NCBI GenBank assembly: GCA_021324115.1
Contig: JAJPJS010000019.1
Span: 1-56,119, forward strand
Source of the DNA: Nitrososphaerota archaeon
Lineage (GTDB): Archaea > Thermoproteota > Nitrososphaeria > Conexivisphaerales > DTJL01
Reading direction: 5' to 3'
Length of the DNA: 56,119 nucleotides
This document shows positions 1-56,119 of the stretch, in pieces. The first letter of the stretch is position 1; each line of letters starts with the position of its first letter. Both the position numbers and the translations under genes were made by a program. A model generated the notes under the pieces. That model ran no database searches, was not told the origin of the DNA, and saw only the letters and a program-made list of their open reading frames with translations.

Positions 1-600
1 CTTGATATCCAGATAGTAGTTGTAGTTGGAGAGTATGCCCGGTATTTCCATCCAGTGATATCTTCTCTCCAATATGTCAAGCTCGAGTCCGAATTTCTTG
101 GCAATCATTTTGGTCTCTTCTACCTTGTTCAGATTGAATGAAACTGCGGAATTTTGTGACTTGGGTGGATTGGTACGCCGGAACATCTTGCGATCAACCG
201 GAATGGGACACCATGTTGCCTCGCCAGGCACGAAGTATTTCGCTAGGTCTTTTGTTGCGTAGAAAATATGCCTTGCGATTCCACGAAACGTGGGTTTCTT
301 CAAGGATCGAATATCTGAGCCGTGGTAGTGCATAATCATTGGTTTATGGGGAAACAAAGAGTGCAGCCAGCTAAATATTGATTCGTTGGAATGAACATGT
401 ATAATGTCCGCGTTCAAAGCGGCAAAACTGAGTCTTAGATAAAACAGACGAGAACCACCTCTTATTGACCCTCTACTTAATCCAAATGGGTCGAACCTCT
501 TCATCATTAATACGGTAGAATTGGTCCCAAATTTTAGATCCATGGTACCGCTGATGAGGCTGGCGACTCCGGCCGTGTCCCAAGCATGAAGTATTTTCAT
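1..600 (-). CDS. Glycosyltransferase, GT4-type N-terminal domain (partial, runs off the window)
   Basis: This is the first 200 residues of a protein that continues past base 1. The reading frame from the ATG at 600-598 is open to the window edge. It starts MKILHAWDTAGVASLISG, the pattern of a GT4/GT-B N-terminal Rossmann domain, followed by NADIIHVHSNES and later MIMHYHGSDIRS. These are the usual 'xDIIHxHS' and 'HGSD' stretches that line the acceptor side of GT4 enzymes. The sugar-nucleotide-binding half lies outside the window, so donor and acceptor are unknown. A GGTGA stretch lies just before the ATG. The frame stays open upstream to about 690, so a longer start cannot be excluded, but no good start codon is seen there. 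A palindromic AT box (693-704) lies about 95 bases upstream. Family call is fairly secure, function is not. Confidence 0.8.
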   Translation of the reverse strand, partial: MKILHAWDTAGVASLISGTMDLKFGTNSTVLMMKRFDPFGLSRGSIRGGSRLFYLRLSFAALNADIIHVHSNESIFSWLHSLFPHKPMIMHYHGSDIRSLKKPTFRGIARHIFYATKDLAKYFVPGEATWCPIPVDRKMFRRTNPPKSQNSAVSFNLNKVEETKMIAKKFGLELDILERRYHWMEIPGILSNYNYYLDIK

Positions 601-1220
601 AGCTTCACCTACCACCGAAGCGCCTAGAATTGATGTTCCGCATTTTCTGTTGATTTCATAGTCTCCTGCCGCGGTTGAAGAGGATTTTAGTTATTTATAT
701 AAATGCAGAGACATAATTGAGACATCGCTGTAAACCCCTTTGATAGAAACCCCCTGACCAATCCTCTGGCAGATCAGAATCAAAACGCGTGTTTGCAGCT
801 TTTGAGTGTCTACTGCGATCGGCTAACAGCCATTTGCTCAGCCATTTGGCTGTTCTATTGAAAGTTGGTTGATTACTTTCCGTCGAAAAGTTCAATTAAT
901 TCTGTACATTAACAGGGAATGCACTGGAAGTCTGATTAATTCGACGTTAGAAGTAGGTCATCTGTAACTTGATTATTCGGATAACTTGAGCATTTGCCAT
1001 AAGATGGCCGGAAGACTTTATCACAATTAATTCCGGATAGAATCTCACATTGTATCAGTGCAAATATACAAAGTAGTACTCGGCGCAAAAGGCTGGACGT
1101 CCTGTATCGCTCCTTGAAGAGAATCAATTGGAACCTATGAATGGTGTCCTGGCTGAACTAGGCGAACTGGTCATAAGGATTATATTACATGAGCAGATAC
1201 TCGGGTATCAGGATTAGCAA
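601..1220. other. Intergenic region, about 620 bases
   Basis: No convincing gene is seen. Two short minus-strand open frames (695-895 and 936-1127) have unlikely composition and no family signature. The stretch holds the palindromic TATA-like box ATTTATATAAAT at 693-704, probably the promoter of the minus-strand glycosyltransferase. An 11-codon minus-strand frame (659-624) lies between that box and the gene. A TATA-like stretch at 1179-1187 precedes the plus-strand membrane protein at 1221. Confidence 0.5.
693..704 (-). promoter_or_regulatory. Palindromic TATA-like box, probable promoter of the glycosyltransferase
   Basis: ATTTATATAAAT is a perfect palindrome in an otherwise mixed-composition region and resembles an archaeal box A. 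If used on the minus strand, transcription would start near 670, leaving a leader of about 70 bases before the ATG at 600. Assignment rests on sequence and position only. Confidence 0.4.
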
Positions 1221-1532
1221 ATGGTGAGCCCGATAGTTCTAGTGGTTCTAGATGTGGTTGCCATGTCCGTTATAGTGGCACAGGCCATATTTTCTTCTCA
1301 GATGATTACGCTTATGAAAAGCGGGATGCTGGAACGAAGCTGGTGGTACCTCTCGACCGGCTCGATAATACTTGCGATTGGAATCGCAACCTTCATCATA
1401 GATAGTCTATATTTAGGCGCAGGCACCCCTCTTCTTTTCTCACAGTACCTCGGAACCATACTCATAATTGCAGGCAGTGCGCTTTCTCTGCTTGGTATTC
1501 TTTCTCAGTATAACTTCTGGAGCTCCGGCTAG
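1221..1532 (+). CDS. Small three-helix membrane protein, function unknown
   Basis: The 103-residue product is very hydrophobic, with three likely membrane helices at about residues 4-24, 42-62 and 74-95 joined by short loops. The loop after helix 1 carries KSGMLERSWWYLSTGS, with basic and aromatic residues. No enzyme motif is visible and I do not recognise the family. The ATG at 1221 follows a TATA-like stretch (1179-1187) by about 40 bases. It is a single gene with a gap of about 100 bases before the next one on the same strand. Composition and helix pattern make a real gene likely. Confidence 0.65.
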   Translation: MVSPIVLVVLDVVAMSVIVAQAIFSSQMITLMKSGMLERSWWYLSTGSIILAIGIATFIIDSLYLGAGTPLLFSQYLGTILIIAGSALSLLGILSQYNFWSSG

Positions 1533-1603
1533 CTAGCTTCGTCATTTGCTCAGGCAACAGACCACCCACTGTAAATCTTCTAGAGATTTAATCAGGCATA
1601 AAA

Positions 1604-1612
1604 TCTATATAA
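1604..1612 (+). promoter_or_regulatory. TATA-like box of the M29-like gene
   Basis: CTATATAA-type sequence lies 27-35 bases before the ATG at 1639 with no Shine-Dalgarno sequence between them. This is the spacing expected for a leaderless archaeal transcript. Confidence 0.6.
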
Positions 1613-1638
1613 CTTCATGAGATTGCTAAACCACGTTT

Positions 1639-2748
1639 ATGCCCTCATCTTCAGAGAAATTATATCGCGCGCTAGCAGAAAGGGTCGTAAACCAGAGTCT
1701 TCGAGTGAACAAGACCGACACTGTAACCATCCAAACTTGGGAGCACACGGTAGAGCTTGCAGAGGAAATAGCTCAGGCCTGCTTTGAGAAGGGTGCGGAT
1801 GTAATGCTCAATCTTTACACAGATCGATACTACTCCGGCTATCTGAACACGCTTCCCGTGGAGTCTCTTAAAGAACCCTCCAAGTTCTGTACTTCTCTAG
1901 CCGAGGTTTCCACCATCGAGATATTTGCTGGCGCGATCGAGGACCCTCGTTTATTCGACAGGATACCTCCCGAGAAGAGGGCCGCAGACAGAGAGGGGGA
2001 GCAAAAGGCGCACGGACCTAGGCTAAAGGGTAGAAAGCCAAGAACCGCCACCTTGGGACTGGCGCTTGTGACGCCAGCGCGTGCAGATGTCTACGGTATT
2101 GACTACCTGGAGTGGCGAAAGATGATGCTGCAGGCTTCGAACATTGACTACGACGAGGTTAGTAAAACGGGAAAGAGGGTGGCAGACCTTCTCGAAAAGA
2201 GCTCCACCGTCAGGATCGAATCTCCGGGGGGCACGAATCTTTCCTTCGAGCTCGGGGGCAGAGAGCCGGTGGTAGATGACGGCATAATCGATGATCAAGA
2301 CATTGCTGAAGGACATCTGGATGTAACAATTCCCGCGGGTAGCGTGAGCATCGCTCCGCTGGAGTCCAGCGTTACCGGAACTGTACACTTTGATTCCCCC
2401 TTGTTCTTCAGAGGCAAAGTTCTGAAGGGCTTAAGCATGAGATTTGAAGAAGGAAGACTCGAAAAGCTAGGTGCAAAATTCAACGAAAAGGTTCTGATGG
2501 ATGCTTACAACGGGGCGCTGGGTGACAGGGATAGGCTGGCGTCGTTCACGATCGGTCTCAACAGCGAAGCAAAAGCAGGCTATATTGTTAATAGTATTAC
2601 GGAAGGTTCCATTACAATCGGTATTGGAGCGAACCGACAGCTGGGCGGTACGAATTCAACAAACTTCTACCTAGGTGCGACTCTTTCAAACGCTTCCGCT
2701 TATCTGGATGATTTCCAGCTCGTGAAGGAAGGTAAACTTCAGCTCTGA
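1639..2748 (+). CDS. Aminopeptidase T (M29)-like protein, metal ligands apparently lost
   Basis: The 369-residue length and layout match COG2309/M29 metallo-aminopeptidases. There is an N-terminal alpha/beta domain, then a beta-rich C-terminal domain with VTIPAGSVSIAPLES (about 230-243), SMRFEEGRLEKLG (267-279) and ITIGIGANRQLGG (325-337). In active M29 enzymes, as I recall them, metal is held by Glu in a GEVFTAP-like motif, Glu in LGE, and His residues in HIALG- and HxD-like motifs. Here those places read GSVSIAP (Ser235), LASFTIG, SITIGIG and TNFYLG, so every expected ligand is replaced. The fold is probably kept while the peptidase chemistry is not. It could bind peptides or have another activity. 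A TATA-like box at 1604-1612 supports a leaderless start. Homology fairly sure; loss of activity is inference. Confidence 0.75.
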   Translation: MPSSSEKLYRALAERVVNQSLRVNKTDTVTIQTWEHTVELAEEIAQACFEKGADVMLNLYTDRYYSGYLNTLPVESLKEPSKFCTSLAEVSTIEIFAGAIEDPRLFDRIPPEKRAADREGEQKAHGPRLKGRKPRTATLGLALVTPARADVYGIDYLEWRKMMLQASNIDYDEVSKTGKRVADLLEKSSTVRIESPGGTNLSFELGGREPVVDDGIIDDQDIAEGHLDVTIPAGSVSIAPLESSVTGTVHFDSPLFFRGKVLKGLSMRFEEGRLEKLGAKFNEKVLMDAYNGALGDRDRLASFTIGLNSEAKAGYIVNSITEGSITIGIGANRQLGGTNSTNFYLGATLSNASAYLDDFQLVKEGKLQL

Positions 2749-2830
2749 ACAAGAACAGCCAATGGATAAAATAAGCTTTAATTTCGTCCCCGTCGAAGAT
2801 ACCTTACCAATCGAATCCAAAACATGTGTA

Positions 2831-3130
2831 TCAGACTGTAAAGTCTGATTGTGATTGTCTGAGGTCCCCGGATTTATGCTTGACGACAATTCTCCCTTCC
2901 GTTTCCTCTAAAATCAGTTTATCCGTAATCACCTGTTTTCTTTCCACGTAGGCAAGGTCGATCAACTTGCTTACCGCAGGTTTTTCGAGCGTTGCAACAC
3001 CGTCCGTCGTCCGTGCTACCAACCTTTGGCTTCCCGGTGCCTTTGCAATCGCATTCTGAATCTTAAGAATACTCAGCCGAAAGTACCTAACCCTCCTTTC
3101 CGATTCAACCTCTTCTCCGTCGTCACCCAT
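2831..3130 (-). CDS. Small hypothetical protein (99 residues)
   Basis: A charged, soluble-looking product with balanced composition: an acidic start (MGDDGEEVESERR), a central helix-like stretch and a basic/acidic C-terminal part with ETEGRIVVKHKSGD. I do not recognise the family. A TATA-like CTTATAGA sequence lies roughly 30 bases before the ATG on the minus strand, which supports a leaderless gene. It is convergent with the M29-like gene, leaving about 80 bases between stops. It could be a chance frame, but its composition is more natural than that of the neighbouring short frames. Confidence 0.5.
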   Translation of the reverse strand: MGDDGEEVESERRVRYFRLSILKIQNAIAKAPGSQRLVARTTDGVATLEKPAVSKLIDLAYVERKQVITDKLILEETEGRIVVKHKSGDLRQSQSDFTV

Positions 3131-3538
3131 TACAGACAGCTAATTTGCACCCGCCATCTATAAGCTAATCTAAAAATCTATAAGGATGATTAATTTGAGA
3201 GTATTAGATTGATTGCTTCAAACTAATTCACAAGTCCTGACATGAAATGATGTAGGGCCAGTCCCGGGCGGTAAACAGAACCATACGTTGAGGTCAGGTG
3301 AATGGGAGGATTGCCTTGCTAACCACACCGGAGCCGAATGCACCTCTGGCTTCCAGTGTGCAAAAATAGGGAAAGGCAGAATTCCCCTCAGCCCTCCTTT
3401 GGTGATCGACTGATACCAGGAGAAACCGGACCCAGAAGCTACTAATCGAACTTTTGCCAAGTACACAATTCGAGGCCGCTTCTGTCATCACCCCCCTTTC
3501 CCACATTACCTGATCAGAAAGCACGATTTAATTAGCGC
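3131..3538. other. Intergenic region, about 400 bases
   Basis: No supported gene. Two overlapping minus-strand frames (3218-3466, 3294-3524) have odd composition and no signature. The region contains divergent promoter-like AT stretches: TTATAGA-type repeats near 3160-3185 for the minus-strand gene and TTTAATTA near 3526-3533 for the plus-strand M24 gene. Confidence 0.4.
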
Positions 3539-4651
3539 ATGCTCGAAGTTCATGATGTGCCCGACCAAATAATGGATAGACTGCTTGGAAGGCTTGCGTC
3601 GAGGGGGCTGGACGGATTCGTTCATTTCCAGACAAGCAGGGCGCGAGATAACGTCGTCCTGCATTACCTCAGCGGTGTCCAGGGGCTAGAGGATTCAGGA
3701 GTAGTGATCAGTCTCGGGTCCGAACCTGTTCTCCTTGTAAAGGATTTCGAAGGTGATAGAGCAAAAAATTCTGGAAGGATAAAGGATGTTCGCCCCACAA
3801 CTACCATACCCCTTGACAAAGCCATGGTTGAACTGGAGAAGGTGATTGCGGAAAAGAGACTGAAGGGCAAGAAAATCGCGATAGACGACAGCGAGCTTTC
3901 GGTTGAGGTTTACCTGAGACTTAAAAAGATGGGGATCGAGCTCGTCCCCTTCTCCGACCAGGTCAAAGACCTCAGAATGATAAAGACAGAGCAAGAAATC
4001 GACAAAATAAGGGGAGCCGCAATGATAGCATCCGAATCGTTGAAGGAACTTCGAAAGCATCTGGATGAAAACCTGACGGAATCACAGCTCGGCGCCCTGC
4101 TGTCTCTTGACATTGAAAATAGAGGAGCCGAAAAATCATTCATCCATGTACAGTTCGAGCAGAACGCTTCTTTCCCCCACCATATTTCGGCTTCGACCAG
4201 GGTGGCTTCGCCCGGCTTTCTCGTGGTAGATTTGGGCGCCAGGGTAGAAGGGTACAACTCCGATATCACAAGGACGCTTACGGTGGGAGAACCAGATTCC
4301 GAGCACAACCGGTTATTCAGGACAGTACAACAGGCCATTGAAGAAGCTACGAGAAGAGTGGCGCCGAACGCCAAGGTCGAAGATGTAGCAAAAGCTGCAA
4401 GGGACGTGATAGCAAGCGCCGGCTTTCCACAACCGGAGCACAGAATCGGACACGGACTGGGACTTAATGTCCACGAGGCACCCATAATTGAGAAGGGTTT
4501 TCCGGGCACACTTCAAGAGGGAATGGTAATAGCCATCGAACCCGGAGTCTACATCAAGGGAAAAACCGGGTGCAGACTGGAAAGCGACCTGCTGGTAACG
4601 AGCGATGGTGTGGAAGAGCTCGACACACCCTTCTGCCCACTTGTCCTCTAA
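3539..4651 (+). CDS. M24-family metallopeptidase (Xaa-Pro dipeptidase/aminopeptidase P type)
   Basis: A 370-residue 'pita-bread' peptidase with an N-terminal creatinase-like domain (about 10-140) and a catalytic domain (150-370). All five metal ligands of the family are present: Asp231 (VVDLGARV), Asp242 (NSDITRT), His305 (GHGLGLNVHE), Glu334 (AIEPGVY) and Glu348 (RLESDLLV). It should remove an N-terminal residue preceding proline or split X-Pro dipeptides in the cytoplasm, using two divalent metals. An in-frame ATG at 3572 sits about 40 bases after a TTTAATTA box (3526-3533) and could be the true start. The next gene starts 63 bases downstream on the same strand. Family assignment is firm; exact substrate is not. 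Confidence 0.9.
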   Translation: MLEVHDVPDQIMDRLLGRLASRGLDGFVHFQTSRARDNVVLHYLSGVQGLEDSGVVISLGSEPVLLVKDFEGDRAKNSGRIKDVRPTTTIPLDKAMVELEKVIAEKRLKGKKIAIDDSELSVEVYLRLKKMGIELVPFSDQVKDLRMIKTEQEIDKIRGAAMIASESLKELRKHLDENLTESQLGALLSLDIENRGAEKSFIHVQFEQNASFPHHISASTRVASPGFLVVDLGARVEGYNSDITRTLTVGEPDSEHNRLFRTVQQAIEEATRRVAPNAKVEDVAKAARDVIASAGFPQPEHRIGHGLGLNVHEAPIIEKGFPGTLQEGMVIAIEPGVYIKGKTGCRLESDLLVTSDGVEELDTPFCPLVL

Positions 4652-4714
4652 GCTGCGCCTGCAGAAGCATGCCTCCCAGTCAAGTTTTTAGGATGGATGG
4701 GTGGCGCGTTGACC

Positions 4715-5431
4715 ATGACCGAGCCTCAGCATATCAAAGCGAAAAAGGGGGATATCGCTGAAAACGTGGTTATGTCTGGTGACCCATCCCGGGTGAGACA
4801 GCTTGCACAATTGCTCAAAGACTCCAGGATCGTAAATGAAAACAGGGGATTCCTATCATTTACGGGATTTTATGACGACCAGTCTGTCAGCGTTGTTTGC
4901 CATGGCATAGGCTCACCATCAATTGCACTTGTCACGGAGGAACTGATAATGCATGGCGCAAAGAGATTCATCAGGCTTGGAACGGCCGGTTCGTTCATCA
5001 GAGAATTGAAAATCGGTCAGGTGGTCATACCCAACGGCGCGGCCTACATGGGAGGCACCCTCCGGCAGTACGTACCCGACACACACCTTACTCCGGTACC
5101 CGATTTTGAACTGCTTCAGGAACTTGTCCGGTCCGCCCAGACGTATGGACTCGAATTCAGGGTGGGGCCTGTCTTCTCCAGCGATGCATTTCACGCGGAG
5201 GATTCAAATTTCGTCTCCAGGTGGGCCAGTAGAGGCTTTATTGCGGTCGAAATGGAGTGTGCAACCTTGTTCGCTCTAGCCATGATGAGAGGCGTCAAAG
5301 CCGCTTCCCTACTATTGGTGAGCGACAACTTGGCGGAAATGACGCACATGGCTGACGCAAATGCTTTACGACCCTACGTAGAGAAGAGCAGCCGGGCTGT
5401 GTTCGATGCCGTAACATCTCGCAAGAAGTGA
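4715..5431 (+). CDS. Nucleoside phosphorylase, PNP/UDP family (uridine or purine nucleoside)
   Basis: About 238 residues, the usual size for the hexameric DeoD/Udp class. Signature elements are GDPSRV near the start (phosphate binding), RLGTAGSF (about 90-97), FSSDAFH, VEMECATLFALA (the ribose-binding Met-Glu pair) and SDNLAEM (the base-contacting loop with Asp). It splits a nucleoside with phosphate to a free base plus ribose 1-phosphate. A uracil phosphoribosyltransferase and pyrimidine-degradation genes elsewhere in the window make uridine an attractive substrate, but purines cannot be excluded. I chose the ATG at 4715 because AGTTTTTA at 4683-4690 lies 25-32 bases before it; an in-frame ATG at 4697 is also possible. 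Confidence 0.88.
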   Translation: MTEPQHIKAKKGDIAENVVMSGDPSRVRQLAQLLKDSRIVNENRGFLSFTGFYDDQSVSVVCHGIGSPSIALVTEELIMHGAKRFIRLGTAGSFIRELKIGQVVIPNGAAYMGGTLRQYVPDTHLTPVPDFELLQELVRSAQTYGLEFRVGPVFSSDAFHAEDSNFVSRWASRGFIAVEMECATLFALAMMRGVKAASLLLVSDNLAEMTHMADANALRPYVEKSSRAVFDAVTSRKK

Positions 5432-5500
5432 TTACACGTAAACTCTTCAACAGGTGTGGCATGATCCTATCAGTGAAGGGTCGAAGTCGGGAGCTAGAAA

Positions 5501-6343
5501 TTGATATACAGAGAGTTTGCGAAAACCGGATTCAAATCATCTGTCATCGGAATGGGAACTTACTATGACCCCTGGTGGATGTTTATCGCATCTGCACTAA
5601 GGTTCAGACGTGGGGCCAGGACGAAACTGGAGGCACTCAAGGCAGGGCTGGAGCATGGGATTAACCTCATAGACACGGCCGAGGCGTATCAGTCAGAGCC
5701 AATCGTTGCAGAGGCGATTCGACATTACAAGAGGGATGAAGTGTTCGTCGCGACAAAAGTCTCCTACCCTTGGAATTTCAGCAGCGAAGGCGTCGTGAGG
5801 GCATGCGAGCGCAGCTTGAAAAGGCTCCAAACATCCTACATAGACCTCTATCAGATTCACTACCCTCCTGTGTTCGGACGAACAAAGGAGGTGATGAAAG
5901 GGATGGAAAAACTGCTTTTAGACGGAAAGATAAGGGCGATCGGAGTGAGCAATTTCTCCCTGTCTCAAATGAAAGAGGCTGAAAGCGCCCTTTCCAGGGC
6001 GGAAATATCCTCCAACCAGGTCGACTACAGTCTGATGCACAGGGAGCCGGAAAAGGACCTTCTCCCTTTCTGCGAGGCGAACAAGAAGGCGGTTTTGGCA
6101 TACTTTCCATTGGCCCATGGGAGACTTGCTTGGCTGAAGGGACCAGTTGTGAACGAAATGAAAGCGCGCACGGGGGCAGCTTCTGTGGCCCAGATAGCGC
6201 TCAACTGGCTGGTCTCTCGCAGTCCATCGACCTTCGCAATACCTAGGGCTTCAAGGCCTCAGAGGGTGCTTCAGAATTCGCAAGCAATGGATTTTGAACT
6301 GAGTCCGGTGGACATGAAAGCACTGGAAAATTTGGTGGGTTGA
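5501..6343 (+). CDS. Aldo/keto reductase
   Basis: The 280-residue TIM-barrel oxidoreductase keeps the complete catalytic tetrad: Asp58 and Tyr63 (LIDTAEAYQSE), Lys86 (VATKVSYP) and His120 (YQIHYPP). The C-terminal IPRASRPQRVLQNSQA resembles the NADP-binding stretch of the family. It should reduce aldehydes or ketones, or oxidise sugars, with NAD(P)H. The region after strand 1 (YYDPWWMFIASALRFRRG) is rich in aromatic and basic residues and looks like a family-specific insertion. The start is TTG at 5501 with GGGAG about 8 bases upstream. It lies between a nucleoside phosphorylase and 6-phosphogluconate dehydrogenase, so a sugar or sugar-phosphate substrate is plausible. Confidence 0.88.
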   Translation: MIYREFAKTGFKSSVIGMGTYYDPWWMFIASALRFRRGARTKLEALKAGLEHGINLIDTAEAYQSEPIVAEAIRHYKRDEVFVATKVSYPWNFSSEGVVRACERSLKRLQTSYIDLYQIHYPPVFGRTKEVMKGMEKLLLDGKIRAIGVSNFSLSQMKEAESALSRAEISSNQVDYSLMHREPEKDLLPFCEANKKAVLAYFPLAHGRLAWLKGPVVNEMKARTGAASVAQIALNWLVSRSPSTFAIPRASRPQRVLQNSQAMDFELSPVDMKALENLVG

Positions 6344-6470
6344 TTGAATGGTCTTTAATACTAAAATAAGTCACGTGGTACGCCCCCAAAAGGAGGCAGC
6401 GCATATCAATCGATTTGAACAGTGTATTCAGCACAATTCGTGCTATGACGCTCAAGGGGGTTTTGTATAG

Positions 6471-7871
6471 TTGGCGTCGGTAGGTCTTGTGGGGCTGGGA
6501 GTGATGGGCAGGAACCTAGCCCTTAATCTCAGCAGAAGGGGGTATAAAGTAGTCGTATACAACAGGACCAAGGAGGTCACAGACCGTTTTATATCAGGGT
6601 ACGGAGGCTCGGGACTTACCCCCGCCTATTCCCCTGATGAGGTCGCAAGGAAGCTTGACGCTCCCCGCATTATCCTGCTTATGGTTACGGCCGGCAAGGC
6701 CGTAGACGATGTAATCAGGTCCATCTCACCTTACCTTTCTTCAGGTGATGTTCTTTCCGACCTTGGTAATTCACACTTTAGGGACACCCAAAGAAGAGAA
6801 TTCTCACTGGATCCGTCCGGCATTCATTACTGTGGCGTGGGAGTCTCTGGTGGAGAAGAAGGGGCATTGCGAGGTCCCAGTATAATGGTCGGAGGACCAT
6901 CGAAAGCGTGGGAGATTCTGAAGAAACCAATGAGCGACATTTCTGCGCGTGCATTTGACGGCACGCCCTGTGCTTCGTGGGTGGGTGAAGATGGCGCAGG
7001 ACACTACGTGAAGATGGTGCATAACGCAATCGAGTATGTTGTCATGGAACTGATCGGGGAATGCTATGGGGTATTCAAGGCGTTGGATTTTTCCAATGGT
7101 GAGATATCCGACATCTTCCAGCTATGGAACGAGGGAAGGTCGAAATCCTACCTTCTTGAAATATCGGCGAAGGTGCTTCGAAGGAAGGATGAACTTTCTG
7201 GCGGAGACCTGGTGGATAAGATACTTGACAGCGCGGAGCAGAAGGGAACCGGAAAATGGGCCGCCGAGAGCTGCCTTGAATTGGGCGTGCCCGCATTCAG
7301 CTTCGCCGTGGCAGCGCTGGATCGAAGCATGTCCTCCTTCAAACTGGTACGTGAAAAGGCATCTTCCCTTGAACCGAACCGTGTGAATAAACCGAATCTT
7401 GGGAGGCGTGAGGCGCAGGAAGCTTTAGGCACTGCGTTCAGCGGTGCCCAGCTGTGTGCATATGCACAGGGCTTTTCCCTCCTCGAAGCAGCAAGGAACG
7501 AATACGGCTGGCACACCGACCTTGCCGAAGTTGCACGGATATGGCAGGGTGGATGCATTATCAGAGCCGACCTTCTTAAGCAGATCCGGGAAGCCTTGCT
7601 TTCAGGGGCACATGATTCGATACTGCTGGACCCGGACATCCACAGGGAAATCGTCAAATGTGACAAGGCCTGGAGAAATGTGGTTTCCAGGGCCCTAGAA
7701 GCCCGCATCCCCCTTCCAGGATTTACTTCGACCCTGGCATACCGTGATTCACTCTTCACGGAGCGCCTTCCAGCCAACCTTATACAAGCCCTGAGAGACT
7801 ATTTCGGTGCGCATACCTACAGGAGGGTGGACCGTGAGGGCGTCTTCCATACTGACTGGAGTGGGGGGTAA
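6471..7871 (+). CDS. gnd: 6-phosphogluconate dehydrogenase, decarboxylating
   Basis: The 466-residue product has the full long-form architecture: an N-terminal GLGVMGRNLALNL dinucleotide motif with NRT after strand 2 (NADP preference is typical), the substrate loop VGVSGGEEGALRG (about 123-135), and the catalytic helix GHYVKMVHNAIEYVVMEL with Lys181, His184 and Glu188. The all-helical C-terminal domain ends in YFGAHTYRRVDREG. It oxidises 6-phosphogluconate to ribulose 5-phosphate and CO2. The start is TTG at 6471, preceded by the strong ribosome site AAGGGGG. The long form is commoner in bacteria than in archaea, so acquisition by transfer is possible (inference). The next gene begins six bases after the stop. 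Confidence 0.95.
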   Translation: MASVGLVGLGVMGRNLALNLSRRGYKVVVYNRTKEVTDRFISGYGGSGLTPAYSPDEVARKLDAPRIILLMVTAGKAVDDVIRSISPYLSSGDVLSDLGNSHFRDTQRREFSLDPSGIHYCGVGVSGGEEGALRGPSIMVGGPSKAWEILKKPMSDISARAFDGTPCASWVGEDGAGHYVKMVHNAIEYVVMELIGECYGVFKALDFSNGEISDIFQLWNEGRSKSYLLEISAKVLRRKDELSGGDLVDKILDSAEQKGTGKWAAESCLELGVPAFSFAVAALDRSMSSFKLVREKASSLEPNRVNKPNLGRREAQEALGTAFSGAQLCAYAQGFSLLEAARNEYGWHTDLAEVARIWQGGCIIRADLLKQIREALLSGAHDSILLDPDIHREIVKCDKAWRNVVSRALEARIPLPGFTSTLAYRDSLFTERLPANLIQALRDYFGAHTYRRVDREGVFHTDWSGG

Positions 7872-7877
7872 ACCAGG

Positions 7878-8987
7878 ATGGTGTACAACCTTGGGGCTTC
7901 TGGTCTGGGACACTGGGTCAGGCGCCTGCAGACCACACTCGAAGAAAAGGGTCGAGACATAGTCCTGTTCAAGGCTGTCGGGACCAGATCCTACGAAGCA
8001 AGGAAGGATGAACTTCAAAAATACGGGATACCTCAGGAAAGGTACTATTCTCTGGAGTCAGATGCTCCTCTCCCCGATGACTTCTTCGACGGGCTTGATA
8101 TAGTCTACATAGCCAGCCCCAACAGATTCCACAAGGGTCAGACTCTCCAAGCAATTAACAAAAAAAAGGTAACCGTGACGGAAAAGACATTTGCAACCAA
8201 TCGAAGAGATTTTGAAGAAGTCATCAGACGAATAGAGGAGGATCCCCGGACAAGAGTCACGCTTGGGCTTCATTACATTTCAAAGGTGCTTACTAGGGAG
8301 TTCGGTCGCATTCTTCCGGCACTGGTTAACGACTACGGCCTCATCACAGAGGTGAACGGAACATTCTTCGAAGAGACCAGGGATGAGGATGCAAAGCGCA
8401 CGTGGTTGTTCAAGCCAGAGAATGGAGGGATTGCTATGGACTGGATACATCCGATCTCCATCATATCATACACAATGCGTGCGAAGACGATGGCTTTGCG
8501 CGCCGCAAAATCATACATAGTTCAACCTCTATACGATAAAGTTTACCCGACAGGTTTTCATGCGATTTATGACCTTGCCGGTGAATATTTTCAGAAATCG
8601 GCCAGCGCCAACATAAGAGTCAGCAAGGGGCTGGAGGTTGCCCACAAGCAGCTCAGGGTAACTTTCGAGAAGGCAGTGGTGGATCTTAACTACATCAGCA
8701 CAGATGAAGAGTTTGAAACGGGGAGTAGGGGAGATATATTGATCTCTTCCGGTGACAAAAGGCAGAAAATTGCCCCCACAGGGCCGCTATCTTATGAACC
8801 GATGATCGAAGACATGATGAATATGGTCAGGGGCGGAAAACCCACCCTCACTCTGAAAGACATAATCAGTATTTATGAGCCAGAATGGGATCTTCAGGAG
8901 GAAATCAGCAGCGTTTTGCCTATCAGAGACAGGGATAAGATAGACAGTTTCGTAAGGGCCGGCATTTCACACTCTTCCGCGAATTGA
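7878..8987 (+). CDS. Gfo/Idh/MocA-family NAD(P)-dependent dehydrogenase
   Basis: The N-terminal Rossmann domain starts NLGASGLGHWVRRL and continues through LDIVYIASPNRFHKGQ and VTVTEKTFATNRRDFEE. The last corresponds to the EKP (Glu-Lys-Pro/Thr) motif where the lysine is catalytic in the Gfo/Idh/MocA class. The C-terminal alpha/beta sheet domain contains MDWIHPISIISYTM, where His replaces the usual HxxD/HxxH general base region. At 369 residues it is of normal size. It starts six bases after gnd and must be cotranscribed with it. An obvious inference is oxidation of glucose 6-phosphate or a related sugar to feed Gnd, since no classical Zwf is seen here. The substrate is not shown by sequence. 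It ends seven bases before a convergent gene. Confidence 0.8.
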   Translation: MVYNLGASGLGHWVRRLQTTLEEKGRDIVLFKAVGTRSYEARKDELQKYGIPQERYYSLESDAPLPDDFFDGLDIVYIASPNRFHKGQTLQAINKKKVTVTEKTFATNRRDFEEVIRRIEEDPRTRVTLGLHYISKVLTREFGRILPALVNDYGLITEVNGTFFEETRDEDAKRTWLFKPENGGIAMDWIHPISIISYTMRAKTMALRAAKSYIVQPLYDKVYPTGFHAIYDLAGEYFQKSASANIRVSKGLEVAHKQLRVTFEKAVVDLNYISTDEEFETGSRGDILISSGDKRQKIAPTGPLSYEPMIEDMMNMVRGGKPTLTLKDIISIYEPEWDLQEEISSVLPIRDRDKIDSFVRAGISHSSAN

Positions 8988-8994
8988 ACAGGAA

Positions 8995-11337
8995 TCAATG
9001 ATGGTGCGGGTCTGCTTTCAGAATAGACCACGTATACTCTGGTGTAAGTGGCATGGATTCTGCATGCTTGCCTATCAGGAAAAGAGCGTCCTCCACCGCA
9101 TTCGCAACTGCGGGCGTGGATGCTATTGCGCCTGTCTCTCCAACACCCTTAACCCCCAGCAGGTTTGAAGCTGTATAGGTCTCGGTCCTTTCCCATATCA
9201 TCTGCGGTGCTTCACATGCCGTTGGTAGCAGGTATTCCGATAAAGTCGATGTCAGCAGTTGTCCGTCCTGACCGTAACTGACCGCTTCCAGCAGTGCCTG
9301 CCCGAGACCCTGCACCACTCCACCATGAACCTGTCCTTCCGCCACAAGAGGATTCAGCACCCTCCCAATGTCATCCACAGCTACGTACTTCAGCAGCCTC
9401 ACACTACCTGTCTCGCGGTCAACTTCCACCACCGCGACGTGAGTGCCTGCCGGAAATGTGTTGGCGGCAGGGGCATATGCCGCATATTCGTAGAGGGTTG
9501 GCTCCATATCCTGTGGTAGCTTGGAGGGATTGTAGCAGGCTTCGGCGACTTCTCTGAAAGTCATTGTTTTTTCCGGACTCATCAGCGGAATTATCTTCCC
9601 ATCTCTGAACTGTATTTCGCCATCGACGCCGAGTAATTTTCTCGCTACCGTTTCCATCTTTTTCCTTATCTTTCTGGCCGCCAGCAGAACTGCACTTCCT
9701 CCAACGGGCCCCGACCTGCTCCCGGCTGTAACTGTCCCATATGGTAGGCTCGAAGTGTCACCATGATTGAAATAGACATCGGAGACATCGACTCCCAGCT
9801 CGTCGCTCACCACTTGTGCAAATGGGGTGTGATGTCCCTGACCATGAGGGTGGGTGCCAGAATTTATGATCACTTTACCGTCCTCGGTAACCGTCACGGA
9901 AGCGGTTTGAGGATAGTTTGGACCGAACCCGCACACCTCAACATAACTTGCGACACCCACCCCGATAAGCCTTCCCTGCGAGAGTGCCCGTGCCTGGTCT
10001 TCTCTGAGTCTATCATATGAAACCACCTTAGTAGCCTTTTTCAGGCCTCCTTCATAATCCCCGATATCATATGTAAATCTCCCTGATGCATTCTTGTACG
10101 GGAACATGTCTTTTCTCACGAAATTCTTCAGTCGAAGTTCAACCGGGTCAATCTTCAGCTCACGCGCTATCAAGTTCATCATTCTCTCGATCAAAAAGGT
10201 AGCCTCAGGCCGTCCGGCACCTCTGTAAGCATCCTGTGGCACCTTATTTGTCAGGGCGCACACCAGCTCTGCCTTGATACCTCGGATGTCATAGTTACCA
10301 GACGCCATTTCTGGTGTTATTTTTGGCGTATACACCGATCCATCTGTGGTGTATGCTCCTGAATCTGCGATTATTCGTATGTCAAGGGCGAGAACCCTTC
10401 CGTCCTTTTTAACCGCAGCCTTGACAAGCTGGATCTGACCCCTTCCGTGCGTCGTCGTCATCAGGTTCTCCCGCCTGCTTTCAATCCATTTTACCGGCCG
10501 TCTCAACAAGACAGCAGCATATGAAACCGCTGCATCCTCGGGATAGATCGATATCTTTGAGCCGAACGCTCCTCCTACGTCAGGCGAGATAATCCTTACC
10601 GAGGGTTTGGGTCTCCCAAGAATCGATGCAATTGCATCCCGTGCAGCAAAAGGGTCCTGGTGTGATATGTAAACTGTGAGTAGATCGATTCCCGGTTCGT
10701 ATACCGCGAGTACCGATCTCGTTTCCATGGGGGATGGCGCGACTCTCTGGTTCACCAGCCTAGCTTCAATCACCGTGTCCGCAGCCGAAAACGCATCTTT
10801 GAAGCCCGGAGTCTCAAAAGTGTACCTGTAGGCTACGTTGTCTGGCCTGTCCAGTCCAGCAACAGGAGACTGATCATTCAATGCCTTCTCAGGGTCCGTG
10901 ACAGAGGGGAGTGGTTCCCATTCGACTTCCACCAGTTCGGCTGCGTCCGCCGCAACGTACATATCTTCGGCCACGACCATTGCGACTGCTTCGCCTTCGT
11001 ACCTGCTTTCCTCGAATGCAAGTACATGTCTTCTCGTCGGCTTGGCCCTCTTGTCCCCCTCCACTGTTGGCATCTCACCAATCTTTCCAGCTAGGTCGCG
11101 AGCCGTCAAAACAAGATAAACGCCGGATGACTTCAGGGCTTTCGATACATCGATCGATTTTATCCTAGCGTGGGGGTAGGGAGATCTGACAAACGTCGCA
11201 TAAAGTGTACCCTGCAGCTTTATATCATCGACGAATCTCGCTGCCCCAACTACAAATCGTGGGTCTTCTGCCCGCTTCAGCGGTTTGCCCACGGTTAATT
11301 CCTGATTCTGTCTTCTGGTTTCGACCACCGATACCAA
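8995..11337 (-). CDS. Molybdenum hydroxylase large subunit (xanthine/CO dehydrogenase form II-like), orphan
   Basis: About 780 residues with the two-domain layout of CoxL/XdhB large subunits: a/b hammerhead near the start (GAARFVDD, FVRSPYPHARI) and the molybdopterin-binding domain. The active-site loop reads DAYRGAGRPE. This is the AYRGAGR type seen in form II CoxL and other hydroxylases, not the AYxCSFR loop of true CO dehydrogenase. The C-terminal GVGETGAIAS holds the catalytic-base Glu. Substrate is therefore unknown: aldehydes, purines and hydroxylated aromatics are all possible. No FAD-binding medium or 2Fe-2S small subunit gene is anywhere in the window. I prefer the TTG at 11337, about 31 bases after a TTTATAC box; TTG at 11355 and GTG at 11328 are alternatives. 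Confidence 0.88.
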   Translation of the reverse strand: MVSVVETRRQNQELTVGKPLKRAEDPRFVVGAARFVDDIKLQGTLYATFVRSPYPHARIKSIDVSKALKSSGVYLVLTARDLAGKIGEMPTVEGDKRAKPTRRHVLAFEESRYEGEAVAMVVAEDMYVAADAAELVEVEWEPLPSVTDPEKALNDQSPVAGLDRPDNVAYRYTFETPGFKDAFSAADTVIEARLVNQRVAPSPMETRSVLAVYEPGIDLLTVYISHQDPFAARDAIASILGRPKPSVRIISPDVGGAFGSKISIYPEDAAVSYAAVLLRRPVKWIESRRENLMTTTHGRGQIQLVKAAVKKDGRVLALDIRIIADSGAYTTDGSVYTPKITPEMASGNYDIRGIKAELVCALTNKVPQDAYRGAGRPEATFLIERMMNLIARELKIDPVELRLKNFVRKDMFPYKNASGRFTYDIGDYEGGLKKATKVVSYDRLREDQARALSQGRLIGVGVASYVEVCGFGPNYPQTASVTVTEDGKVIINSGTHPHGQGHHTPFAQVVSDELGVDVSDVYFNHGDTSSLPYGTVTAGSRSGPVGGSAVLLAARKIRKKMETVARKLLGVDGEIQFRDGKIIPLMSPEKTMTFREVAEACYNPSKLPQDMEPTLYEYAAYAPAANTFPAGTHVAVVEVDRETGSVRLLKYVAVDDIGRVLNPLVAEGQVHGGVVQGLGQALLEAVSYGQDGQLLTSTLSEYLLPTACEAPQMIWERTETYTASNLLGVKGVGETGAIASTPAVANAVEDALFLIGKHAESMPLTPEYTWSILKADPHHH

Positions 11338-11391
11338 AGCTCTTCGCCCAGTCAACTCTCACGAAGAGTATAAATTTATTATTCAAACCTG

Positions 11392-12618
11392 TCATATATT
11401 ACTTCTGCCCTTAACTTCCTCGGGCAATTTCGAACCCCTGAACCATACGTAGAAAAGTGATATCGAAATCAGGTATAACCCAGATGCTATGAAGAATGGT
11501 GCACTCAGGTATCCTTCCTTCATGAGAGCCGAACCCGGATATGTGCTTATCGCATTTGGAGTCCTCCAGAAGGCTGAAGATATGCCGGAGGCTGCGCCTC
11601 TCTCATCATGTGGCACTAGTCCCATTATGAGGGATTGTGAAAGGGGCGACGAGACATTCATCAGGAATGCCCTGACAATGTAGACTCCCCCAGCCACCTG
11701 GTATTGATTTGGAATAGGCGTCAGCACCATGAAGACTGTCGAGGCGGCCTGGGTGTAAACTATCGTCCGAACGAGCCCCAGTCTTCTCGCAACTGCGGGA
11801 GCGGCGAGCGTAGAAACGGCCAGCATTAAATTGGATATTCCGAGTATAGGTCCACTCACCGAATCTGGTATTCCATACCTGTACTCGAACCACTGGCTCA
11901 TCAGCGGAACGACAAGGCCTGCGCCGAAGGCTACGAAAACGTTTGCGACCACATACTTTGTCAGTATGGAGCGGGTGCCCGAAGACAGTATCAGCCTTCT
12001 TGCTCCAGTTACACGCTGGCGTGGTATTCGTACCTCCTCCACGCGCACGAAAAATACTGTCGATGCGAACGTCAGAGCCGACAGTGTAACGTACAGGATG
12101 ACATGCGCCTGTACCGGAGTGAACCCAAAGGCTACGAGGGGGGCGAGCACATAAAGCAGAAAGCCACCGGACGCGAACGCAAGGTTGCCCGCAAGTGAAG
12201 AAAGCGCAAAAGTTGGTGTGCGCTTTTGCTCACCGGCCGTGTCTGCCAGAAGTGCGCCACCTGATGCGGTGAACGAAGCCTCGCTTATGCCTGCCAGGAA
12301 TCCCCCCAAAAGCAGCAAGGGTTGGCTGGATGTGATCGCCAGCATTATTGTGGCAACACCAATTGCCCCGTTCCCAAGAAGCAGGAATTTCTTTCTCCCA
12401 TAAGCGTCCGAAATTATCCCGAGAGGTATGCTGAAAACGACTGAGGAGATCCCTTCGACCGTGAACAACAACCCGGCAAATACAGCATTGATATGTCTGA
12501 CAGTGGTGAGAAAGAAGGCCAGATCTGTCAGTACCGTGCCCACCGCAAGCTGTGAAAAGAATGAGCCCAGAATTATCATCTTGGACGATGAAGGTATTCC
12601 ACGGAAGTCTTCCAGCAT
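11392..12618 (-). CDS. MFS-type transporter
   Basis: A 408-residue polytopic membrane protein with about 12 predicted helices. The major-facilitator motif A appears between helices 2 and 3 as GIISDAYGRKK, with a weaker copy in the second half (APAVARRLGLVR). It should move a small solute or drug with proton coupling; nothing in the sequence shows which. It lies 36-55 bases upstream of the molybdenum hydroxylase gene on the same strand, though that gene seems to have its own TATA box. Import of the hydroxylase substrate is an attractive guess and no more. Confidence 0.85.
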   Translation of the reverse strand: MLEDFRGIPSSSKMIILGSFFSQLAVGTVLTDLAFFLTTVRHINAVFAGLLFTVEGISSVVFSIPLGIISDAYGRKKFLLLGNGAIGVATIMLAITSSQPLLLLGGFLAGISEASFTASGGALLADTAGEQKRTPTFALSSLAGNLAFASGGFLLYVLAPLVAFGFTPVQAHVILYVTLSALTFASTVFFVRVEEVRIPRQRVTGARRLILSSGTRSILTKYVVANVFVAFGAGLVVPLMSQWFEYRYGIPDSVSGPILGISNLMLAVSTLAAPAVARRLGLVRTIVYTQAASTVFMVLTPIPNQYQVAGGVYIVRAFLMNVSSPLSQSLIMGLVPHDERGAASGISSAFWRTPNAISTYPGSALMKEGYLSAPFFIASGLYLISISLFYVWFRGSKLPEEVKGRSNI

Positions 12619-12729
12619 TTCAGGTCAACAGCAATGTTCGAAAAACACGTCAGATGCCCCCCGCTCAAGTCTGCGGACTGGATGGTCTGTCAAACACCAG
12701 GGACCTCAGCGGGGGTTATTTATTCGTCG

Positions 12730-12936
12730 CTACATGTCTTGCATCAATCCACGGATTCTGTCAATCACTTTCTCAGCTGCTAGCTGTGCTACGTGTGAAC
12801 GGTAACCGAGTCCAACTAAACTTGAAAAACCATAGAATAGACTCTTCTCGCGTAACCTTGCAAAGTGAAGCAGAGTCGGATAGCGATCCGAGTGAATCGA
12901 GCCAAAACCATATAGAGATCCCAGAGATTCGTTCAC
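12730..12936 (-). CDS. Small hypothetical protein coupled to the MobA-like gene
   Basis: A 68-residue frame whose GTG start overlaps the TGA stop of the MobA-like gene (GTGA arrangement at 12936-12933), typical of translational coupling. The C-terminal half looks like a natural amphipathic helical sequence (SHVAQLAAEKVIDRIRGL). No family is recognised and the N-terminal part is less convincing. It may be a genuine small accessory protein of the molybdenum-enzyme cluster or a chance frame. Confidence 0.4.
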   Translation of the reverse strand: MNESLGSLYGFGSIHSDRYPTLLHFARLREKSLFYGFSSLVGLGYRSHVAQLAAEKVIDRIRGLMQDM

Positions 12937-13607
12937 TTGTCCGTCTTGGTAATCCGGGGAGCATGATGTTTTATGGTAGGTCGCGTTTCTCCGATCTTCT
13001 CTTTCCTGGCCTTTACCAGGTCCCCTCGTGTGTCAATATCAAGTAATCCTCTGTTGTTCCTGAGCCCTACCTTGATGATTTTTGCCCCATACTTCTTCAA
13101 TATGTCTCTCGCACCCCTGTCACCTTTCAGTAGCATCACTTCTGGGAAAAGTTCTCTAGAGACAAGAACTGGTGTCGCCCAAACCCCCTTATAGTCGCTC
13201 ACAACCGCAACGGCATCGCCGTCCAGAAATCTATCGATCAACCTGTTGAGCAAGGAACTGCTCACGAACGGTTGGTCCCCCATCATGACGATGCATCCAA
13301 TGCTCTTGTCGTCTGCCGTTCGTAGCCCCACCTTCAAAGAAGTACTCATTCCTTCGTCATAATCCGGGTTAATGACAACCTTGGCGGTTTCTGTATTGAC
13401 TGCGTCAAGCAATTGCTGCCATCTATAACCCAAAACAAGAATAGTTTCCGAAACCTTCGAGCCCAATGCCGAGTCAATTACATGCTGCAGTACTGGTTTG
13501 CCTTTTAAGGCCTGGACCAGCTTGGGTTCACCAAAACGTACGGACCTGCCTGCCGCAAGTATCACCGCAGACACAGGCGATGTTCCGGAACTCCCCAATT
13601 TTTCCAA
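12933..13607 (-). CDS. MobA-like nucleotidyltransferase (molybdenum cofactor cytidylyl/guanylyltransferase type)
   Basis: The core opens with VSAVILAAGRSVRFGEPKL, the GxAxRxG/K signature of the MobA/MocA NTP-transferase fold. It continues with MMGDQPFVSSSLL, the GDxP metal-binding motif, and ends with GLLDIDTRGDLVKAR, again MobA/MocA-like. It should transfer CMP or GMP to molybdopterin. MocA-type CMP transfer fits the neighbouring hydroxylase and XdhC genes, because xanthine-dehydrogenase-type enzymes use the CMP form. The start is uncertain. TTG at 13607 gives 224 residues and sits 28-35 bases after TTAAATAT (13642-13635). The frame stays open to 13757, with an ATG at 13667. Confidence 0.82.
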   Translation of the reverse strand: MEKLGSSGTSPVSAVILAAGRSVRFGEPKLVQALKGKPVLQHVIDSALGSKVSETILVLGYRWQQLLDAVNTETAKVVINPDYDEGMSTSLKVGLRTADDKSIGCIVMMGDQPFVSSSLLNRLIDRFLDGDAVAVVSDYKGVWATPVLVSRELFPEVMLLKGDRGARDILKKYGAKIIKVGLRNNRGLLDIDTRGDLVKARKEKIGETRPTIKHHAPRITKTDK

Positions 13608-13769
13608 ACCTTCATATGAATTAAAACATGTCAGATATTTAACCTGAGACGTCTTTTGGAACTCCATGGTGGGCCTAGACTCCGTTGTCCGATTATCGAG
13701 GGAAGAGATTAACGGCTTTGTTGTTTTGTTCAATAACGATAAATAAAGATGTGACACTGAACAGCGGTG

Positions 13770-14603
13770 ATGAAACCTGAGGAATACGCCAGCGCCATCG
13801 CCAGCCTTGCCTCAAAAAAGGAGCCGTTTGCGGTAGCTACAGTGGTAAAGGTGGAAGGTTCGACTCTGGGGAAGCCGGGCTTCAAGGTTGTCGTTTCAAA
13901 TCAGGGCGATGTAGTTGCAGGAACTCTCGGTGGAGTCTGTCCGGAGTCGGCGATTGCGTCTGTAGCGTTGGAAACCATGAGAACTGGGGAACCCAGGACC
14001 ATAAAGGTGTTCCTTGAGGACGTTGGAAGTGCTGTTGGTGCGGTGGTGAAGAGTCAGAAACCGGACGAAATACATGTCGAAACCAACTGCGGTGGCTCGA
14101 TGGAGGTGTATGTCGAACCATTTCTTCCGTCTGAGAGACTGATTCTTGTGGGCAACGGTGGTAAGGATGATGTGGAGGACTACCTTGTAAGGTTAGCCAA
14201 GCTGCTTGACCTTGAAACGATAGTCATAGACCACATGCCGGTACTCACGGATCAGCCAGACACGCTCATAAAGGAAGCAGACTATGATATTTCGAAATTT
14301 GAATTTGCTCCTTCAGATTCTGTGGTCGTTCTTACAAAGGGTGAAAGAGATGTATCGGTCCTCGAGTCAGTTTTGAAAAAGAAACCCGGCGTCCGTTTCA
14401 TTGGACTGTTGGCAAGCAGAAAACGAGCCAAGGAGGACCAGGATGAACTTGTTAAGAAGGGATTCGACGAAACGCTTGTCGGGTCGATTCATACACCGAT
14501 AGGTGTTGACATAGGTGCCGTGACACCTGCAGAAATAGCTCTGAGCATCATTGCCGACATAATCGCAGTTCGACACGGAAAACATTTACCTCACAAGGGA
14601 TAG
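13770..14603 (+). CDS. XdhC/CoxF-family molybdoenzyme maturation factor
   Basis: The 277-residue product has the XdhC N-terminal domain (VKVEGSTLGKPGFKVVVS, GTLGGVCPES, NCGGSMEVYVEP) with Cys residues at the two expected places. It is followed by a Rossmann-like C-terminal domain (LILVGNGGKDD, FIGLLASRKRA, THTPIG-like SIHTPIGVDIGAVTPAEIA). Family members bind the molybdenum cofactor and help sulfurate and insert it into xanthine-dehydrogenase-type enzymes. It is divergent from the MobA-like gene. A GATAAATAAAG stretch at 13738-13748 gives it a TATA-like element. Together with the large subunit at 8995 this makes a maturation set. The first codon could also be the GTG at 13767. Confidence 0.85.
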   Translation: MKPEEYASAIASLASKKEPFAVATVVKVEGSTLGKPGFKVVVSNQGDVVAGTLGGVCPESAIASVALETMRTGEPRTIKVFLEDVGSAVGAVVKSQKPDEIHVETNCGGSMEVYVEPFLPSERLILVGNGGKDDVEDYLVRLAKLLDLETIVIDHMPVLTDQPDTLIKEADYDISKFEFAPSDSVVVLTKGERDVSVLESVLKKKPGVRFIGLLASRKRAKEDQDELVKKGFDETLVGSIHTPIGVDIGAVTPAEIALSIIADIIAVRHGKHLPHKG

Positions 14604-14629
14604 ACTAACGAAGGTCGGAATATCATTCT

Positions 14630-16585
14630 TTATGACTTCATCGCGTTCTTCAGCTCGTTGTACGCCCTCCTCGCTTCGTCCACGCTGGTCGTGTCTTCAA
14701 GGGTTGTAACATCGCCGATGGGTCTTTCTTCCACCACCGCACCAATCACCCTCCTCATTATCTTGCCGCTTCTCGTCTTTGGAAGTCTTTCCACAAAGTA
14801 TAGCTGGTCAGGAACCGCTATGGGACCGATCGTTTTCTTCACGTGATTAAGCAATTCCGACCTAAGATTCTCACTGGGTGTGTTCCCAGGCCTCAAGACG
14901 ACGAATGCCACGGGTACCTGCATCTTGACCTGGTCATTCCTGCCTATCACTGCTGATTCAGCCACCGCCGGATGGGAAATCAGCGAATCCTCAATCTCAA
15001 CGGTTCCGATCCTGTGTCCCGCGACCTTCAGAACTTCATCGGCTCTCCCGAGAATCCAGAAATAGCCATCCGCATCTTTCACAGCATAATCTCCAGCGTA
15101 GTACATCCCGGGATATTTCGTGAAGTACACGGTTCTGAATCTATCATCGTCCCCCCACAGTGTCATGAACTGACCCGGCCAGGGTCTTTTAATCACAAGG
15201 AATCCCTTCTGTCCCTGCTTTGCAGGTTGTCCATCCTCATCCACTACTTCCGCGTCAACCCCAGGGATCGGCAGTGTGGCCGAGCCCGGCTTCAGCGGCA
15301 CAAGATGATTACCAGGCTGGGGGGAGATCATAATGCCTCCCGTTTCTGTCTGCCACCAGGTATCCACGATTACTGCCTTTTCAGCGCCGATATGAGCATG
15401 GTACCATTTCCACGCCTCCGGATTGATGGGCTCCCCTACGGTTCCAAGTATCCTGATGCTTGACAGATCATGCATTTTTGGCCATTGTTCGCCGAACTTC
15501 ATAAACATGCGTATGGAGGTGGGTGAAGTGTAGAACACGTTAACGCCGTATCTCTCGACCATTTCCCACCACCTGTCTGGCTGAGGATAGTCGGGTGCCC
15601 CCTCGTAGAGGATAGACGTGACGCCATTCAGCAGCGGACCGTAGACTATGTATGAGTGGCCCGTAACCCACCCTATGTCAGCGGTGCACCAATACACTTC
15701 CTCATCCCTTACGGTGAACACCACCTTCTGGGTGTAGTACGTCCACAGCATGTAGCCTCCTGTGCTATGGGTTGCACCCTTTGGTTTCCCTGTTGTGCCT
15801 GAAGTGTACAGGATATAGCTTGGGTGAGTGCCTTCCACAAACTCGGGCGATACCCTGCCTTTGCCCATATGCATCAATTCAGAAAAGGGGATATTTCTTT
15901 TCCCTGCGTCCGTACCACTTGAACCCTCCCGATTAAGCACCACCACATGCCTGACAAATGGGGTCCTTTCGAGTGCTTCATCCACGATCTGTTTGAGTCC
16001 GATCTTCTTCCCCCTCCTGTAAGCTACATCTGCTGTTATCAGCACCCTGGATTGTGAATCTACAAGTCTGTCAACCAAAGATTGGGATGTGAAACCCGCA
16101 AAGATAACAGAGTGAATCGCTCCAAGTCTGGCCACCGCCAGCATGGATGCAGGCAGTTCCGGTACCATGGGCAGGTATATGGTAACCCTGTCCCCCTTCC
16201 GCACCCCTAGCTCCTTCAGGCCGGAGGCTATCCTGTTAACCATGTCAGACAGCTGCTGGTAAGTGATTGTTCTGCTCTCCCCTGACTCGGTTTCCCAATA
16301 ATAGGCTACCTTATTTCTCCTCCACGTATTCAGATGTCTGTCAAGGCAATTGTATGATATATTCGTCTTCCACCCTTCGAACCATTTACCGAACGGAGGC
16401 ACGTCGGTAGGGCGCAGGACCGGGCCAGATTTCTCAGACCAGTAAAGTTCATTTGCAATCTCACCCCAGAATCTGTCCGGTGATTCCAAGCTTAAAGCGT
16501 GCAAAGTCCTTAGATTCCCAATGGAAGGATGCACCATACTCTCGAACGGAAGGACTTCTTTCAGTTCGTCCAAGACAATGTGCAT
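14630..16585 (-). CDS. acs: Acetyl-CoA synthetase (AMP-forming)
   Basis: The 651-residue product matches full-length AMP-forming acetyl-CoA synthetase. Present are the N-terminal cap (PDRFWGEIANELYW), the phosphate-binding loop YTSGTTGKPKG, and VDTWWQTETGG, whose Trp narrows the acyl pocket to acetate. The hinge region is YYAGDYAVKDADGYFWILGR, and the C-terminal catalytic-lysine motif is PKTRSGKIMRR, the lysine known to be controlled by acetylation in this family. It activates acetate (perhaps also propionate) to acyl-CoA with ATP. The start at 16585 is 28 bases from the divergent moaA frame, so the two genes share a short promoter region. It could also consume acetate produced by neighbouring catabolic genes. 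Confidence 0.95.
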   Translation of the reverse strand: MHIVLDELKEVLPFESMVHPSIGNLRTLHALSLESPDRFWGEIANELYWSEKSGPVLRPTDVPPFGKWFEGWKTNISYNCLDRHLNTWRRNKVAYYWETESGESRTITYQQLSDMVNRIASGLKELGVRKGDRVTIYLPMVPELPASMLAVARLGAIHSVIFAGFTSQSLVDRLVDSQSRVLITADVAYRRGKKIGLKQIVDEALERTPFVRHVVVLNREGSSGTDAGKRNIPFSELMHMGKGRVSPEFVEGTHPSYILYTSGTTGKPKGATHSTGGYMLWTYYTQKVVFTVRDEEVYWCTADIGWVTGHSYIVYGPLLNGVTSILYEGAPDYPQPDRWWEMVERYGVNVFYTSPTSIRMFMKFGEQWPKMHDLSSIRILGTVGEPINPEAWKWYHAHIGAEKAVIVDTWWQTETGGIMISPQPGNHLVPLKPGSATLPIPGVDAEVVDEDGQPAKQGQKGFLVIKRPWPGQFMTLWGDDDRFRTVYFTKYPGMYYAGDYAVKDADGYFWILGRADEVLKVAGHRIGTVEIEDSLISHPAVAESAVIGRNDQVKMQVPVAFVVLRPGNTPSENLRSELLNHVKKTIGPIAVPDQLYFVERLPKTRSGKIMRRVIGAVVEERPIGDVTTLEDTTSVDEARRAYNELKNAMKS

Positions 16586-16664
16586 CCAAACTCCGGTGTG
16601 TTAAGTTTTCCTGATGATTTGTTGGAAACCGTTTTTTAGGCGGTCCTTACTGAATGACCTTCTA

Positions 16665-17663
16665 TTGCAACGGGTTCTAAAAGATGCCAGGGGCCGTGTC
16701 GCCAAGAAGCTAAGGATATCGGTTACTGACAGGTGCAATTTCGCCTGCCTCTTTTGCATGCCGGACAAAAGGACGGTCAAATGGATACCCCAGAATAATT
16801 TCCTGAATTTCGATGAAATTGCACGCGTAGTTAGGGTCCTTGCATCTCTTGGAATCGAAAAGATAAGGATTACAGGAGGCGAGCCGCTGCTTAGGCTCAA
16901 TCTTGAGTCACTGGTGAGAACCCTGACAGGGATCGATGGTATCAGGGAGGTGGACATGACAACAAATGGATGGCACCTGGCTGAGAAGGCTGAATCACTG
17001 AAGAGGGCCGGCCTGAAGGGGGTGACGGTAAGTCTCCATAGCCTACGGAGGGATAGATTTAGGCAGATTTCAGGCATCGACGCACTCCCGCGAGTCCTGA
17101 AGGGTATTGATGCAGCCCGTGATTCTGGCCTTTCGCCCGTCAAGATAAATACGGTAGCAATGAAAGGATACAATGACGATGAAGTTATTGAGCTGGTCGA
17201 GTTTGCCAGAGAAAGGAACATATCCATCAGATTCATAGAATTCATGCCTTTGGACGGGCTTGGTCACTGGTCTCCTGACAAACTGCTTACGGGAAAGGAA
17301 ATCGCAGACCTGGTGGGAAGACATTACATTCTTCATCCCCTGGGCAGGGAGAAAGGGGACACTGCAACGCTCTGGGGATTCGAAGACGGCAGGGGTGAGC
17401 TGGGTGTGATCACCCCAATGAGTGAACCCTTCTGCGATGACTGTGACAGAATCAGGCTCACTTCCGATGGAAAGCTTCTTTCCTGCCTTTTCGATTCGAG
17501 GTACAACGACCTGAAAAAGCTTCTGCGCGAAAGTAGCACGGATGAGCAGCTTGAAAAATACATCATGGAGTGCGTGTATAGAAAACCTGCTGGCGTTGCC
17601 TACATGCCCTGGGTTAGGGACGGATGGACAAAGCCGAGGGCCATGTATGCGATAGGCGGTTGA
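16665..17663 (+). CDS. moaA: GTP 3',8-cyclase, radical SAM (MoaA)
   Basis: The N-terminal cluster motif is CNFACLFC (CxxxCxxC), followed by ITGGEPLLR for SAM binding. The C-terminal second 4Fe-4S site is CDDCDRIRLTSDGKLLSC, the GTP-binding end of MoaA. The protein ends in Gly-Gly (MYAIGG), the conserved tail needed for activity in this family. It carries out the first step of molybdopterin synthesis. The frame is open from ATG 16614, but GTTTTTTAGG (16631-16640) lies 26-33 bases before TTG 16665. That start gives 332 residues, a normal MoaA length. It is followed six bases later by moaD. Confidence 0.93.
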   Translation: MQRVLKDARGRVAKKLRISVTDRCNFACLFCMPDKRTVKWIPQNNFLNFDEIARVVRVLASLGIEKIRITGGEPLLRLNLESLVRTLTGIDGIREVDMTTNGWHLAEKAESLKRAGLKGVTVSLHSLRRDRFRQISGIDALPRVLKGIDAARDSGLSPVKINTVAMKGYNDDEVIELVEFARERNISIRFIEFMPLDGLGHWSPDKLLTGKEIADLVGRHYILHPLGREKGDTATLWGFEDGRGELGVITPMSEPFCDDCDRIRLTSDGKLLSCLFDSRYNDLKKLLRESSTDEQLEKYIMECVYRKPAGVAYMPWVRDGWTKPRAMYAIGG

Positions 17664-17669
17664 TCTCAA

Positions 17670-17930
17670 ATGGTACCAACCGGAGTAAGGGTAAAGGTAC
17701 TGTACTGGGCCCAAGCTCGTGAGCTGGCGGGAACAGCATCTGACTCACTCGAGCTGCACGACCCTGCCGATATACCCGCTCTTATGGAAGCGATTCTTGA
17801 GAAGCATCCGAAACTTGCCGAGCTCAGACAGTCCATGAAAATAGCCATAAACGGAAAAATAGGCGGGCCCGAGGTGAGACTCAAGGAGGGGGATGAAGTC
17901 GCATTACTTCCACCTGTATCTGGCGGATAG
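17670..17930 (+). CDS. moaD: Molybdopterin synthase small subunit, MoaD (ubiquitin-like)
   Basis: An 86-residue beta-grasp protein ending in PPVSGG. The terminal Gly-Gly is the thiocarboxylation site of MoaD/ThiS sulfur carriers. VRVKVLYWAQARELAGT and EVALLPPVSGG are typical MoaD start and end patterns. It donates sulfur to precursor Z within the MoaD-MoaE complex. It begins six bases after moaA and lies about 120 bases before moaE, which has its own TATA box. In archaea such proteins can also act as small modifiers, but the flanking moaA and moaE argue for the cofactor role. Confidence 0.92.
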   Translation: MVPTGVRVKVLYWAQARELAGTASDSLELHDPADIPALMEAILEKHPKLAELRQSMKIAINGKIGGPEVRLKEGDEVALLPPVSGG

Positions 17931-18020
17931 AAGACAAGCAACCCCCCTTGGCGGAAAAATTCCAATTGTAACCGTCTTGTGTAGTCTGACCGTAAAAAAT
18001 TGCACTGCCAACAGAACGCA

Positions 18021-18028
18021 TTTAATTT
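18021..18028 (+). promoter_or_regulatory. TATA-like box of moaE
   Basis: TTTAATTT lies 25-32 bases before the moaE ATG at 18053, with an A-rich flank, matching archaeal box A spacing for a leaderless or nearly leaderless message. Confidence 0.6.
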
Positions 18029-18052
18029 ACCCCAGGTTAAGATGACCCCACC

Positions 18053-18481
18053 ATGAAATCCAAGAGTTCAACCTTCACCGTGGAGGTATCAGCGAATCCA
18101 ATTGATGTCCTTAAATTGCTGCGGTCTGTTCGGGACTCTGGTTCTGGGTCCACGTTGCTGTTCATGGGTACGGTTCGGGACCAGGGACGTGCGGGAAGGG
18201 TAAAGGAGATGAATTACGAGGCTTACGAATCCATGGCTGTAAAGGAGATAGGGGAGATAGTGCAGGAAGCATTCCAGAAGTGGCAGCTATGCAGGGTTGC
18301 TGTGGTCCACAGGACAGGGAGACTGCACTTGAAGCAACCAAGTGTAGCTATCGCGGTTTCCTCCCCGCACAGAAGCGACGGCTTTCTAGCTTGCAAGTTC
18401 ATAATTGACTCGATAAAAACGAAGGCACCTATCTGGAAAAAGGAGATTCTTACGGACGGCAGAGAAATGTGGGTTGAATGA
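18053..18481 (+). CDS. moaE: Molybdopterin synthase catalytic subunit, MoaE
   Basis: The 142 residues carry the MoaE signatures in order: FMGTVRDQGR (substrate loop), NYEAYESMA, VVHRTGRL, SSPHRSDGF and KTKAPIWKKEIL. The last holds the catalytic lysines. It works with MoaD to put the dithiolene sulfurs into precursor Z. Length and motifs are complete. The first 15 residues (Ser/Thr-rich) are poorly conserved in the family. It completes the A/D/E set here; moaC, moaB and moeA are not in the window. Confidence 0.93.
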   Translation: MKSKSSTFTVEVSANPIDVLKLLRSVRDSGSGSTLLFMGTVRDQGRAGRVKEMNYEAYESMAVKEIGEIVQEAFQKWQLCRVAVVHRTGRLHLKQPSVAIAVSSPHRSDGFLACKFIIDSIKTKAPIWKKEILTDGREMWVE

Positions 18482-18559
18482 TGGAATGACGCGCAATCCG
18501 GTTTGGTCGCCTGTACACATGCTTAAAGAATAAGAAGATGCGATTTCAGACTTTCCGGG

Positions 18560-19765
18560 TTGAGCTACAGATTGACCACTCCTCCTCTCAAAGGAATAAA
18601 GGTTCTTGATTTCTCGCGGGCCCTCGCCGGGCCGTTTTGCACGATGATGCTTGCGGACATGGGTGCGGATGTCATAAAATTGGAGCCTCCGGGAAAGGGG
18701 GACGAATCAAGAGCCTGGGGACCTCCATTCCTGAATGGCGAGAGTGCATATTTTCTGAGTATCAACAGAGGAAAGCGAAGCATCGTGGTGGACCTCACAA
18801 AAAAGGATTCGCGCAACGTCATCAGGAGGTTGGTCGAATGGGCTGACGTTATTGTCGAGAATTTCAGACCGGGAACGACAAAGAGGCTCGGGATAGACTA
18901 TGACAGTGCAAAGGAGATCAATGAGAGGATCATCTACTGCTCCATATCCGGTTTCGGACAGACCGGACCCTACAGGGAAATGCCAGGATATGATATCATA
19001 GCCTTTGCACTTAGCGGTATGATGTCCATCACCGGAGAGGAGGGACGACCCCCGGTAAAGGTCGGAGTTCCGGTGGCAGACATTGGGGCAGGCATGTACG
19101 CGGCCTTTGTCATTCTATCTGCTCTTTTTAAGAGGGAAAAACTCGGCGAAGGGGAGCATATCGACGTCAGTCTTCTCGAGGGTCAGATATCATGGCTTAC
19201 CTATCAAGCCAGCGCATACTTTGCGACGGGCGTCAATCCTCCAAGGCTGGGCTCTGCCCACATGACTATTGCGCCCTATCAAGCCTACAAGGCGTCCGAT
19301 ACGTACTTTATCATAGCTGCGGGCAACGATGACCTTTGGGGAAGATTGTGTGATACCATCGGAGCCTCCGACCTCAAATCGGAGACCAACTACAGGACGA
19401 ACCCGGACAGAGTAAGGCACAGGCAGGAACTTGAGCAAAGGCTGAACGCCATATTCTCTGCCAAGCCTGCAGCGGAGTGGGTTAAGCTGATCTCGGCTGC
19501 GGGAGTGCCATCATGCATGATAAATCAGCTGTCCGATGTATTCAGAGATCCCCACGTGGCCTCAAGAGGGGTGGTTATGAAACAGATGCATCCGAAGGCG
19601 GGGGAGGTCAGCCTGATATCTCCTCCCTACCGTCTTTCTGGCAAAAATATTGAGCCTTCGAGGCCGCCGCCGATGCTTGGTGAACACAGCTCCGAAGTGC
19701 TTAATGAGCTTGGTTTTTCTGAATCCGAGATACTGGCTCTAAGGCAGTCCGGGGCCGTAGCTTAA
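18560..19765 (+). CDS. Class III CoA-transferase (CaiB/BaiF/Frc family)
   Basis: The 401-residue product shows the interlocked-ring CoA-transferase pattern: VLDFSRALAGPFCTMMLADMGA near the start, KLEPPGKGDE, NRGKRSIVVDL, SGFGQTGPY and the catalytic Asp174 in PVADIGAGMYA. The Asp forms the acyl-anhydride/thioester chain intermediate with CoA. It moves CoA between carboxylic acids; the acids cannot be read from sequence. The start is TTG at 18560. The gene stands between moaE and the pyrimidine-degradation block. A role in activating a dicarboxylate or hydroxyacid breakdown product is possible but unproven. Confidence 0.9.
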   Translation: MSYRLTTPPLKGIKVLDFSRALAGPFCTMMLADMGADVIKLEPPGKGDESRAWGPPFLNGESAYFLSINRGKRSIVVDLTKKDSRNVIRRLVEWADVIVENFRPGTTKRLGIDYDSAKEINERIIYCSISGFGQTGPYREMPGYDIIAFALSGMMSITGEEGRPPVKVGVPVADIGAGMYAAFVILSALFKREKLGEGEHIDVSLLEGQISWLTYQASAYFATGVNPPRLGSAHMTIAPYQAYKASDTYFIIAAGNDDLWGRLCDTIGASDLKSETNYRTNPDRVRHRQELEQRLNAIFSAKPAAEWVKLISAAGVPSCMINQLSDVFRDPHVASRGVVMKQMHPKAGEVSLISPPYRLSGKNIEPSRPPPMLGEHSSEVLNELGFSESEILALRQSGAVA

Positions 19766-19860
19766 TTATGCTATCAAGAGGAGCCAAAGACAAATTACTA
19801 TATTCCAAAAGCTTTAACATCAGAATTGATGGGACGGCTGATTTAGCTTGCGATCGAACA

Positions 19861-20688
19861 TCATGTGAACTCGGCCAGCGGGGTATAGAGGTCAGGGCGC
19901 CTATCCCTTAGAAACGGAGCCCTTCTTCTTCTTTCTACAACCTGATCCAGGTCTAGGTCCACAACGAGCATCTCTTCCTCGCTTGATGCTTTTGCCAGAA
20001 CACGACCGGCAGGGTCAGAGACGAGTGACCCACCAAAAAATGGATGCTTTTGACCCTCATATTCGGATCCAACCCTGTTGACACCAGCTACAAAAATCGT
20101 GTTAAAGGAAGCATGCGCACGCAGCTCAAGTTCCCAGAGTTCCGGGTAAAAACCTGTGCAGGTGGGGACAAAGATAACCTCTGCTCCCCTCAGGGCCATT
20201 ATGCGGGGACCCTCGAGAAAGTGTCTGTCATAGCAGATGTACACGCCTATCTTGTGACCGTCGACCTGAAAAACCGGGTATCCAAGGTTCCCCGGTTTGA
20301 AGTAGTACTTTTCCTCGTACTCGGGAAGCTGAGGGAGGTGAGTTTTTCTGTATTTTCCGATGAAGACTCCGTTTCTGTCAATGACTGCAGAAGTGTTGTA
20401 GTAGGTGCCGGGCACATCGGAATCAACTTCAAATATCGGAGCAACCAGCGCGACATTGCTTTCTTTCGCTGCAGACATCAATTGCTTTATGGTGGGACCT
20501 GGTATGGTTTCCGCCAGCTCAAAATAACTTTCATCCTGGGTCCGTGCGATGTACACAGTCGAGAAGAGCTCCTGAAGGCAAAGCATATCCACGCTCTGTT
20601 TTCCAGCCTTTATGATATAGTCAATTGCCTTCCTGACATTTTTCTCCTTATTTTCCTCACACGTCATCTGCAGAAGGGCGATCTTCAC
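19861..20688 (-). CDS. Nitrilase-superfamily amidohydrolase, probable N-carbamoyl-beta-alanine (beta-ureidopropionate) hydrolase
   Basis: The 275-residue carbon-nitrogen hydrolase has the Glu-Lys-Cys triad: Glu40 (CLQELF), Lys115 (KYRKTHLP) and Cys152 (ICYDRHF). The overall pattern (LPEYEEKYYFKPGN, YNTSAVIDRNG) resembles the beta-ureidopropionase/N-carbamoylputrescine amidase branch. It hydrolyses an N-carbamoyl group to amine, CO2 and ammonia. It is divergent from the dihydropyrimidinase gene less than 100 bases away, which favours the pyrimidine-pathway role (N-carbamoyl-beta-alanine to beta-alanine). Carbamoylputrescine or a D-carbamoyl amino acid remain possible. Confidence 0.85.
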   Translation of the reverse strand: MKIALLQMTCEENKEKNVRKAIDYIIKAGKQSVDMLCLQELFSTVYIARTQDESYFELAETIPGPTIKQLMSAAKESNVALVAPIFEVDSDVPGTYYNTSAVIDRNGVFIGKYRKTHLPQLPEYEEKYYFKPGNLGYPVFQVDGHKIGVYICYDRHFLEGPRIMALRGAEVIFVPTCTGFYPELWELELRAHASFNTIFVAGVNRVGSEYEGQKHPFFGGSLVSDPAGRVLAKASSEEEMLVVDLDLDQVVERRRRAPFLRDRRPDLYTPLAEFT

Positions 20689-20781
20689 ACCTCTCTTTTG
20701 GGCAGGAAGGCTTATGAAGTTTTATTATTCGCGCACGGCTGGTACAGAAGCTTATTAGAAGGGGCGCGAATATCACACGGG

Positions 20782-22185
20782 TTGGCCTCAATCATCATAA
20801 GAAACGGCAAAGTTGTTACCTCTCTTGAGAATTTCGAGGCGGACGTCGAAATTGAAGACGGTGTAATCACCAGGATAAGCAGATCCGGCCTCTCAGGCCA
20901 TCCCGCTGACAGGGTATACAACGCTGAAGGAAAGCTCCTGCTGCCCGGATGCATAGACGGACATACTCACTTCGAAATGCCCTTTATGGGAACTACCACA
21001 GCCGATGATTTTCTTTCTGGCACGGCTTCTGCTGCGGCTGGCGGGGTTACCACAGTTGTAGATTTTGCCATACAGCAGAGCGGAGGGAGCATGATGCAGG
21101 CCGTGGAAGCATGGAAAAGAAAGGCTGTTGGTAAGGCGTTGATTGACTATTCGTTTCATCTTATCGTAAGGGATCTCAAAGCGACTGATACCGAAGAGAT
21201 ATCCAATATCGTTTCGGCGGGGGTAACGAGTTTCAAGGTCTTCACGACGTACAGGAAGGAGGGTCTAATGCTGGAAGACGGTGGAATCCTTGATGTTATG
21301 AGGAGGGTTGGGCAGCTTGGAGGTCTGGTCGCTGTGCATGCCGAAAATAACGGGATCATCGAATCAAACGTGGAGAAGTTTCTAAAAGAGAATATGAGGT
21401 CCGCTCGTTATCACAGACTCAGCAGACCCCAGGAGGCCGAGAGAGAGGCTGTGCAGAGGGCCATCTACTTTTCGGGAATCGCAGGATGCCCTACCTATAT
21501 CGTCCACCTATCTTCATCTGAAGGAAGGAATGCGGTAAAGGAAGGCCAGTTGAGGGGACTTCCCGTCTTTGCCGAAACCTGTCCCCACTACCTCATATTC
21601 GACGATTCGGTGTACGACCGACCAGATGCCGCAAATTTTGTGATGAGCCCTCCGATCAAGGGCAAAGAAGATCGTGCAGCACTCTGGGAAGGTCTGCGGG
21701 AAGGTGTGGTCAAAACCGTCGCAAGCGACCATGCAGATTTCGACACCCACCAGAAATCTCTGGGTAAAGATGATTTCACGAAGATTCCCAACGGCGTTGC
21801 CGGAACCGAAGTGATACTGCCGGTTCTATTTACGGAAGGATACAGAAAGGGGAGATTATCCCTGAATCAGGTGGTGCAGGCTTCGTCCACAAATGCAGCC
21901 AGGGCTTACAACATGTTCCCCAGAAAAGGGACAATTGCTGTCGGGTCGGACGGCGACATAGTGGTCTTGGACCCTGCCAAAAAGGTGAGGCTTACGCAGG
22001 AAAATCTTCATTCAAAGATCGATTATTCGATTTACGAAGATTACGTTGCAGAAGGTTATCCGGTGCTCACCGTGAGCAGGGGTGAGATAGTATCGGAGGA
22101 CAATCAGATAACGGCGAAGCCCGGACGAGGAGTCTTTGTTCCCAGGTCTGGCTATATGCCCCACAAGTCCCCACTTTTCGATTAA
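20782..22185 (+). CDS. Dihydropyrimidinase / hydantoinase family cyclic amidohydrolase
   Basis: About 467 residues with all two-metal site residues of the D-hydantoinase/dihydropyrimidinase family: His61 and His63 (CIDGHTHFE), the carbamylated-type Lys152 (SFKVFTTYR), His186 (VHAEN), His242 (VHLSSSEG) and Asp316 (ASDHADF). It opens the ring of dihydrouracil or a 5-substituted hydantoin to the N-carbamoyl amino acid, the substrate of the divergent nitrilase-family gene. The frame is open much further upstream, across the antisense nitrilase gene. The protein homology begins at about TTG 20782, which lies about 30 bases after AT-rich stretches (TTATTAGA near 20750). The gene is convergent with the aminotransferase, 18 bases apart. 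Confidence 0.9.
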   Translation: MASIIIRNGKVVTSLENFEADVEIEDGVITRISRSGLSGHPADRVYNAEGKLLLPGCIDGHTHFEMPFMGTTTADDFLSGTASAAAGGVTTVVDFAIQQSGGSMMQAVEAWKRKAVGKALIDYSFHLIVRDLKATDTEEISNIVSAGVTSFKVFTTYRKEGLMLEDGGILDVMRRVGQLGGLVAVHAENNGIIESNVEKFLKENMRSARYHRLSRPQEAEREAVQRAIYFSGIAGCPTYIVHLSSSEGRNAVKEGQLRGLPVFAETCPHYLIFDDSVYDRPDAANFVMSPPIKGKEDRAALWEGLREGVVKTVASDHADFDTHQKSLGKDDFTKIPNGVAGTEVILPVLFTEGYRKGRLSLNQVVQASSTNAARAYNMFPRKGTIAVGSDGDIVVLDPAKKVRLTQENLHSKIDYSIYEDYVAEGYPVLTVSRGEIVSEDNQITAKPGRGVFVPRSGYMPHKSPLFD

Positions 22186-22203
22186 TGAGACTGCAAGTAT
22201 GAT

Positions 22204-23541
22204 TTAACTGGCGACAAGCTCGTCTGCAATGTTGAGGGACCTGTCAAGTGCATCCACACCTTTCTGCAACTCCTCCTCCGTAACAATAAGGGGTGGGGCA
22301 ATAACGATATGACTAACCCATCCCATGGCGTAAACACCCATTTCCATCATGCTTTTGGTGACTCTGTCAACTACAAGGGGGCTGCCTTCATATTTGTCCT
22401 TCATGTCGTTTAGAGGCTCCTTTGTCTCCCTGTCCTTGACGAGCTCTACAGCCCAGAACAGCCCCAGCCCCCTTACGTCACCGACACATTTGTGTTTCGT
22501 TTTTACCTGTTCAAGCATTGCACCAAGAAGTCTCCCCTTTCTCTTCGACTCCTCAAGCAGGTTCAGGCGTCTGTATTCAGAGATCACAGTCGGTACAGGC
22601 GCGAGCGCCATCGGATGGGCCTCATAAGTGTGCCCATGGGCGAAGTACTTCTCTTCGAAGAATTCGCTTATTTCTGCCGTCGTAGCCGTGACACCAAGTG
22701 GCATGTATGCACCTGTGACCCCCTTTGCCGTTGTTATGATATCAGGCACCACATTCCACCTGTTCACGGCGAACCATTCACCGATTCTTCCCCAACCGCT
22801 CATAACTTCGTCAGCAATAAGCAGGACTCCATGCTTCTGGGTTATTTCTCTAAGGCGAGGAAGATATTCATCGGGTGGTATGAGCACACCGTTTGTCCCG
22901 ACAACAGGCTCGATAATCACAGCCGCCACGTTTCCCTCCCTTCTTATCATGTAATCCACATAATCGGCGCACGCGACACCACACTCAGGATACTTCTGTC
23001 CGAGCGGGCACCTATAGCAGTATGCATCAGGTGCGAACACCACGCCATCGATCTTACCGACAGGTTCTGCATACCACCTCCTTAGGTCTCCCGTTGCGGC
23101 AATGGAGCCTCCTGTGGAGCCGTGGTAGCTCGAATACCGAGATATCACCTTGTACCTGCCCGTGTACATTCTTGCAATCTTGATGGCTGCTTCATTCGCC
23201 TCCGTACCAGATGTGGAATAGAAGAACTTGGCAAGCCTTTCAGGGAACACCTGAAGCAAAGCTTCCGTCGCCTTCGCTCTGACTTCACATGTGAAGGAGG
23301 GGCTCACATAAGGCAGCTTCATGGCCTGTTCTGCTATGGCCTTCATCACGGCTTCATTCTTGTGTCCCAGGTTGGAGCACATCAACTGAGACGACAGGTC
23401 AAGGTATCCTTTTCCGCTGGAGTCAAAAAAGTAAGAACCTCTTGCATCTACAACATTAAGTGGCATCCACCCTTTCTGCTTTCGCCAGGTGCCGTAAGTG
23501 TGCTCCCTTGTCACTCTCTGGACTTCGTCCGCCTCGGACAT
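22204..23541 (-). CDS. Class III pyridoxal-phosphate aminotransferase (omega-amino acid type)
   Basis: The 445-residue fold-type I enzyme has STSGTEANEAAIKIAR near residue 110, RYSSYHGSTGGSIAATG, the cofactor Asp in LLIADEVMSGWGRIG and the Schiff-base Lys in ITTAKGVTGAYMPLG. These are class III (omega-aminotransferase) marks. Such enzymes move the terminal amino group of beta-alanine, GABA or taurine to pyruvate or 2-oxoglutarate. The adjacent amidohydrolases would make beta-alanine, giving malonate semialdehyde as product. A Cys-rich insertion (AYCYRCPLGQKYPECGVAC) is present after the Tyr-rich loop. It follows the aldehyde dehydrogenase gene by about 55 bases on the same strand. Confidence 0.9.
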   Translation of the reverse strand: MSEADEVQRVTREHTYGTWRKQKGWMPLNVVDARGSYFFDSSGKGYLDLSSQLMCSNLGHKNEAVMKAIAEQAMKLPYVSPSFTCEVRAKATEALLQVFPERLAKFFYSTSGTEANEAAIKIARMYTGRYKVISRYSSYHGSTGGSIAATGDLRRWYAEPVGKIDGVVFAPDAYCYRCPLGQKYPECGVACADYVDYMIRREGNVAAVIIEPVVGTNGVLIPPDEYLPRLREITQKHGVLLIADEVMSGWGRIGEWFAVNRWNVVPDIITTAKGVTGAYMPLGVTATTAEISEFFEEKYFAHGHTYEAHPMALAPVPTVISEYRRLNLLEESKRKGRLLGAMLEQVKTKHKCVGDVRGLGLFWAVELVKDRETKEPLNDMKDKYEGSPLVVDRVTKSMMEMGVYAMGWVSHIVIAPPLIVTEEELQKGVDALDRSLNIADELVAS

Positions 23542-23596
23542 GGAGCTTGGGTACTTGCAGGCTGGTTATTGAATTTGACTAGATGCATCCAAACGA

Positions 23597-25087
23597 TCAG
23601 ATGAATTTGGCTTCCCTCTTGCTGCCGGTGAAGTCCAGGTAAACTACCACTTCTTCGGTGAAAAACTCAACAGCCCTCTTCCCCTGCTCTCTGGGGCCTA
23701 TACCTGAGGCCTTGATACCTCCGAAGGGAGCCTGTGCTTCTCCACCGAGTGTTGGGCTGTTAATATGAATCATCCCGACCTCGGATTCATGTGCATATTT
23801 CATGGCTCTGGCAATATCCTTTGTGTATATGGATCCCGACAATCCATAAGTACTGTCATTTGCAATCTGAAGCAGCTCATCCATACCGCTTCCGCTCAAT
23901 ACCGACAGGACAGGCCCAAACACTTCTTCCCTCGCTATTCTCATATCCGTAGTAACCTCATCGAAGATGGTGGGCTCCACGTAATAGCCATGGTCGAGAT
24001 CTTCACCGGTCAACCTTCTTCCTCCGGCGACCAGTTTGGCTCCTTCATTGACCGCATCTGAAATATAGAAAAGCACCTTTTCGAGCTGCGTTCGGCTCGA
24101 AAGCGGACCAACGTCCGTGGCGGTCGCCGTTCCTGGGCCCACCTTGAGCGACCTAGTCTTTTCAAGAAGTTTGTCCATGAAGACCTTCTTGATCGAACTG
24201 TCCACAACTACTCTGCTTGTAGCAGTGCACCTTTGCCCGGAGCTTCCAAAGGCTCCCTGTACGACGCCCTCCACCGCGAGGTCAACGTCTGCATCGGCGG
24301 CTACTATCACCGCATTCTTACCGCCCATTTCGCATTGTGCCTTCTTCATGTACTTGGCAGCATATTCGTATATCCACCTGCCTGTCTCAGTTGACCCCGT
24401 GAAAGAAACTCCTCTTACATCTACGTTTTCCACCAGGGCCCTGCCCACAGAACCTCCCGGCCCCGTAATCATGTTCAGCACCCCCGGAGGCAAGCCTGCA
24501 TCCATAAACAGATTGCACAACTTGATGCCTATTCCCGGAGTAATTGAAGCTGGCTTGAACACAATAGTGTTTCCAGCGATGAGTGCAGGGGCGATCTTCC
24601 AGACAGGTATGGAGAGTGGAAAGTTCCATGGGGTTATTACAGCGACAACTCCGATTGGCCTTCTGTAGGTCCAGATGAACGTCTTGGGTAGCTCGGAAGG
24701 TATCGTGTCCCCGCCTAGCCGTCGTCCTTCCCCGGCGCAGAATTCTAAGACATTCGCACTCCTCTTTACTTCACCCCTGGAATCTGCCAGAGGTTTACCT
24801 TCTTCCACCGTGATTGCAAGGGAGAATTCTTCTGACCTTTTCTTCAGAATCGACCAAGCTTCATAAACAATTTCTGCTCTCTTGGGGGCGGGAAGCGAAG
24901 CCCATCCAGAAAACGCCGCTTTTGCAGCTCGAACAGCATCATTCGCATCTTCTTCTGTCGAATTCTGAAACCTTCCAAGGACCACCCTCTGGTCGGCCGG
25001 ATTGTATAGCTCATACGTCTCTCCCCTTCTGCAGCTCTTCCATTCTCCGCCTATTAGATTCAGACCTATTGAAACCGTTTCCTGCAA
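23597..25087 (-). CDS. NAD(P)-dependent aldehyde dehydrogenase (semialdehyde type)
   Basis: The 496-residue ALDH superfamily member has ITPWNFPLSIPVWK (cofactor pocket), FTGSTETGR (Rossmann Gly motif), the general-base Glu in QCEMGGKNAV and the nucleophile Cys in SSGQRCTATSRV. The GQRCTATSR form is like 2-oxoglutarate-semialdehyde and succinate-semialdehyde dehydrogenases. Next to the aminotransferase, it may oxidise malonate semialdehyde to malonate or, with CoA, to acetyl-CoA; sequence alone does not decide. The TTG start at 25087 lies about 25 bases after ATTATTAG on the minus strand. It is the likely first gene of a two-gene unit with the aminotransferase. Confidence 0.9.
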   Translation of the reverse strand: MQETVSIGLNLIGGEWKSCRRGETYELYNPADQRVVLGRFQNSTEEDANDAVRAAKAAFSGWASLPAPKRAEIVYEAWSILKKRSEEFSLAITVEEGKPLADSRGEVKRSANVLEFCAGEGRRLGGDTIPSELPKTFIWTYRRPIGVVAVITPWNFPLSIPVWKIAPALIAGNTIVFKPASITPGIGIKLCNLFMDAGLPPGVLNMITGPGGSVGRALVENVDVRGVSFTGSTETGRWIYEYAAKYMKKAQCEMGGKNAVIVAADADVDLAVEGVVQGAFGSSGQRCTATSRVVVDSSIKKVFMDKLLEKTRSLKVGPGTATATDVGPLSSRTQLEKVLFYISDAVNEGAKLVAGGRRLTGEDLDHGYYVEPTIFDEVTTDMRIAREEVFGPVLSVLSGSGMDELLQIANDSTYGLSGSIYTKDIARAMKYAHESEVGMIHINSPTLGGEAQAPFGGIKASGIGPREQGKRAVEFFTEEVVVYLDFTGSKREAKFI

Positions 25088-25129
25088 TTCAGTTCAGGAA
25101 GGGAAAAGGGTCCTAATAATGATTCCCTA

Positions 25130-25738
25130 TCAGCTTGCTGCTCCGTTGTTACGCGCCGAGAAACCCCTTGCCGACAGCCAGTCATGTGAAAAAATTACTA
25201 TCATTATTATTACGGCCCCCGCAAAAATGGCGGTGCCCGCGGTAGGATTCGGGAGGATCAAGACGGGTACGAAGTCGTAAAGGACGGCCGAAAAGAGAAA
25301 GGCGGTGCTTGCGGTCAGTATTGTTCTTTTGCCCTTCAATGAAAGAAGGCGTGAGAATTCTGTCATCTGTTCCTTGGTTGTCATGTTATAACTACCGCCT
25401 TCCCCTACAATCTCGTGGAGAAACTGAGCGAAATCGGCCGAAGCCACAAAGGCCGAGACCCACGCGAAAGCAGGTATAACACGGGCTGCAAAAGTACTCG
25501 ATGCGACCGAGGCAACAGTTGCCACTCCAAGCAGAAACCAGGCCGCCGAACTTGCAGACCCTCTTTTCAGCGTGACCGACAACAAAAGAGCGATTAAGGA
25601 TAGCGAATCAAGCAATAGTATGAAAAGTAGGAAGTAATTAACGGGGGAATACAGTATGGTCAAACTCAGTAGTAAGATGAACGTAGCGAAGGAAACCACC
25701 CTAGCTTTCTGAATCGGATTCATCTCTTTTTCAAACAC
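25130..25738 (-). CDS. Membrane protein of the MoxR/DUF58 operon
   Basis: A 202-residue product with about six hydrophobic helices (roughly 14-30, 34-55, 63-83, 85-102, 140-158, 163-185) and a short soluble loop holding GEGGSYNMTTKEQMTEFSRL. No known family is recognised. It is the last gene of a tight minus-strand operon and overlaps the DUF58 gene by eight bases, so it probably works with it at the membrane. Confidence 0.75.
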   Translation of the reverse strand: MFEKEMNPIQKARVVSFATFILLLSLTILYSPVNYFLLFILLLDSLSLIALLLSVTLKRGSASSAAWFLLGVATVASVASSTFAARVIPAFAWVSAFVASADFAQFLHEIVGEGGSYNMTTKEQMTEFSRLLSLKGKRTILTASTAFLFSAVLYDFVPVLILPNPTAGTAIFAGAVIIMIVIFSHDWLSARGFSARNNGAAS

Positions 25739-27053
25739 CCTCGGAAGCCCTCATCTTGGCTATCCGTATCGACCTGTTCTGCAAAGCAACGGATACCTTC
25801 TGATCCCCCTCCTGCTGTATAACGTTCGCGTACTTCCTGATGCGCCGGAGAAGGATTTGTCTGTTGGTTTCCACTATCTTCATCGCTAGCTGATTCGCTT
25901 CATCACTTGCCCTTGGGTCTTTCACAAATTCGGGCGAAGACGAAACTACGGTAACGCTGTACCCCTGATTTCTCAGGTTCGCGACGCCTGTCAGCACCTG
26001 TTCGTCTGGAATTGAAGTGACAATTATGACATCCATTATGCGGGAGAATAGCAACTTGAGATAATGAGCCACCATGCTGATCTTCCACCTGCTTCCTGGG
26101 GAATATGACGAAAGAAGAAGCAGAATCCTGTCGAGTTGCCTTCTTCCGGCAGCAGGATACACCTTATCCAGGACGTCCCCCATGATCATCAGTCCAACTC
26201 TGTTTCTCTCCAGGAGGAGCGCGTACGCCAGTGTCGCCGCGGCACTCGGGCCTCTGTCGAGGGCACTTGATTCGTCTTCAAGCCTTGAGCCGAATCTTCT
26301 TGCATCAAGGACTATCATGACCTCCCCCGCAAGCTCTGCAGAGTACTGGTTTGTGAAGAATTTTTGAAACCTTGCATACGCCTTCCAGTTGACCCTCTTC
26401 AGGTTATCGCCCGGAAAATACTCTCTGATGCTGTGAAACTCAAGTCCCGAGCCGGGCCTCTGTGAAACCACTTCTCCGGGCCAATTTCTCAACTTTATTA
26501 GCCTGAGGTGAGCCCTTAACTGCTCGACTGTTGGAAACACCCTCAGTCCAGAGAAAGAGTTCACCACCTGGGTTTCCTCGAAGAAACCGCCGCCATCCGT
26601 TGCTCTCAAAACGATCGGCCCAACCCTGAAATTGCCAGTGGTAACGACAGAGACCGAATATGTGAAGGTAGCCTTACCATTTGAGGGGAACGTAGTCGAG
26701 AATCTGTTGCTCCCCTGTTCGAGAGTCAGATCTTGGGGCAGACCGTCCTCGATTTCAAGCAAGTCCAGGTCCGGCCCCATATTCTCTAGGCTCAAAGTAA
26801 ATGTGGCAGTTTGACCCTGGACGATCTTTTCTGTGGATGCGTACCTGCTTACCTTGATATTCAAATGAGGCGGGCTAGAGAAAAGTCTTGAAAGAACAAG
26901 ATAGGAAATCAGGGGTATGGCGGACAGAGCGAGGAATGGGAGGCCGGTAAATACGCCAAGCCCGACAACGGCAATCGCGGCAGAGACAAGAGAGTATCCC
27001 TTTCTCGAAAGCAATTTACTACTGGTCCACCTTTGGAACCGGTACTTCGGCAA
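25731..27053 (-). CDS. DUF58-domain protein (VWA-like), partner of MoxR
   Basis: The 440-residue protein begins with two membrane helices (about 19-55). It then has a beta-rich extracytoplasmic-type domain (65-180, SLENMGPDLDLLEIEDGLP) and the DUF58 core: GSGLEFHSIREYFPGDNLKR followed by VNWKAYARFQKF, the signature of the family. A VWA-like part follows (MIVLDARRFGS, AYALLLERNRVGLMIMGD). DUF58 proteins are almost always paired with MoxR ATPases and are thought to take part in assembling or activating complexes. It overlaps moxR by about 35 bases at its start; an internal TTG after residue 13 could be the real start. Confidence 0.9.
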   Translation of the reverse strand: MPKYRFQRWTSSKLLSRKGYSLVSAAIAVVGLGVFTGLPFLALSAIPLISYLVLSRLFSSPPHLNIKVSRYASTEKIVQGQTATFTLSLENMGPDLDLLEIEDGLPQDLTLEQGSNRFSTTFPSNGKATFTYSVSVVTTGNFRVGPIVLRATDGGGFFEETQVVNSFSGLRVFPTVEQLRAHLRLIKLRNWPGEVVSQRPGSGLEFHSIREYFPGDNLKRVNWKAYARFQKFFTNQYSAELAGEVMIVLDARRFGSRLEDESSALDRGPSAAATLAYALLLERNRVGLMIMGDVLDKVYPAAGRRQLDRILLLLSSYSPGSRWKISMVAHYLKLLFSRIMDVIIVTSIPDEQVLTGVANLRNQGYSVTVVSSSPEFVKDPRASDEANQLAMKIVETNRQILLRRIRKYANVIQQEGDQKVSVALQNRSIRIAKMRASEGV

Positions 27054-27963
27054 GTACCTGCTGGACGACGGTTGCCGCTTTACCCCCTCTCAACCAGTTC
27101 TCGGGTTTCAGGATGATCCTGTGTGCCAGAGCAGGCTCTGCAACACCCTTCACGTCGTCGGGGATAACAAACTCCCTGCCAGAAAGCCAGGCTCTAGCCT
27201 TTGAAAGCTTGAGAAGTGCAAGTGAACCCCTGGGGCTACACCCCACATCCACGTCTCTGTGAACCCTTGTCCTTCTGACGATTTCAACCATATACCTCTG
27301 AAGCGATGCCTCAACGTGGACAGATTCGATCTCGCTTTGCATTTCGAGTATATCTTTGATGGTAGAGACTCTGTTCAGCTCCACGTCATCCTTTCCCCTC
27401 TCGTTTCTTCTCTTCAATATCTCCACCTCCTCTTCGGCGCTGGGGTAGCCGACGCCTATCCTAACCAGAAACCTATCTATCTGAGCTTCAGGAAGAGGAT
27501 ATGTGCCCTCATATTCTATCGGATTTTGTGTCGCGATTGTAATGAAGGGCATAGAAAGCTGATATGTTTCATTCTCTATCGTGACCTGTCTTTCCTGCAT
27601 GGCCTCTAGAAGGGCAGACTGGGTCCTCGGGGGTGCCCTGTTGATCTCGTCCGCGAGTAGAAGATTTGAAAAGAGAGGTCCCTTCCTCAGCACAAACTCA
27701 GAAGTTCTTCTGTCCAAGACATAACTGCCCGTTATGTCTGCTGGCAACAGGTCCGAAGTGAACTGTATTCTCTTAAATTCCAGGCCCAACACCTTCGCGA
27801 AGGATTTTGCCATGAGAGTTTTTCCAAGTCCCGGGTAGTCTTCGATAAGAATATGACCGTCGGAAAGGATACTCATTAGAATCAGCTCCAGTACATCTCT
27901 TTTGCCTACGATGGCCTTGCCTACCTCATCTATTATCTTCGCTCCGGACAAGGATGTCAGCAA
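27019..27963 (-). CDS. MoxR-family AAA+ ATPase
   Basis: A 314-residue AAA+ ATPase of the MoxR class: Walker A DYPGLGKT (42-49), Walker B LLLADEIN (101-108), sensor 1 ATQNPIEYEG, the arginine-finger region EAQIDRFLVR and sensor 2 SPRGSLALLKL. MoxR proteins act as chaperone-like ATPases with VWA-domain partners, here DUF58. It is preceded by a single base and then the small membrane gene, and followed by overlapping DUF58. Complete length and motifs make the family secure; the client is unknown. Confidence 0.93.
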   Translation of the reverse strand: MLTSLSGAKIIDEVGKAIVGKRDVLELILMSILSDGHILIEDYPGLGKTLMAKSFAKVLGLEFKRIQFTSDLLPADITGSYVLDRRTSEFVLRKGPLFSNLLLADEINRAPPRTQSALLEAMQERQVTIENETYQLSMPFITIATQNPIEYEGTYPLPEAQIDRFLVRIGVGYPSAEEEVEILKRRNERGKDDVELNRVSTIKDILEMQSEIESVHVEASLQRYMVEIVRRTRVHRDVDVGCSPRGSLALLKLSKARAWLSGREFVIPDDVKGVAEPALAHRIILKPENWLRGGKAATVVQQVLAEVPVPKVDQ

Positions 27964-27964
27964 T

Positions 27965-28453
27965 TCATTCCACCTCGCTCACGCGGTCAATCACGGAAAC
28001 AAGGCTCGATAGGTATTCCGTTTTCGGCAATGTTTTCCTTCCAAATCTAAGGGTCTGGTTTTTTCGCTTTGCCTTTTCGTCGCCTAGATATTGGTACAGA
28101 GCGGGCTCGCTCTCGATAAGCGACCTGATGCTTTCCTCGGTTTCAGAAGCCTTTCGGGCCACAGAAGTGAGAATAGAGGCGAGTTCTGCCCTTGATGTCG
28201 CATCTCCTTCCATAGCCCTATGGACCTTGTAGGCAAGCGAGAGTGGAGGCGGGCCTGAATATTCCGTTTGCTCCCCGCGCTGAGTGTCCGCCCTCACCCA
28301 GTACACCGCGGCCCCAGCCAAGCCTACAACCGAAAAAAGCGTGATGATTGTGGTAGCATCATTGAATCCCAGCAAAAGGTCCCATGAGGCCACCAGCACA
28401 AAACATAGTGTAAGGAACAGTACAGGGGCCAAGGGATTCCGGCTTCTGTTCAT
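27965..28453 (-). CDS. Two-helix membrane protein of the MoxR operon
   Basis: A 162-residue product with two membrane helices (about 9-27 and 34-52). A cytoplasmic-looking helical tail follows with SRAELASILTSVARKASETEES, then a basic stretch KAKRKNQTLRFGRK. It is not recognised as a named family. Its start overlaps the stop of the DUF4129-like gene by four bases (ATGA) and it ends one base before moxR. It is likely a membrane adaptor of the same complex. Confidence 0.75.
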   Translation of the reverse strand: MNRSRNPLAPVLFLTLCFVLVASWDLLLGFNDATTIITLFSVVGLAGAAVYWVRADTQRGEQTEYSGPPPLSLAYKVHRAMEGDATSRAELASILTSVARKASETEESIRSLIESEPALYQYLGDEKAKRKNQTLRFGRKTLPKTEYLSSLVSVIDRVSEVE

Positions 28454-29355
28454 TTACTCAATCCCTCATTCGGATTTATGCCGGAAATCTTTGATTTCAC
28501 AATTTCAAGTTCACTCACAGTTAATTTCGCATCATCCTCTGAAATTTCCTTCTTATCATACCTTGCACTTTCAAAGAGCCGAGTGATGGTGGCGGTTTCT
28601 TCCTTTAGAGTTGAGAATTTCCCCTCGACATCGGTGGCAAATTCCCTCGGTGTCTTGTGCCTGGGGTTTGTCAGTCCGACCGCAGACAGCACCTTGCAGA
28701 AGGATTTGTATGCGGAGATAACAGTTCTTCTGTATTCGCCACTTCCTATGAGGTAGCTCACGTCTTCCTCATTAACCGATTTCACTGCAGCCTGGGCTGA
28801 ATCCGGCTGAACCGAGAGGGTTTCAGCATAACGTCTTATCAGAAAGATGCCCAAAAGTACCATCGCTGCTATCTCCAGAATAGAACCTGTTACAATAGCA
28901 GGCAGAGAAGGGACGGTAAACGTTAAGGCGGGCAACCGGACCGAGGTTAGAAGTATGTACAGCAACGATGCAAGAAGTGCCATTCCGAGCAAAAGGGTAA
29001 GTTGTTTCAATCTTGCCAACAGCTTCCCCTTATATCCAAACATGAGAATTACCACCAAAACTCCCACAAAAACAATTGCCAAATAGCCGGGGCCGACAGG
29101 ATTTTGTGTAGCCAGACCGCCAGGGGACGCACCTCCCTGAGACGGATAGGGGTTTGGAGATGTGATGATTATCGCACCGTTGCCGAAGAGTGGACCCATA
29201 TTCGCAACCAAGCTCATAACCCCCCAGGGGAGAATGAAAAGAATGGCCACTAACAGCATTGTCGTCAAGCTGCGCGTCTGAATCAACCCTTCTGAAATTC
29301 GGGGTAGTCCTATTTGTATATTCCCACCGAAATTCGGCATCATGCCCGACTTCAT
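28450..29355 (-). CDS. DUF4129-like membrane protein
   Basis: The 301-residue protein has about four membrane helices (near 32-50, 92-108, 117-135, 150-170). A C-terminal cytoplasmic domain follows with YKSFCKVLSAVGLTNPRHKTPREFATDVEG and ITRLFESARYDKKEISEDDA. This 'TPxEFA ... ARY' arrangement is the DUF4129 signature, a domain repeatedly found beside MoxR/DUF58 and transglutaminase-like genes. The first membrane loop has a Pro/Gly-rich stretch (SPNPYPSQGGASPGG). It is the second gene of the minus-strand operon. Confidence 0.8.
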   Translation of the reverse strand: MKSGMMPNFGGNIQIGLPRISEGLIQTRSLTTMLLVAILFILPWGVMSLVANMGPLFGNGAIIITSPNPYPSQGGASPGGLATQNPVGPGYLAIVFVGVLVVILMFGYKGKLLARLKQLTLLLGMALLASLLYILLTSVRLPALTFTVPSLPAIVTGSILEIAAMVLLGIFLIRRYAETLSVQPDSAQAAVKSVNEEDVSYLIGSGEYRRTVISAYKSFCKVLSAVGLTNPRHKTPREFATDVEGKFSTLKEETATITRLFESARYDKKEISEDDAKLTVSELEIVKSKISGINPNEGLSK

Positions 29356-29477
29356 GCAACAATGAAACTCTTTTTCTGCACAGTTTGTGAGGATTGTCAG
29401 TCGGCTACCGGATTTATCACTTAACGGATTACCTCGATTCAGTTTCCTCAGCTTCTGATTGGTTGTCTCCTACGCAG

Positions 29478-30338
29478 TTACCTTTCAGCTGTAGGCCTCT
29501 CTTTCAAAGAAATAAGTTCCGATCCCCTTTCCCCTTCCAGCACCAGCCTGTTCTGATATACCAGGTCGTACACAACCGAGTTAAATAGGGGCCATAAGGT
29601 TCTGGGAAACTGTTCTGAGAATCTCGACTCCAGGGTTTTCTTAGCCAGCTTCTTCTCTATTGAGACGCAGGTTACTATCCATTCCGCAATGTTGTTTCTT
29701 GTTTGAATCGCATCTCTGTTGTAACCTCCCGCTCTGGATGAGTCGAAGTTTCCAGAAAGCATAGCTGCATCCTGGGGGTCTCCAAGCACGACGTCGATGG
29801 TCTTCGTTTTCATTCTTCTACCTTCGGCAGCGCGGGATTCGGCCTGACTCCCTTCTGAAATGACCGCGAACCCCAAATTTGCGGCTTCCCCACCTTTGCC
29901 GTTCGATCTGTATTTTGAAACGAAGATAACGAAGCCCAGATTCGCAAGAAGTGTTAACACGGCGGCAATCCATGTAAGAGAGATGGGCGCCTCTCCCGAG
30001 GCTATGCCGGATTCGAGTGGAGCGAAAGTGTGCAGGCCGAACTGAAGAATCAGGAAGATGGCCAGAATAATGACGATACCAATAGCGACGTTTCTCTTGG
30101 TGATTGATGACCGCACGTAAGGAGGACCCGCCGTGGCTACAACATAGGTGCAGAAGCCGCCCATCGCTGCAACTGATGCAATAAAGGCGACCCATGTCAG
30201 CACCGCCGGAACGTATCCGATGTTGGAGCCACCTTCGAGGTTGGAGATTCCGCCTGTTTTGACATCAAAGTAGACTAGAAGAGAACCGACTACGACTATC
30301 GCGACAATAGGTATGACCAGCGAGGTCCTAGTCTGCAT
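29478..30338 (-). CDS. Four-helix membrane protein with soluble C-terminal domain, first gene of the MoxR operon
   Basis: A 286-residue protein with four helices (about 7-25, 44-66, 85-102, 120-140) and a soluble C-terminal half. That half contains a helical region AEWIVTCVSIEKKLAKKTLESRFSE-like (written in parts: AEWIVTCVSIEKK, LESRFSEQFPRTLWPLFN) resembling a small winged-helix or HEPN-like fold. No family is recognised. It is the most upstream minus-strand gene of the block and is separated by about 120 bases from the DUF4129-like gene. Its membership in the operon is likely but not certain. Confidence 0.7.
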   Translation of the reverse strand: MQTRTSLVIPIVAIVVVGSLLVYFDVKTGGISNLEGGSNIGYVPAVLTWVAFIASVAAMGGFCTYVVATAGPPYVRSSITKRNVAIGIVIILAIFLILQFGLHTFAPLESGIASGEAPISLTWIAAVLTLLANLGFVIFVSKYRSNGKGGEAANLGFAVISEGSQAESRAAEGRRMKTKTIDVVLGDPQDAAMLSGNFDSSRAGGYNRDAIQTRNNIAEWIVTCVSIEKKLAKKTLESRFSEQFPRTLWPLFNSVVYDLVYQNRLVLEGERGSELISLKERPTAER

Positions 30339-30925
30339 TGCGACCTTCTAATATAGTAGGATTTGTGAATAGTTAAACGATTCGAATTGGTATTAATGGG
30401 GGCAAGTAGATGCTCTGGGAATGTTAACAGGGATACCATAAATGCCTTTAGGCGCACATTTACATCTGGCTAACATTTTCAAGCCCGAACGCGGAGACAT
30501 TATGAATCCCAGGTTTCGCATTCTCATTCAACTTTGCTTCCATGGCGAAACGTTCGTTTGATTTGACAAAGCTGTTAATCCTACATGTAGAAGCCGCAAA
30601 AGCGGTTAAATTTCAATGGTTCGAGTACGTGGTGAATCATACTTACAAAATATTGAAAATGAGGCTCCCCAAAACAGTCCTTTTCCTTCCCACCCGCTGG
30701 CGCTAGCTTTTTGATTGTTTAGAAAGTCATCATCAAACTCAAATTACCTAGAAGGAAGGAATCGAATTCAGCCTATCAGCGCTCTAAATCCTGTCTTCTA
30801 ATTTTTCTTTGCCGCATGCTTCAAAAATCAGCCGTCTGTACGAATCGCCCCTACTCAGACATCAATGACACTATTGACAGAGAGCAGATTCCTCACGAAA
30901 CATAAACGAACTCTCGGACCTTGAC
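30339..30925. other. Gene-poor region, about 590 bases
   Basis: No supported gene on either strand: stop codons are frequent in all frames and no remnant could be recognised. Composition appears more AT-rich than the neighbouring operons. Together with 31238-31477 it forms the flank of the broken DNA-binding gene beside tRNA-Leu, so it may be eroded accessory DNA. Confidence 0.4.
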
Positions 30926-31237
30926 TTAATCTTTGAATCCACCATTGCAATGACTTGAAATCCAGCCATTCCATGCCATCTGGCCATTGGGTGGAATCGC
31001 CCAGTAAGCAAAGCCGATCCCAAATAACCAACATGACGGGGACTTGTAAATCGGATATGATTTCCCGCCAGAGTGAAATGATATTTTATCACCAGCATAC
31101 ACGAATGGCAGTAGCGCAAGTACCACTATTAATGCAATCAAGATGCAACAAACTGCCTTAGTCCCCCTCTTGAAGTTGTCACTTCTTATGTGGTTATCGC
31201 TTAAATATATTCTCAACAAAGAGCGACGACTTCGCAA
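30926..31237 (-). CDS. Small membrane or exported hypothetical protein
   Basis: The 103-residue frame has one strong hydrophobic segment (AVCCILIALIVVLALLPFVYA, written as AVCCILIALIVVLALLPF plus VYA) followed by a small polar domain with SFHSGGKSYPIYKSPSCW and two later Cys/Trp-rich parts. This looks like a signal peptide or anchor with an exported tail. No family is recognised. An AT-rich box (ATATATTTAA at 31210-31201) lies inside the annotated N-terminus, so the real start may be a TTG just before the hydrophobic segment. It lies in an otherwise gene-poor area. Confidence 0.45.
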   Translation of the reverse strand: MRSRRSLLRIYLSDNHIRSDNFKRGTKAVCCILIALIVVLALLPFVYAGDKISFHSGGKSYPIYKSPSCWLFGIGFAYWAIPPNGQMAWNGWISSHCNGGFKD

Positions 31238-31477
31238 TTTTCAAGTCGGCAAAGAACCGATTATTATACTCTTGATTATGCAGACTCGGTCAATCTTCGT
31301 TCAATCGTTCAACTTCTTTTGGTTAAGTGATTACGCAAAAATTGCATATCTAATTAGGATACGTTTATTATAAGATGTAAAGTCGTAATGAGGAGAATCA
31401 TGATTTGAATTAACACCGCGTCCCTTTCGGACTACTCCTGTTCCTTCTTGTGGCTCGATTCTTATTTCGGGCTTGTC

Positions 31478-32012
31478 AACCCCTCAACCTCCGCCCTCTT
31501 CCTGTACACTTCACCAACGAATACGCTTCGAACACCTCGAGCTGTTAGCTCAGGGCCCTGACCGTTTGGAGGTCTGACTAGTTGATATTGAGGTAAGACA
31601 GAATCTCTCCATGTGAATGTGAACCCTGCTTTCTCAACAGTTCCAGAAGTTCCCTGTCGAATGTTCTCTTACCCTCGTAACCTTCTTTGCTGAACGCCTC
31701 CATCCTGTACTTTTTCAAGTCCCTGTCCAAGTTTTCCACGGGCTTGAGCAGCCTGTTTTCACCGTTCAGTTTCCTTTCTTCGTCTTCTGTGGTCTTGGGT
31801 TTCCTTATCAGCTCCAGTCTGCTAAGGTAACCTTACTCTTCCTCTTCTTTCTTCAGCGAATTCTCCCCACTTTCCATTACAAATTTCGATATGGACAACC
31901 CGGCCTTGCCAGTCACGCTCTTCGAGTATTCCGCCATTTCTTCTGAAAGTAAATAGACGCAGATCAACCTGTCCTTGATTGTTTCTGTTTTGCCTTTGTT
32001 TTGCCCGGCCAT
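31478..32012 (-). pseudogene. Broken ribbon-helix-helix / winged-helix DNA-binding gene with three in-frame stops
   Basis: From ATG 32012 the frame reads MAGQNKGKTETIKDRL, then VYLLSEEMAEYSKSVTGKAG and LSISKFVMESGENSLKKEE. This is a ribbon-helix-helix-type start, and it stops at TAA (31835-31833) after 59 codons. The same frame, with no shift, continues as clearly protein-like sequence: LIRKPKTTEDEERKLNGENR, then LDRDLKKYRMEAFSKEGYEG, KRTFDRELLELLRKQ and GEILSYLNIN. It then meets TAG (31580-31578), continues SDLQTVRALS, meets TAA (31547-31545), and continues QLEVFEAYSLVKCTGRG. The whole matches my memory of archaeal coiled-coil plus winged-helix regulators found in integrated elements. It lies 50 bases from the 3' end of tRNA-Leu. 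Confidence 0.75.
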
Positions 32013-32113
32013 TGGATTCTGACAATATTCGGTTTTATTTTGATATTGACTGATAAAGAAGTGCGGGGGGTGGGATTCGAACCCACGAAGGCCTTCGCCA
32101 GCGGATCTTAAGT

Positions 32114-32129
32114 GTAGGCGCACCATGCA
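32114..32129 (-). other. tRNA-Leu intron 2, anticodon-stem position 30/31
   Basis: The 16-base segment TGCATGGTGCGCCTAC separates GCGG from A of the anticodon stem. Removal creates the five-pair stem GCGGA/TCCGC. The precursor can form a competing GGCG...CGCC hairpin across the intron, as expected for a bulge-helix-bulge type splice substrate. Confidence 0.78.
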
Positions 32130-32138
32130 CCGCCCCCT

Positions 32139-32156
32139 TTAGTCGCTTCGCAAGCA
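32139..32156 (-). other. tRNA-Leu intron 1, D-arm position about 21/22
   Basis: The 18-base segment TGCTTGCGAAGCGACTAA interrupts the D arm after CCAA and before AGGG. It contains a small hairpin GCTT-GCG-AAGC. Because AA occurs at both borders, the exact cut could move by two bases. Removal restores the CCC/GGG D stem. Confidence 0.75.
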
Positions 32157-32180
32157 TTGGCCTGGCTTGGGGACCCCCGC

Positions 32181-32506
32181 ACGTTTTTGGTTCATTCAGG
32201 CGTGTATTTAGCAGTGTGGAACGAATGATGAAAAACTCTTCCTGGAACCGGGGTTCTTTGCCGGAATCTATATCATTCTATGATCTTATTCCCGTTATTT
32301 CGATTTCCTTTCGTCCCACGCAGGAACAGATCGATTGCGTCTCAGTCTTTAATTCAAGACATCACATCTGGCGTGTCCATTCCCGAAAACCTTTTATCAG
32401 CACCCTGGAAGACCGGTTTCGTTTGCCTACATCAGCATACATTCAGTGGACAGTCCGCTGGTGTCGTGGTCTGTCTTGGATTGCAACTGCTCGGTGAGAT
32501 TGCGAC
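32181..32506. other. Divergent intergenic region between tRNA-Leu and hppA, about 325 bases
   Basis: No supported gene. It carries the TATA-like element of tRNA-Leu near 32205-32212 and must hold the hppA promoter. No unambiguous box A is seen 25-30 bases before 32507; a GGTGAG stretch about 14 bases before the ATG may be the ribosome site. Confidence 0.4.
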
Positions 32507-34603
32507 ATGGTTGGTATCTCTGAATATATCGCCATTGTAAGTGCCGTCATTGGACTGATCTATGCCGTTATTCTGATCCGGTATATTCTCTCTAGAGATC
32601 CAGGAACCGAAAAGATGCAGGAGCTTGCAAATTATGTAAAACAAGGTGCAAACGCATTTCTGCGCAGGGAATACATATGGATCACCCCCGTTGCTATCAT
32701 CCTGGCGGCTGTAATCTCACTCACCGTGAAACCCTATGGGCTTGTGGCACTTGGCTTTGCGATAGGTGCAGCCTTTTCCGCGCTCGCGGGATACATAGGC
32801 ATGAGCATGACGGTCCGTTCAAGCAGCAGGACAGCCGAAGCTGGCAGAAAGGGGATGGACTCCGCCCTTATGGTTGCATTTAGGGGCGGATCTGTCCTTG
32901 GCATGACCGTCCCAGGCCTTGCGCTCTTGGGTCTTGCGATATTCTATCTTTTTGTCCCCCAGCCGGCCGCAGTTGTGGGCTTCGGCTTCGGAGCCAGCGT
33001 GATAGCTATGTTCGTCAGGGTGGGAGGCGGAATCTATACAAAGGCTGCGGACCTGGGTGCCGACATAGCCGGTAAGATAGAAGCTGGTATACCTGAAGAC
33101 GACCCGAGAAATCCAGGCGTTATAGCTGACAACGTAGGTGACAACGTTGGCGACTGCGCTGGAATGGGTGCTGACGTCTACGAGTCTTACATTGTGACTG
33201 CTCTCGCCGCGATTCTCTTGGGAACGCTCGTATTCGAGGGTGGCTCTGTTTTCGGTGTCTCAAGACCCGATCTTGTGCCTTACCCACTTGTTATAGGTGG
33301 AATGGGTGTTCTGGCTTCGATCGCCGGCGGGCTTGCGGTCCGGGGAGCCAAGAGAGGTAAAGCAATGGCTGCCCTTAACAGAGGACTGTACGTCGCCGCG
33401 ATAATAGCTTCAATACTCGATGTTGTCGTCACGCTGTACCTGTTCTCATTCGATCTGAAGTTCGCGTATGCCATGGCGGGTGCGGTTATCCTAGGGCTTG
33501 TCGTGGTCATCGTGATCGAGGCTGTGACCGACTACTACACCTCATACAGGTTTGGTCCTACGAAAGCGATCGCCGAAGCTTCCCAGACAGGTTCAGCCAC
33601 CAACTTCCTTTCGGGCTTCGCCACCGGCCTGAAGAGTGCTGCACCGATCGCCCTGATACTGGTGGTCGCAATTGCAATTTCTTATTCGCTTGGCAACTGG
33701 GCGGTTGGAGCATCCTGTTCTCCCAACACCATCTGTAGCGCAGGGGTCTACACAACATCAATCACCACGATGAGCATGCTTTCGCTCACGGGCATCATAT
33801 TATCCATCGATGCCTTTGGACCCATCACCGACAACGCCAACGGCATAGTCGAGATGGCGGGCATAGAGGGTGTTAGAGAGGTGACTGATGAACTCGATGC
33901 CATTGGCAACACAACAAAGGCCACCACGAAGGGTTTCGCAATTGGTTCGGCTGCGCTTGCAGCTCTTTCTCTCTTTATCGCATATCAGAGCGAGGTAAGC
34001 GCAGCATACCTGAACCATGGTGTAACCAATCCTCCAGAGTACGTGCTTTCTGACCCCCTGCTTCTCATTGGCCTCCTTATTGGTGGATTGCTGCCGTTCT
34101 ATTTCTCTTCATTCCTGATAGGGGCTGTGGGAAAGGCCGGGTTCAAGATGGTGAACGAGATAAGGAGGCAATTCAATGAGATCCCAGGTCTTCGCGAGGG
34201 CAAGGCCAGTCCGGATTACGAGAAGTGTGTCGACATAAGCACGAGGGCCGCTCTTCGTGAACTCGTAGCACCGGGTGCACTCGCTATTCTTACCCCGATC
34301 ATTGTTGGCGTTGTACTCGGTCCTGTAGCTCTTGGAGGCGTGCTCATCGGAAGCGTTGTGTCAGGAGTGTTCTTTGCCCTCATGATGGCGAACGCCGGAG
34401 CCGCATGGGACAATGCAAAGAAGTACATAGAAACTGGCATGTACGGCGGCAAGGGGACTCCAACCCATGCCGCGGCCGTGAGCGGGGATACAGTTGGAGA
34501 CCCATTCAAGGACACCGCAGGGCCTAGCATAAATTCACTCATCAAGGTTCTGAATACGATATCAATCGTGTTTGTACTTGTTTTTGTAATGCTGCACCTT
34601 TAG
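32507..34603 (+). CDS. hppA: Membrane-bound proton-translocating pyrophosphatase, K+-independent type
   Basis: The 698-residue protein has about 16 membrane helices and all membrane pyrophosphatase signatures: GGGIYTKAADLGADIAGK, DDPRNPGVIADNVGDNVGD (metal-pyrophosphate site), ITDNANGIVEMAG and GDTVGDPFKDTAGPSINSL. It couples hydrolysis of pyrophosphate to ion export across the cytoplasmic membrane. The segment GNTTKATTKGFAIGS has Lys and Thr at the two places that separate K+-independent enzymes (Lys, Thr) from K+-dependent ones (Ala, Gly). A K+-independent proton pump is therefore predicted. It stands alone, transcribed away from tRNA-Leu. Pyrophosphate from acetate activation and tRNA charging would be its fuel. 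Confidence 0.95.
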   Translation: MVGISEYIAIVSAVIGLIYAVILIRYILSRDPGTEKMQELANYVKQGANAFLRREYIWITPVAIILAAVISLTVKPYGLVALGFAIGAAFSALAGYIGMSMTVRSSSRTAEAGRKGMDSALMVAFRGGSVLGMTVPGLALLGLAIFYLFVPQPAAVVGFGFGASVIAMFVRVGGGIYTKAADLGADIAGKIEAGIPEDDPRNPGVIADNVGDNVGDCAGMGADVYESYIVTALAAILLGTLVFEGGSVFGVSRPDLVPYPLVIGGMGVLASIAGGLAVRGAKRGKAMAALNRGLYVAAIIASILDVVVTLYLFSFDLKFAYAMAGAVILGLVVVIVIEAVTDYYTSYRFGPTKAIAEASQTGSATNFLSGFATGLKSAAPIALILVVAIAISYSLGNWAVGASCSPNTICSAGVYTTSITTMSMLSLTGIILSIDAFGPITDNANGIVEMAGIEGVREVTDELDAIGNTTKATTKGFAIGSAALAALSLFIAYQSEVSAAYLNHGVTNPPEYVLSDPLLLIGLLIGGLLPFYFSSFLIGAVGKAGFKMVNEIRRQFNEIPGLREGKASPDYEKCVDISTRAALRELVAPGALAILTPIIVGVVLGPVALGGVLIGSVVSGVFFALMMANAGAAWDNAKKYIETGMYGGKGTPTHAAAVSGDTVGDPFKDTAGPSINSLIKVLNTISIVFVLVFVMLHL

Positions 34604-34653
34604 ATTGAAACTTACAGAAACGATTATCTCTGTCTCGACTAACCGCTCAATCG

Positions 34654-35202
34654 ATGAGCAGCAAAATTCTCTTTCTCGTTGAGCCAGAGGTCGAAGACCT
34701 TGAGCTGTTTTATCCCCTTTTCAGGTTGAAAGAAGCGGGTTACCAGCCGGTGGTGGCGAGCACGCATAGAGGAAACATCACTGGGAAGCATGGTTACACG
34801 ATCATGGCGGAGAAGGCGTACGACGAGGTCGACCACGGCGAATACCTGGGCCTCGTGCTTCCTGGTGGTCGCAGCCCAGAGAAGGTTAGGCTCAATCAGG
34901 ATGCGGTAAAAATAGTCAGAGGTTTCGTGCAAAGGGATGCTCCCATCGGTGCCATATGTCATGGACCTCAGATACTTATCTCTGCGAACGCGGTGAAGGG
35001 GAAAAGGATGACCTGCTGGCCCGGTGTTCGCGATGACCTGATCGCGGCGGGGGCCAATTATTCAGATGTTGAGGTAGTGACGGACGGCAAGCTGGTAACT
35101 TCGCGGATGCCTGCGGACCTTCCGGCCTTTACTTCATCGTTTATCGACGTTCTCAAAACTAGCACTAGTAAAAGCATCTTGTCAACGGAAAGCAAGGTCT
35201 GA
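34654..35202 (+). CDS. DJ-1/PfpI superfamily protein
   Basis: The 182-residue flavodoxin-like protein has the conserved Glu near the start (EPEVEDLELFYP) and the nucleophile-elbow Cys in IGAICHGPQIL followed by His, as in PfpI-type members. GYTIMAEKAYDEVDHGEYLG and LVLPGGRSPEKVR are typical. Members act as deglycases, glyoxalases or putative peptidases, so a protein or metabolite repair role is most likely. It lies about 50 bases after hppA and 75 before lysS on the same strand. A Ser/Thr-rich tail follows the fold. Confidence 0.88.
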   Translation: MSSKILFLVEPEVEDLELFYPLFRLKEAGYQPVVASTHRGNITGKHGYTIMAEKAYDEVDHGEYLGLVLPGGRSPEKVRLNQDAVKIVRGFVQRDAPIGAICHGPQILISANAVKGKRMTCWPGVRDDLIAAGANYSDVEVVTDGKLVTSRMPADLPAFTSSFIDVLKTSTSKSILSTESKV

Positions 35203-35276
35203 CTAACGGCTTCCCTTAGATTCGCCTTCGGACAAGCGAGAACTCATTTCCCGCGAGTATTGAGGTAAATCTGTCC

Positions 35277-36929
35277 ATGACACAGGCTAAATACACGAAA
35301 AATCGAGGCAGCGGTGTGCCTCAGCGAGCTCTGATAGGGAAGGGGACATGGATGGACAAGGTTGCCTATCAGGTGATTGAGAGGGAAAAGAAGCTTGGTC
35401 GGAATCTGGACCTGGTCAGGGTTGAAAGCGGTCTGGGAGCCAGCGGCATTCCACATATTGGAAATCTCTCGGACACGATCAGGGCATACGGCATCCAGAT
35501 GGCCCTCGAAGTTCAGGGTGTCGAAAGCGAACACGTAGCATATATCGATGACATGGATGGGCTAAGGAAAGTTCCGCAGGGTCTTCCACAGGGGATAAAC
35601 CTTGAGCAGTATATCGCACATCCTGTTTCAAGGATTCCGGACCCCTTTGGTTGCCACAGGAACTATGGCGATCATATGGGCGCTCTTCTCAGGGATGGCA
35701 TGGATCGGGTTGGAATCAAATATAGCTACCAGAGCGCTTCGGAAAATTACAAGAGGGGCATCTTCGTTCCCTATATGAGGACCATACTTTCGCGCAGCGA
35801 GGAGATCGGGAAGAAGATAAAGGAAATTACGGGGCAGGAGAAATATGAGGAGGCACTTCCATACTTTCCCATCTGCAAGAATTGTGGCAGGGTATATACA
35901 ACCCAAGCCATGAGCTTTGAAAGGTCGACTGACAGCATCCACTACAGATGTGTGGGTACCACACTCAGAGGAAAGTTCAGTGAAGGATGTGGTTACGAAG
36001 GAGACACGAAATTGACCTCGGGGGAAGGCAAACTGAGCTGGAAGGTTGAATTTGCCACGAGGTGGGCCGCACTCGACATAAGGTACGAGGCTTACGGAAA
36101 GGAGCTAACCACATCCGTAAAGGTCAACGACTGGGTTTCGGACCTAATTCTAGGCTTCCCGCATCCTTACCACATCAAGTATGAACTCTTTCTAGACAAG
36201 GCCGGCAAGAAATTTTCAAAGTCCGAAGGAGCTCTGCTGACGCCTCAGACGTGGTTCAGGTACGCAAATGGAAGCAGCCTGGTTCTTCTCATGTTCAAGC
36301 GTATAGTGGGTACGAGAGCAATATCGATAGATGATATTCCAAAGTACATGGATGAACTCGACTGGCTTGAAGATGTTTACTTTGGAAGAATTAATGTTGA
36401 ACCGAAAGAAAAAGCCCAGAGGCTGAAGGGTCTTTATGAGTACGTTACGTTCATGAATCCGGTATCCAGACAGCCCCACATTCCATACAGACTCCTCGCC
36501 GATTTGGCTAGGCTGGCACCGGAGAATAAATCTGTCGAGTATGTAGTCAGGAGACTCAATGCGACCGGCTATAATGTGTCAGAATCTTCACCTGTTATCA
36601 AAGAAAGAGTACAACTTGCAAGAAATTGGGGCATCGATACACTCGGGGGGCATGAGACAGAGGGAAAGACGTCTCCCGTCCTTACCGAGAAGACAAGAGC
36701 CGCCATCGCAGAACTTGCAACACGGATCCAAAGCGCTTCCGGGGCGGACGAAATCCAGAGCTTGATATTCGAGGAGGCGAAGCTCAACGGCATTCAACCT
36801 TCAGAATTCTTCAGGGACCTTTACAGAATATTGCTGTCACAAGAAAGGGGACCGAAACTGGGCCCTTACATATACGATGTTGGGGTCGCTCGAGTAGCCA
36901 AAAAGTTACTCAGCGCCGTGTCAGAATAG
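35277..36929 (+). CDS. lysS: Lysyl-tRNA synthetase, class I
   Basis: A 550-residue class I synthetase: the HIGH-type motif is PHIGNLSD (about 59-66) and the KMSKS-type motif is KKFSKSEG (about 313-320). Between them lie zinc-type Cys pairs (CKNCGRVYT; CVGTTLRGKFSEGCGYEG). VESGLGASGIPHIGN is the archaeal class I LysRS start. It charges tRNA-Lys in the cytoplasm. Class I LysRS is the common archaeal form, replacing the bacterial/eukaryal class II enzyme. The C-terminal helical domain (after about 370) is complete. Confidence 0.95.
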   Translation: MTQAKYTKNRGSGVPQRALIGKGTWMDKVAYQVIEREKKLGRNLDLVRVESGLGASGIPHIGNLSDTIRAYGIQMALEVQGVESEHVAYIDDMDGLRKVPQGLPQGINLEQYIAHPVSRIPDPFGCHRNYGDHMGALLRDGMDRVGIKYSYQSASENYKRGIFVPYMRTILSRSEEIGKKIKEITGQEKYEEALPYFPICKNCGRVYTTQAMSFERSTDSIHYRCVGTTLRGKFSEGCGYEGDTKLTSGEGKLSWKVEFATRWAALDIRYEAYGKELTTSVKVNDWVSDLILGFPHPYHIKYELFLDKAGKKFSKSEGALLTPQTWFRYANGSSLVLLMFKRIVGTRAISIDDIPKYMDELDWLEDVYFGRINVEPKEKAQRLKGLYEYVTFMNPVSRQPHIPYRLLADLARLAPENKSVEYVVRRLNATGYNVSESSPVIKERVQLARNWGIDTLGGHETEGKTSPVLTEKTRAAIAELATRIQSASGADEIQSLIFEEAKLNGIQPSEFFRDLYRILLSQERGPKLGPYIYDVGVARVAKKLLSAVSE

Positions 36930-36990
36930 GCATTATTCCGTCATTCTGTTGTTTGTCCTGTTAAGCAAATAATTCATCTTTCAATCAATC

Positions 36991-36998
36991 TATTTATC
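36991..36998 (+). promoter_or_regulatory. TATA-like box of the Orc1/Cdc6-type gene
   Basis: TATTTATC lies 24-31 bases before the ATG at 37022, consistent with leaderless transcription. Confidence 0.5.
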
Positions 36999-37021
36999 AC
37001 TGGTATGGCTTCCCCTGCGTT

Positions 37022-38179
37022 ATGATTTTAAAGGATGGAGACAAGCTTTTGCCATCCTACATACCAAGTGAGCTGCCTCACAGGGAGAAGCAGGTAAGGG
37101 ATCTCTTCGAGTATTTCAAAAATGCGATTGTTGACCCTGCAAACTCCAGCCCCAAGTACTATCAGCTCATCGGTCCAGTTGGCTCCGGAAAGACGGTGAC
37201 TGCTCTGAAATTCGGAACGATGCTGGAGGAAGCCGCAAAGGAATCTGGAATCGCATTGAAGCATGTTTATGTGAATCCCAGGCAGCATGGGGCCACAAGA
37301 CTGATGGTGTTTCGTTACATCGTCCAGGCCGTTGAGCCGAGCATATTCTCTGCAAGCTATGGAGCCGAAGAACTCGTCATCGAGCTTCTGAAATACATAC
37401 AAAAGAGGGAGTTGTACATTCTTCTAACATTCGATGAGCTCGATTTCATGATCAATCAAACGAAGGAGCCAATCGTCTATAACCTTACGAGGCTCAACGA
37501 AGTTCTACCAGGCACCCACTGCAATGTTCTCGGGATCGTGTTCACCGCGAGGTCCACCACATACCAGTCCAAACTCGACGAGGCAGAACTCTCCAGCCTG
37601 GGTCGCTTTTATGTTAAGTTCGAGCCTTACGGAACAAATCAGATATATGATATACTAGAAAGACGCTGTTACGAAGCAGTTTACCCTGGCACGGTCGGGG
37701 ACGATGTTTTGAGGTACATCGCCGATGTAACATCGCCGCCCCTTGGTTCCGGTGACGCCAGATACGCACTATCAATCCTTTACAACTCTTGTATGCTAGC
37801 GCAGAATCTGGGTTCTCCTACGCTGAACCCAGAGCACGTAAGAAAGGTGCTGAGCGTGCTTAACCCGTCTGTAACAGAAGAGGACCTGATGTACCTGCCT
37901 GAAGAAGAGCGGTACGTGCTGCTATCGATAGCGCGTCTTCTCATCCACAGCAGGTCACCATATGTCTCATTCGATCAGATTGTTGCTCAGGTAGAGCACT
38001 CGGGTCAGAAGGGAAAGCCAAGAAAAATGGAGCTGAAGGATGTGGTGAGGTACGTTCAGGACCTGCAGAACAGGGGGATAATCGATGTCAGAGGCCTGAC
38101 CGAAATCGGAATATCCAGCGTATCAGCCAACACGCTGGACAGATTTCTTGAGTACCTCGTTGAAAGGCTATCGGAGTAG
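37022..38179 (+). CDS. Orc1/Cdc6-type AAA+ replication initiator-like protein
   Basis: The 385-residue protein begins with SYIPSELPHREKQVRDL, the 'P.REKQ' lead-in of archaeal Orc1/Cdc6. It has Walker A GPVGSGKT (51-58), Walker B ILLTFDELD (about 133-141), a sensor-like FTARSTTYQ and GSGDARYAL (sensor 2 region). It ends in a winged-helix domain (about 300-385: ERYVLLSIARLL, VVRYVQDLQNRGIIDVRG). These proteins bind origins and load the MCM helicase. It is followed by a winged-helix gene seven bases later. No clear origin repeats were recognised next to it. It could be a secondary paralogue. Confidence 0.88.
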   Translation: MILKDGDKLLPSYIPSELPHREKQVRDLFEYFKNAIVDPANSSPKYYQLIGPVGSGKTVTALKFGTMLEEAAKESGIALKHVYVNPRQHGATRLMVFRYIVQAVEPSIFSASYGAEELVIELLKYIQKRELYILLTFDELDFMINQTKEPIVYNLTRLNEVLPGTHCNVLGIVFTARSTTYQSKLDEAELSSLGRFYVKFEPYGTNQIYDILERRCYEAVYPGTVGDDVLRYIADVTSPPLGSGDARYALSILYNSCMLAQNLGSPTLNPEHVRKVLSVLNPSVTEEDLMYLPEEERYVLLSIARLLIHSRSPYVSFDQIVAQVEHSGQKGKPRKMELKDVVRYVQDLQNRGIIDVRGLTEIGISSVSANTLDRFLEYLVERLSE

Positions 38180-38186
38180 AGGACCT

Positions 38187-38495
38187 ATGACACAGCTCGG
38201 CGAAGGTAAAAAGAAGCTCGAAAGGGCGATTGGCACGGTGGGAAGGCTGAGGATTCTTGCTGTACTCGCGGACCCCAACAGAACACCCATGTCGAAGTAT
38301 CAGCTGGAGAAGATGACAGGGCTGAGGTCTGCCTCTCTCGCTTCCGACCTGAACGCTCTAATGGAAGTGGGCTGGGTGGTGGAGGTGGGAAAGAGCGAAA
38401 GAAGGCATCTCTACACACTTTCGGAGAATGACGACATACTTAACAGGCTCATCGGCTTCCTTGAATCAGCCGGATACGTCAAGCGGAACCAGTGA
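38187..38495 (+). CDS. Winged-helix DNA-binding protein
   Basis: From the ATG at 38187 it gives 102 residues with a classic winged-helix fold: GRLRILAVLADPNRTPMSKY, a recognition helix in SASLASDLNALMEVGWVV, and a wing SERRHLYTLS. ArsR/MarR-like regulators have this layout. It lies seven bases after the Orc1-type gene and is likely cotranscribed, so it may control that gene or assist it. Its last 17 bases overlap, tail to tail, the 3' end of the ECF-type transporter gene. No metal-binding cysteines are seen. Confidence 0.82.
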   Translation: MTQLGEGKKKLERAIGTVGRLRILAVLADPNRTPMSKYQLEKMTGLRSASLASDLNALMEVGWVVEVGKSERRHLYTLSENDDILNRLIGFLESAGYVKRNQ

Positions 38496-39171
38496 CTTCG
38501 ATACTTCTGTCAGCCTTCTTCGAACCCACCCTCGTAAATCTCGAAAGCCAGTACTCCTGACCTCGTCTTCCGCTAAGCCTGAGTATAGCGAGTTCGCTCA
38601 CAGCTGCCGATGGAAGCACAGAAACGATCGTCTGTATTATATTGAAGGTAGCTGTGAACACCAACACAAGTTCGAGACCGGTACCGGGCGAAAGCTGATA
38701 ACCCAGAAAGTTGCCCAAGGAATGCGCCGCAAAAGGAGCAAAACCGGGTGCAACGTACACCAGTATGCCGAAATTCACGAGCGTTTCAACAGGAGCCCTT
38801 ATCAGCGCACCAATTACGATTGCGAGCGCGGAAAAACCCCAGATACCCGGCCTGATATTCAACCTGTGCAAAACCTTAGCAGCAAATATTACGCCGACTG
38901 CTGTGCTACCCACGCCCAGGAAAGCTGCGGCGGGTCCGATGGGTGCGAACTGACCGATAAGCTGAAGCATGCCCCAATATTCGGCAGCTGATATGAGGGC
39001 ACCAACAGGACCGAAAAGCATCCCCGATATGATGACAGGTATTTCGGCAAATTCGAACACAAGATAAGGCACGGGCAGGAAGGGGACACCGAGATGCAAC
39101 AGAGAGATGGCTATGGAGACCGCACCGAATACGGCCCCTCCTGCTATTGTCTGCGTTCTTGTCATGTTCAT
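38479..39171 (-). CDS. ECF transporter substrate-binding (S) component, probable riboflavin uptake
   Basis: From ATG 39171 it encodes about 230 residues with six likely helices: TIAGGAVFGAVSIAISLLH, LVFEFAEIPVIISGMLFGP, ALISAAEYWGML and further hydrophobic segments. The 'FEFAEIPVIISGMLFGPVGA' style resembles the RibU/ECF S-component family. It is divergent from the riboflavin kinase gene with only 55 bases between the starts, and CTATTATA (39200-39192) gives a leaderless promoter. Riboflavin is therefore the best guess for its substrate. The energy-coupling ATPases are not in this window. A basic tail (GSKKADRS) follows the last helix. Confidence 0.75.
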   Translation of the reverse strand: MNMTRTQTIAGGAVFGAVSIAISLLHLGVPFLPVPYLVFEFAEIPVIISGMLFGPVGALISAAEYWGMLQLIGQFAPIGPAAAFLGVGSTAVGVIFAAKVLHRLNIRPGIWGFSALAIVIGALIRAPVETLVNFGILVYVAPGFAPFAAHSLGNFLGYQLSPGTGLELVLVFTATFNIIQTIVSVLPSAAVSELAILRLSGRRGQEYWLSRFTRVGSKKADRSIEVTGSA

Positions 39172-39226
39172 GGCTGCGGCGATTTTCGCTGTATAATAGG
39201 TTTTCTTGTAAATACTAAAATATTGG

Positions 39227-39946
39227 TTGATTGATGCTACGTATGTGACCAGGATACAGGACACACTGAGATCTGCCTACCTTCCCTCCCTCCTGCAGCT
39301 TCTTTTGCTGGGGGCAAAGAGCAGGCCGGTCCAGATGACGACCACTCAGCTGGCTAAGAGGCTGGGCAAGTCGCAGCAGGCGGCTTCAAATCATATACGC
39401 GAACTTGAGAAAGAAGGCTACATAATCAGGCGAAGGCAGGGGCGATCATTCGCGATACAGATGACAGATAAGGGCATCAACGAACTTACATCTTTTTATC
39501 TTATGATGAAGAGCATGATGGAGGAGGCGCCGGATATTTTCGAATTTCATGGTACCCTCTTTACCGGTCTGGGTGAGGGTGCTTACTACATGGGCATGCA
39601 GGGCTATTCTGAGGGTTTCAGAAGAGTGCTGGGTTTCGTGCCTTACCCTGGAACACTCAACCTGAAACTAAAATCTCCGGTGGAAATGCAGAGATTAGCC
39701 GAACTGAAGCAGAGGGCCGGTATAAGAATAGACGGCTTTTCGGACGGTACTAGGACATATGGGGGTCTCAACCTCTATTCGGCTCTTATAGAGGATGAGA
39801 GGGGCGCACTTCTTGCAATAGACAGAACGCATTACGATAATTCTGTTCTCGAAGTGATCGCACCAAAGAGGCTGAGGGATGCGCTGGGAATACAGGATGG
39901 AAGCGAAGTCGTGGTGAAGGTATTCCTGAACGAAGCAGTACGATGA
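39227..39946 (+). CDS. ribK: CTP-dependent riboflavin kinase fused to a winged-helix regulator domain (RibR type)
   Basis: Residues 1-90 form a winged helix (TTTQLAKRLGKSQQAASNHI, GYIIRRRQGRSFAIQMTDKG). Residues 100-239 are the archaeal DUF120/RibK kinase with GLGEGAYYMGMQGYSEGF, LGFVPYPGTLNLKL and IAPKRLRDALGIQDGSEV. The kinase uses CTP to make FMN. The fusion is known as RibR, a bifunctional repressor-enzyme of riboflavin metabolism in some archaea. It probably controls the divergent membrane transporter and itself from the 55-base shared promoter. The GTG or ATG start region at 39227 is consistent with a very short leader. Confidence 0.92.
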   Translation: MIDATYVTRIQDTLRSAYLPSLLQLLLLGAKSRPVQMTTTQLAKRLGKSQQAASNHIRELEKEGYIIRRRQGRSFAIQMTDKGINELTSFYLMMKSMMEEAPDIFEFHGTLFTGLGEGAYYMGMQGYSEGFRRVLGFVPYPGTLNLKLKSPVEMQRLAELKQRAGIRIDGFSDGTRTYGGLNLYSALIEDERGALLAIDRTHYDNSVLEVIAPKRLRDALGIQDGSEVVVKVFLNEAVR

Positions 39947-39968
39947 CCTCCCTCCCTGGTTCTAGAAT

Positions 39969-39977
39969 CTTTTTAAG
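39969..39977 (+). promoter_or_regulatory. TATA-like box of upp
   Basis: CTTTTTAAG lies 24-32 bases before the upp ATG at 40001, giving a leaderless message. Confidence 0.6.
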
Positions 39978-40000
39978 CGTCGAAAAACGATCTATTTGAG

Positions 40001-40663
40001 ATGTCGGCGAAGTTTCCCGGTCGGATACATGTACTTGACCACCCGCTTGCTCAGGCCATTCTTACGCAGCTCAGAGATAGGAACACTGACCAGATCACCT
40101 TCCGAAAGGGAGTGGTGAAGGTAGGCAGGCTGATGGGGTACGAAATGGTTCGATCATTCCATACATCGGAGGTTTCCGTCACGACCCCACTTGGTGCCAC
40201 TGCTCCTGGCATACAAATCCCTGAGATGGAACACGTCGTTATAGTCAACATTCTCAGAGCGGCAATGCCTCTCGTGGAAGGCCTGCTTAAGGCATTTCCG
40301 TTGGCAAGGCAGGGGGTTATGGCGATCCAGCGGACCGAAGACAGGCCTGGCGTCGAAAACATAAGGGCCGTTCGCTATTTCAGCAAGCTTCCCAAGATAA
40401 TGCCCGACGATACTGCGATAATCGCTGATCCGATGCTTGCCACCGGTTCCACCATACTGGAAACGCTGAAAGAAACGGATAAGGCCGGAAAACCAAAGAG
40501 AACGCTTATCGCATCTGTCATATCATGTGACTACGGTATAGAAAGAATACTCTCCTCAAACAAGGAAGTTGAACTCTACACCCTGGCTGTTGACCACGAG
40601 CTGAATGAAAGAGCCTACATTGTGCCTGGGTTGGGTGACGCAGGGGACAGGTCGTTTGGTTAA
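40001..40663 (+). CDS. upp: Uracil phosphoribosyltransferase
   Basis: The 220-residue enzyme has the PRPP loop IIADPMLATGST and the uracil-binding C-terminus YIVPGLGDAGDRSFG, both diagnostic. It turns uracil and PRPP into UMP, the salvage step that competes with the degradation enzymes encoded at 19861-25087. A TATA-like box at 39969-39977 gives a leaderless transcript and a T-run follows the stop. It is a single-gene unit. Confidence 0.96.
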   Translation: MSAKFPGRIHVLDHPLAQAILTQLRDRNTDQITFRKGVVKVGRLMGYEMVRSFHTSEVSVTTPLGATAPGIQIPEMEHVVIVNILRAAMPLVEGLLKAFPLARQGVMAIQRTEDRPGVENIRAVRYFSKLPKIMPDDTAIIADPMLATGSTILETLKETDKAGKPKRTLIASVISCDYGIERILSSNKEVELYTLAVDHELNERAYIVPGLGDAGDRSFG

Positions 40664-40664
40664 A

Positions 40665-40670
40665 TTTTTT
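40665..40670 (+). terminator. T-run terminator after upp
   Basis: A run of six T directly after the upp stop codon (AAATTTTTTATTTAAA context), the usual archaeal termination signal. Confidence 0.5.
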
Positions 40671-40778
40671 ATTTAAAGGTGCTATGGCGCTACGATGCGA
40701 TTTGCACCTGATCATATTTTGTGGTTTATTTTGAGTGAGATCATGGCAGCGGTACTTTTGGATCTCCCCTAGACCCGA

Positions 40779-42083
40779 TTAGAGTGTCCGAAGCGCTTCA
40801 ACCGGTGTCAGCCTGGACGCCCTCCAAGCCGGAAGCAAACCGGCTATCGCTCCAACTGCCGTCGCAAGGGCAACCGCGAACAGCAATAGCTCCGGGCTGA
40901 TAGCAGGAACTATGTGAAGCGAAGAAAATGATCCTCCGAGCCCGCCCAAACCAGATCCACCCGCTCCTCCGCCTCTCGCTGACACACCTGCCCCTCCCCC
41001 TCCCCCTCCCCCTCCACCGCCCCCGAATCCGGAGAACAGGGCAACTATTACGTATGAAAGAGCCACGCCAGCCCCCGCACCTATTGTGCCCCCAATGAAT
41101 CCCGTGATAGTAGCCTCCACAAGAAATATCGAAAGAATGTTTCTGGACGTGTATCCGACCGCCTTGAGTGTCCCTATCTCCTTCTGTCTTTCGACTATTG
41201 TTGTAAACATCGTGGTCATGATTCCTATGAATGCGACAATCACGGAAATCCCACCCACCGAAGCTAGTATCGTGCCGATACCGTTCGTGATGGATTCTAT
41301 CGTGCTCAGGATCTGGGTCACTGCGGTAACCCTGACGGAGTTGCCGTACTGACCGCTTATTTCCCCGACAACCTGATTGACCGCCGAGGTGGTCGTAGCC
41401 ACCACTATTATCCCGCTGTAATCCTGGCTGTGAAGAAGAGCCTGCCCCTCGGCAAGTGGAAGGAATATCGCTTCATCCGGATTGATGAGAAACCCCTGAC
41501 CGTAGGATGAGAATATTCCTCGGACGACGAACGACTTCACGCCATTCGTTCCTGTTGCACCGAAGCCACTGAAATCTGAAAAGGTGATGGTGACGATTTG
41601 GTTCACCGTAAGGTTCTGTGCGCCGGCCGTCGTGGGATTCGCGATGTTCCAGCCAATGTCGGCGCCTGCCAGGTCAGACCCCGAGGGTGTGGAACCCTGT
41701 GATAGCGCAAGGCCCGGGAGCACAAGTGAGAGTTGTGCAAAATCCCCCGCAAGGACCTGGACAGAAACGGTTTGACCACCCTGCTGAATCGTGCCGGGAA
41801 TCAGATAGTATGGCACGACCGCCTTCACGCCTGACATCTTCTGCAAAACCGGTACATCTGTGTATGTAAGCGATGCCCCCCTTCCGTTCGGCTGGACGAA
41901 TATGCTCGTTGTGCCTGTCCGGCTGAATGCAGATGATACTGAGTTGCTGAATCCTTGAGTCGCTCCCAGCAGAGCCACTATGGTGGCAGGGCCAATGATT
42001 ATCCCCACTATGGTCAGAGCCGTTCTGAGCTTTCTGTCGGACATAGCCCTCCAAGCGAATCTGGCCAGGTCACTTAGCCTCAT
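40779..42083 (-). CDS. ABC transporter permease, MacB/FtsX type, with poly-glycine loop
   Basis: The 434-residue protein has the MacB/FtsX layout: helix 1 (about 20-40), a large extracytoplasmic domain (about 45-265), then three helices (270-295, 315-345, 395-415). ERQKEIGTLKAVGYTSRNI is the cytoplasmic coupling loop of the FtsX family and PAWRASRLTPVEALRTL the typical end. Between helices 3 and 4 is an extraordinary low-complexity loop of eleven consecutive glycines followed by more Gly/Ala/Ser. It is the third gene of a minus-strand set with the ATPase (43819) and an extracytoplasmic partner (42101). Such systems export or transmit mechanical signals rather than import. Confidence 0.88.
   Translation of the reverse strand: MRLSDLARFAWRAMSDRKLRTALTIVGIIIGPATIVALLGATQGFSNSVSSAFSRTGTTSIFVQPNGRGASLTYTDVPVLQKMSGVKAVVPYYLIPGTIQQGGQTVSVQVLAGDFAQLSLVLPGLALSQGSTPSGSDLAGADIGWNIANPTTAGAQNLTVNQIVTITFSDFSGFGATGTNGVKSFVVRGIFSSYGQGFLINPDEAIFLPLAEGQALLHSQDYSGIIVVATTTSAVNQVVGEISGQYGNSVRVTAVTQILSTIESITNGIGTILASVGGISVIVAFIGIMTTMFTTIVERQKEIGTLKAVGYTSRNILSIFLVEATITGFIGGTIGAGAGVALSYVIVALFSGFGGGGGGGGGGGAGVSARGGGAGGSGLGGLGGSFSSLHIVPAISPELLLFAVALATAVGAIAGLLPAWRASRLTPVEALRTL
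40991..41024. repeat. CCCCCT-type tandem repeat encoding poly-glycine
   Basis: Four to five copies of a six-base C-rich unit (CCCCCT) lie in the permease gene and encode the glycine run on the minus strand. Pure repeats of this kind can change length by slippage, in steps of two codons without loss of frame. Confidence 0.85.
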
Positions 42084-42100
42084 TCGAGATGAGCCCCCAG

Positions 42101-43816
42101 TTAAATTACCTTCTTGTCTTGGTCTGCGTAATCCTCCGCTTTTTTGCTTCCACTTCTGCGCCGGGATAAGTAGACTGCAGCCACTATCAGTATGATCCCT
42201 GCCAGCAGCACGAGAACGGAGAGGATGAACAGTCCTCGGCCATTTCTAATGGGAATCACACCACCGCTTCCGCCCGAAGGAACCGTGGAGGTTCGGGTGA
42301 GGGTGAGCTGGAAGGTTTGCCCGGGAAGCGTGCTGTTGAGCTGCTGGCCATAATCGTTCAGATACCCTGCTCGGAGGCTGACAGAAGCCGAGCCATTCGT
42401 GGCTGAGGAGGGAAGGGCAACCTGAACTGTGAATGGGATGGGTGTATTAGGGTCCACTTCACCAACGTAACCGTTACCCTGTCCAATGACGCCGGCATTC
42501 TGTTCAACTGTTGCATTTAACTGCAAGTAGTATGCGGAAGAAGTTCCTTCATTCAGAAGTGTACCACTCATCGTGAGCACGCCGCCCGTCTCACTGAATG
42601 CTATAGACTGGACGGCAAGCACTATCCTGCCAACGGCAACGAAACCCACCGGGATGGTTGTGGTCTGCAAGTTCCCCAGGCTGTCAAGATAGGAGATAGC
42701 TAGTTGGCCGCTGTATGCACTCTCGGGGGTCTTGGGTCCTGAACTCACATTTACATCAAAAAGGAATGTTCCGCCGGACGGAATCGTCATGCCTTGCTCG
42801 GAGAAGGTGGAGTTTGAAACCACTGCGAAGCCAGCCGGGACTGTGAATGTAAAATACGGCGAAGATATTGCAGTCCTGCCTGTATTTCTTATTATAATCT
42901 CAAGTGTTGAACTCTGCCCTACCGGCACGGTGGGGGTAAGTGTGCTCACCGATAACGGCGAACCGAAGGAAATGGAGGTCAGCGACTGTACGTAGAAGCC
43001 CACAATGCCCTGTTGAATGTTCTGTACGCCATATGAGTTCACATATGATATGGAAATGGGCAGGGTTACCGGCTGTCCCTGGACCGAGTTTGAGGCAAAC
43101 ATCTGAACCTGAAGCGTTGCCTTCTCACCCCCCTTCAGAAGTGGAATCGATGGAATCTGTGTAAGTACACTCAGACCCTGACTCGGTTGGGAAAATGATA
43201 GCTGAACACTCGTGGAGTTCCCTGTTCCCATATTGTAAACATAAAGTGTTACGTTGTTCACCTGGCCAGGGCTGAGTACTGAGGTAATGCCGCCAACCCC
43301 AAGCTGGACCGAGCCGAGAAGTGGGACCGAGACTTCCGTGGTTTCACCGAACCCGGTTGCATTCTGAATATCAAACGTGATTGTCATCGGCAGCTGGTAG
43401 ACTCCTGTGGTGGCGTTCCCGGCAATGTTGAGTGAATACACAAGCTGGAATTGCGCAAAGGAGGGAAGATTCACCTGGTAAGACGATTCCGATGAGGAGG
43501 AGGAACCGCCCCCAAAAGCCGCGGAGAATGGCGACTTCAGCCCTAATTGGAACTGTGCATAAGTAACAGGGCAACCACCAGAGTAAACCATGCTCACCAC
43601 CAACTGCACATTACCATCCCCCGGACCGACCCCCTGCGAATTGCCACTCCACCCCACGTTCGAAACTGTAAATGGATTGATCGATGGCGCGCACGTCGCA
43701 GCCTCAGCCGAGGAATCATGCAGGGCGAACTGTCCGGTCGGAATAGAAATCAAAATCAAAAGCAGTGGCACAAGGAATGAAAATTTTTTCCTGCTCGTTA
43801 TCCTGGAAAACGGCAT
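42101..43816 (-). CDS. Extracytoplasmic beta-domain protein with signal peptide and C-terminal anchor (COG1361/CARDB-like)
   Basis: The 571 residues start with a signal peptide (KKFSFLVPLLLILISIPTG). Repeated Ig-like/NEW3-type beta domains follow, rich in Asn, Ser, Thr and Gly (VTLYVYNMGTGNSTSVQLSF; LEIIIRNTGRTAISSPYFTF), then a C-terminal helix (FILSVLVLLAGIILIVAAVY) with a basic stop-transfer SRRRSGSKK. Many N-x-S/T sites suggest glycosylation. This resembles S-layer-associated COG1361 proteins, which often sit between an ABC ATPase and an FtsX-like permease in archaea. It is encoded two bases after the ATPase and 17 before the permease, so the three are one unit. Confidence 0.82.
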   Translation of the reverse strand: MPFSRITSRKKFSFLVPLLLILISIPTGQFALHDSSAEAATCAPSINPFTVSNVGWSGNSQGVGPGDGNVQLVVSMVYSGGCPVTYAQFQLGLKSPFSAAFGGGSSSSSESSYQVNLPSFAQFQLVYSLNIAGNATTGVYQLPMTITFDIQNATGFGETTEVSVPLLGSVQLGVGGITSVLSPGQVNNVTLYVYNMGTGNSTSVQLSFSQPSQGLSVLTQIPSIPLLKGGEKATLQVQMFASNSVQGQPVTLPISISYVNSYGVQNIQQGIVGFYVQSLTSISFGSPLSVSTLTPTVPVGQSSTLEIIIRNTGRTAISSPYFTFTVPAGFAVVSNSTFSEQGMTIPSGGTFLFDVNVSSGPKTPESAYSGQLAISYLDSLGNLQTTTIPVGFVAVGRIVLAVQSIAFSETGGVLTMSGTLLNEGTSSAYYLQLNATVEQNAGVIGQGNGYVGEVDPNTPIPFTVQVALPSSATNGSASVSLRAGYLNDYGQQLNSTLPGQTFQLTLTRTSTVPSGGSGGVIPIRNGRGLFILSVLVLLAGIILIVAAVYLSRRRSGSKKAEDYADQDKKVI

Positions 43817-43818
43817 AT

Positions 43819-44523
43819 CTAGGCCGCCTCCATCCGTTCGATTCTCCCATCCCTGAGGTATATTACATGGTTCGCCCGACTTGCCACCTCGGCACTGTGT
43901 GTGATTATGATTAGGGTCTTGCCCCTCTTCCTGTTGAGGTTCTGGAGCAGGTCCATGACATTTTCCGCATTCTTTGTATCCAAATTTCCGGTCGGTTCAT
44001 CGGCAAGAATGATTTCCGGGTTCGTTGCAAGAGCGCGGGCTATGGCAACACGCTGCTGCTCCCCTCCGCTTAGCTGCTCAGGCCTGTTGTTCGCTTTATC
44101 CCTTATGCCAAGCCCGTCAAGCAACGATAGTGCGATCCTCCGCCTCTCTGAGGGGGACATCCGCCACAGGAGAAGTGGAACTTCAACATTCTCCACTGCC
44201 GTCATCCTTGAAATCAGGTTGAAGGATTGAAATACAAAACCAATCTTCGTATTCCTTATCGCTGCCAGCTCGGAACTTTCCAGCTTCGAAATGTCCTTTC
44301 CGGTTATGACCACCTTTCCGGATGTTGGTCTGTCAAGGGCGCCGATGAGGTTTAAGAGTGTGCTTTTGCCTGAACCAGATGGGCCTACTATAGCCACAAA
44401 GTCTCCTCTGGATACAGCAAAGGTAACACCTCTCAGGGCAAAAGTCTTGGCTTCATTCTGCCTTCCATATACCTTCGTAAGTGAGACTGTTTCGAGAACT
44501 GGACCTTTCGCTACATTTGCCAA
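43819..44523 (-). CDS. ABC transporter ATPase, MacB/LolD type
   Basis: A 234-residue ATPase with Walker [11 protein letters not shown]-loop FQSFNLI, signature [15 protein letters not shown], Walker [12 protein letters not shown] and H-loop THS. The QSFNLI and DEPTGNLD forms place it in the LolD/MacB group that works with FtsX-type permeases. The start is TTG at 44523 with GGTGA upstream. It heads the three-gene exporter unit. A TATA box 340 bases upstream may instead serve a small gene or long leader. Confidence 0.94.
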
Positions 44524-44530
44524 GACAAAG

Positions 44531-44836
44531 TCACCTGCTCCATAAGGTGTGTAGCTCAGATATGGTCTCAGAACGCTGAATGGCTGACCGTCCTGAATAC
44601 ATTGTTGAATTTACAGCCATTAAACTGATCGCGGGGCAACAATCAAAAAGCATTCGACTTGGCACCGGTACATTACATCCGCAACCAGCAGAAAGCGTTT
44701 TATGGGGTGTTCTTATCAGATTCTTATCGCCTTCAGAAATCATATCCGACATCCGTCCTAAACATAGTTTTGATGCCTCGTCTACCTGAAGTTCGGTGTC
44801 TGTGGGGCTTGAAAGGCAGATCATATCCCTACTCAT
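44531..44836 (-). CDS. Candidate small leaderless gene (or long leader) upstream of the ABC exporter
   Basis: A strong TATA box CTTATATAAC (44870-44861, minus strand) lies 25-34 bases before an ATG at 44836. That ATG opens a 101-residue frame ending eight bases before the ATPase start. The geometry is perfect for a leaderless archaeal gene. The predicted product (Cys-rich AGCGCNV and FDCCPA parts) matches no family and its composition is not strongly protein-like, so it may be a long untranslated leader or a small RNA. Confidence 0.35.
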   Translation of the reverse strand: MSRDMICLSSPTDTELQVDEASKLCLGRMSDMISEGDKNLIRTPHKTLSAGCGCNVPVPSRMLFDCCPAISLMAVNSTMYSGRSAIQRSETISELHTLWSR

Positions 44837-44860
44837 CTCAAAGCCCGCACCATTTACTGG

Positions 44861-44870
44861 GTTATATAAG
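44861..44870 (-). promoter_or_regulatory. Strong TATA box upstream of the exporter unit
   Basis: CTTATATAAC on the minus strand is one of the best box A matches in the window. It predicts transcription from about 44839, more than 300 bases before the ABC ATPase gene. Confidence 0.6.
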
Positions 44871-44905
44871 GTGATTACAGATTTCAGGAAACTCACCAAG
44901 TCTTC

Positions 44906-45337
44906 TCATTCGAGGCTCAGGTAGAGGAAAACGGCATACGCTACAATTAGCAGGATGTCAGCCGAGTCGAAAGATGCTCCGGGTATTGTCCAGAATTCTC
45001 TCGGTTCCGCAAGCAGCAACGGGTAAGTGAGTAAGGACTGAAGCAGAAGGGCTCCCAAAACAATGATTAGACCGAGAGCAAAGTTTGCCCTAGTCTCACT
45101 GTATATCCTGATGTAAACCACAAACAAAGCAACAAGAAGCGCTATAGCGACAGTCGACAGTATGATGTGGAAGGCGAAGTAAGACCAGTCGAAATAGTGA
45201 ATACCGAACACAAATTCGTTGTACGGCAGCGGCGGAACTGTTAAGGAAAGGAAAAACCCCAGCACCACTCCTATCAGAATTGCGACCGGCACCCAGTATT
45301 TGCCGGTCGGTCTCCGCCTAGACTGCTCGTTTTGCAC
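44906..45337 (-). CDS. Four-helix membrane protein paired with a winged-helix gene
   Basis: A 143-residue protein with four predicted helices (about 15-33, 52-74, 84-104, 122-141) and short loops. The first loop is VPPLPYNEFVFGIHYFD. The family is not recognised. Its start lies inside the 3' end of the winged-helix gene (20-base overlap), so translation is coupled. It may be the regulator's target or a membrane partner that senses a signal for it. Confidence 0.75.
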   Translation of the reverse strand: MQNEQSRRRPTGKYWVPVAILIGVVLGFFLSLTVPPLPYNEFVFGIHYFDWSYFAFHIILSTVAIALLVALFVVYIRIYSETRANFALGLIIVLGALLLQSLLTYPLLLAEPREFWTIPGASFDSADILLIVAYAVFLYLSLE

Positions 45338-45740
45338 TTCCCTTATCGCTCCCTGACCCTTTGCCGCTCATTTTGCGAAGAAGAGATTCCAGAATGCTCC
45401 AGTGAGCTTCCATACCTTCGGATACAAAGTATACCCTGCCATACTTCTCCCCCTCGGAGACGATGAGCCGGTTTGCCTCAAGCACCCTCAAATGATGTCT
45501 AACCGTGGTGTAGTCGAGCCCCAGTGCCAGAGACAGCTGCTGCGCATTTCTTGGCTGATCTTTTATGGCATAAAGTACCAACGCCCTCGTACGGGCCCCG
45601 GCGCTTCCAGCAAAAAGCCACCAGAGTAACCGCTCGAAGGAGTCCATGGTTCTCGGGGGGTGGCGACCCTCCAATAATTCTATCGCAGTCGACCGGTCCG
45701 GTATTGCGCTGACATCCCCTTTTCGGAAACCCTTCGTCAT
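45318..45740 (-). CDS. Winged-helix (ArsR-like) transcription regulator
   Basis: The 140-residue product has a winged helix around residues 45-110: ARTRALVLYAIKDQPRNAQQ, recognition helix LDYTTVRHHLRVLEANRLIV, and wing SEGEKYGRVYFVS. The tail is Lys/Ser/Gly-rich. ArsR/TrmB-type archaeal regulators look like this; no Cys metal site is visible. It overlaps the downstream membrane gene. A 155-base gap separates it from the HtrA gene on the same strand. Confidence 0.82.
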   Translation of the reverse strand: MTKGFRKGDVSAIPDRSTAIELLEGRHPPRTMDSFERLLWWLFAGSAGARTRALVLYAIKDQPRNAQQLSLALGLDYTTVRHHLRVLEANRLIVSEGEKYGRVYFVSEGMEAHWSILESLLRKMSGKGSGSDKGSAKRAV

Positions 45741-45895
45741 GGCATGTCTCCACCATTCCCGGTACTGAGCTGGTTCATTTCGACTTCACATTCTCCTTCC
45801 TCCGTTGTCGTCTCTGGAATCAGATGATTTTCCGATTCGAAATATGAGGACAAATGAATTAACGACATCGTTCTCCACTTAAAATAATACCTCCA

Positions 45896-47131
45896 TTATG
45901 GAGCTGGTCTTGCCCCGAGCACAATGTTTACTGTAATGGGTTGGCCGGACCTGAGGATTCCAAGCTGTATGCTCTGCCCCGCAATCGCATGCTCTTCAAG
46001 GTATGACGACAGGGCATCCTGGTTGACTATCTTTGTTCCGTTTATAGAGACAATAATATCGCCTCCTACAAGGTACTGTTGTCCCGCTATCACGGCGGTG
46101 GTATTCCCTCCCCTCAGACCCGCCGTCGAAGCGGGTCCGCCGGGTACGACAGTTTCAACAAGAACCCCGTATGTGACATTCACATCCATCACCTGCGCCA
46201 GCTCCAGATTCATATCCACACTCGTTATGCCCAGGTACGGGTGCAGATTGTATGAACCACTGGAAACCAGTGAAGGAAGCTCCCTCAGGATGGTATCAGA
46301 TGGGATCGCGAAGCCCAACCCCTGAGAACCGCTCACCACGGCCGTGGTTATTCCCACCACCCTTCCATTGCTGTCGAGGAGGGGTCCACCCGAGTTCCCG
46401 GGATTTATTGGAGCAGTGAACTGGATGATGTCAGGAATCGAGAAGCCGTTCGTCGTGGACTCCTGGATCGTCCTTCCGAGCTGGCTCACTATGCCATAGG
46501 TGAAGGAACCTGAAAGGCCGTATGGATTACCAATAGCAAATACCGACTCTCCAACTACAAGGTCAGATGAACTCGCGATCTGAAGCGGTATAAATTCAGA
46601 TGAAGGAGCATTGACGCTGAGTACAGCCAGGTCGCTGTATGGGTCTGTACCGACTACCTTGGCTGGATACGCATTTCCGTCCCAGAAGGTGACAGAAAGA
46701 TTGCTGTCCCCGTTCACCACATGGTAGTTAGTGATGATGTAGAAGGAGTCGTTATAGGTTATTACGAAACCGGAACCCAGCACCGCCGTGTAGGTGGTTT
46801 GACTTCCGAATATTGTCAGGGAAGTAGCTGCCTGGATCCCCTGTACTGTTACCACACTGGCGTTGGCATTCTTGTAGATACTTTCAGCATCAGAAGCCAC
46901 TAGCGTAACATTGCTCTTCCCCGAAAGGGCAGAAATCTGTGATTCAAGAAGTGAGTTGGTGTTCTGGAGGCTCGCGATTGTGTTCTGGAGACTGGAGACT
47001 CTTTGATTTGTCTCTGCCCTTTCCTGGGAGAGCTGCGCGTCAAAAACGATGACGACAGATGCCAATAAAACAGCCAGAACTATGGTTGCGGCCAGCCATC
47101 TCCGACTGGGCGATTTTGATTCCACCGTCAT
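45896..47131 (-). CDS. Membrane-anchored HtrA/DegP-type serine protease with PDZ domain
   Basis: The 411-residue protein has an N-terminal membrane anchor (about 12-31) and a coiled-coil stalk (about 36-70, repeated SLQNTIASLQNTNSL). A trypsin-like domain carries the catalytic triad His137 (ITNYHVVN), Asp167 (YSDLAVL) and Ser247 (NPGNSGGPL), and a PDZ domain spans about 300-405 (VVPGGPASTAGLRGG; SINGTKIVNQDALSSYL). It probably degrades or refolds damaged proteins outside the membrane. HtrA with a coiled-coil stalk fits a role under the S-layer. It is a single-gene unit. Confidence 0.93.
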   Translation of the reverse strand: MTVESKSPSRRWLAATIVLAVLLASVVIVFDAQLSQERAETNQRVSSLQNTIASLQNTNSLLESQISALSGKSNVTLVASDAESIYKNANASVVTVQGIQAATSLTIFGSQTTYTAVLGSGFVITYNDSFYIITNYHVVNGDSNLSVTFWDGNAYPAKVVGTDPYSDLAVLSVNAPSSEFIPLQIASSSDLVVGESVFAIGNPYGLSGSFTYGIVSQLGRTIQESTTNGFSIPDIIQFTAPINPGNSGGPLLDSNGRVVGITTAVVSGSQGLGFAIPSDTILRELPSLVSSGSYNLHPYLGITSVDMNLELAQVMDVNVTYGVLVETVVPGGPASTAGLRGGNTTAVIAGQQYLVGGDIIVSINGTKIVNQDALSSYLEEHAIAGQSIQLGILRSGQPITVNIVLGARPAP

Positions 47132-47243
47132 CGGGCCGTGTCTGCGGGAGCTTCCATTTAACCGGTTTCCAAGATGAATCCAAAATCATTACCAAATCTA
47201 CCCCTAATTATCCGGCCGGATTATCAAAGAGCTGAAGATTAAC

Positions 47244-47903
47244 TTACTTTTCTATCCTGTTTCCTATCCAGTCGAGTCCCCTCGAGAGGACACCAGAACG
47301 TTTCGCTACACGGTAAACCCCCCAGGAAATCGTCACTGTGAAGATGGCGTGTGCGATGTTGAAAATTCCAGTGAAAACGGTCACAAGCAGGGCAGCCGCA
47401 AGAGTCCCTGTAACGCTGATTCCAATCGCGGAAAGCGATTTTTCCGCGAAGGCGAGGTACAGGTTTGGAGAGATGAAATAGTACAGCAGGAAGGTGGGCA
47501 GAAGCATGAGCAGGAACCTGACCGCGACTCCGCCTCCAAGAATGAACGCAAAAGCGTGATTTCTGGCTGCCCCGGTTCTAATGACATACGTCGCCAGATA
47601 TACTCCGAGCATCGTTGCAAAAACAGCCATGAACTTCATTGTTGGCCCAATGACCGGATCAAAACTTCCATGAAAATCAAGTATCATCCAGTGCACCAGG
47701 GTAACACTTAGTCCACCGGAGGGTCCGAGAAGGAAGAAGGAAAGCATGTCGGGTATTTCTGCCAAGTCGAATTGAAGGAATGGCAGGAGAGGGAAGGGAA
47801 ATGTTATTCCCACCAGTGATATGACACTTGCCAGTGCGGCGAGGGCTGCTGCAGCAGCAAGCTTCCGGGTGTCATTTTTCTTTTGAGTCTGTATTGAAGT
47901 CAT
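47244..47903 (-). CDS. Second ECF S-component-like membrane protein (vitamin transporter type)
   Basis: The 219-residue protein has about six helices and the segment FPFPLLPFLQFDLAEIPDML followed by SFFLLGPSGGLSVTLVHWM. The Asp-Leu-Ala-Glu-Ile-Pro part resembles the RibU/ECF S-component signature and the transporter at 38479 (FEFAEIPVIISGMLFGP). The substrate is unknown; a flavin or other vitamin is the natural guess. It lies 48 bases downstream of a winged-helix gene on the same strand, so the two probably form a regulator-transporter pair. Confidence 0.72.
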   Translation of the reverse strand: MTSIQTQKKNDTRKLAAAAALAALASVISLVGITFPFPLLPFLQFDLAEIPDMLSFFLLGPSGGLSVTLVHWMILDFHGSFDPVIGPTMKFMAVFATMLGVYLATYVIRTGAARNHAFAFILGGGVAVRFLLMLLPTFLLYYFISPNLYLAFAEKSLSAIGISVTGTLAAALLVTVFTGIFNIAHAIFTVTISWGVYRVAKRSGVLSRGLDWIGNRIEK

Positions 47904-47951
47904 TATAGTATGCGCAGGTCACAGATATAGATACTTAAAAATTTTAAGCTA

Positions 47952-48287
47952 TTATGTCTTATTTGACATAGTAAGTTCTTGGGCTTCTCTAGTTATTATA
48001 CTAATTTTGTCCTTGTTCTTGATATAGGGTACACGCGACCTTCCCACCTCGTGTATCCCGAGGACCCCTATGGACCTCAGTTTCTCGATATGTCTGTACG
48101 TTGATGCATAATCAAGACCAAGTTCCCTGGATATCCCCTTAAGATGGATGGGTCTTTCCGATTCGAGAAGGAGTCTTATCACTCTTAGCCTCTGCATATT
48201 TCCGAGCGCCTGAAACAAGGCAACGATCCGTTCCTCTTCAACCCTTTTCACGCTTTCCTTCTCGCCCTTCTTTGTGTCATCTGACAT
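47952..48287 (-). CDS. Winged-helix regulator (ArsR-like) next to an ECF-like transporter
   Basis: From the ATG at 48287 it gives 111 residues with a winged helix: QRLRVIRLLLESERPIHLKG, recognition helix LDYASTYRHIEKLRSIGVLG and wing HEVGRSRVPYIK. The preceding GGTGAG eight bases upstream supports this start over longer ones. It is upstream of the transporter-like gene on the same strand and divergent from nreA. It probably represses or activates its own operon in response to a ligand; none can be seen in the sequence. Confidence 0.82.
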   Translation of the reverse strand: MSDDTKKGEKESVKRVEEERIVALFQALGNMQRLRVIRLLLESERPIHLKGISRELGLDYASTYRHIEKLRSIGVLGIHEVGRSRVPYIKNKDKISIITREAQELTMSNKT

Positions 48288-48361
48288 AATATAACTCACC
48301 GCAGAACATATTGAAATCTCTTTCCCACCAAAAGGACTTAAATGAGCATTATACAAATGGA

Positions 48362-49645
48362 ATGCGTTTGCTACTTCCGAACCCCCAAGAACTCGAGGAG
48401 CAGCTTCCCACGATTGTCAGGTTAAGGGGTCCGGAGATCTGCCTTAGATGCAGGTTCACTAAACTGCTCTGCGGACGACCTACCTGTCCCATACTCTTGA
48501 AAATCTCATCCTATTCCAGAGTTTCACAGAATCTGAACAGGGAACTGAACGGCAGTTCGCCCCCGGCCGTCTTTGTGGGAAGGTACGGCTATCCCAGACT
48601 TTCGCTTGGACCTCTCATGCCACCCGAGCAGGGTGATACGGCTTACTTCGATGAACCTGAACGCTGGCATGGGTTGGACTTTGAAGACGTCGTGAACCTC
48701 AGGATGAGCATGGTGAGGGGAAGGAAGGAAGTCTCTGTGTATGATGCTAAGGACCCCCAAGGCATTTTGTACGAACTGCAGTGCATGCTTCTAAGTTCCA
48801 GAAGTGTGGATGCGGAACTGGAGTTCTCGAAGAAGCCCCGGGCCTCTGGTTTCGTTGACGATACTTCACCTCCATTCGGTCCGTCGGCCCCTCTAGAAAA
48901 ATACAGATTCTCCCCTGGTCGGACCGACAAAAGAATCGAGAAGGCTTACTATGATACCGACCTAAATGCATCCGATGGAATGTTCAGCCTTTACGACTCT
49001 GGTGTTTCTGTCAACACGCTTCAGAAACTACTCAGCACGGGCATGTTGGGAGTCGACAGGCACAGAAAGCTTGTACCCACCAGGTGGAGCATCACGGCGG
49101 TCGATGATACCCTCTCAAAGTTTCTACTGAAAAACATCAAGACATATGAAACGATAGACCTATTCCATGTGTTCATCCACGACATGCTCGGAAGCAGGTA
49201 CGTGATTATCATGGCACCCCTAACCTTCTCATACGAATGGGTAGAAGCCTGGTTTCCAAGAACCCTGTGGAATCCTTCCGGGTCCCAGGCCACATCCATC
49301 GGCGACCATGAAGGCTTCGAAGGACGTACCACATATGCCGAACCGGGCGGCTGCTACTATTCTGTGAGACTCGCGGTGTCGGAATACCTTAGCAGGCTCA
49401 GAAGGCAGGCCACGGTAGTTGCTTTCAGGGAGATATATCCGGGGCAGGTGCTTCCTCTTGGTGTCTGGAACGTCAGGGAAGCCGTGAGAATTGCACTGAA
49501 CTCTCAGCCGGTGGTTTTCGACGACCTTAAGGATGCCCTTTCCTATTCCCTCTCCAAACTTACACTGGGTCGATCATTCTGGCTTTCCAACAGCTATCTA
49601 CTGAGGGAGCTTATCTCACAAACCAGGCTTGAAAGATTCGTTTAG
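48362..49645 (+). CDS. nreA: Archaeal DNA repair protein NreA, PCNA-interacting
   Basis: The 427-residue protein has the Nre N-terminal zinc motif CLRCRFTKLLCGRPTCPI (CxxC...C...C). Conserved blocks follow, such as FVGRYGYPRLSLGPL, RGRKEVSVYDAKDPQ and VPTRWSITAVDDTLSK. It ends in a PIP-box-like tail SQTRLERFV, as in NreA, which contacts the sliding clamp PCNA. It takes part in repair of DNA crosslinks or damage in archaea. I prefer ATG 48362; earlier in-frame ATG (48311) overlaps the divergent gene. A TATA-like stretch (ACTTAAATG near 48336-48344) supports a leaderless start. Confidence 0.9.
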   Translation: MRLLLPNPQELEEQLPTIVRLRGPEICLRCRFTKLLCGRPTCPILLKISSYSRVSQNLNRELNGSSPPAVFVGRYGYPRLSLGPLMPPEQGDTAYFDEPERWHGLDFEDVVNLRMSMVRGRKEVSVYDAKDPQGILYELQCMLLSSRSVDAELEFSKKPRASGFVDDTSPPFGPSAPLEKYRFSPGRTDKRIEKAYYDTDLNASDGMFSLYDSGVSVNTLQKLLSTGMLGVDRHRKLVPTRWSITAVDDTLSKFLLKNIKTYETIDLFHVFIHDMLGSRYVIIMAPLTFSYEWVEAWFPRTLWNPSGSQATSIGDHEGFEGRTTYAEPGGCYYSVRLAVSEYLSRLRRQATVVAFREIYPGQVLPLGVWNVREAVRIALNSQPVVFDDLKDALSYSLSKLTLGRSFWLSNSYLLRELISQTRLERFV

Positions 49646-49701
49646 CAGCCATACCGAACCAGAGGCAGTTTCACAAGACCAGATATGTTCGGATTCCGAG
49701 A

Positions 49702-49710
49702 AATATATAT
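49702..49710 (+). promoter_or_regulatory. TATA box upstream of the ABCE1 gene
   Basis: AATATATAT sits about 30-38 bases before a 12-codon mini reading frame and about 85 bases before the ABCE1 ATG. It predicts a start of transcription near 49735. Confidence 0.55.
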
Positions 49711-49739
49711 GAGCCACCGGAAAGCCGAAGGAAGTTCAA

Positions 49740-49778
49740 ATGCACTCGGACCGGGGCATCCGTATGAGGGCGAAATGA
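49740..49778 (+). CDS. Possible 12-residue leader peptide upstream of ABCE1
   Basis: ATG at the predicted transcription start opens MHSDRGIRMRAK and stops at TGA 49776-49778, immediately before the Shine-Dalgarno sequence of ABCE1. A leaderless mini-ORF followed by a ribosome site is unusual and may be regulatory or chance. Confidence 0.25.
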   Translation: MHSDRGIRMRAK

Positions 49779-49780
49779 AC

Positions 49781-49786
49781 GGAGGT
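49781..49786 (+). promoter_or_regulatory. Strong Shine-Dalgarno of ABCE1
   Basis: GGAGGT seven bases before ATG 49794. Many genes here seem leaderless, so a strong site after a leader is notable and fixes the start. Confidence 0.7.
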
Positions 49787-49793
49787 TTCTACG

Positions 49794-51605
49794 ATGCAGC
49801 ATAGAGTCGCAGTACTGGACAGGGAAGAATGTAACTTCAAGAAATGCCAGCATGAATGCCAGAGGTTCTGCCCTCCCCAGATGATGGGCGAAAGCGTGAT
49901 TGAGTTTGGTGAGGATGGATTCCCGGTGATCAACGAGATCACATGCATAGGCTGCTCCATCTGTGTCAAAAAGTGTCCATTCGGTGCTATTTCAATTGTT
50001 AATCTGGCACAGGAGCTGGGTACAGAGAAAGTTCACCAGTACGGCGTCAACACATTCCGGCTCTACCGGCTCCCGGTGCCGAAGAAGGGAAGGGTGGTGG
50101 GTCTCGTGGGCAAAAACGGTGTGGGCAAATCCACCTCAATAAACATACTTTCAGGTGCAATAAAGCCCAACCTCGGTAACTTCGAAAATCCCCCCGACTG
50201 GTCTGAAATACTTGACGCGTTTCGTGGAACCGAACTCAGAAATCACCTGGAAGCGATAAGCCGTGGGGAATCCAGATGCTCCGTCAAGCCGCAGGCCATC
50301 TACATGATACCCAGGGCCTGGCAGAAGAGTGTCCGTGAACTTCTTGACAAGTACGACGATATGGGTACAGCGGATGATCTTACAAGGTCACTAGGCCTCT
50401 CGGAGTCGCTTGACAGACAACCCTCCGAGTTAAGCGGGGGAGAGCTTCAGAGGCTGGCGGTCGCCGTTGCGGCCGAGAGGGACGCCGACCTTTACTTCTT
50501 CGATGAGCCAAGCAGCTTCAATGATGTATTTCAGAGAATGCAGGTATCCAAGGTGATCAGGGGTTTGGCGGTCAAGAACAAGAGCGTGGTCCTTGTTGAG
50601 CACGACCTTACCTTTCTTGACTATGCCACCGACTACGTCCATATAATATACGGTGAGCCTGCCGTCTACGGGATTGTGAGCGGCATCCTAACCACATCGG
50701 AGGGCATCAATTCGCTGCTGGAGGGCAGCCTAACCGAAGAAAACATAAGATTCAGGGATACTCCTGTCACCTTCAACCTATACTCCTCCCAGCAGGGGAG
50801 GGTCGCTTCGGAGCCTGTGCTGGAGTATTCTGGAATCACCAAAACCTACCCCGGATTCGAGTTCAACGCTGAAGAGGGTTCCCTTAGGAGGGGGGAGGTG
50901 GTAGGGGTTCTCGGCGCAAATGCCCTGGGGAAGACAACATTTCTGAAGATACTCGCTTCCCAGGAGTCAGCAGAGAGCGGCGAAGTGCGGACGAAGGCAA
51001 AGATATCATACAAGCCCCAATACCTTCAAACCGATTACGAAGGGACGGTTCTAGAGCTTGTAACTTCAACGGTCGGTGAATCCTGGAACGAGGAATACAA
51101 CAGAACTCAGCTTGTTCACCCCCTCTCGATTGACAAGATCATGGAGAAGAAGGTTAAGGAACTAAGCGGTGGCGAACTTCAAAAACTTGCGGTGACAGTC
51201 ACTCTGCTCAGAGATGCTGATATATACGCTCTGGACGAGCCATCGGCATTTACAGACATTGAGGACAGGATAGTCATGGCCAGGGCGCTGCAGAGGTTTG
51301 TGAAGGCGAAAGGTCGCTCAGCGATAGTCATCGATCACGACGTGATGCTCGTCGACATAGTGGCAGATGCACTCATCATTTTCACAGGAAAGCCGGGTAT
51401 GAAAGGACTTGCCACGAGTGTCATGGGCAAAGAAGAAGGAATGAACCTATTTCTGTCGAACATAGGTATCACCTACAGAAGGGATATATCGACGGGGCGA
51501 CCCAGGGTGAACAAGCCCGACAGTCGCCTCGACAAGGAGCAGAAGGCGTCAGGCAACTACTACTATCTTTCCAGGGAACCTGTCGAAGAAGCTCCAAAAG
51601 GTTGA
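49794..51605 (+). CDS. Ribosome recycling factor ABCE1 (RNase L inhibitor homologue)
   Basis: The 603-residue protein has two N-terminal iron-sulfur clusters (CNFKKCQHECQRFCPP; CIGCSICVKKCPFGAI) and two ABC domains. The first has Walker A GKNGVGKST (about 105), signature ELSGGELQR and DEPSSF. The second has Walker A GANALGKTT (about 383), signature ELSGGELQK and DEPSAF. ABCE1 splits ribosomes after termination in archaea and eukaryotes. The D-loops read SSFNDV and SAFTDI where SSYLDV and SAYLDV are usual. The C-terminus (REQKASGNYYYLS-like: KEQKASGNYYYLSRE) is intact. It is followed three bases later by the Trm5-like gene. Confidence 0.95.
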   Translation: MQHRVAVLDREECNFKKCQHECQRFCPPQMMGESVIEFGEDGFPVINEITCIGCSICVKKCPFGAISIVNLAQELGTEKVHQYGVNTFRLYRLPVPKKGRVVGLVGKNGVGKSTSINILSGAIKPNLGNFENPPDWSEILDAFRGTELRNHLEAISRGESRCSVKPQAIYMIPRAWQKSVRELLDKYDDMGTADDLTRSLGLSESLDRQPSELSGGELQRLAVAVAAERDADLYFFDEPSSFNDVFQRMQVSKVIRGLAVKNKSVVLVEHDLTFLDYATDYVHIIYGEPAVYGIVSGILTTSEGINSLLEGSLTEENIRFRDTPVTFNLYSSQQGRVASEPVLEYSGITKTYPGFEFNAEEGSLRRGEVVGVLGANALGKTTFLKILASQESAESGEVRTKAKISYKPQYLQTDYEGTVLELVTSTVGESWNEEYNRTQLVHPLSIDKIMEKKVKELSGGELQKLAVTVTLLRDADIYALDEPSAFTDIEDRIVMARALQRFVKAKGRSAIVIDHDVMLVDIVADALIIFTGKPGMKGLATSVMGKEEGMNLFLSNIGITYRRDISTGRPRVNKPDSRLDKEQKASGNYYYLSREPVEEAPKG

Positions 51606-51608
51606 CGG

Positions 51609-52478
51609 TTGGGTAGGACCTTGAAACTCCTCAGGTCGCTCCTCAAAGGATACGTGCCGGACGATGAGCTTCACAGGTTATCCGGAGGCTTCGACACGCT
51701 GGGATCAATCGCAATTGTGAAGCTTCCAACGGAATGGTCTGCCGAATCGAAGAGAAGGGCTGGAGAGCTTCTAATGTTGAAGGTTCCCCGGATAAAATCT
51801 GTGTGGAATCAGACATCTCCAGTAAGGGGAGAGTACAGGGTGCGCGGACTCGAACATATCGCAGGAGACACCAGCACGGTTACGGAGTATCGCGAGGCAG
51901 GTGTGAGAATGTTTGTAGACGTTGCATCTGCATATTTCTCCCCAAGACTTTCGACCGAAAGACTGAGAGTCGCAGATAACGTGAAGAACGGTGAACGAAT
52001 ATTCAACATGTTTTCAGGAGTAGGTTCCTTTTCCCTCGTTATAGCAAAAAAGGCTGGTCAGGTTACCATATTGAGTAGTGAGATCAACCCGGTAGCGTTT
52101 AAGCTAATGGTTAGGAATGTCGAGCTTAATCGTATGCAAAATAGGGTCTTTCCTGTTCTGGGCGACTGTCGAGATCAGGTGGAAGGAAACGAGGGAACGT
52201 TCGACAGGGTCATAATGTCCCTCCCCTCAGGTTCGTGGGAGTTTCTACCCTACGCGATCCGTGCCTGTAAACCGGGGGCCATGGTCCATTACTATTCCTC
52301 GGTCAGGAGCGAAGAGAGAAGATTTGTCGAGGATGAATGGAAAAGGGTGTCATCCACCTATCCCTTCCTCGTTCTTAGGGGTTCGAGAGTGGTTACGGAA
52401 CTGGGACCTCGTACGAAGGAAATTGTGCTGGACATGGTGTGCGAACGCACAGCAAATCCAGATACCGGAAGCTCATAA
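51609..52478 (+). CDS. Trm5-like tRNA methyltransferase (tRNA guanine-37 N1)
   Basis: The 289-residue class I methyltransferase has an N-terminal LxxxLPxxxL-like domain and a SAM core. The core shows SPRLSTERLRVAD (113-124), NMFSGVGSFSLVIAKK (133-148; motif I), Glu158 in SSEINPVAF, and VIMSLPSGSWEFL (202-214). Trm5 uses Arg, Glu and Asn in this order; the Asn of the NLP motif is Ser204 here. The length is that of the shorter archaeal Trm5 group. The TTG start is only three bases after the ABCE1 stop, so the two are cotranslated or cotranscribed. Family is likely; activity at G37 is inferred. Confidence 0.82.
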   Translation: MGRTLKLLRSLLKGYVPDDELHRLSGGFDTLGSIAIVKLPTEWSAESKRRAGELLMLKVPRIKSVWNQTSPVRGEYRVRGLEHIAGDTSTVTEYREAGVRMFVDVASAYFSPRLSTERLRVADNVKNGERIFNMFSGVGSFSLVIAKKAGQVTILSSEINPVAFKLMVRNVELNRMQNRVFPVLGDCRDQVEGNEGTFDRVIMSLPSGSWEFLPYAIRACKPGAMVHYYSSVRSEERRFVEDEWKRVSSTYPFLVLRGSRVVTELGPRTKEIVLDMVCERTANPDTGSS

Positions 52479-53051
52479 TCGCTTTGCTGAAGCTGCCAGC
52501 AGTGAAGCCACTCTGACCGGTTCGGGATATCTGCCCTGGATGAGAAATGATTCTACCAGTCTTGAGGCGTCTTGAGTCTCGATTTGAGCGCACCTGACGA
52601 AAACGCGCTTCCCTGTGCTCAGGTCCAAGCCTACCCTTTTGCCGAGTTTTCTGTATGCTTCGACCTTATTTTCGGCATCATCACCGAAATGTATTCTTAT
52701 TGAATCCTCGATTCCGCTCGATTCCCTGTAAGTGAGGCAAATCACAGGTCTGTCTGTTCGTTTAGCCAAGGCATCGATATCTATTATATTGTAATGGCTT
52801 ATCACTGCACCAGAAAGCATGAGGGCATTGATATCCTCCCTCTTTAGAGAATGATAGAGCTTCACCAGCTTTTCTGTCGCATCGTCTCCGCCAACCCTCG
52901 TCCTGACAAAACCCACGCCATCTATGATCAACCTGTCTTTCCTCATGACCACTCCGGCCACCGTGCTGTACCTGTCCTTGCCGGGAGTAAACGATTCTGC
53001 GATGCCGAGCACCCTTATACCAGGTTTCAGTATGTGAAGTCTTTTTACCAA
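52473..53051 (-). CDS. DUF99 protein (endonuclease-like, UPF0215)
   Basis: The 192-residue archaeal protein shows the DUF99 signatures in order: HILKPGIRVLGIAESFTPGK, TVAGVVMRKDRLIIDG, TRVGGDDATEKLVKLY, ALMLSGAVISHYNIIDIDAL and RPVICLTYRESSG. DUF99 is related to endonuclease V (proposed deoxyuridine endonuclease). A DNA-repair role fits the NreA gene nearby. It overlaps the 3' end of the Trm5-like gene by six bases, tail to tail. The start is TTG at 53051; the gene 15 bases upstream is probably in the same operon. Confidence 0.9.
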   Translation of the reverse strand: MVKRLHILKPGIRVLGIAESFTPGKDRYSTVAGVVMRKDRLIIDGVGFVRTRVGGDDATEKLVKLYHSLKREDINALMLSGAVISHYNIIDIDALAKRTDRPVICLTYRESSGIEDSIRIHFGDDAENKVEAYRKLGKRVGLDLSTGKRVFVRCAQIETQDASRLVESFLIQGRYPEPVRVASLLAASAKRL

Positions 53052-53066
53052 GTACGCATACCTTCT

Positions 53067-53585
53067 TCAGACCTTCTCGGGTGGCCAGGACCCGGCAACA
53101 AGCCGAGCGTTTACAAGGTAGTCCCTCAAACCGACTGCCACTTCAACACATCTTCTCGAAACGGCTTCGTTGACGGTTCCATTTCCACCTTTTACGACGA
53201 TTTCAAGGAATTTGACTTTTGCACACTCCAAGTCGGCCAGCCTCGCGCTCACAAGTCTTGAACATAATTCATCCAGAGTTGCCGACGTGGCATCGACTCC
53301 CATTTTTACACAGCATTCGTTAAGGAGCAGGTTCGTAGCTTCGTACGCCGCAAAAGCTGCACCACCATAATCGCCCGAATTTATCATACCTACTGCAGAT
53401 TCTAATTTCGAATTAGCCTCCGCACTTACAATTGAAACGGACGAGGTCATTGGAATCGAAATTGTGCGAGGCAAAACCTTGCCATTCCCAGCCAAAACTC
53501 TGTACAACAGCGCCACGAGCGCTCCGATCGCAAGGCTTGCCACCGTCCAATACCCGAGCAGTACATAATCCAGACTTGTTGCCAC
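53067..53585 (-). CDS. Membrane-anchored helical protein, unknown
   Basis: A 172-residue protein with one N-terminal membrane helix (about 8-30) and a helical domain with AVGMINSGDYGGAAFAAYEA and NLLLNECCVKMGVDATSATL. This pattern resembles HEPN or DUF4129-like helical repeats, but no assignment is safe. The start is GTG at 53585. It is 15 bases upstream of the DUF99 gene on the same strand. Confidence 0.7.
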   Translation of the reverse strand: MATSLDYVLLGYWTVASLAIGALVALLYRVLAGNGKVLPRTISIPMTSSVSIVSAEANSKLESAVGMINSGDYGGAAFAAYEATNLLLNECCVKMGVDATSATLDELCSRLVSARLADLECAKVKFLEIVVKGGNGTVNEAVSRRCVEVAVGLRDYLVNARLVAGSWPPEKV

Positions 53586-53696
53586 GCAAAATTTACAGGG
53601 CGACTCAGATTAATGCCTTTTCCCTCATTTGTTATCAGGTGTAACTCTGATTCGTCATTGCCGCCTAAACATGATTGCTAATTCCCTTATAAGAAT

Positions 53697-53975
53697 CTAT
53701 ACGATGCTGTCATCATTCCTGTGTTCGTTTCGCCTCGAGAGAATCACGGTAACGAGAAGTGAGGCGATGATCAGGAATGTGATGAGTACACCTACGATTA
53801 CAAGAAAAGGATACCCGGGGCCCGAGCCAAATACGATGGGTACAGGGCCTATGAATATCACGCCACCTGTAGTCGTCTGAGTCTTGGAAACGGATCCAGA
53901 GGATATAACAATACCCGCAATAATGAGAAATAAACCAAGCATGATAAGCACAATGGAAATTCTTGAACGGATCAC
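53697..53975 (-). CDS. DUF131 (TIGR00304) small membrane protein, copy 1
   Basis: A 92-residue protein with two helices (about 7-26 and 56-80) around the conserved loop GGVIFIGPVPIVFGSGPGYP, the DUF131 signature. The function of the family is unknown; it is nearly restricted to archaea. It follows copy 2 on the same strand by six bases. Confidence 0.88.
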   Translation of the reverse strand: MIRSRISIVLIMLGLFLIIAGIVISSGSVSKTQTTTGGVIFIGPVPIVFGSGPGYPFLVIVGVLITFLIIASLLVTVILSRRNEHRNDDSIV

Positions 53976-53981
53976 CCCTCT

Positions 53982-54200
53982 TCACCTGAGTAACGCGAAC
54001 CACAGCAACATTATGAGAATAGCCATGGCCATCAAAACCACTACTATCTTCCATTCTGAACCGAAAACAATGGGTAGGGGCCCAATGAGCACTATCCCAC
54101 CTCCTTTCACATGAGCATCTGCTGATTTGCCGAGTCCAGAGATGATTCCGATGAGCAGCACAATGCTACCTATGATTATCAGAAGACTGCCAAGGTCCAA
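53982..54200 (-). CDS. DUF131 (TIGR00304) small membrane protein, copy 2
   Basis: A 72-residue protein with helices at about 4-24 and 50-70 around GGGIVLIGPLPIVFGSEW, the same DUF131 loop as its neighbour. The start is TTG at 54200. The tandem pair is six bases apart and likely arose by duplication. Confidence 0.88.
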   Translation of the reverse strand: MDLGSLLIIIGSIVLLIGIISGLGKSADAHVKGGGIVLIGPLPIVFGSEWKIVVVLMAMAILIMLLWFALLR

Positions 54201-54333
54201 TAGATCCCACTATGCAACAATTAGCTTGTTGATTCTCTTTAACTTTTTTAACGAATCTAAATGTGTGAAATTATTCAAATCTCAATTTACCACATTCCAA
54301 AACTATTTCAACAATGCATTTTATGACTCGAAC

Positions 54334-54409
54334 GGGCCCGTGGCCAAGTACGGATCAAGGCGTCAGCCTGCGGAGCTGAAGACCGTGGGTTCAAATCCCA
54401 CCGGGCCCG
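54334..54409 (+). tRNA. tRNA-Arg (anticodon GCG)
   Basis: A 76-base cloverleaf: acceptor GGGCCCG/CGGGCCC, D arm GCC...GGC with the usual AAG...GG loop, anticodon stem TCAGC/GCTGA with loop CTGCGGA (anticodon GCG, reads CGC), variable AGACC, T arm GTGGG-TTCAAAT-CCCAC, discriminator G, no encoded CCA. No intron. TTTT follows at 54415. It lies at the edge of a decayed accessory segment. Confidence 0.92.
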
Positions 54410-54429
54410 CACTCGTTTTAGTGAGTGTG

Positions 54430-54698
54430 GAAGGCAGAGAGAAGCTGAACAAAAGGAAAGAAATCGTGGAGCATCCGTTTGGAACGATAAAGAGGGCTTC
54501 AACCAAGGCTACCTTCTCCTCAGGGGGCTTGGAAAGGTCAAAGGAGAGATTGGATTGACGATGCTGGCTTACAACATAAGGCGAGCAATCAACGTAATGG
54601 GGGCGAAGAGATTGATAGAATTCCTGGCAAATGTCCTGAAGAAGAATACGTCCTATGGCATTGGTGATCAAAGAGACCTTTCACACAGTTTGATCTGA
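54430..54698 (+). pseudogene. Transposase C-terminal remnant (IS1182-like), frameshifted
   Basis: Directly after tRNA-Arg one frame reads LNKRKEIVEHPFGTIKR, the conserved 'RxxxEHPFGTIK' block near the C-terminus of IS1182-type DDE transposases. After one frameshift the next frame reads GFNQGYLLLRGLGKVKGEIG, LTMLAYNIRRAINVMGAKRL and IEFLANVLKK, again the expected end of such transposases, with a stop at 54696-54698. The N-terminal and middle parts are missing, and no terminal inverted repeat was recognised. It is a dead fragment. Confidence 0.8.
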
Positions 54699-55135
54699 TA
54701 TAAGGCCTAATTTATAAGAATCAAGTTGCGCCGAGTTGTTTGGCATCCCAATATAAAATGTAGTTTGAGCTATTTATGTACCCACTTCGCACTATTGAGC
54801 AACGCTGATACCATCTTCATCCCGATTTACCTTATCGTTGTGGGATCGAATTCGAAACTAACGGTAACCAGTCCCTTTTTTTAAACAGCCATACATTTGA
54901 ACATGCGAGCTTCTCGATAAACACATTTACGCCTGACCTCTTTCCCAGCAGATTCTTGATAGCCCTCAAAAAATAAACCATTCATTCGTGGGTCACGCGC
55001 TAACTTCGGAAGCTGATATGGAAACAGACGATAGATTGGCTTGAAGCGTCGTTGAGGAAGCTTTTTTATGGGAAGTTCATGCAGTAGCGGGTCTCCTAAT
55101 TGGAAAGACCTCGAATCGAAGTGAATCTCCGCTTA
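54699..55135. other. Gene-poor region, about 440 bases
   Basis: No supported gene. There is a long T-run (near 54874-54885) and AT-rich stretches. It separates the transposase and S66-peptidase remnants and is probably decayed accessory DNA. Confidence 0.4.
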
Positions 55136-55410
55136 GGTCCCCAGAGGTATTATGAAATGTGGGTCGGTACGTCCGAAATCCATGTTCGTGATTATGGCGA
55201 AGTTCACCCGGCCGAATTCTTTCTTCACGATGGACATAATCGATTCTTCCAGCCTTAGCTTTTCTTGTTCATCGTAGTAGACCGGGGCTGCCGAAGAGGA
55301 GCCCTGATATCCTAGCCGGGACCACCCGGACACCATATTTCCTCAGCCAGTACCAGACCACGTCCGGGGAAGGCTTTCCCTCTAGAGTCTCGAAGATTGG
55401 TTTCCTTTCG
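55136..55410 (-). pseudogene. Broken S66-family peptidase (LD-carboxypeptidase/MccF-like) fragment
   Basis: In one minus-strand frame the C-terminal signature appears: RLEESIMSIVKKEFGRVNFA, then IITNMDFGRTDPHFIIPLG, where S66 enzymes have NMDFGHTDP with the catalytic-triad His. Here that His is replaced by Arg. The preceding part lies in another frame: FETLEGKPSPDVVWYWLRKY, then GVRVVPARISGLLFGSPG. Frameshift, stop codons and loss of the N-terminal nucleophile half show a dead gene. It lies in the same decayed stretch as the transposase tail. Confidence 0.7.
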
Positions 55411-55492
55411 CCCAGTAGTCAGACTCTTGAGGCCAAAATCTCAAGGCTAATCCTTCGGTGGAAGGCAAACCCGGATGATGCCTATGAACAGG

Positions 55493-55762
55493 CTATCTGG
55501 GGCGGTAGGCCTGGGAGTGGGTCCCTGTCGACAGGAATGTCAGCGCTGTCTGAGACACTCCGAACACCACCAGCAGGTTGGCCCTGACCCTATGACCCCA
55601 GTTGCATAAGTACGCCTTCCTCTCCAGATGGTGAGCCAACAGAGTCGGGTCATCGGCAGAGAGGAGCAGCCTGACAGCTTCTTCGACTAACTTTCGCTGG
55701 GGCGAAGCGAGCTCGCTGTATCTTTTGACGAACTCGTCCGTGTATCTCGCTCGTCTCGGCAC
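55493..55762 (-). CDS. RelE/ParE-superfamily toxin
   Basis: An 89-residue product with the RelE-type fold pattern: YTDEFVKRYSELASPQRKLV, HHLERKAYLCNWGHRVRANL and the end LTFLSTGTHSQAYR. RelE family members cleave mRNA on ribosomes. A basic Arg-rich middle and C-terminal His/Tyr fit catalytic residues of the group, but the exact type is not certain. The start follows the antitoxin gene by three bases on the same strand. Confidence 0.78.
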   Translation of the reverse strand: MPRRARYTDEFVKRYSELASPQRKLVEEAVRLLLSADDPTLLAHHLERKAYLCNWGHRVRANLLVVFGVSQTALTFLSTGTHSQAYRPR

Positions 55763-55765
55763 AGC

Positions 55766-56119
55766 TCATTTCCTCTCTGCAAGCCCTCTCAGGAACTCGA
55801 CAGCATCATGCCCCTTCGGGACCACCTGGACCCTCCCTTTGCTGGCGTCCTCCACACCTGCCACGATGCTCTGCTCGAATTCCCTGTCCAGCATTATGAA
55901 GACGTTCGTCAGTATCTGGTCCTTCGGCTGCCCCTCCTTCGAGGCCCGGGAGACGTAGTCGATCACCTCGAGAAGGGACGACGCGGAGATCTCGGCGGGG
56001 GGAGAAATGGCCGCCCGCAGCGCCTCCTCCACGACCAGGCTGAGGGCACCCCTCCTCCCGCCGTACTTTTCCTTTACTATCTTCCTGACCTCCTTCGCGA
56101 GGTCATCGTCCACCCTGAC
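55766..56119 (-). CDS. Antitoxin partner of the RelE-like toxin (5' end at or beyond the window edge)
   Basis: The frame is open to the window end and reads VRVDDDLAKEVRKIVKEKYG, then GRRGALSLVVEEALRAAI. This is a ribbon-helix-helix-like antitoxin start, followed by a longer C-terminal part that would bind the toxin. A GTG at 56113 could be a start but the frame continues upstream. Order antitoxin-toxin with a three-base gap is classic for type II pairs. The protein is longer than many antitoxins (over 115 residues). Confidence 0.72.
   Translation of the reverse strand, partial: VRVDDDLAKEVRKIVKEKYGGRRGALSLVVEEALRAAISPPAEISASSLLEVIDYVSRASKEGQPKDQILTNVFIMLDREFEQSIVAGVEDASKGRVQVVPKGHDAVEFLRGLAERK

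Follow-up and report, generated by a model that had tools for sequence, protein, structure and literature searches.

A tRNA-Leu(UAA) gene interrupted at two non-canonical positions in a Nitrososphaeria archaeon

Structure of the locus

In this work, we analyse a stretch of 56,119 nucleotides (the window) from the draft genome of a Nitrososphaerota archaeon (2.14 Mb, 27 contigs, ~95% complete). The minus strand of the window carries a tRNA-Leu(UAA) gene that consists of three exons separated by two short introns. Its parts are listed below; the position numbers 21/22 and 30/31 are our own assignment according to standard tRNA numbering.

32062..32180, minus strand: pre-tRNA-Leu(UAA) gene, 119 nt, CCA not encoded
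32157..32180, minus strand: exon 1, tRNA positions 1-21, gapless against intronless orthologues
32139..32156, minus strand: intron 1, 18 nt, TGCTTGCGAAGCGACTAA, at position 21/22 in the D arm
32130..32138, minus strand: exon 2, positions 22-30, from orthologue comparison
32114..32129, minus strand: intron 2, 16 nt, TGCATGGTGCGCCTAC, at position 30/31 in the 5' strand of the anticodon stem
32062..32113, minus strand: exon 3, from position 31 through A73, the discriminator base, 98% identity over 52 nt to the orthologues L041/L042
32108..32110, minus strand: anticodon TAA, called by ARAGORN on the spliced sequence
32205..32210, minus strand: TATA-like box (TAAATA), a putative promoter element read from the sequence, located 25-30 nt before the gene

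The gene sequence from 32180 to 32062 on the minus strand, with the introns bracketed, is GCGGGGGTCCCCAAGCCAGGCCAA [tgcttgcgaagcgactaa] AGGGGGCGG [tgcatggtgcgcctac] ACTTAAGATCCGCTGGCGAAGGCCTTCGTGGGTTCGAATCCCACCCCCCGCA. Excision of both segments restores a standard tRNA, an 85-nt product that ARAGORN calls tRNA-Leu(taa) and in which all stems are intact. The unspliced gene receives no call from ARAGORN and none from Rfam at the gathering score, and the whole-genome scan places only a 15-bit tRNA match at its 3' end. The intron mode of ARAGORN also gives no call on the raw gene because it is not designed for introns outside the anticodon loop.

Both introns belong to the non-canonical class, lying at 21/22 and 30/31 rather than at 37/38. 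A first-pass annotation, made from the sequence alone, had proposed the coordinates, lengths, cut points, anticodon and 85-nt product of this gene, and all of them are exact to the base. It had also described the gene as having no intron at 37/38, and the cut points obtained from the orthologue alignment confirm this, since they fall at 21/22 and 30/31 only.

The gene adjoins an H+-pyrophosphatase gene (32507-34603), and this neighbourhood is repeated in two relatives (L082 and L093). Between the tRNA gene and an open reading frame of 286 aa there are ~1.7 kb without an obvious gene (window 30340-32060); the open reading frame itself has no Pfam or NCBIfam family match.

Comparison with related genomes

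We regard the comparison of orthologous sequences as the decisive evidence for the cut points, stronger than a parse of the single gene. Within the same order, some tRNA-Leu(UAA) genes have no intron (L041/L042, G008/G006); the spliced product aligns to them without gaps, with 80 of 85 positions identical, and 77 positions match the intronless genes L051 and L056. Both introns are present in relatives of families f1 and f2; the 21/22 intron occurs alone in relatives of family f5, and the 30/31 intron alone in L047/L048, while L041, L042, L051 and L056 have neither. One further gene (L057) combines the 30/31 intron with another just past the anticodon loop. Taken site by site, intron 1 is missing at its exact point in L041, L042, L047, L051 and L056 and is carried by relatives in families f1, f2 and f5, and intron 2 is missing at its exact point in L041-L046, L049, L051 and L056.

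The exons and both intron sites are conserved in at least two families. In contrast to its constant flanks, the D-arm segment varies widely among the relatives in both length (14-25 nt) and sequence. The body is 85 nt long in all parsed copies save one, L036, where an additional acceptor-stem base brings it to 86 nt. In the relative G001, Leu(UAA) is encoded twice (L036 and L065); the copy with the additional base, located in the 3' strand of the acceptor (CCCCCCTGCA), may be a pseudogene or may reflect misassembly.

Splice motifs

Each intron can be placed in a bulge-helix-bulge (BHB) structure, with a central helix of 4 bp, bulges of 3 nt and a cut past the second base of each bulge, intron 1 in a relaxed form. 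The components are as follows, where a slash marks the cut.

32159..32162, minus strand: intron 1, 5' half of central helix H, GGCC, then bulge AA/T
32141..32144, minus strand: intron 1, 3' half of central helix H, GACT, 3/4 pairs with one A-C mismatch, then bulge AA/A
32145..32155, minus strand: intron 1, internal hairpin h', GCTT-GCG-AAGC, a strong inner hairpin
32132..32135, minus strand: intron 2, 5' half of central helix H, GGGC, then bulge GG/T
32116..32119, minus strand: intron 2, 3' half of central helix H, GCCT, 4/4 pairs, then bulge AC/A
32120..32128, minus strand: intron 2, internal hairpin h', GCA-TGG-TGC

Intron 2 has the full motif, with four of four central pairs, three of three outer pairs and the inner helix GCA/TGC. 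In intron 1 the outer helix has two of three pairs, and since the central helix also contains the A-C mismatch, we classify this motif as relaxed.

The register of the motifs was examined in the relatives by letting each cut follow the second of the three bulge bases and scoring the 4-bp central helix, both in place and after sliding it by -4 to +2. At 21/22 (23 distinct sequences), the average fraction of pairs formed is 0.85 at the predicted register, against at most 0.54 at slid registers and 0.41 for random 4-mers drawn with intron composition; at 30/31 (26 distinct sequences), the corresponding averages are 0.99, at most 0.57 and 0.43. Covariation within the 21/22 helix is modest, with 106 of 5000 permutations reaching the observed pairing when the kinship of the sequences is ignored. 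For the 30/31 helix it is uninformative (1109 of 5000 permutations) because the exon half of this helix hardly varies. The two non-canonical introns of the first-pass annotation are supported by both the orthologue comparison and the BHB geometry.

Alternative explanations

The cloverleaf might have arisen by chance or through misassembly. When no cut points are given, our parser picks the identical two introns in 32180-32062. To calibrate it, we generated 300 dinucleotide shuffles of the gene interior only, retaining the acceptor and the T arm: a free search for two excisions yields some weaker cloverleaf in 117 of them, and therefore the parse alone is weak evidence and its score is not used as proof. 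However, only 1/300 shuffles equals or passes the observed score, and the same architecture recurs in independent genomes, so that the orthologues already refute a chance match or assembly artefact, which we consider extremely improbable. Note that the parser also returned two-intron solutions for L007 and L010 that are evidently wrong; ARAGORN reads both as ordinary intronless genes.

Another explanation would be a decayed, inactive pseudogene with small insertions, whose function is covered by another gene supplying tRNA-Leu(UAA). That standard finders overlook the unspliced gene, and that the draft is incomplete, would fit such a case. However, no second Leu(UAA) gene was found in the draft, whose ~95% completeness leaves a small chance of another copy. 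The stems recovered by excision, the exons and sites shared across families and the identical H+-pyrophosphatase neighbour in two relatives all argue against decay as well. A further possibility is that only the anticodon-stem segment is removed and that the D-arm segment is retained as an enlarged D loop. The imperfect D-arm helix, with its A-C mismatch, leaves some room for this, but intronless orthologues lack the segment at that exact point, its length and sequence vary widely between fixed flanks, and in 23 distinct sequences the splice helix recurs where predicted. We reject both explanations and give each a very small residual probability. Finally, the tRNA-Leu(UAA) of bacteria and plastids is known for a group I intron, a self-splicing element of hundreds of nucleotides in the anticodon loop. 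The same isoacceptor is interrupted, yet the two cases are unrelated: here the introns have 16-18 nt and helices of the protein-recognised type, and a group I reading is rejected on size, location and these helices.

Splicing endonuclease and ligase

The genome contains two tRNA-splicing endonuclease genes, encoding separate catalytic (alpha, 180 aa) and structural (beta, 192 aa) subunits. The alpha subunit belongs to TIGR00324 and PF01974, and its best PDB match is 3P1Z_B (E 3.4e-47), a catalytic subunit from Aeropyrum pernix. It retains the histidine that is altered in 3AJV together with the equivalents of K44 and R46 (H, K, K); in the alignment of the Crenarchaea-specific loop, EKPRG of A. 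pernix corresponds to AKPKG, so that both the lysine at 44 and a basic residue at 46 are present. These loop residues are tied to cleavage and to broad substrate recognition (PMC12397907). The beta subunit lacks the catalytic histidine. The pair fits a heteromeric alpha-beta enzyme with an alpha subunit of the crenarchaeal type. The first-pass annotation had suggested a heteromeric endonuclease of relaxed specificity and a genome search for it; both subunit genes were found by that search, and the loop lysine of alpha and the missing histidine of beta are consistent with the suggestion. The beta gene follows rtcB, which encodes the tRNA-splicing ligase, after a gap of 45 nt (L032:19-1791), and the two likely form a tRNA-splicing operon.

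Other tRNA genes of the genome

The remaining four leucine tRNAs (CAA, CAG, UAG and GAG) are encoded at separate loci. The tRNA-Leu(CAA) gene (L064:125-245; G000:C17:65224-65344) has introns of 23 and 13 nt at the same two sites, Leu(CAG) (L077) and Leu(UAG) (L027) have one anticodon-stem intron each, and Leu(GAG) (L017) is intronless.

Within the scope of our intron census, which covers loci detected by tRNA models, this genome (G000) is very rich in non-canonical introns, and three-intron genes are possible. For example, tRNA-Asn(GUU) (L030:1475-1600; G000:C27 about 22980-23100) reads with three non-canonical introns, one past position 8 and one on either side of the anticodon; ARAGORN calls the excised product tRNA-Asn, but two of the three splice motifs are weak, with 2/4 and 3/4 of the central pairs formed. 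Similarly, tRNA-Lys(UUU) on the minus strand (L102; G000:C19:133990-134260) seemingly has about three introns, one of them in the T loop; a hand-made three-intron product is called tRNA-Lys, automatic decomposition failed, and the cut points are provisional. D-arm introns are also seen in Phe, Arg(CCU), Glu(CUC), Ile(GAU), Gly(GCC) and Glu(UUC), and others lie in the T arm of Ala(UGC) and in the anticodon stem and variable region of Met (loci L018, L021, L024, L025, L028, L029, L100 and L101). In addition, a probable tRNA-Trp (L103; G000:C19:134870-135110) has a long intron with CTGA and ATGA-like words, which could be a C/D guide RNA by analogy with some archaeal tRNA-Trp introns.

Relation to known systems

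A search of the genome collection with the two-intron Leu(UAA/CAA) pattern gives 18 matches, part of them on contigs from members of the same family as the genome studied here. All 18 titles name Nitrososphaeria, Nitrososphaerales, Thaumarchaeota, Methylarchaceae or unclassified archaea, in keeping with the earlier suggestion that the pattern carries lineage information.

Precedents among Thermoproteales and Thaumarchaeota had also been proposed, and these hold, but the nearest one is Caldiarchaeum subterraneum rather than a member of Thermoproteales. Its tRNA-Leu(UAA) is reported to contain multiple introns, and introns of that genome also occur in D, V and T arms (PMC3293823). The same isoacceptor has more than one intron in both organisms; the lineage differs, and the likeness is one of intron multiplicity. 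A review (PMC4090602) describes non-canonical introns, including those at 30/31, several per gene and with relaxed motifs, as in Pyrobaculum tRNA-Pro(UGG) with three introns, and alpha2-beta2 endonucleases in Crenarchaeota, Nanoarchaeota and Thaumarchaeota. Our gene resembles the Thermoproteales cases in its several short non-canonical introns, its BHB or relaxed motifs and the predicted alpha2-beta2 type of endonuclease (PMC4090602), and differs from them in lineage and in that this tRNA-Leu(UAA) has no 37/38 intron. Position 30/31 is within the list given in the review, whereas 21/22 is absent from that short list, which ends with "etc." (PMC4090602).

Interpretation

With a probability that we put at about 95%, the locus is a functional gene for tRNA-Leu(UAA) in a Nitrososphaeria archaeon, with two introns that are spliced by an alpha-beta endonuclease and exons that are joined by RtcB. 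We infer that the gene is functional and transcribed and that folding of the precursor would place each intron in a BHB or relaxed bulge-helix structure. The two kinds of subunit would assemble into a heterotetramer that cuts inside both bulges of each intron, RtcB would join the three exons into the 85-nt class II tRNA, and the mature tRNA would read UUA, plus UUG by wobble. Since non-canonical and multiple tRNA introns are already known in this group, we present the gene as a well-supported new example and not as a discovery.

In Nitrososphaeria, Leu(UAA) and Leu(CAA) both have introns at 21/22 and 30/31, and the Leu(UAA) genes of close relatives show all four intron states. The introns may have passed from one isoacceptor gene to another, or certain preferred sites may have acquired them more than once; we offer this tentatively, as somewhat less than an even chance. 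If true, the leucine intron family would be a ready series for testing the origin and loss of archaeal tRNA introns.

In practice, tRNA annotation of such genomes under bacterial settings drops essential genes. Scattered tRNA introns are well known to go together with alpha-beta endonucleases, and the analysis extends this association to a Nitrososphaeria family that has received little study. The relatives, which have no intron, one or both at identical sites, form a useful set for work on how introns are gained and lost, and the lasting interest of the locus lies in this comparative series and in the unusually intron-rich tRNA set of the genome.
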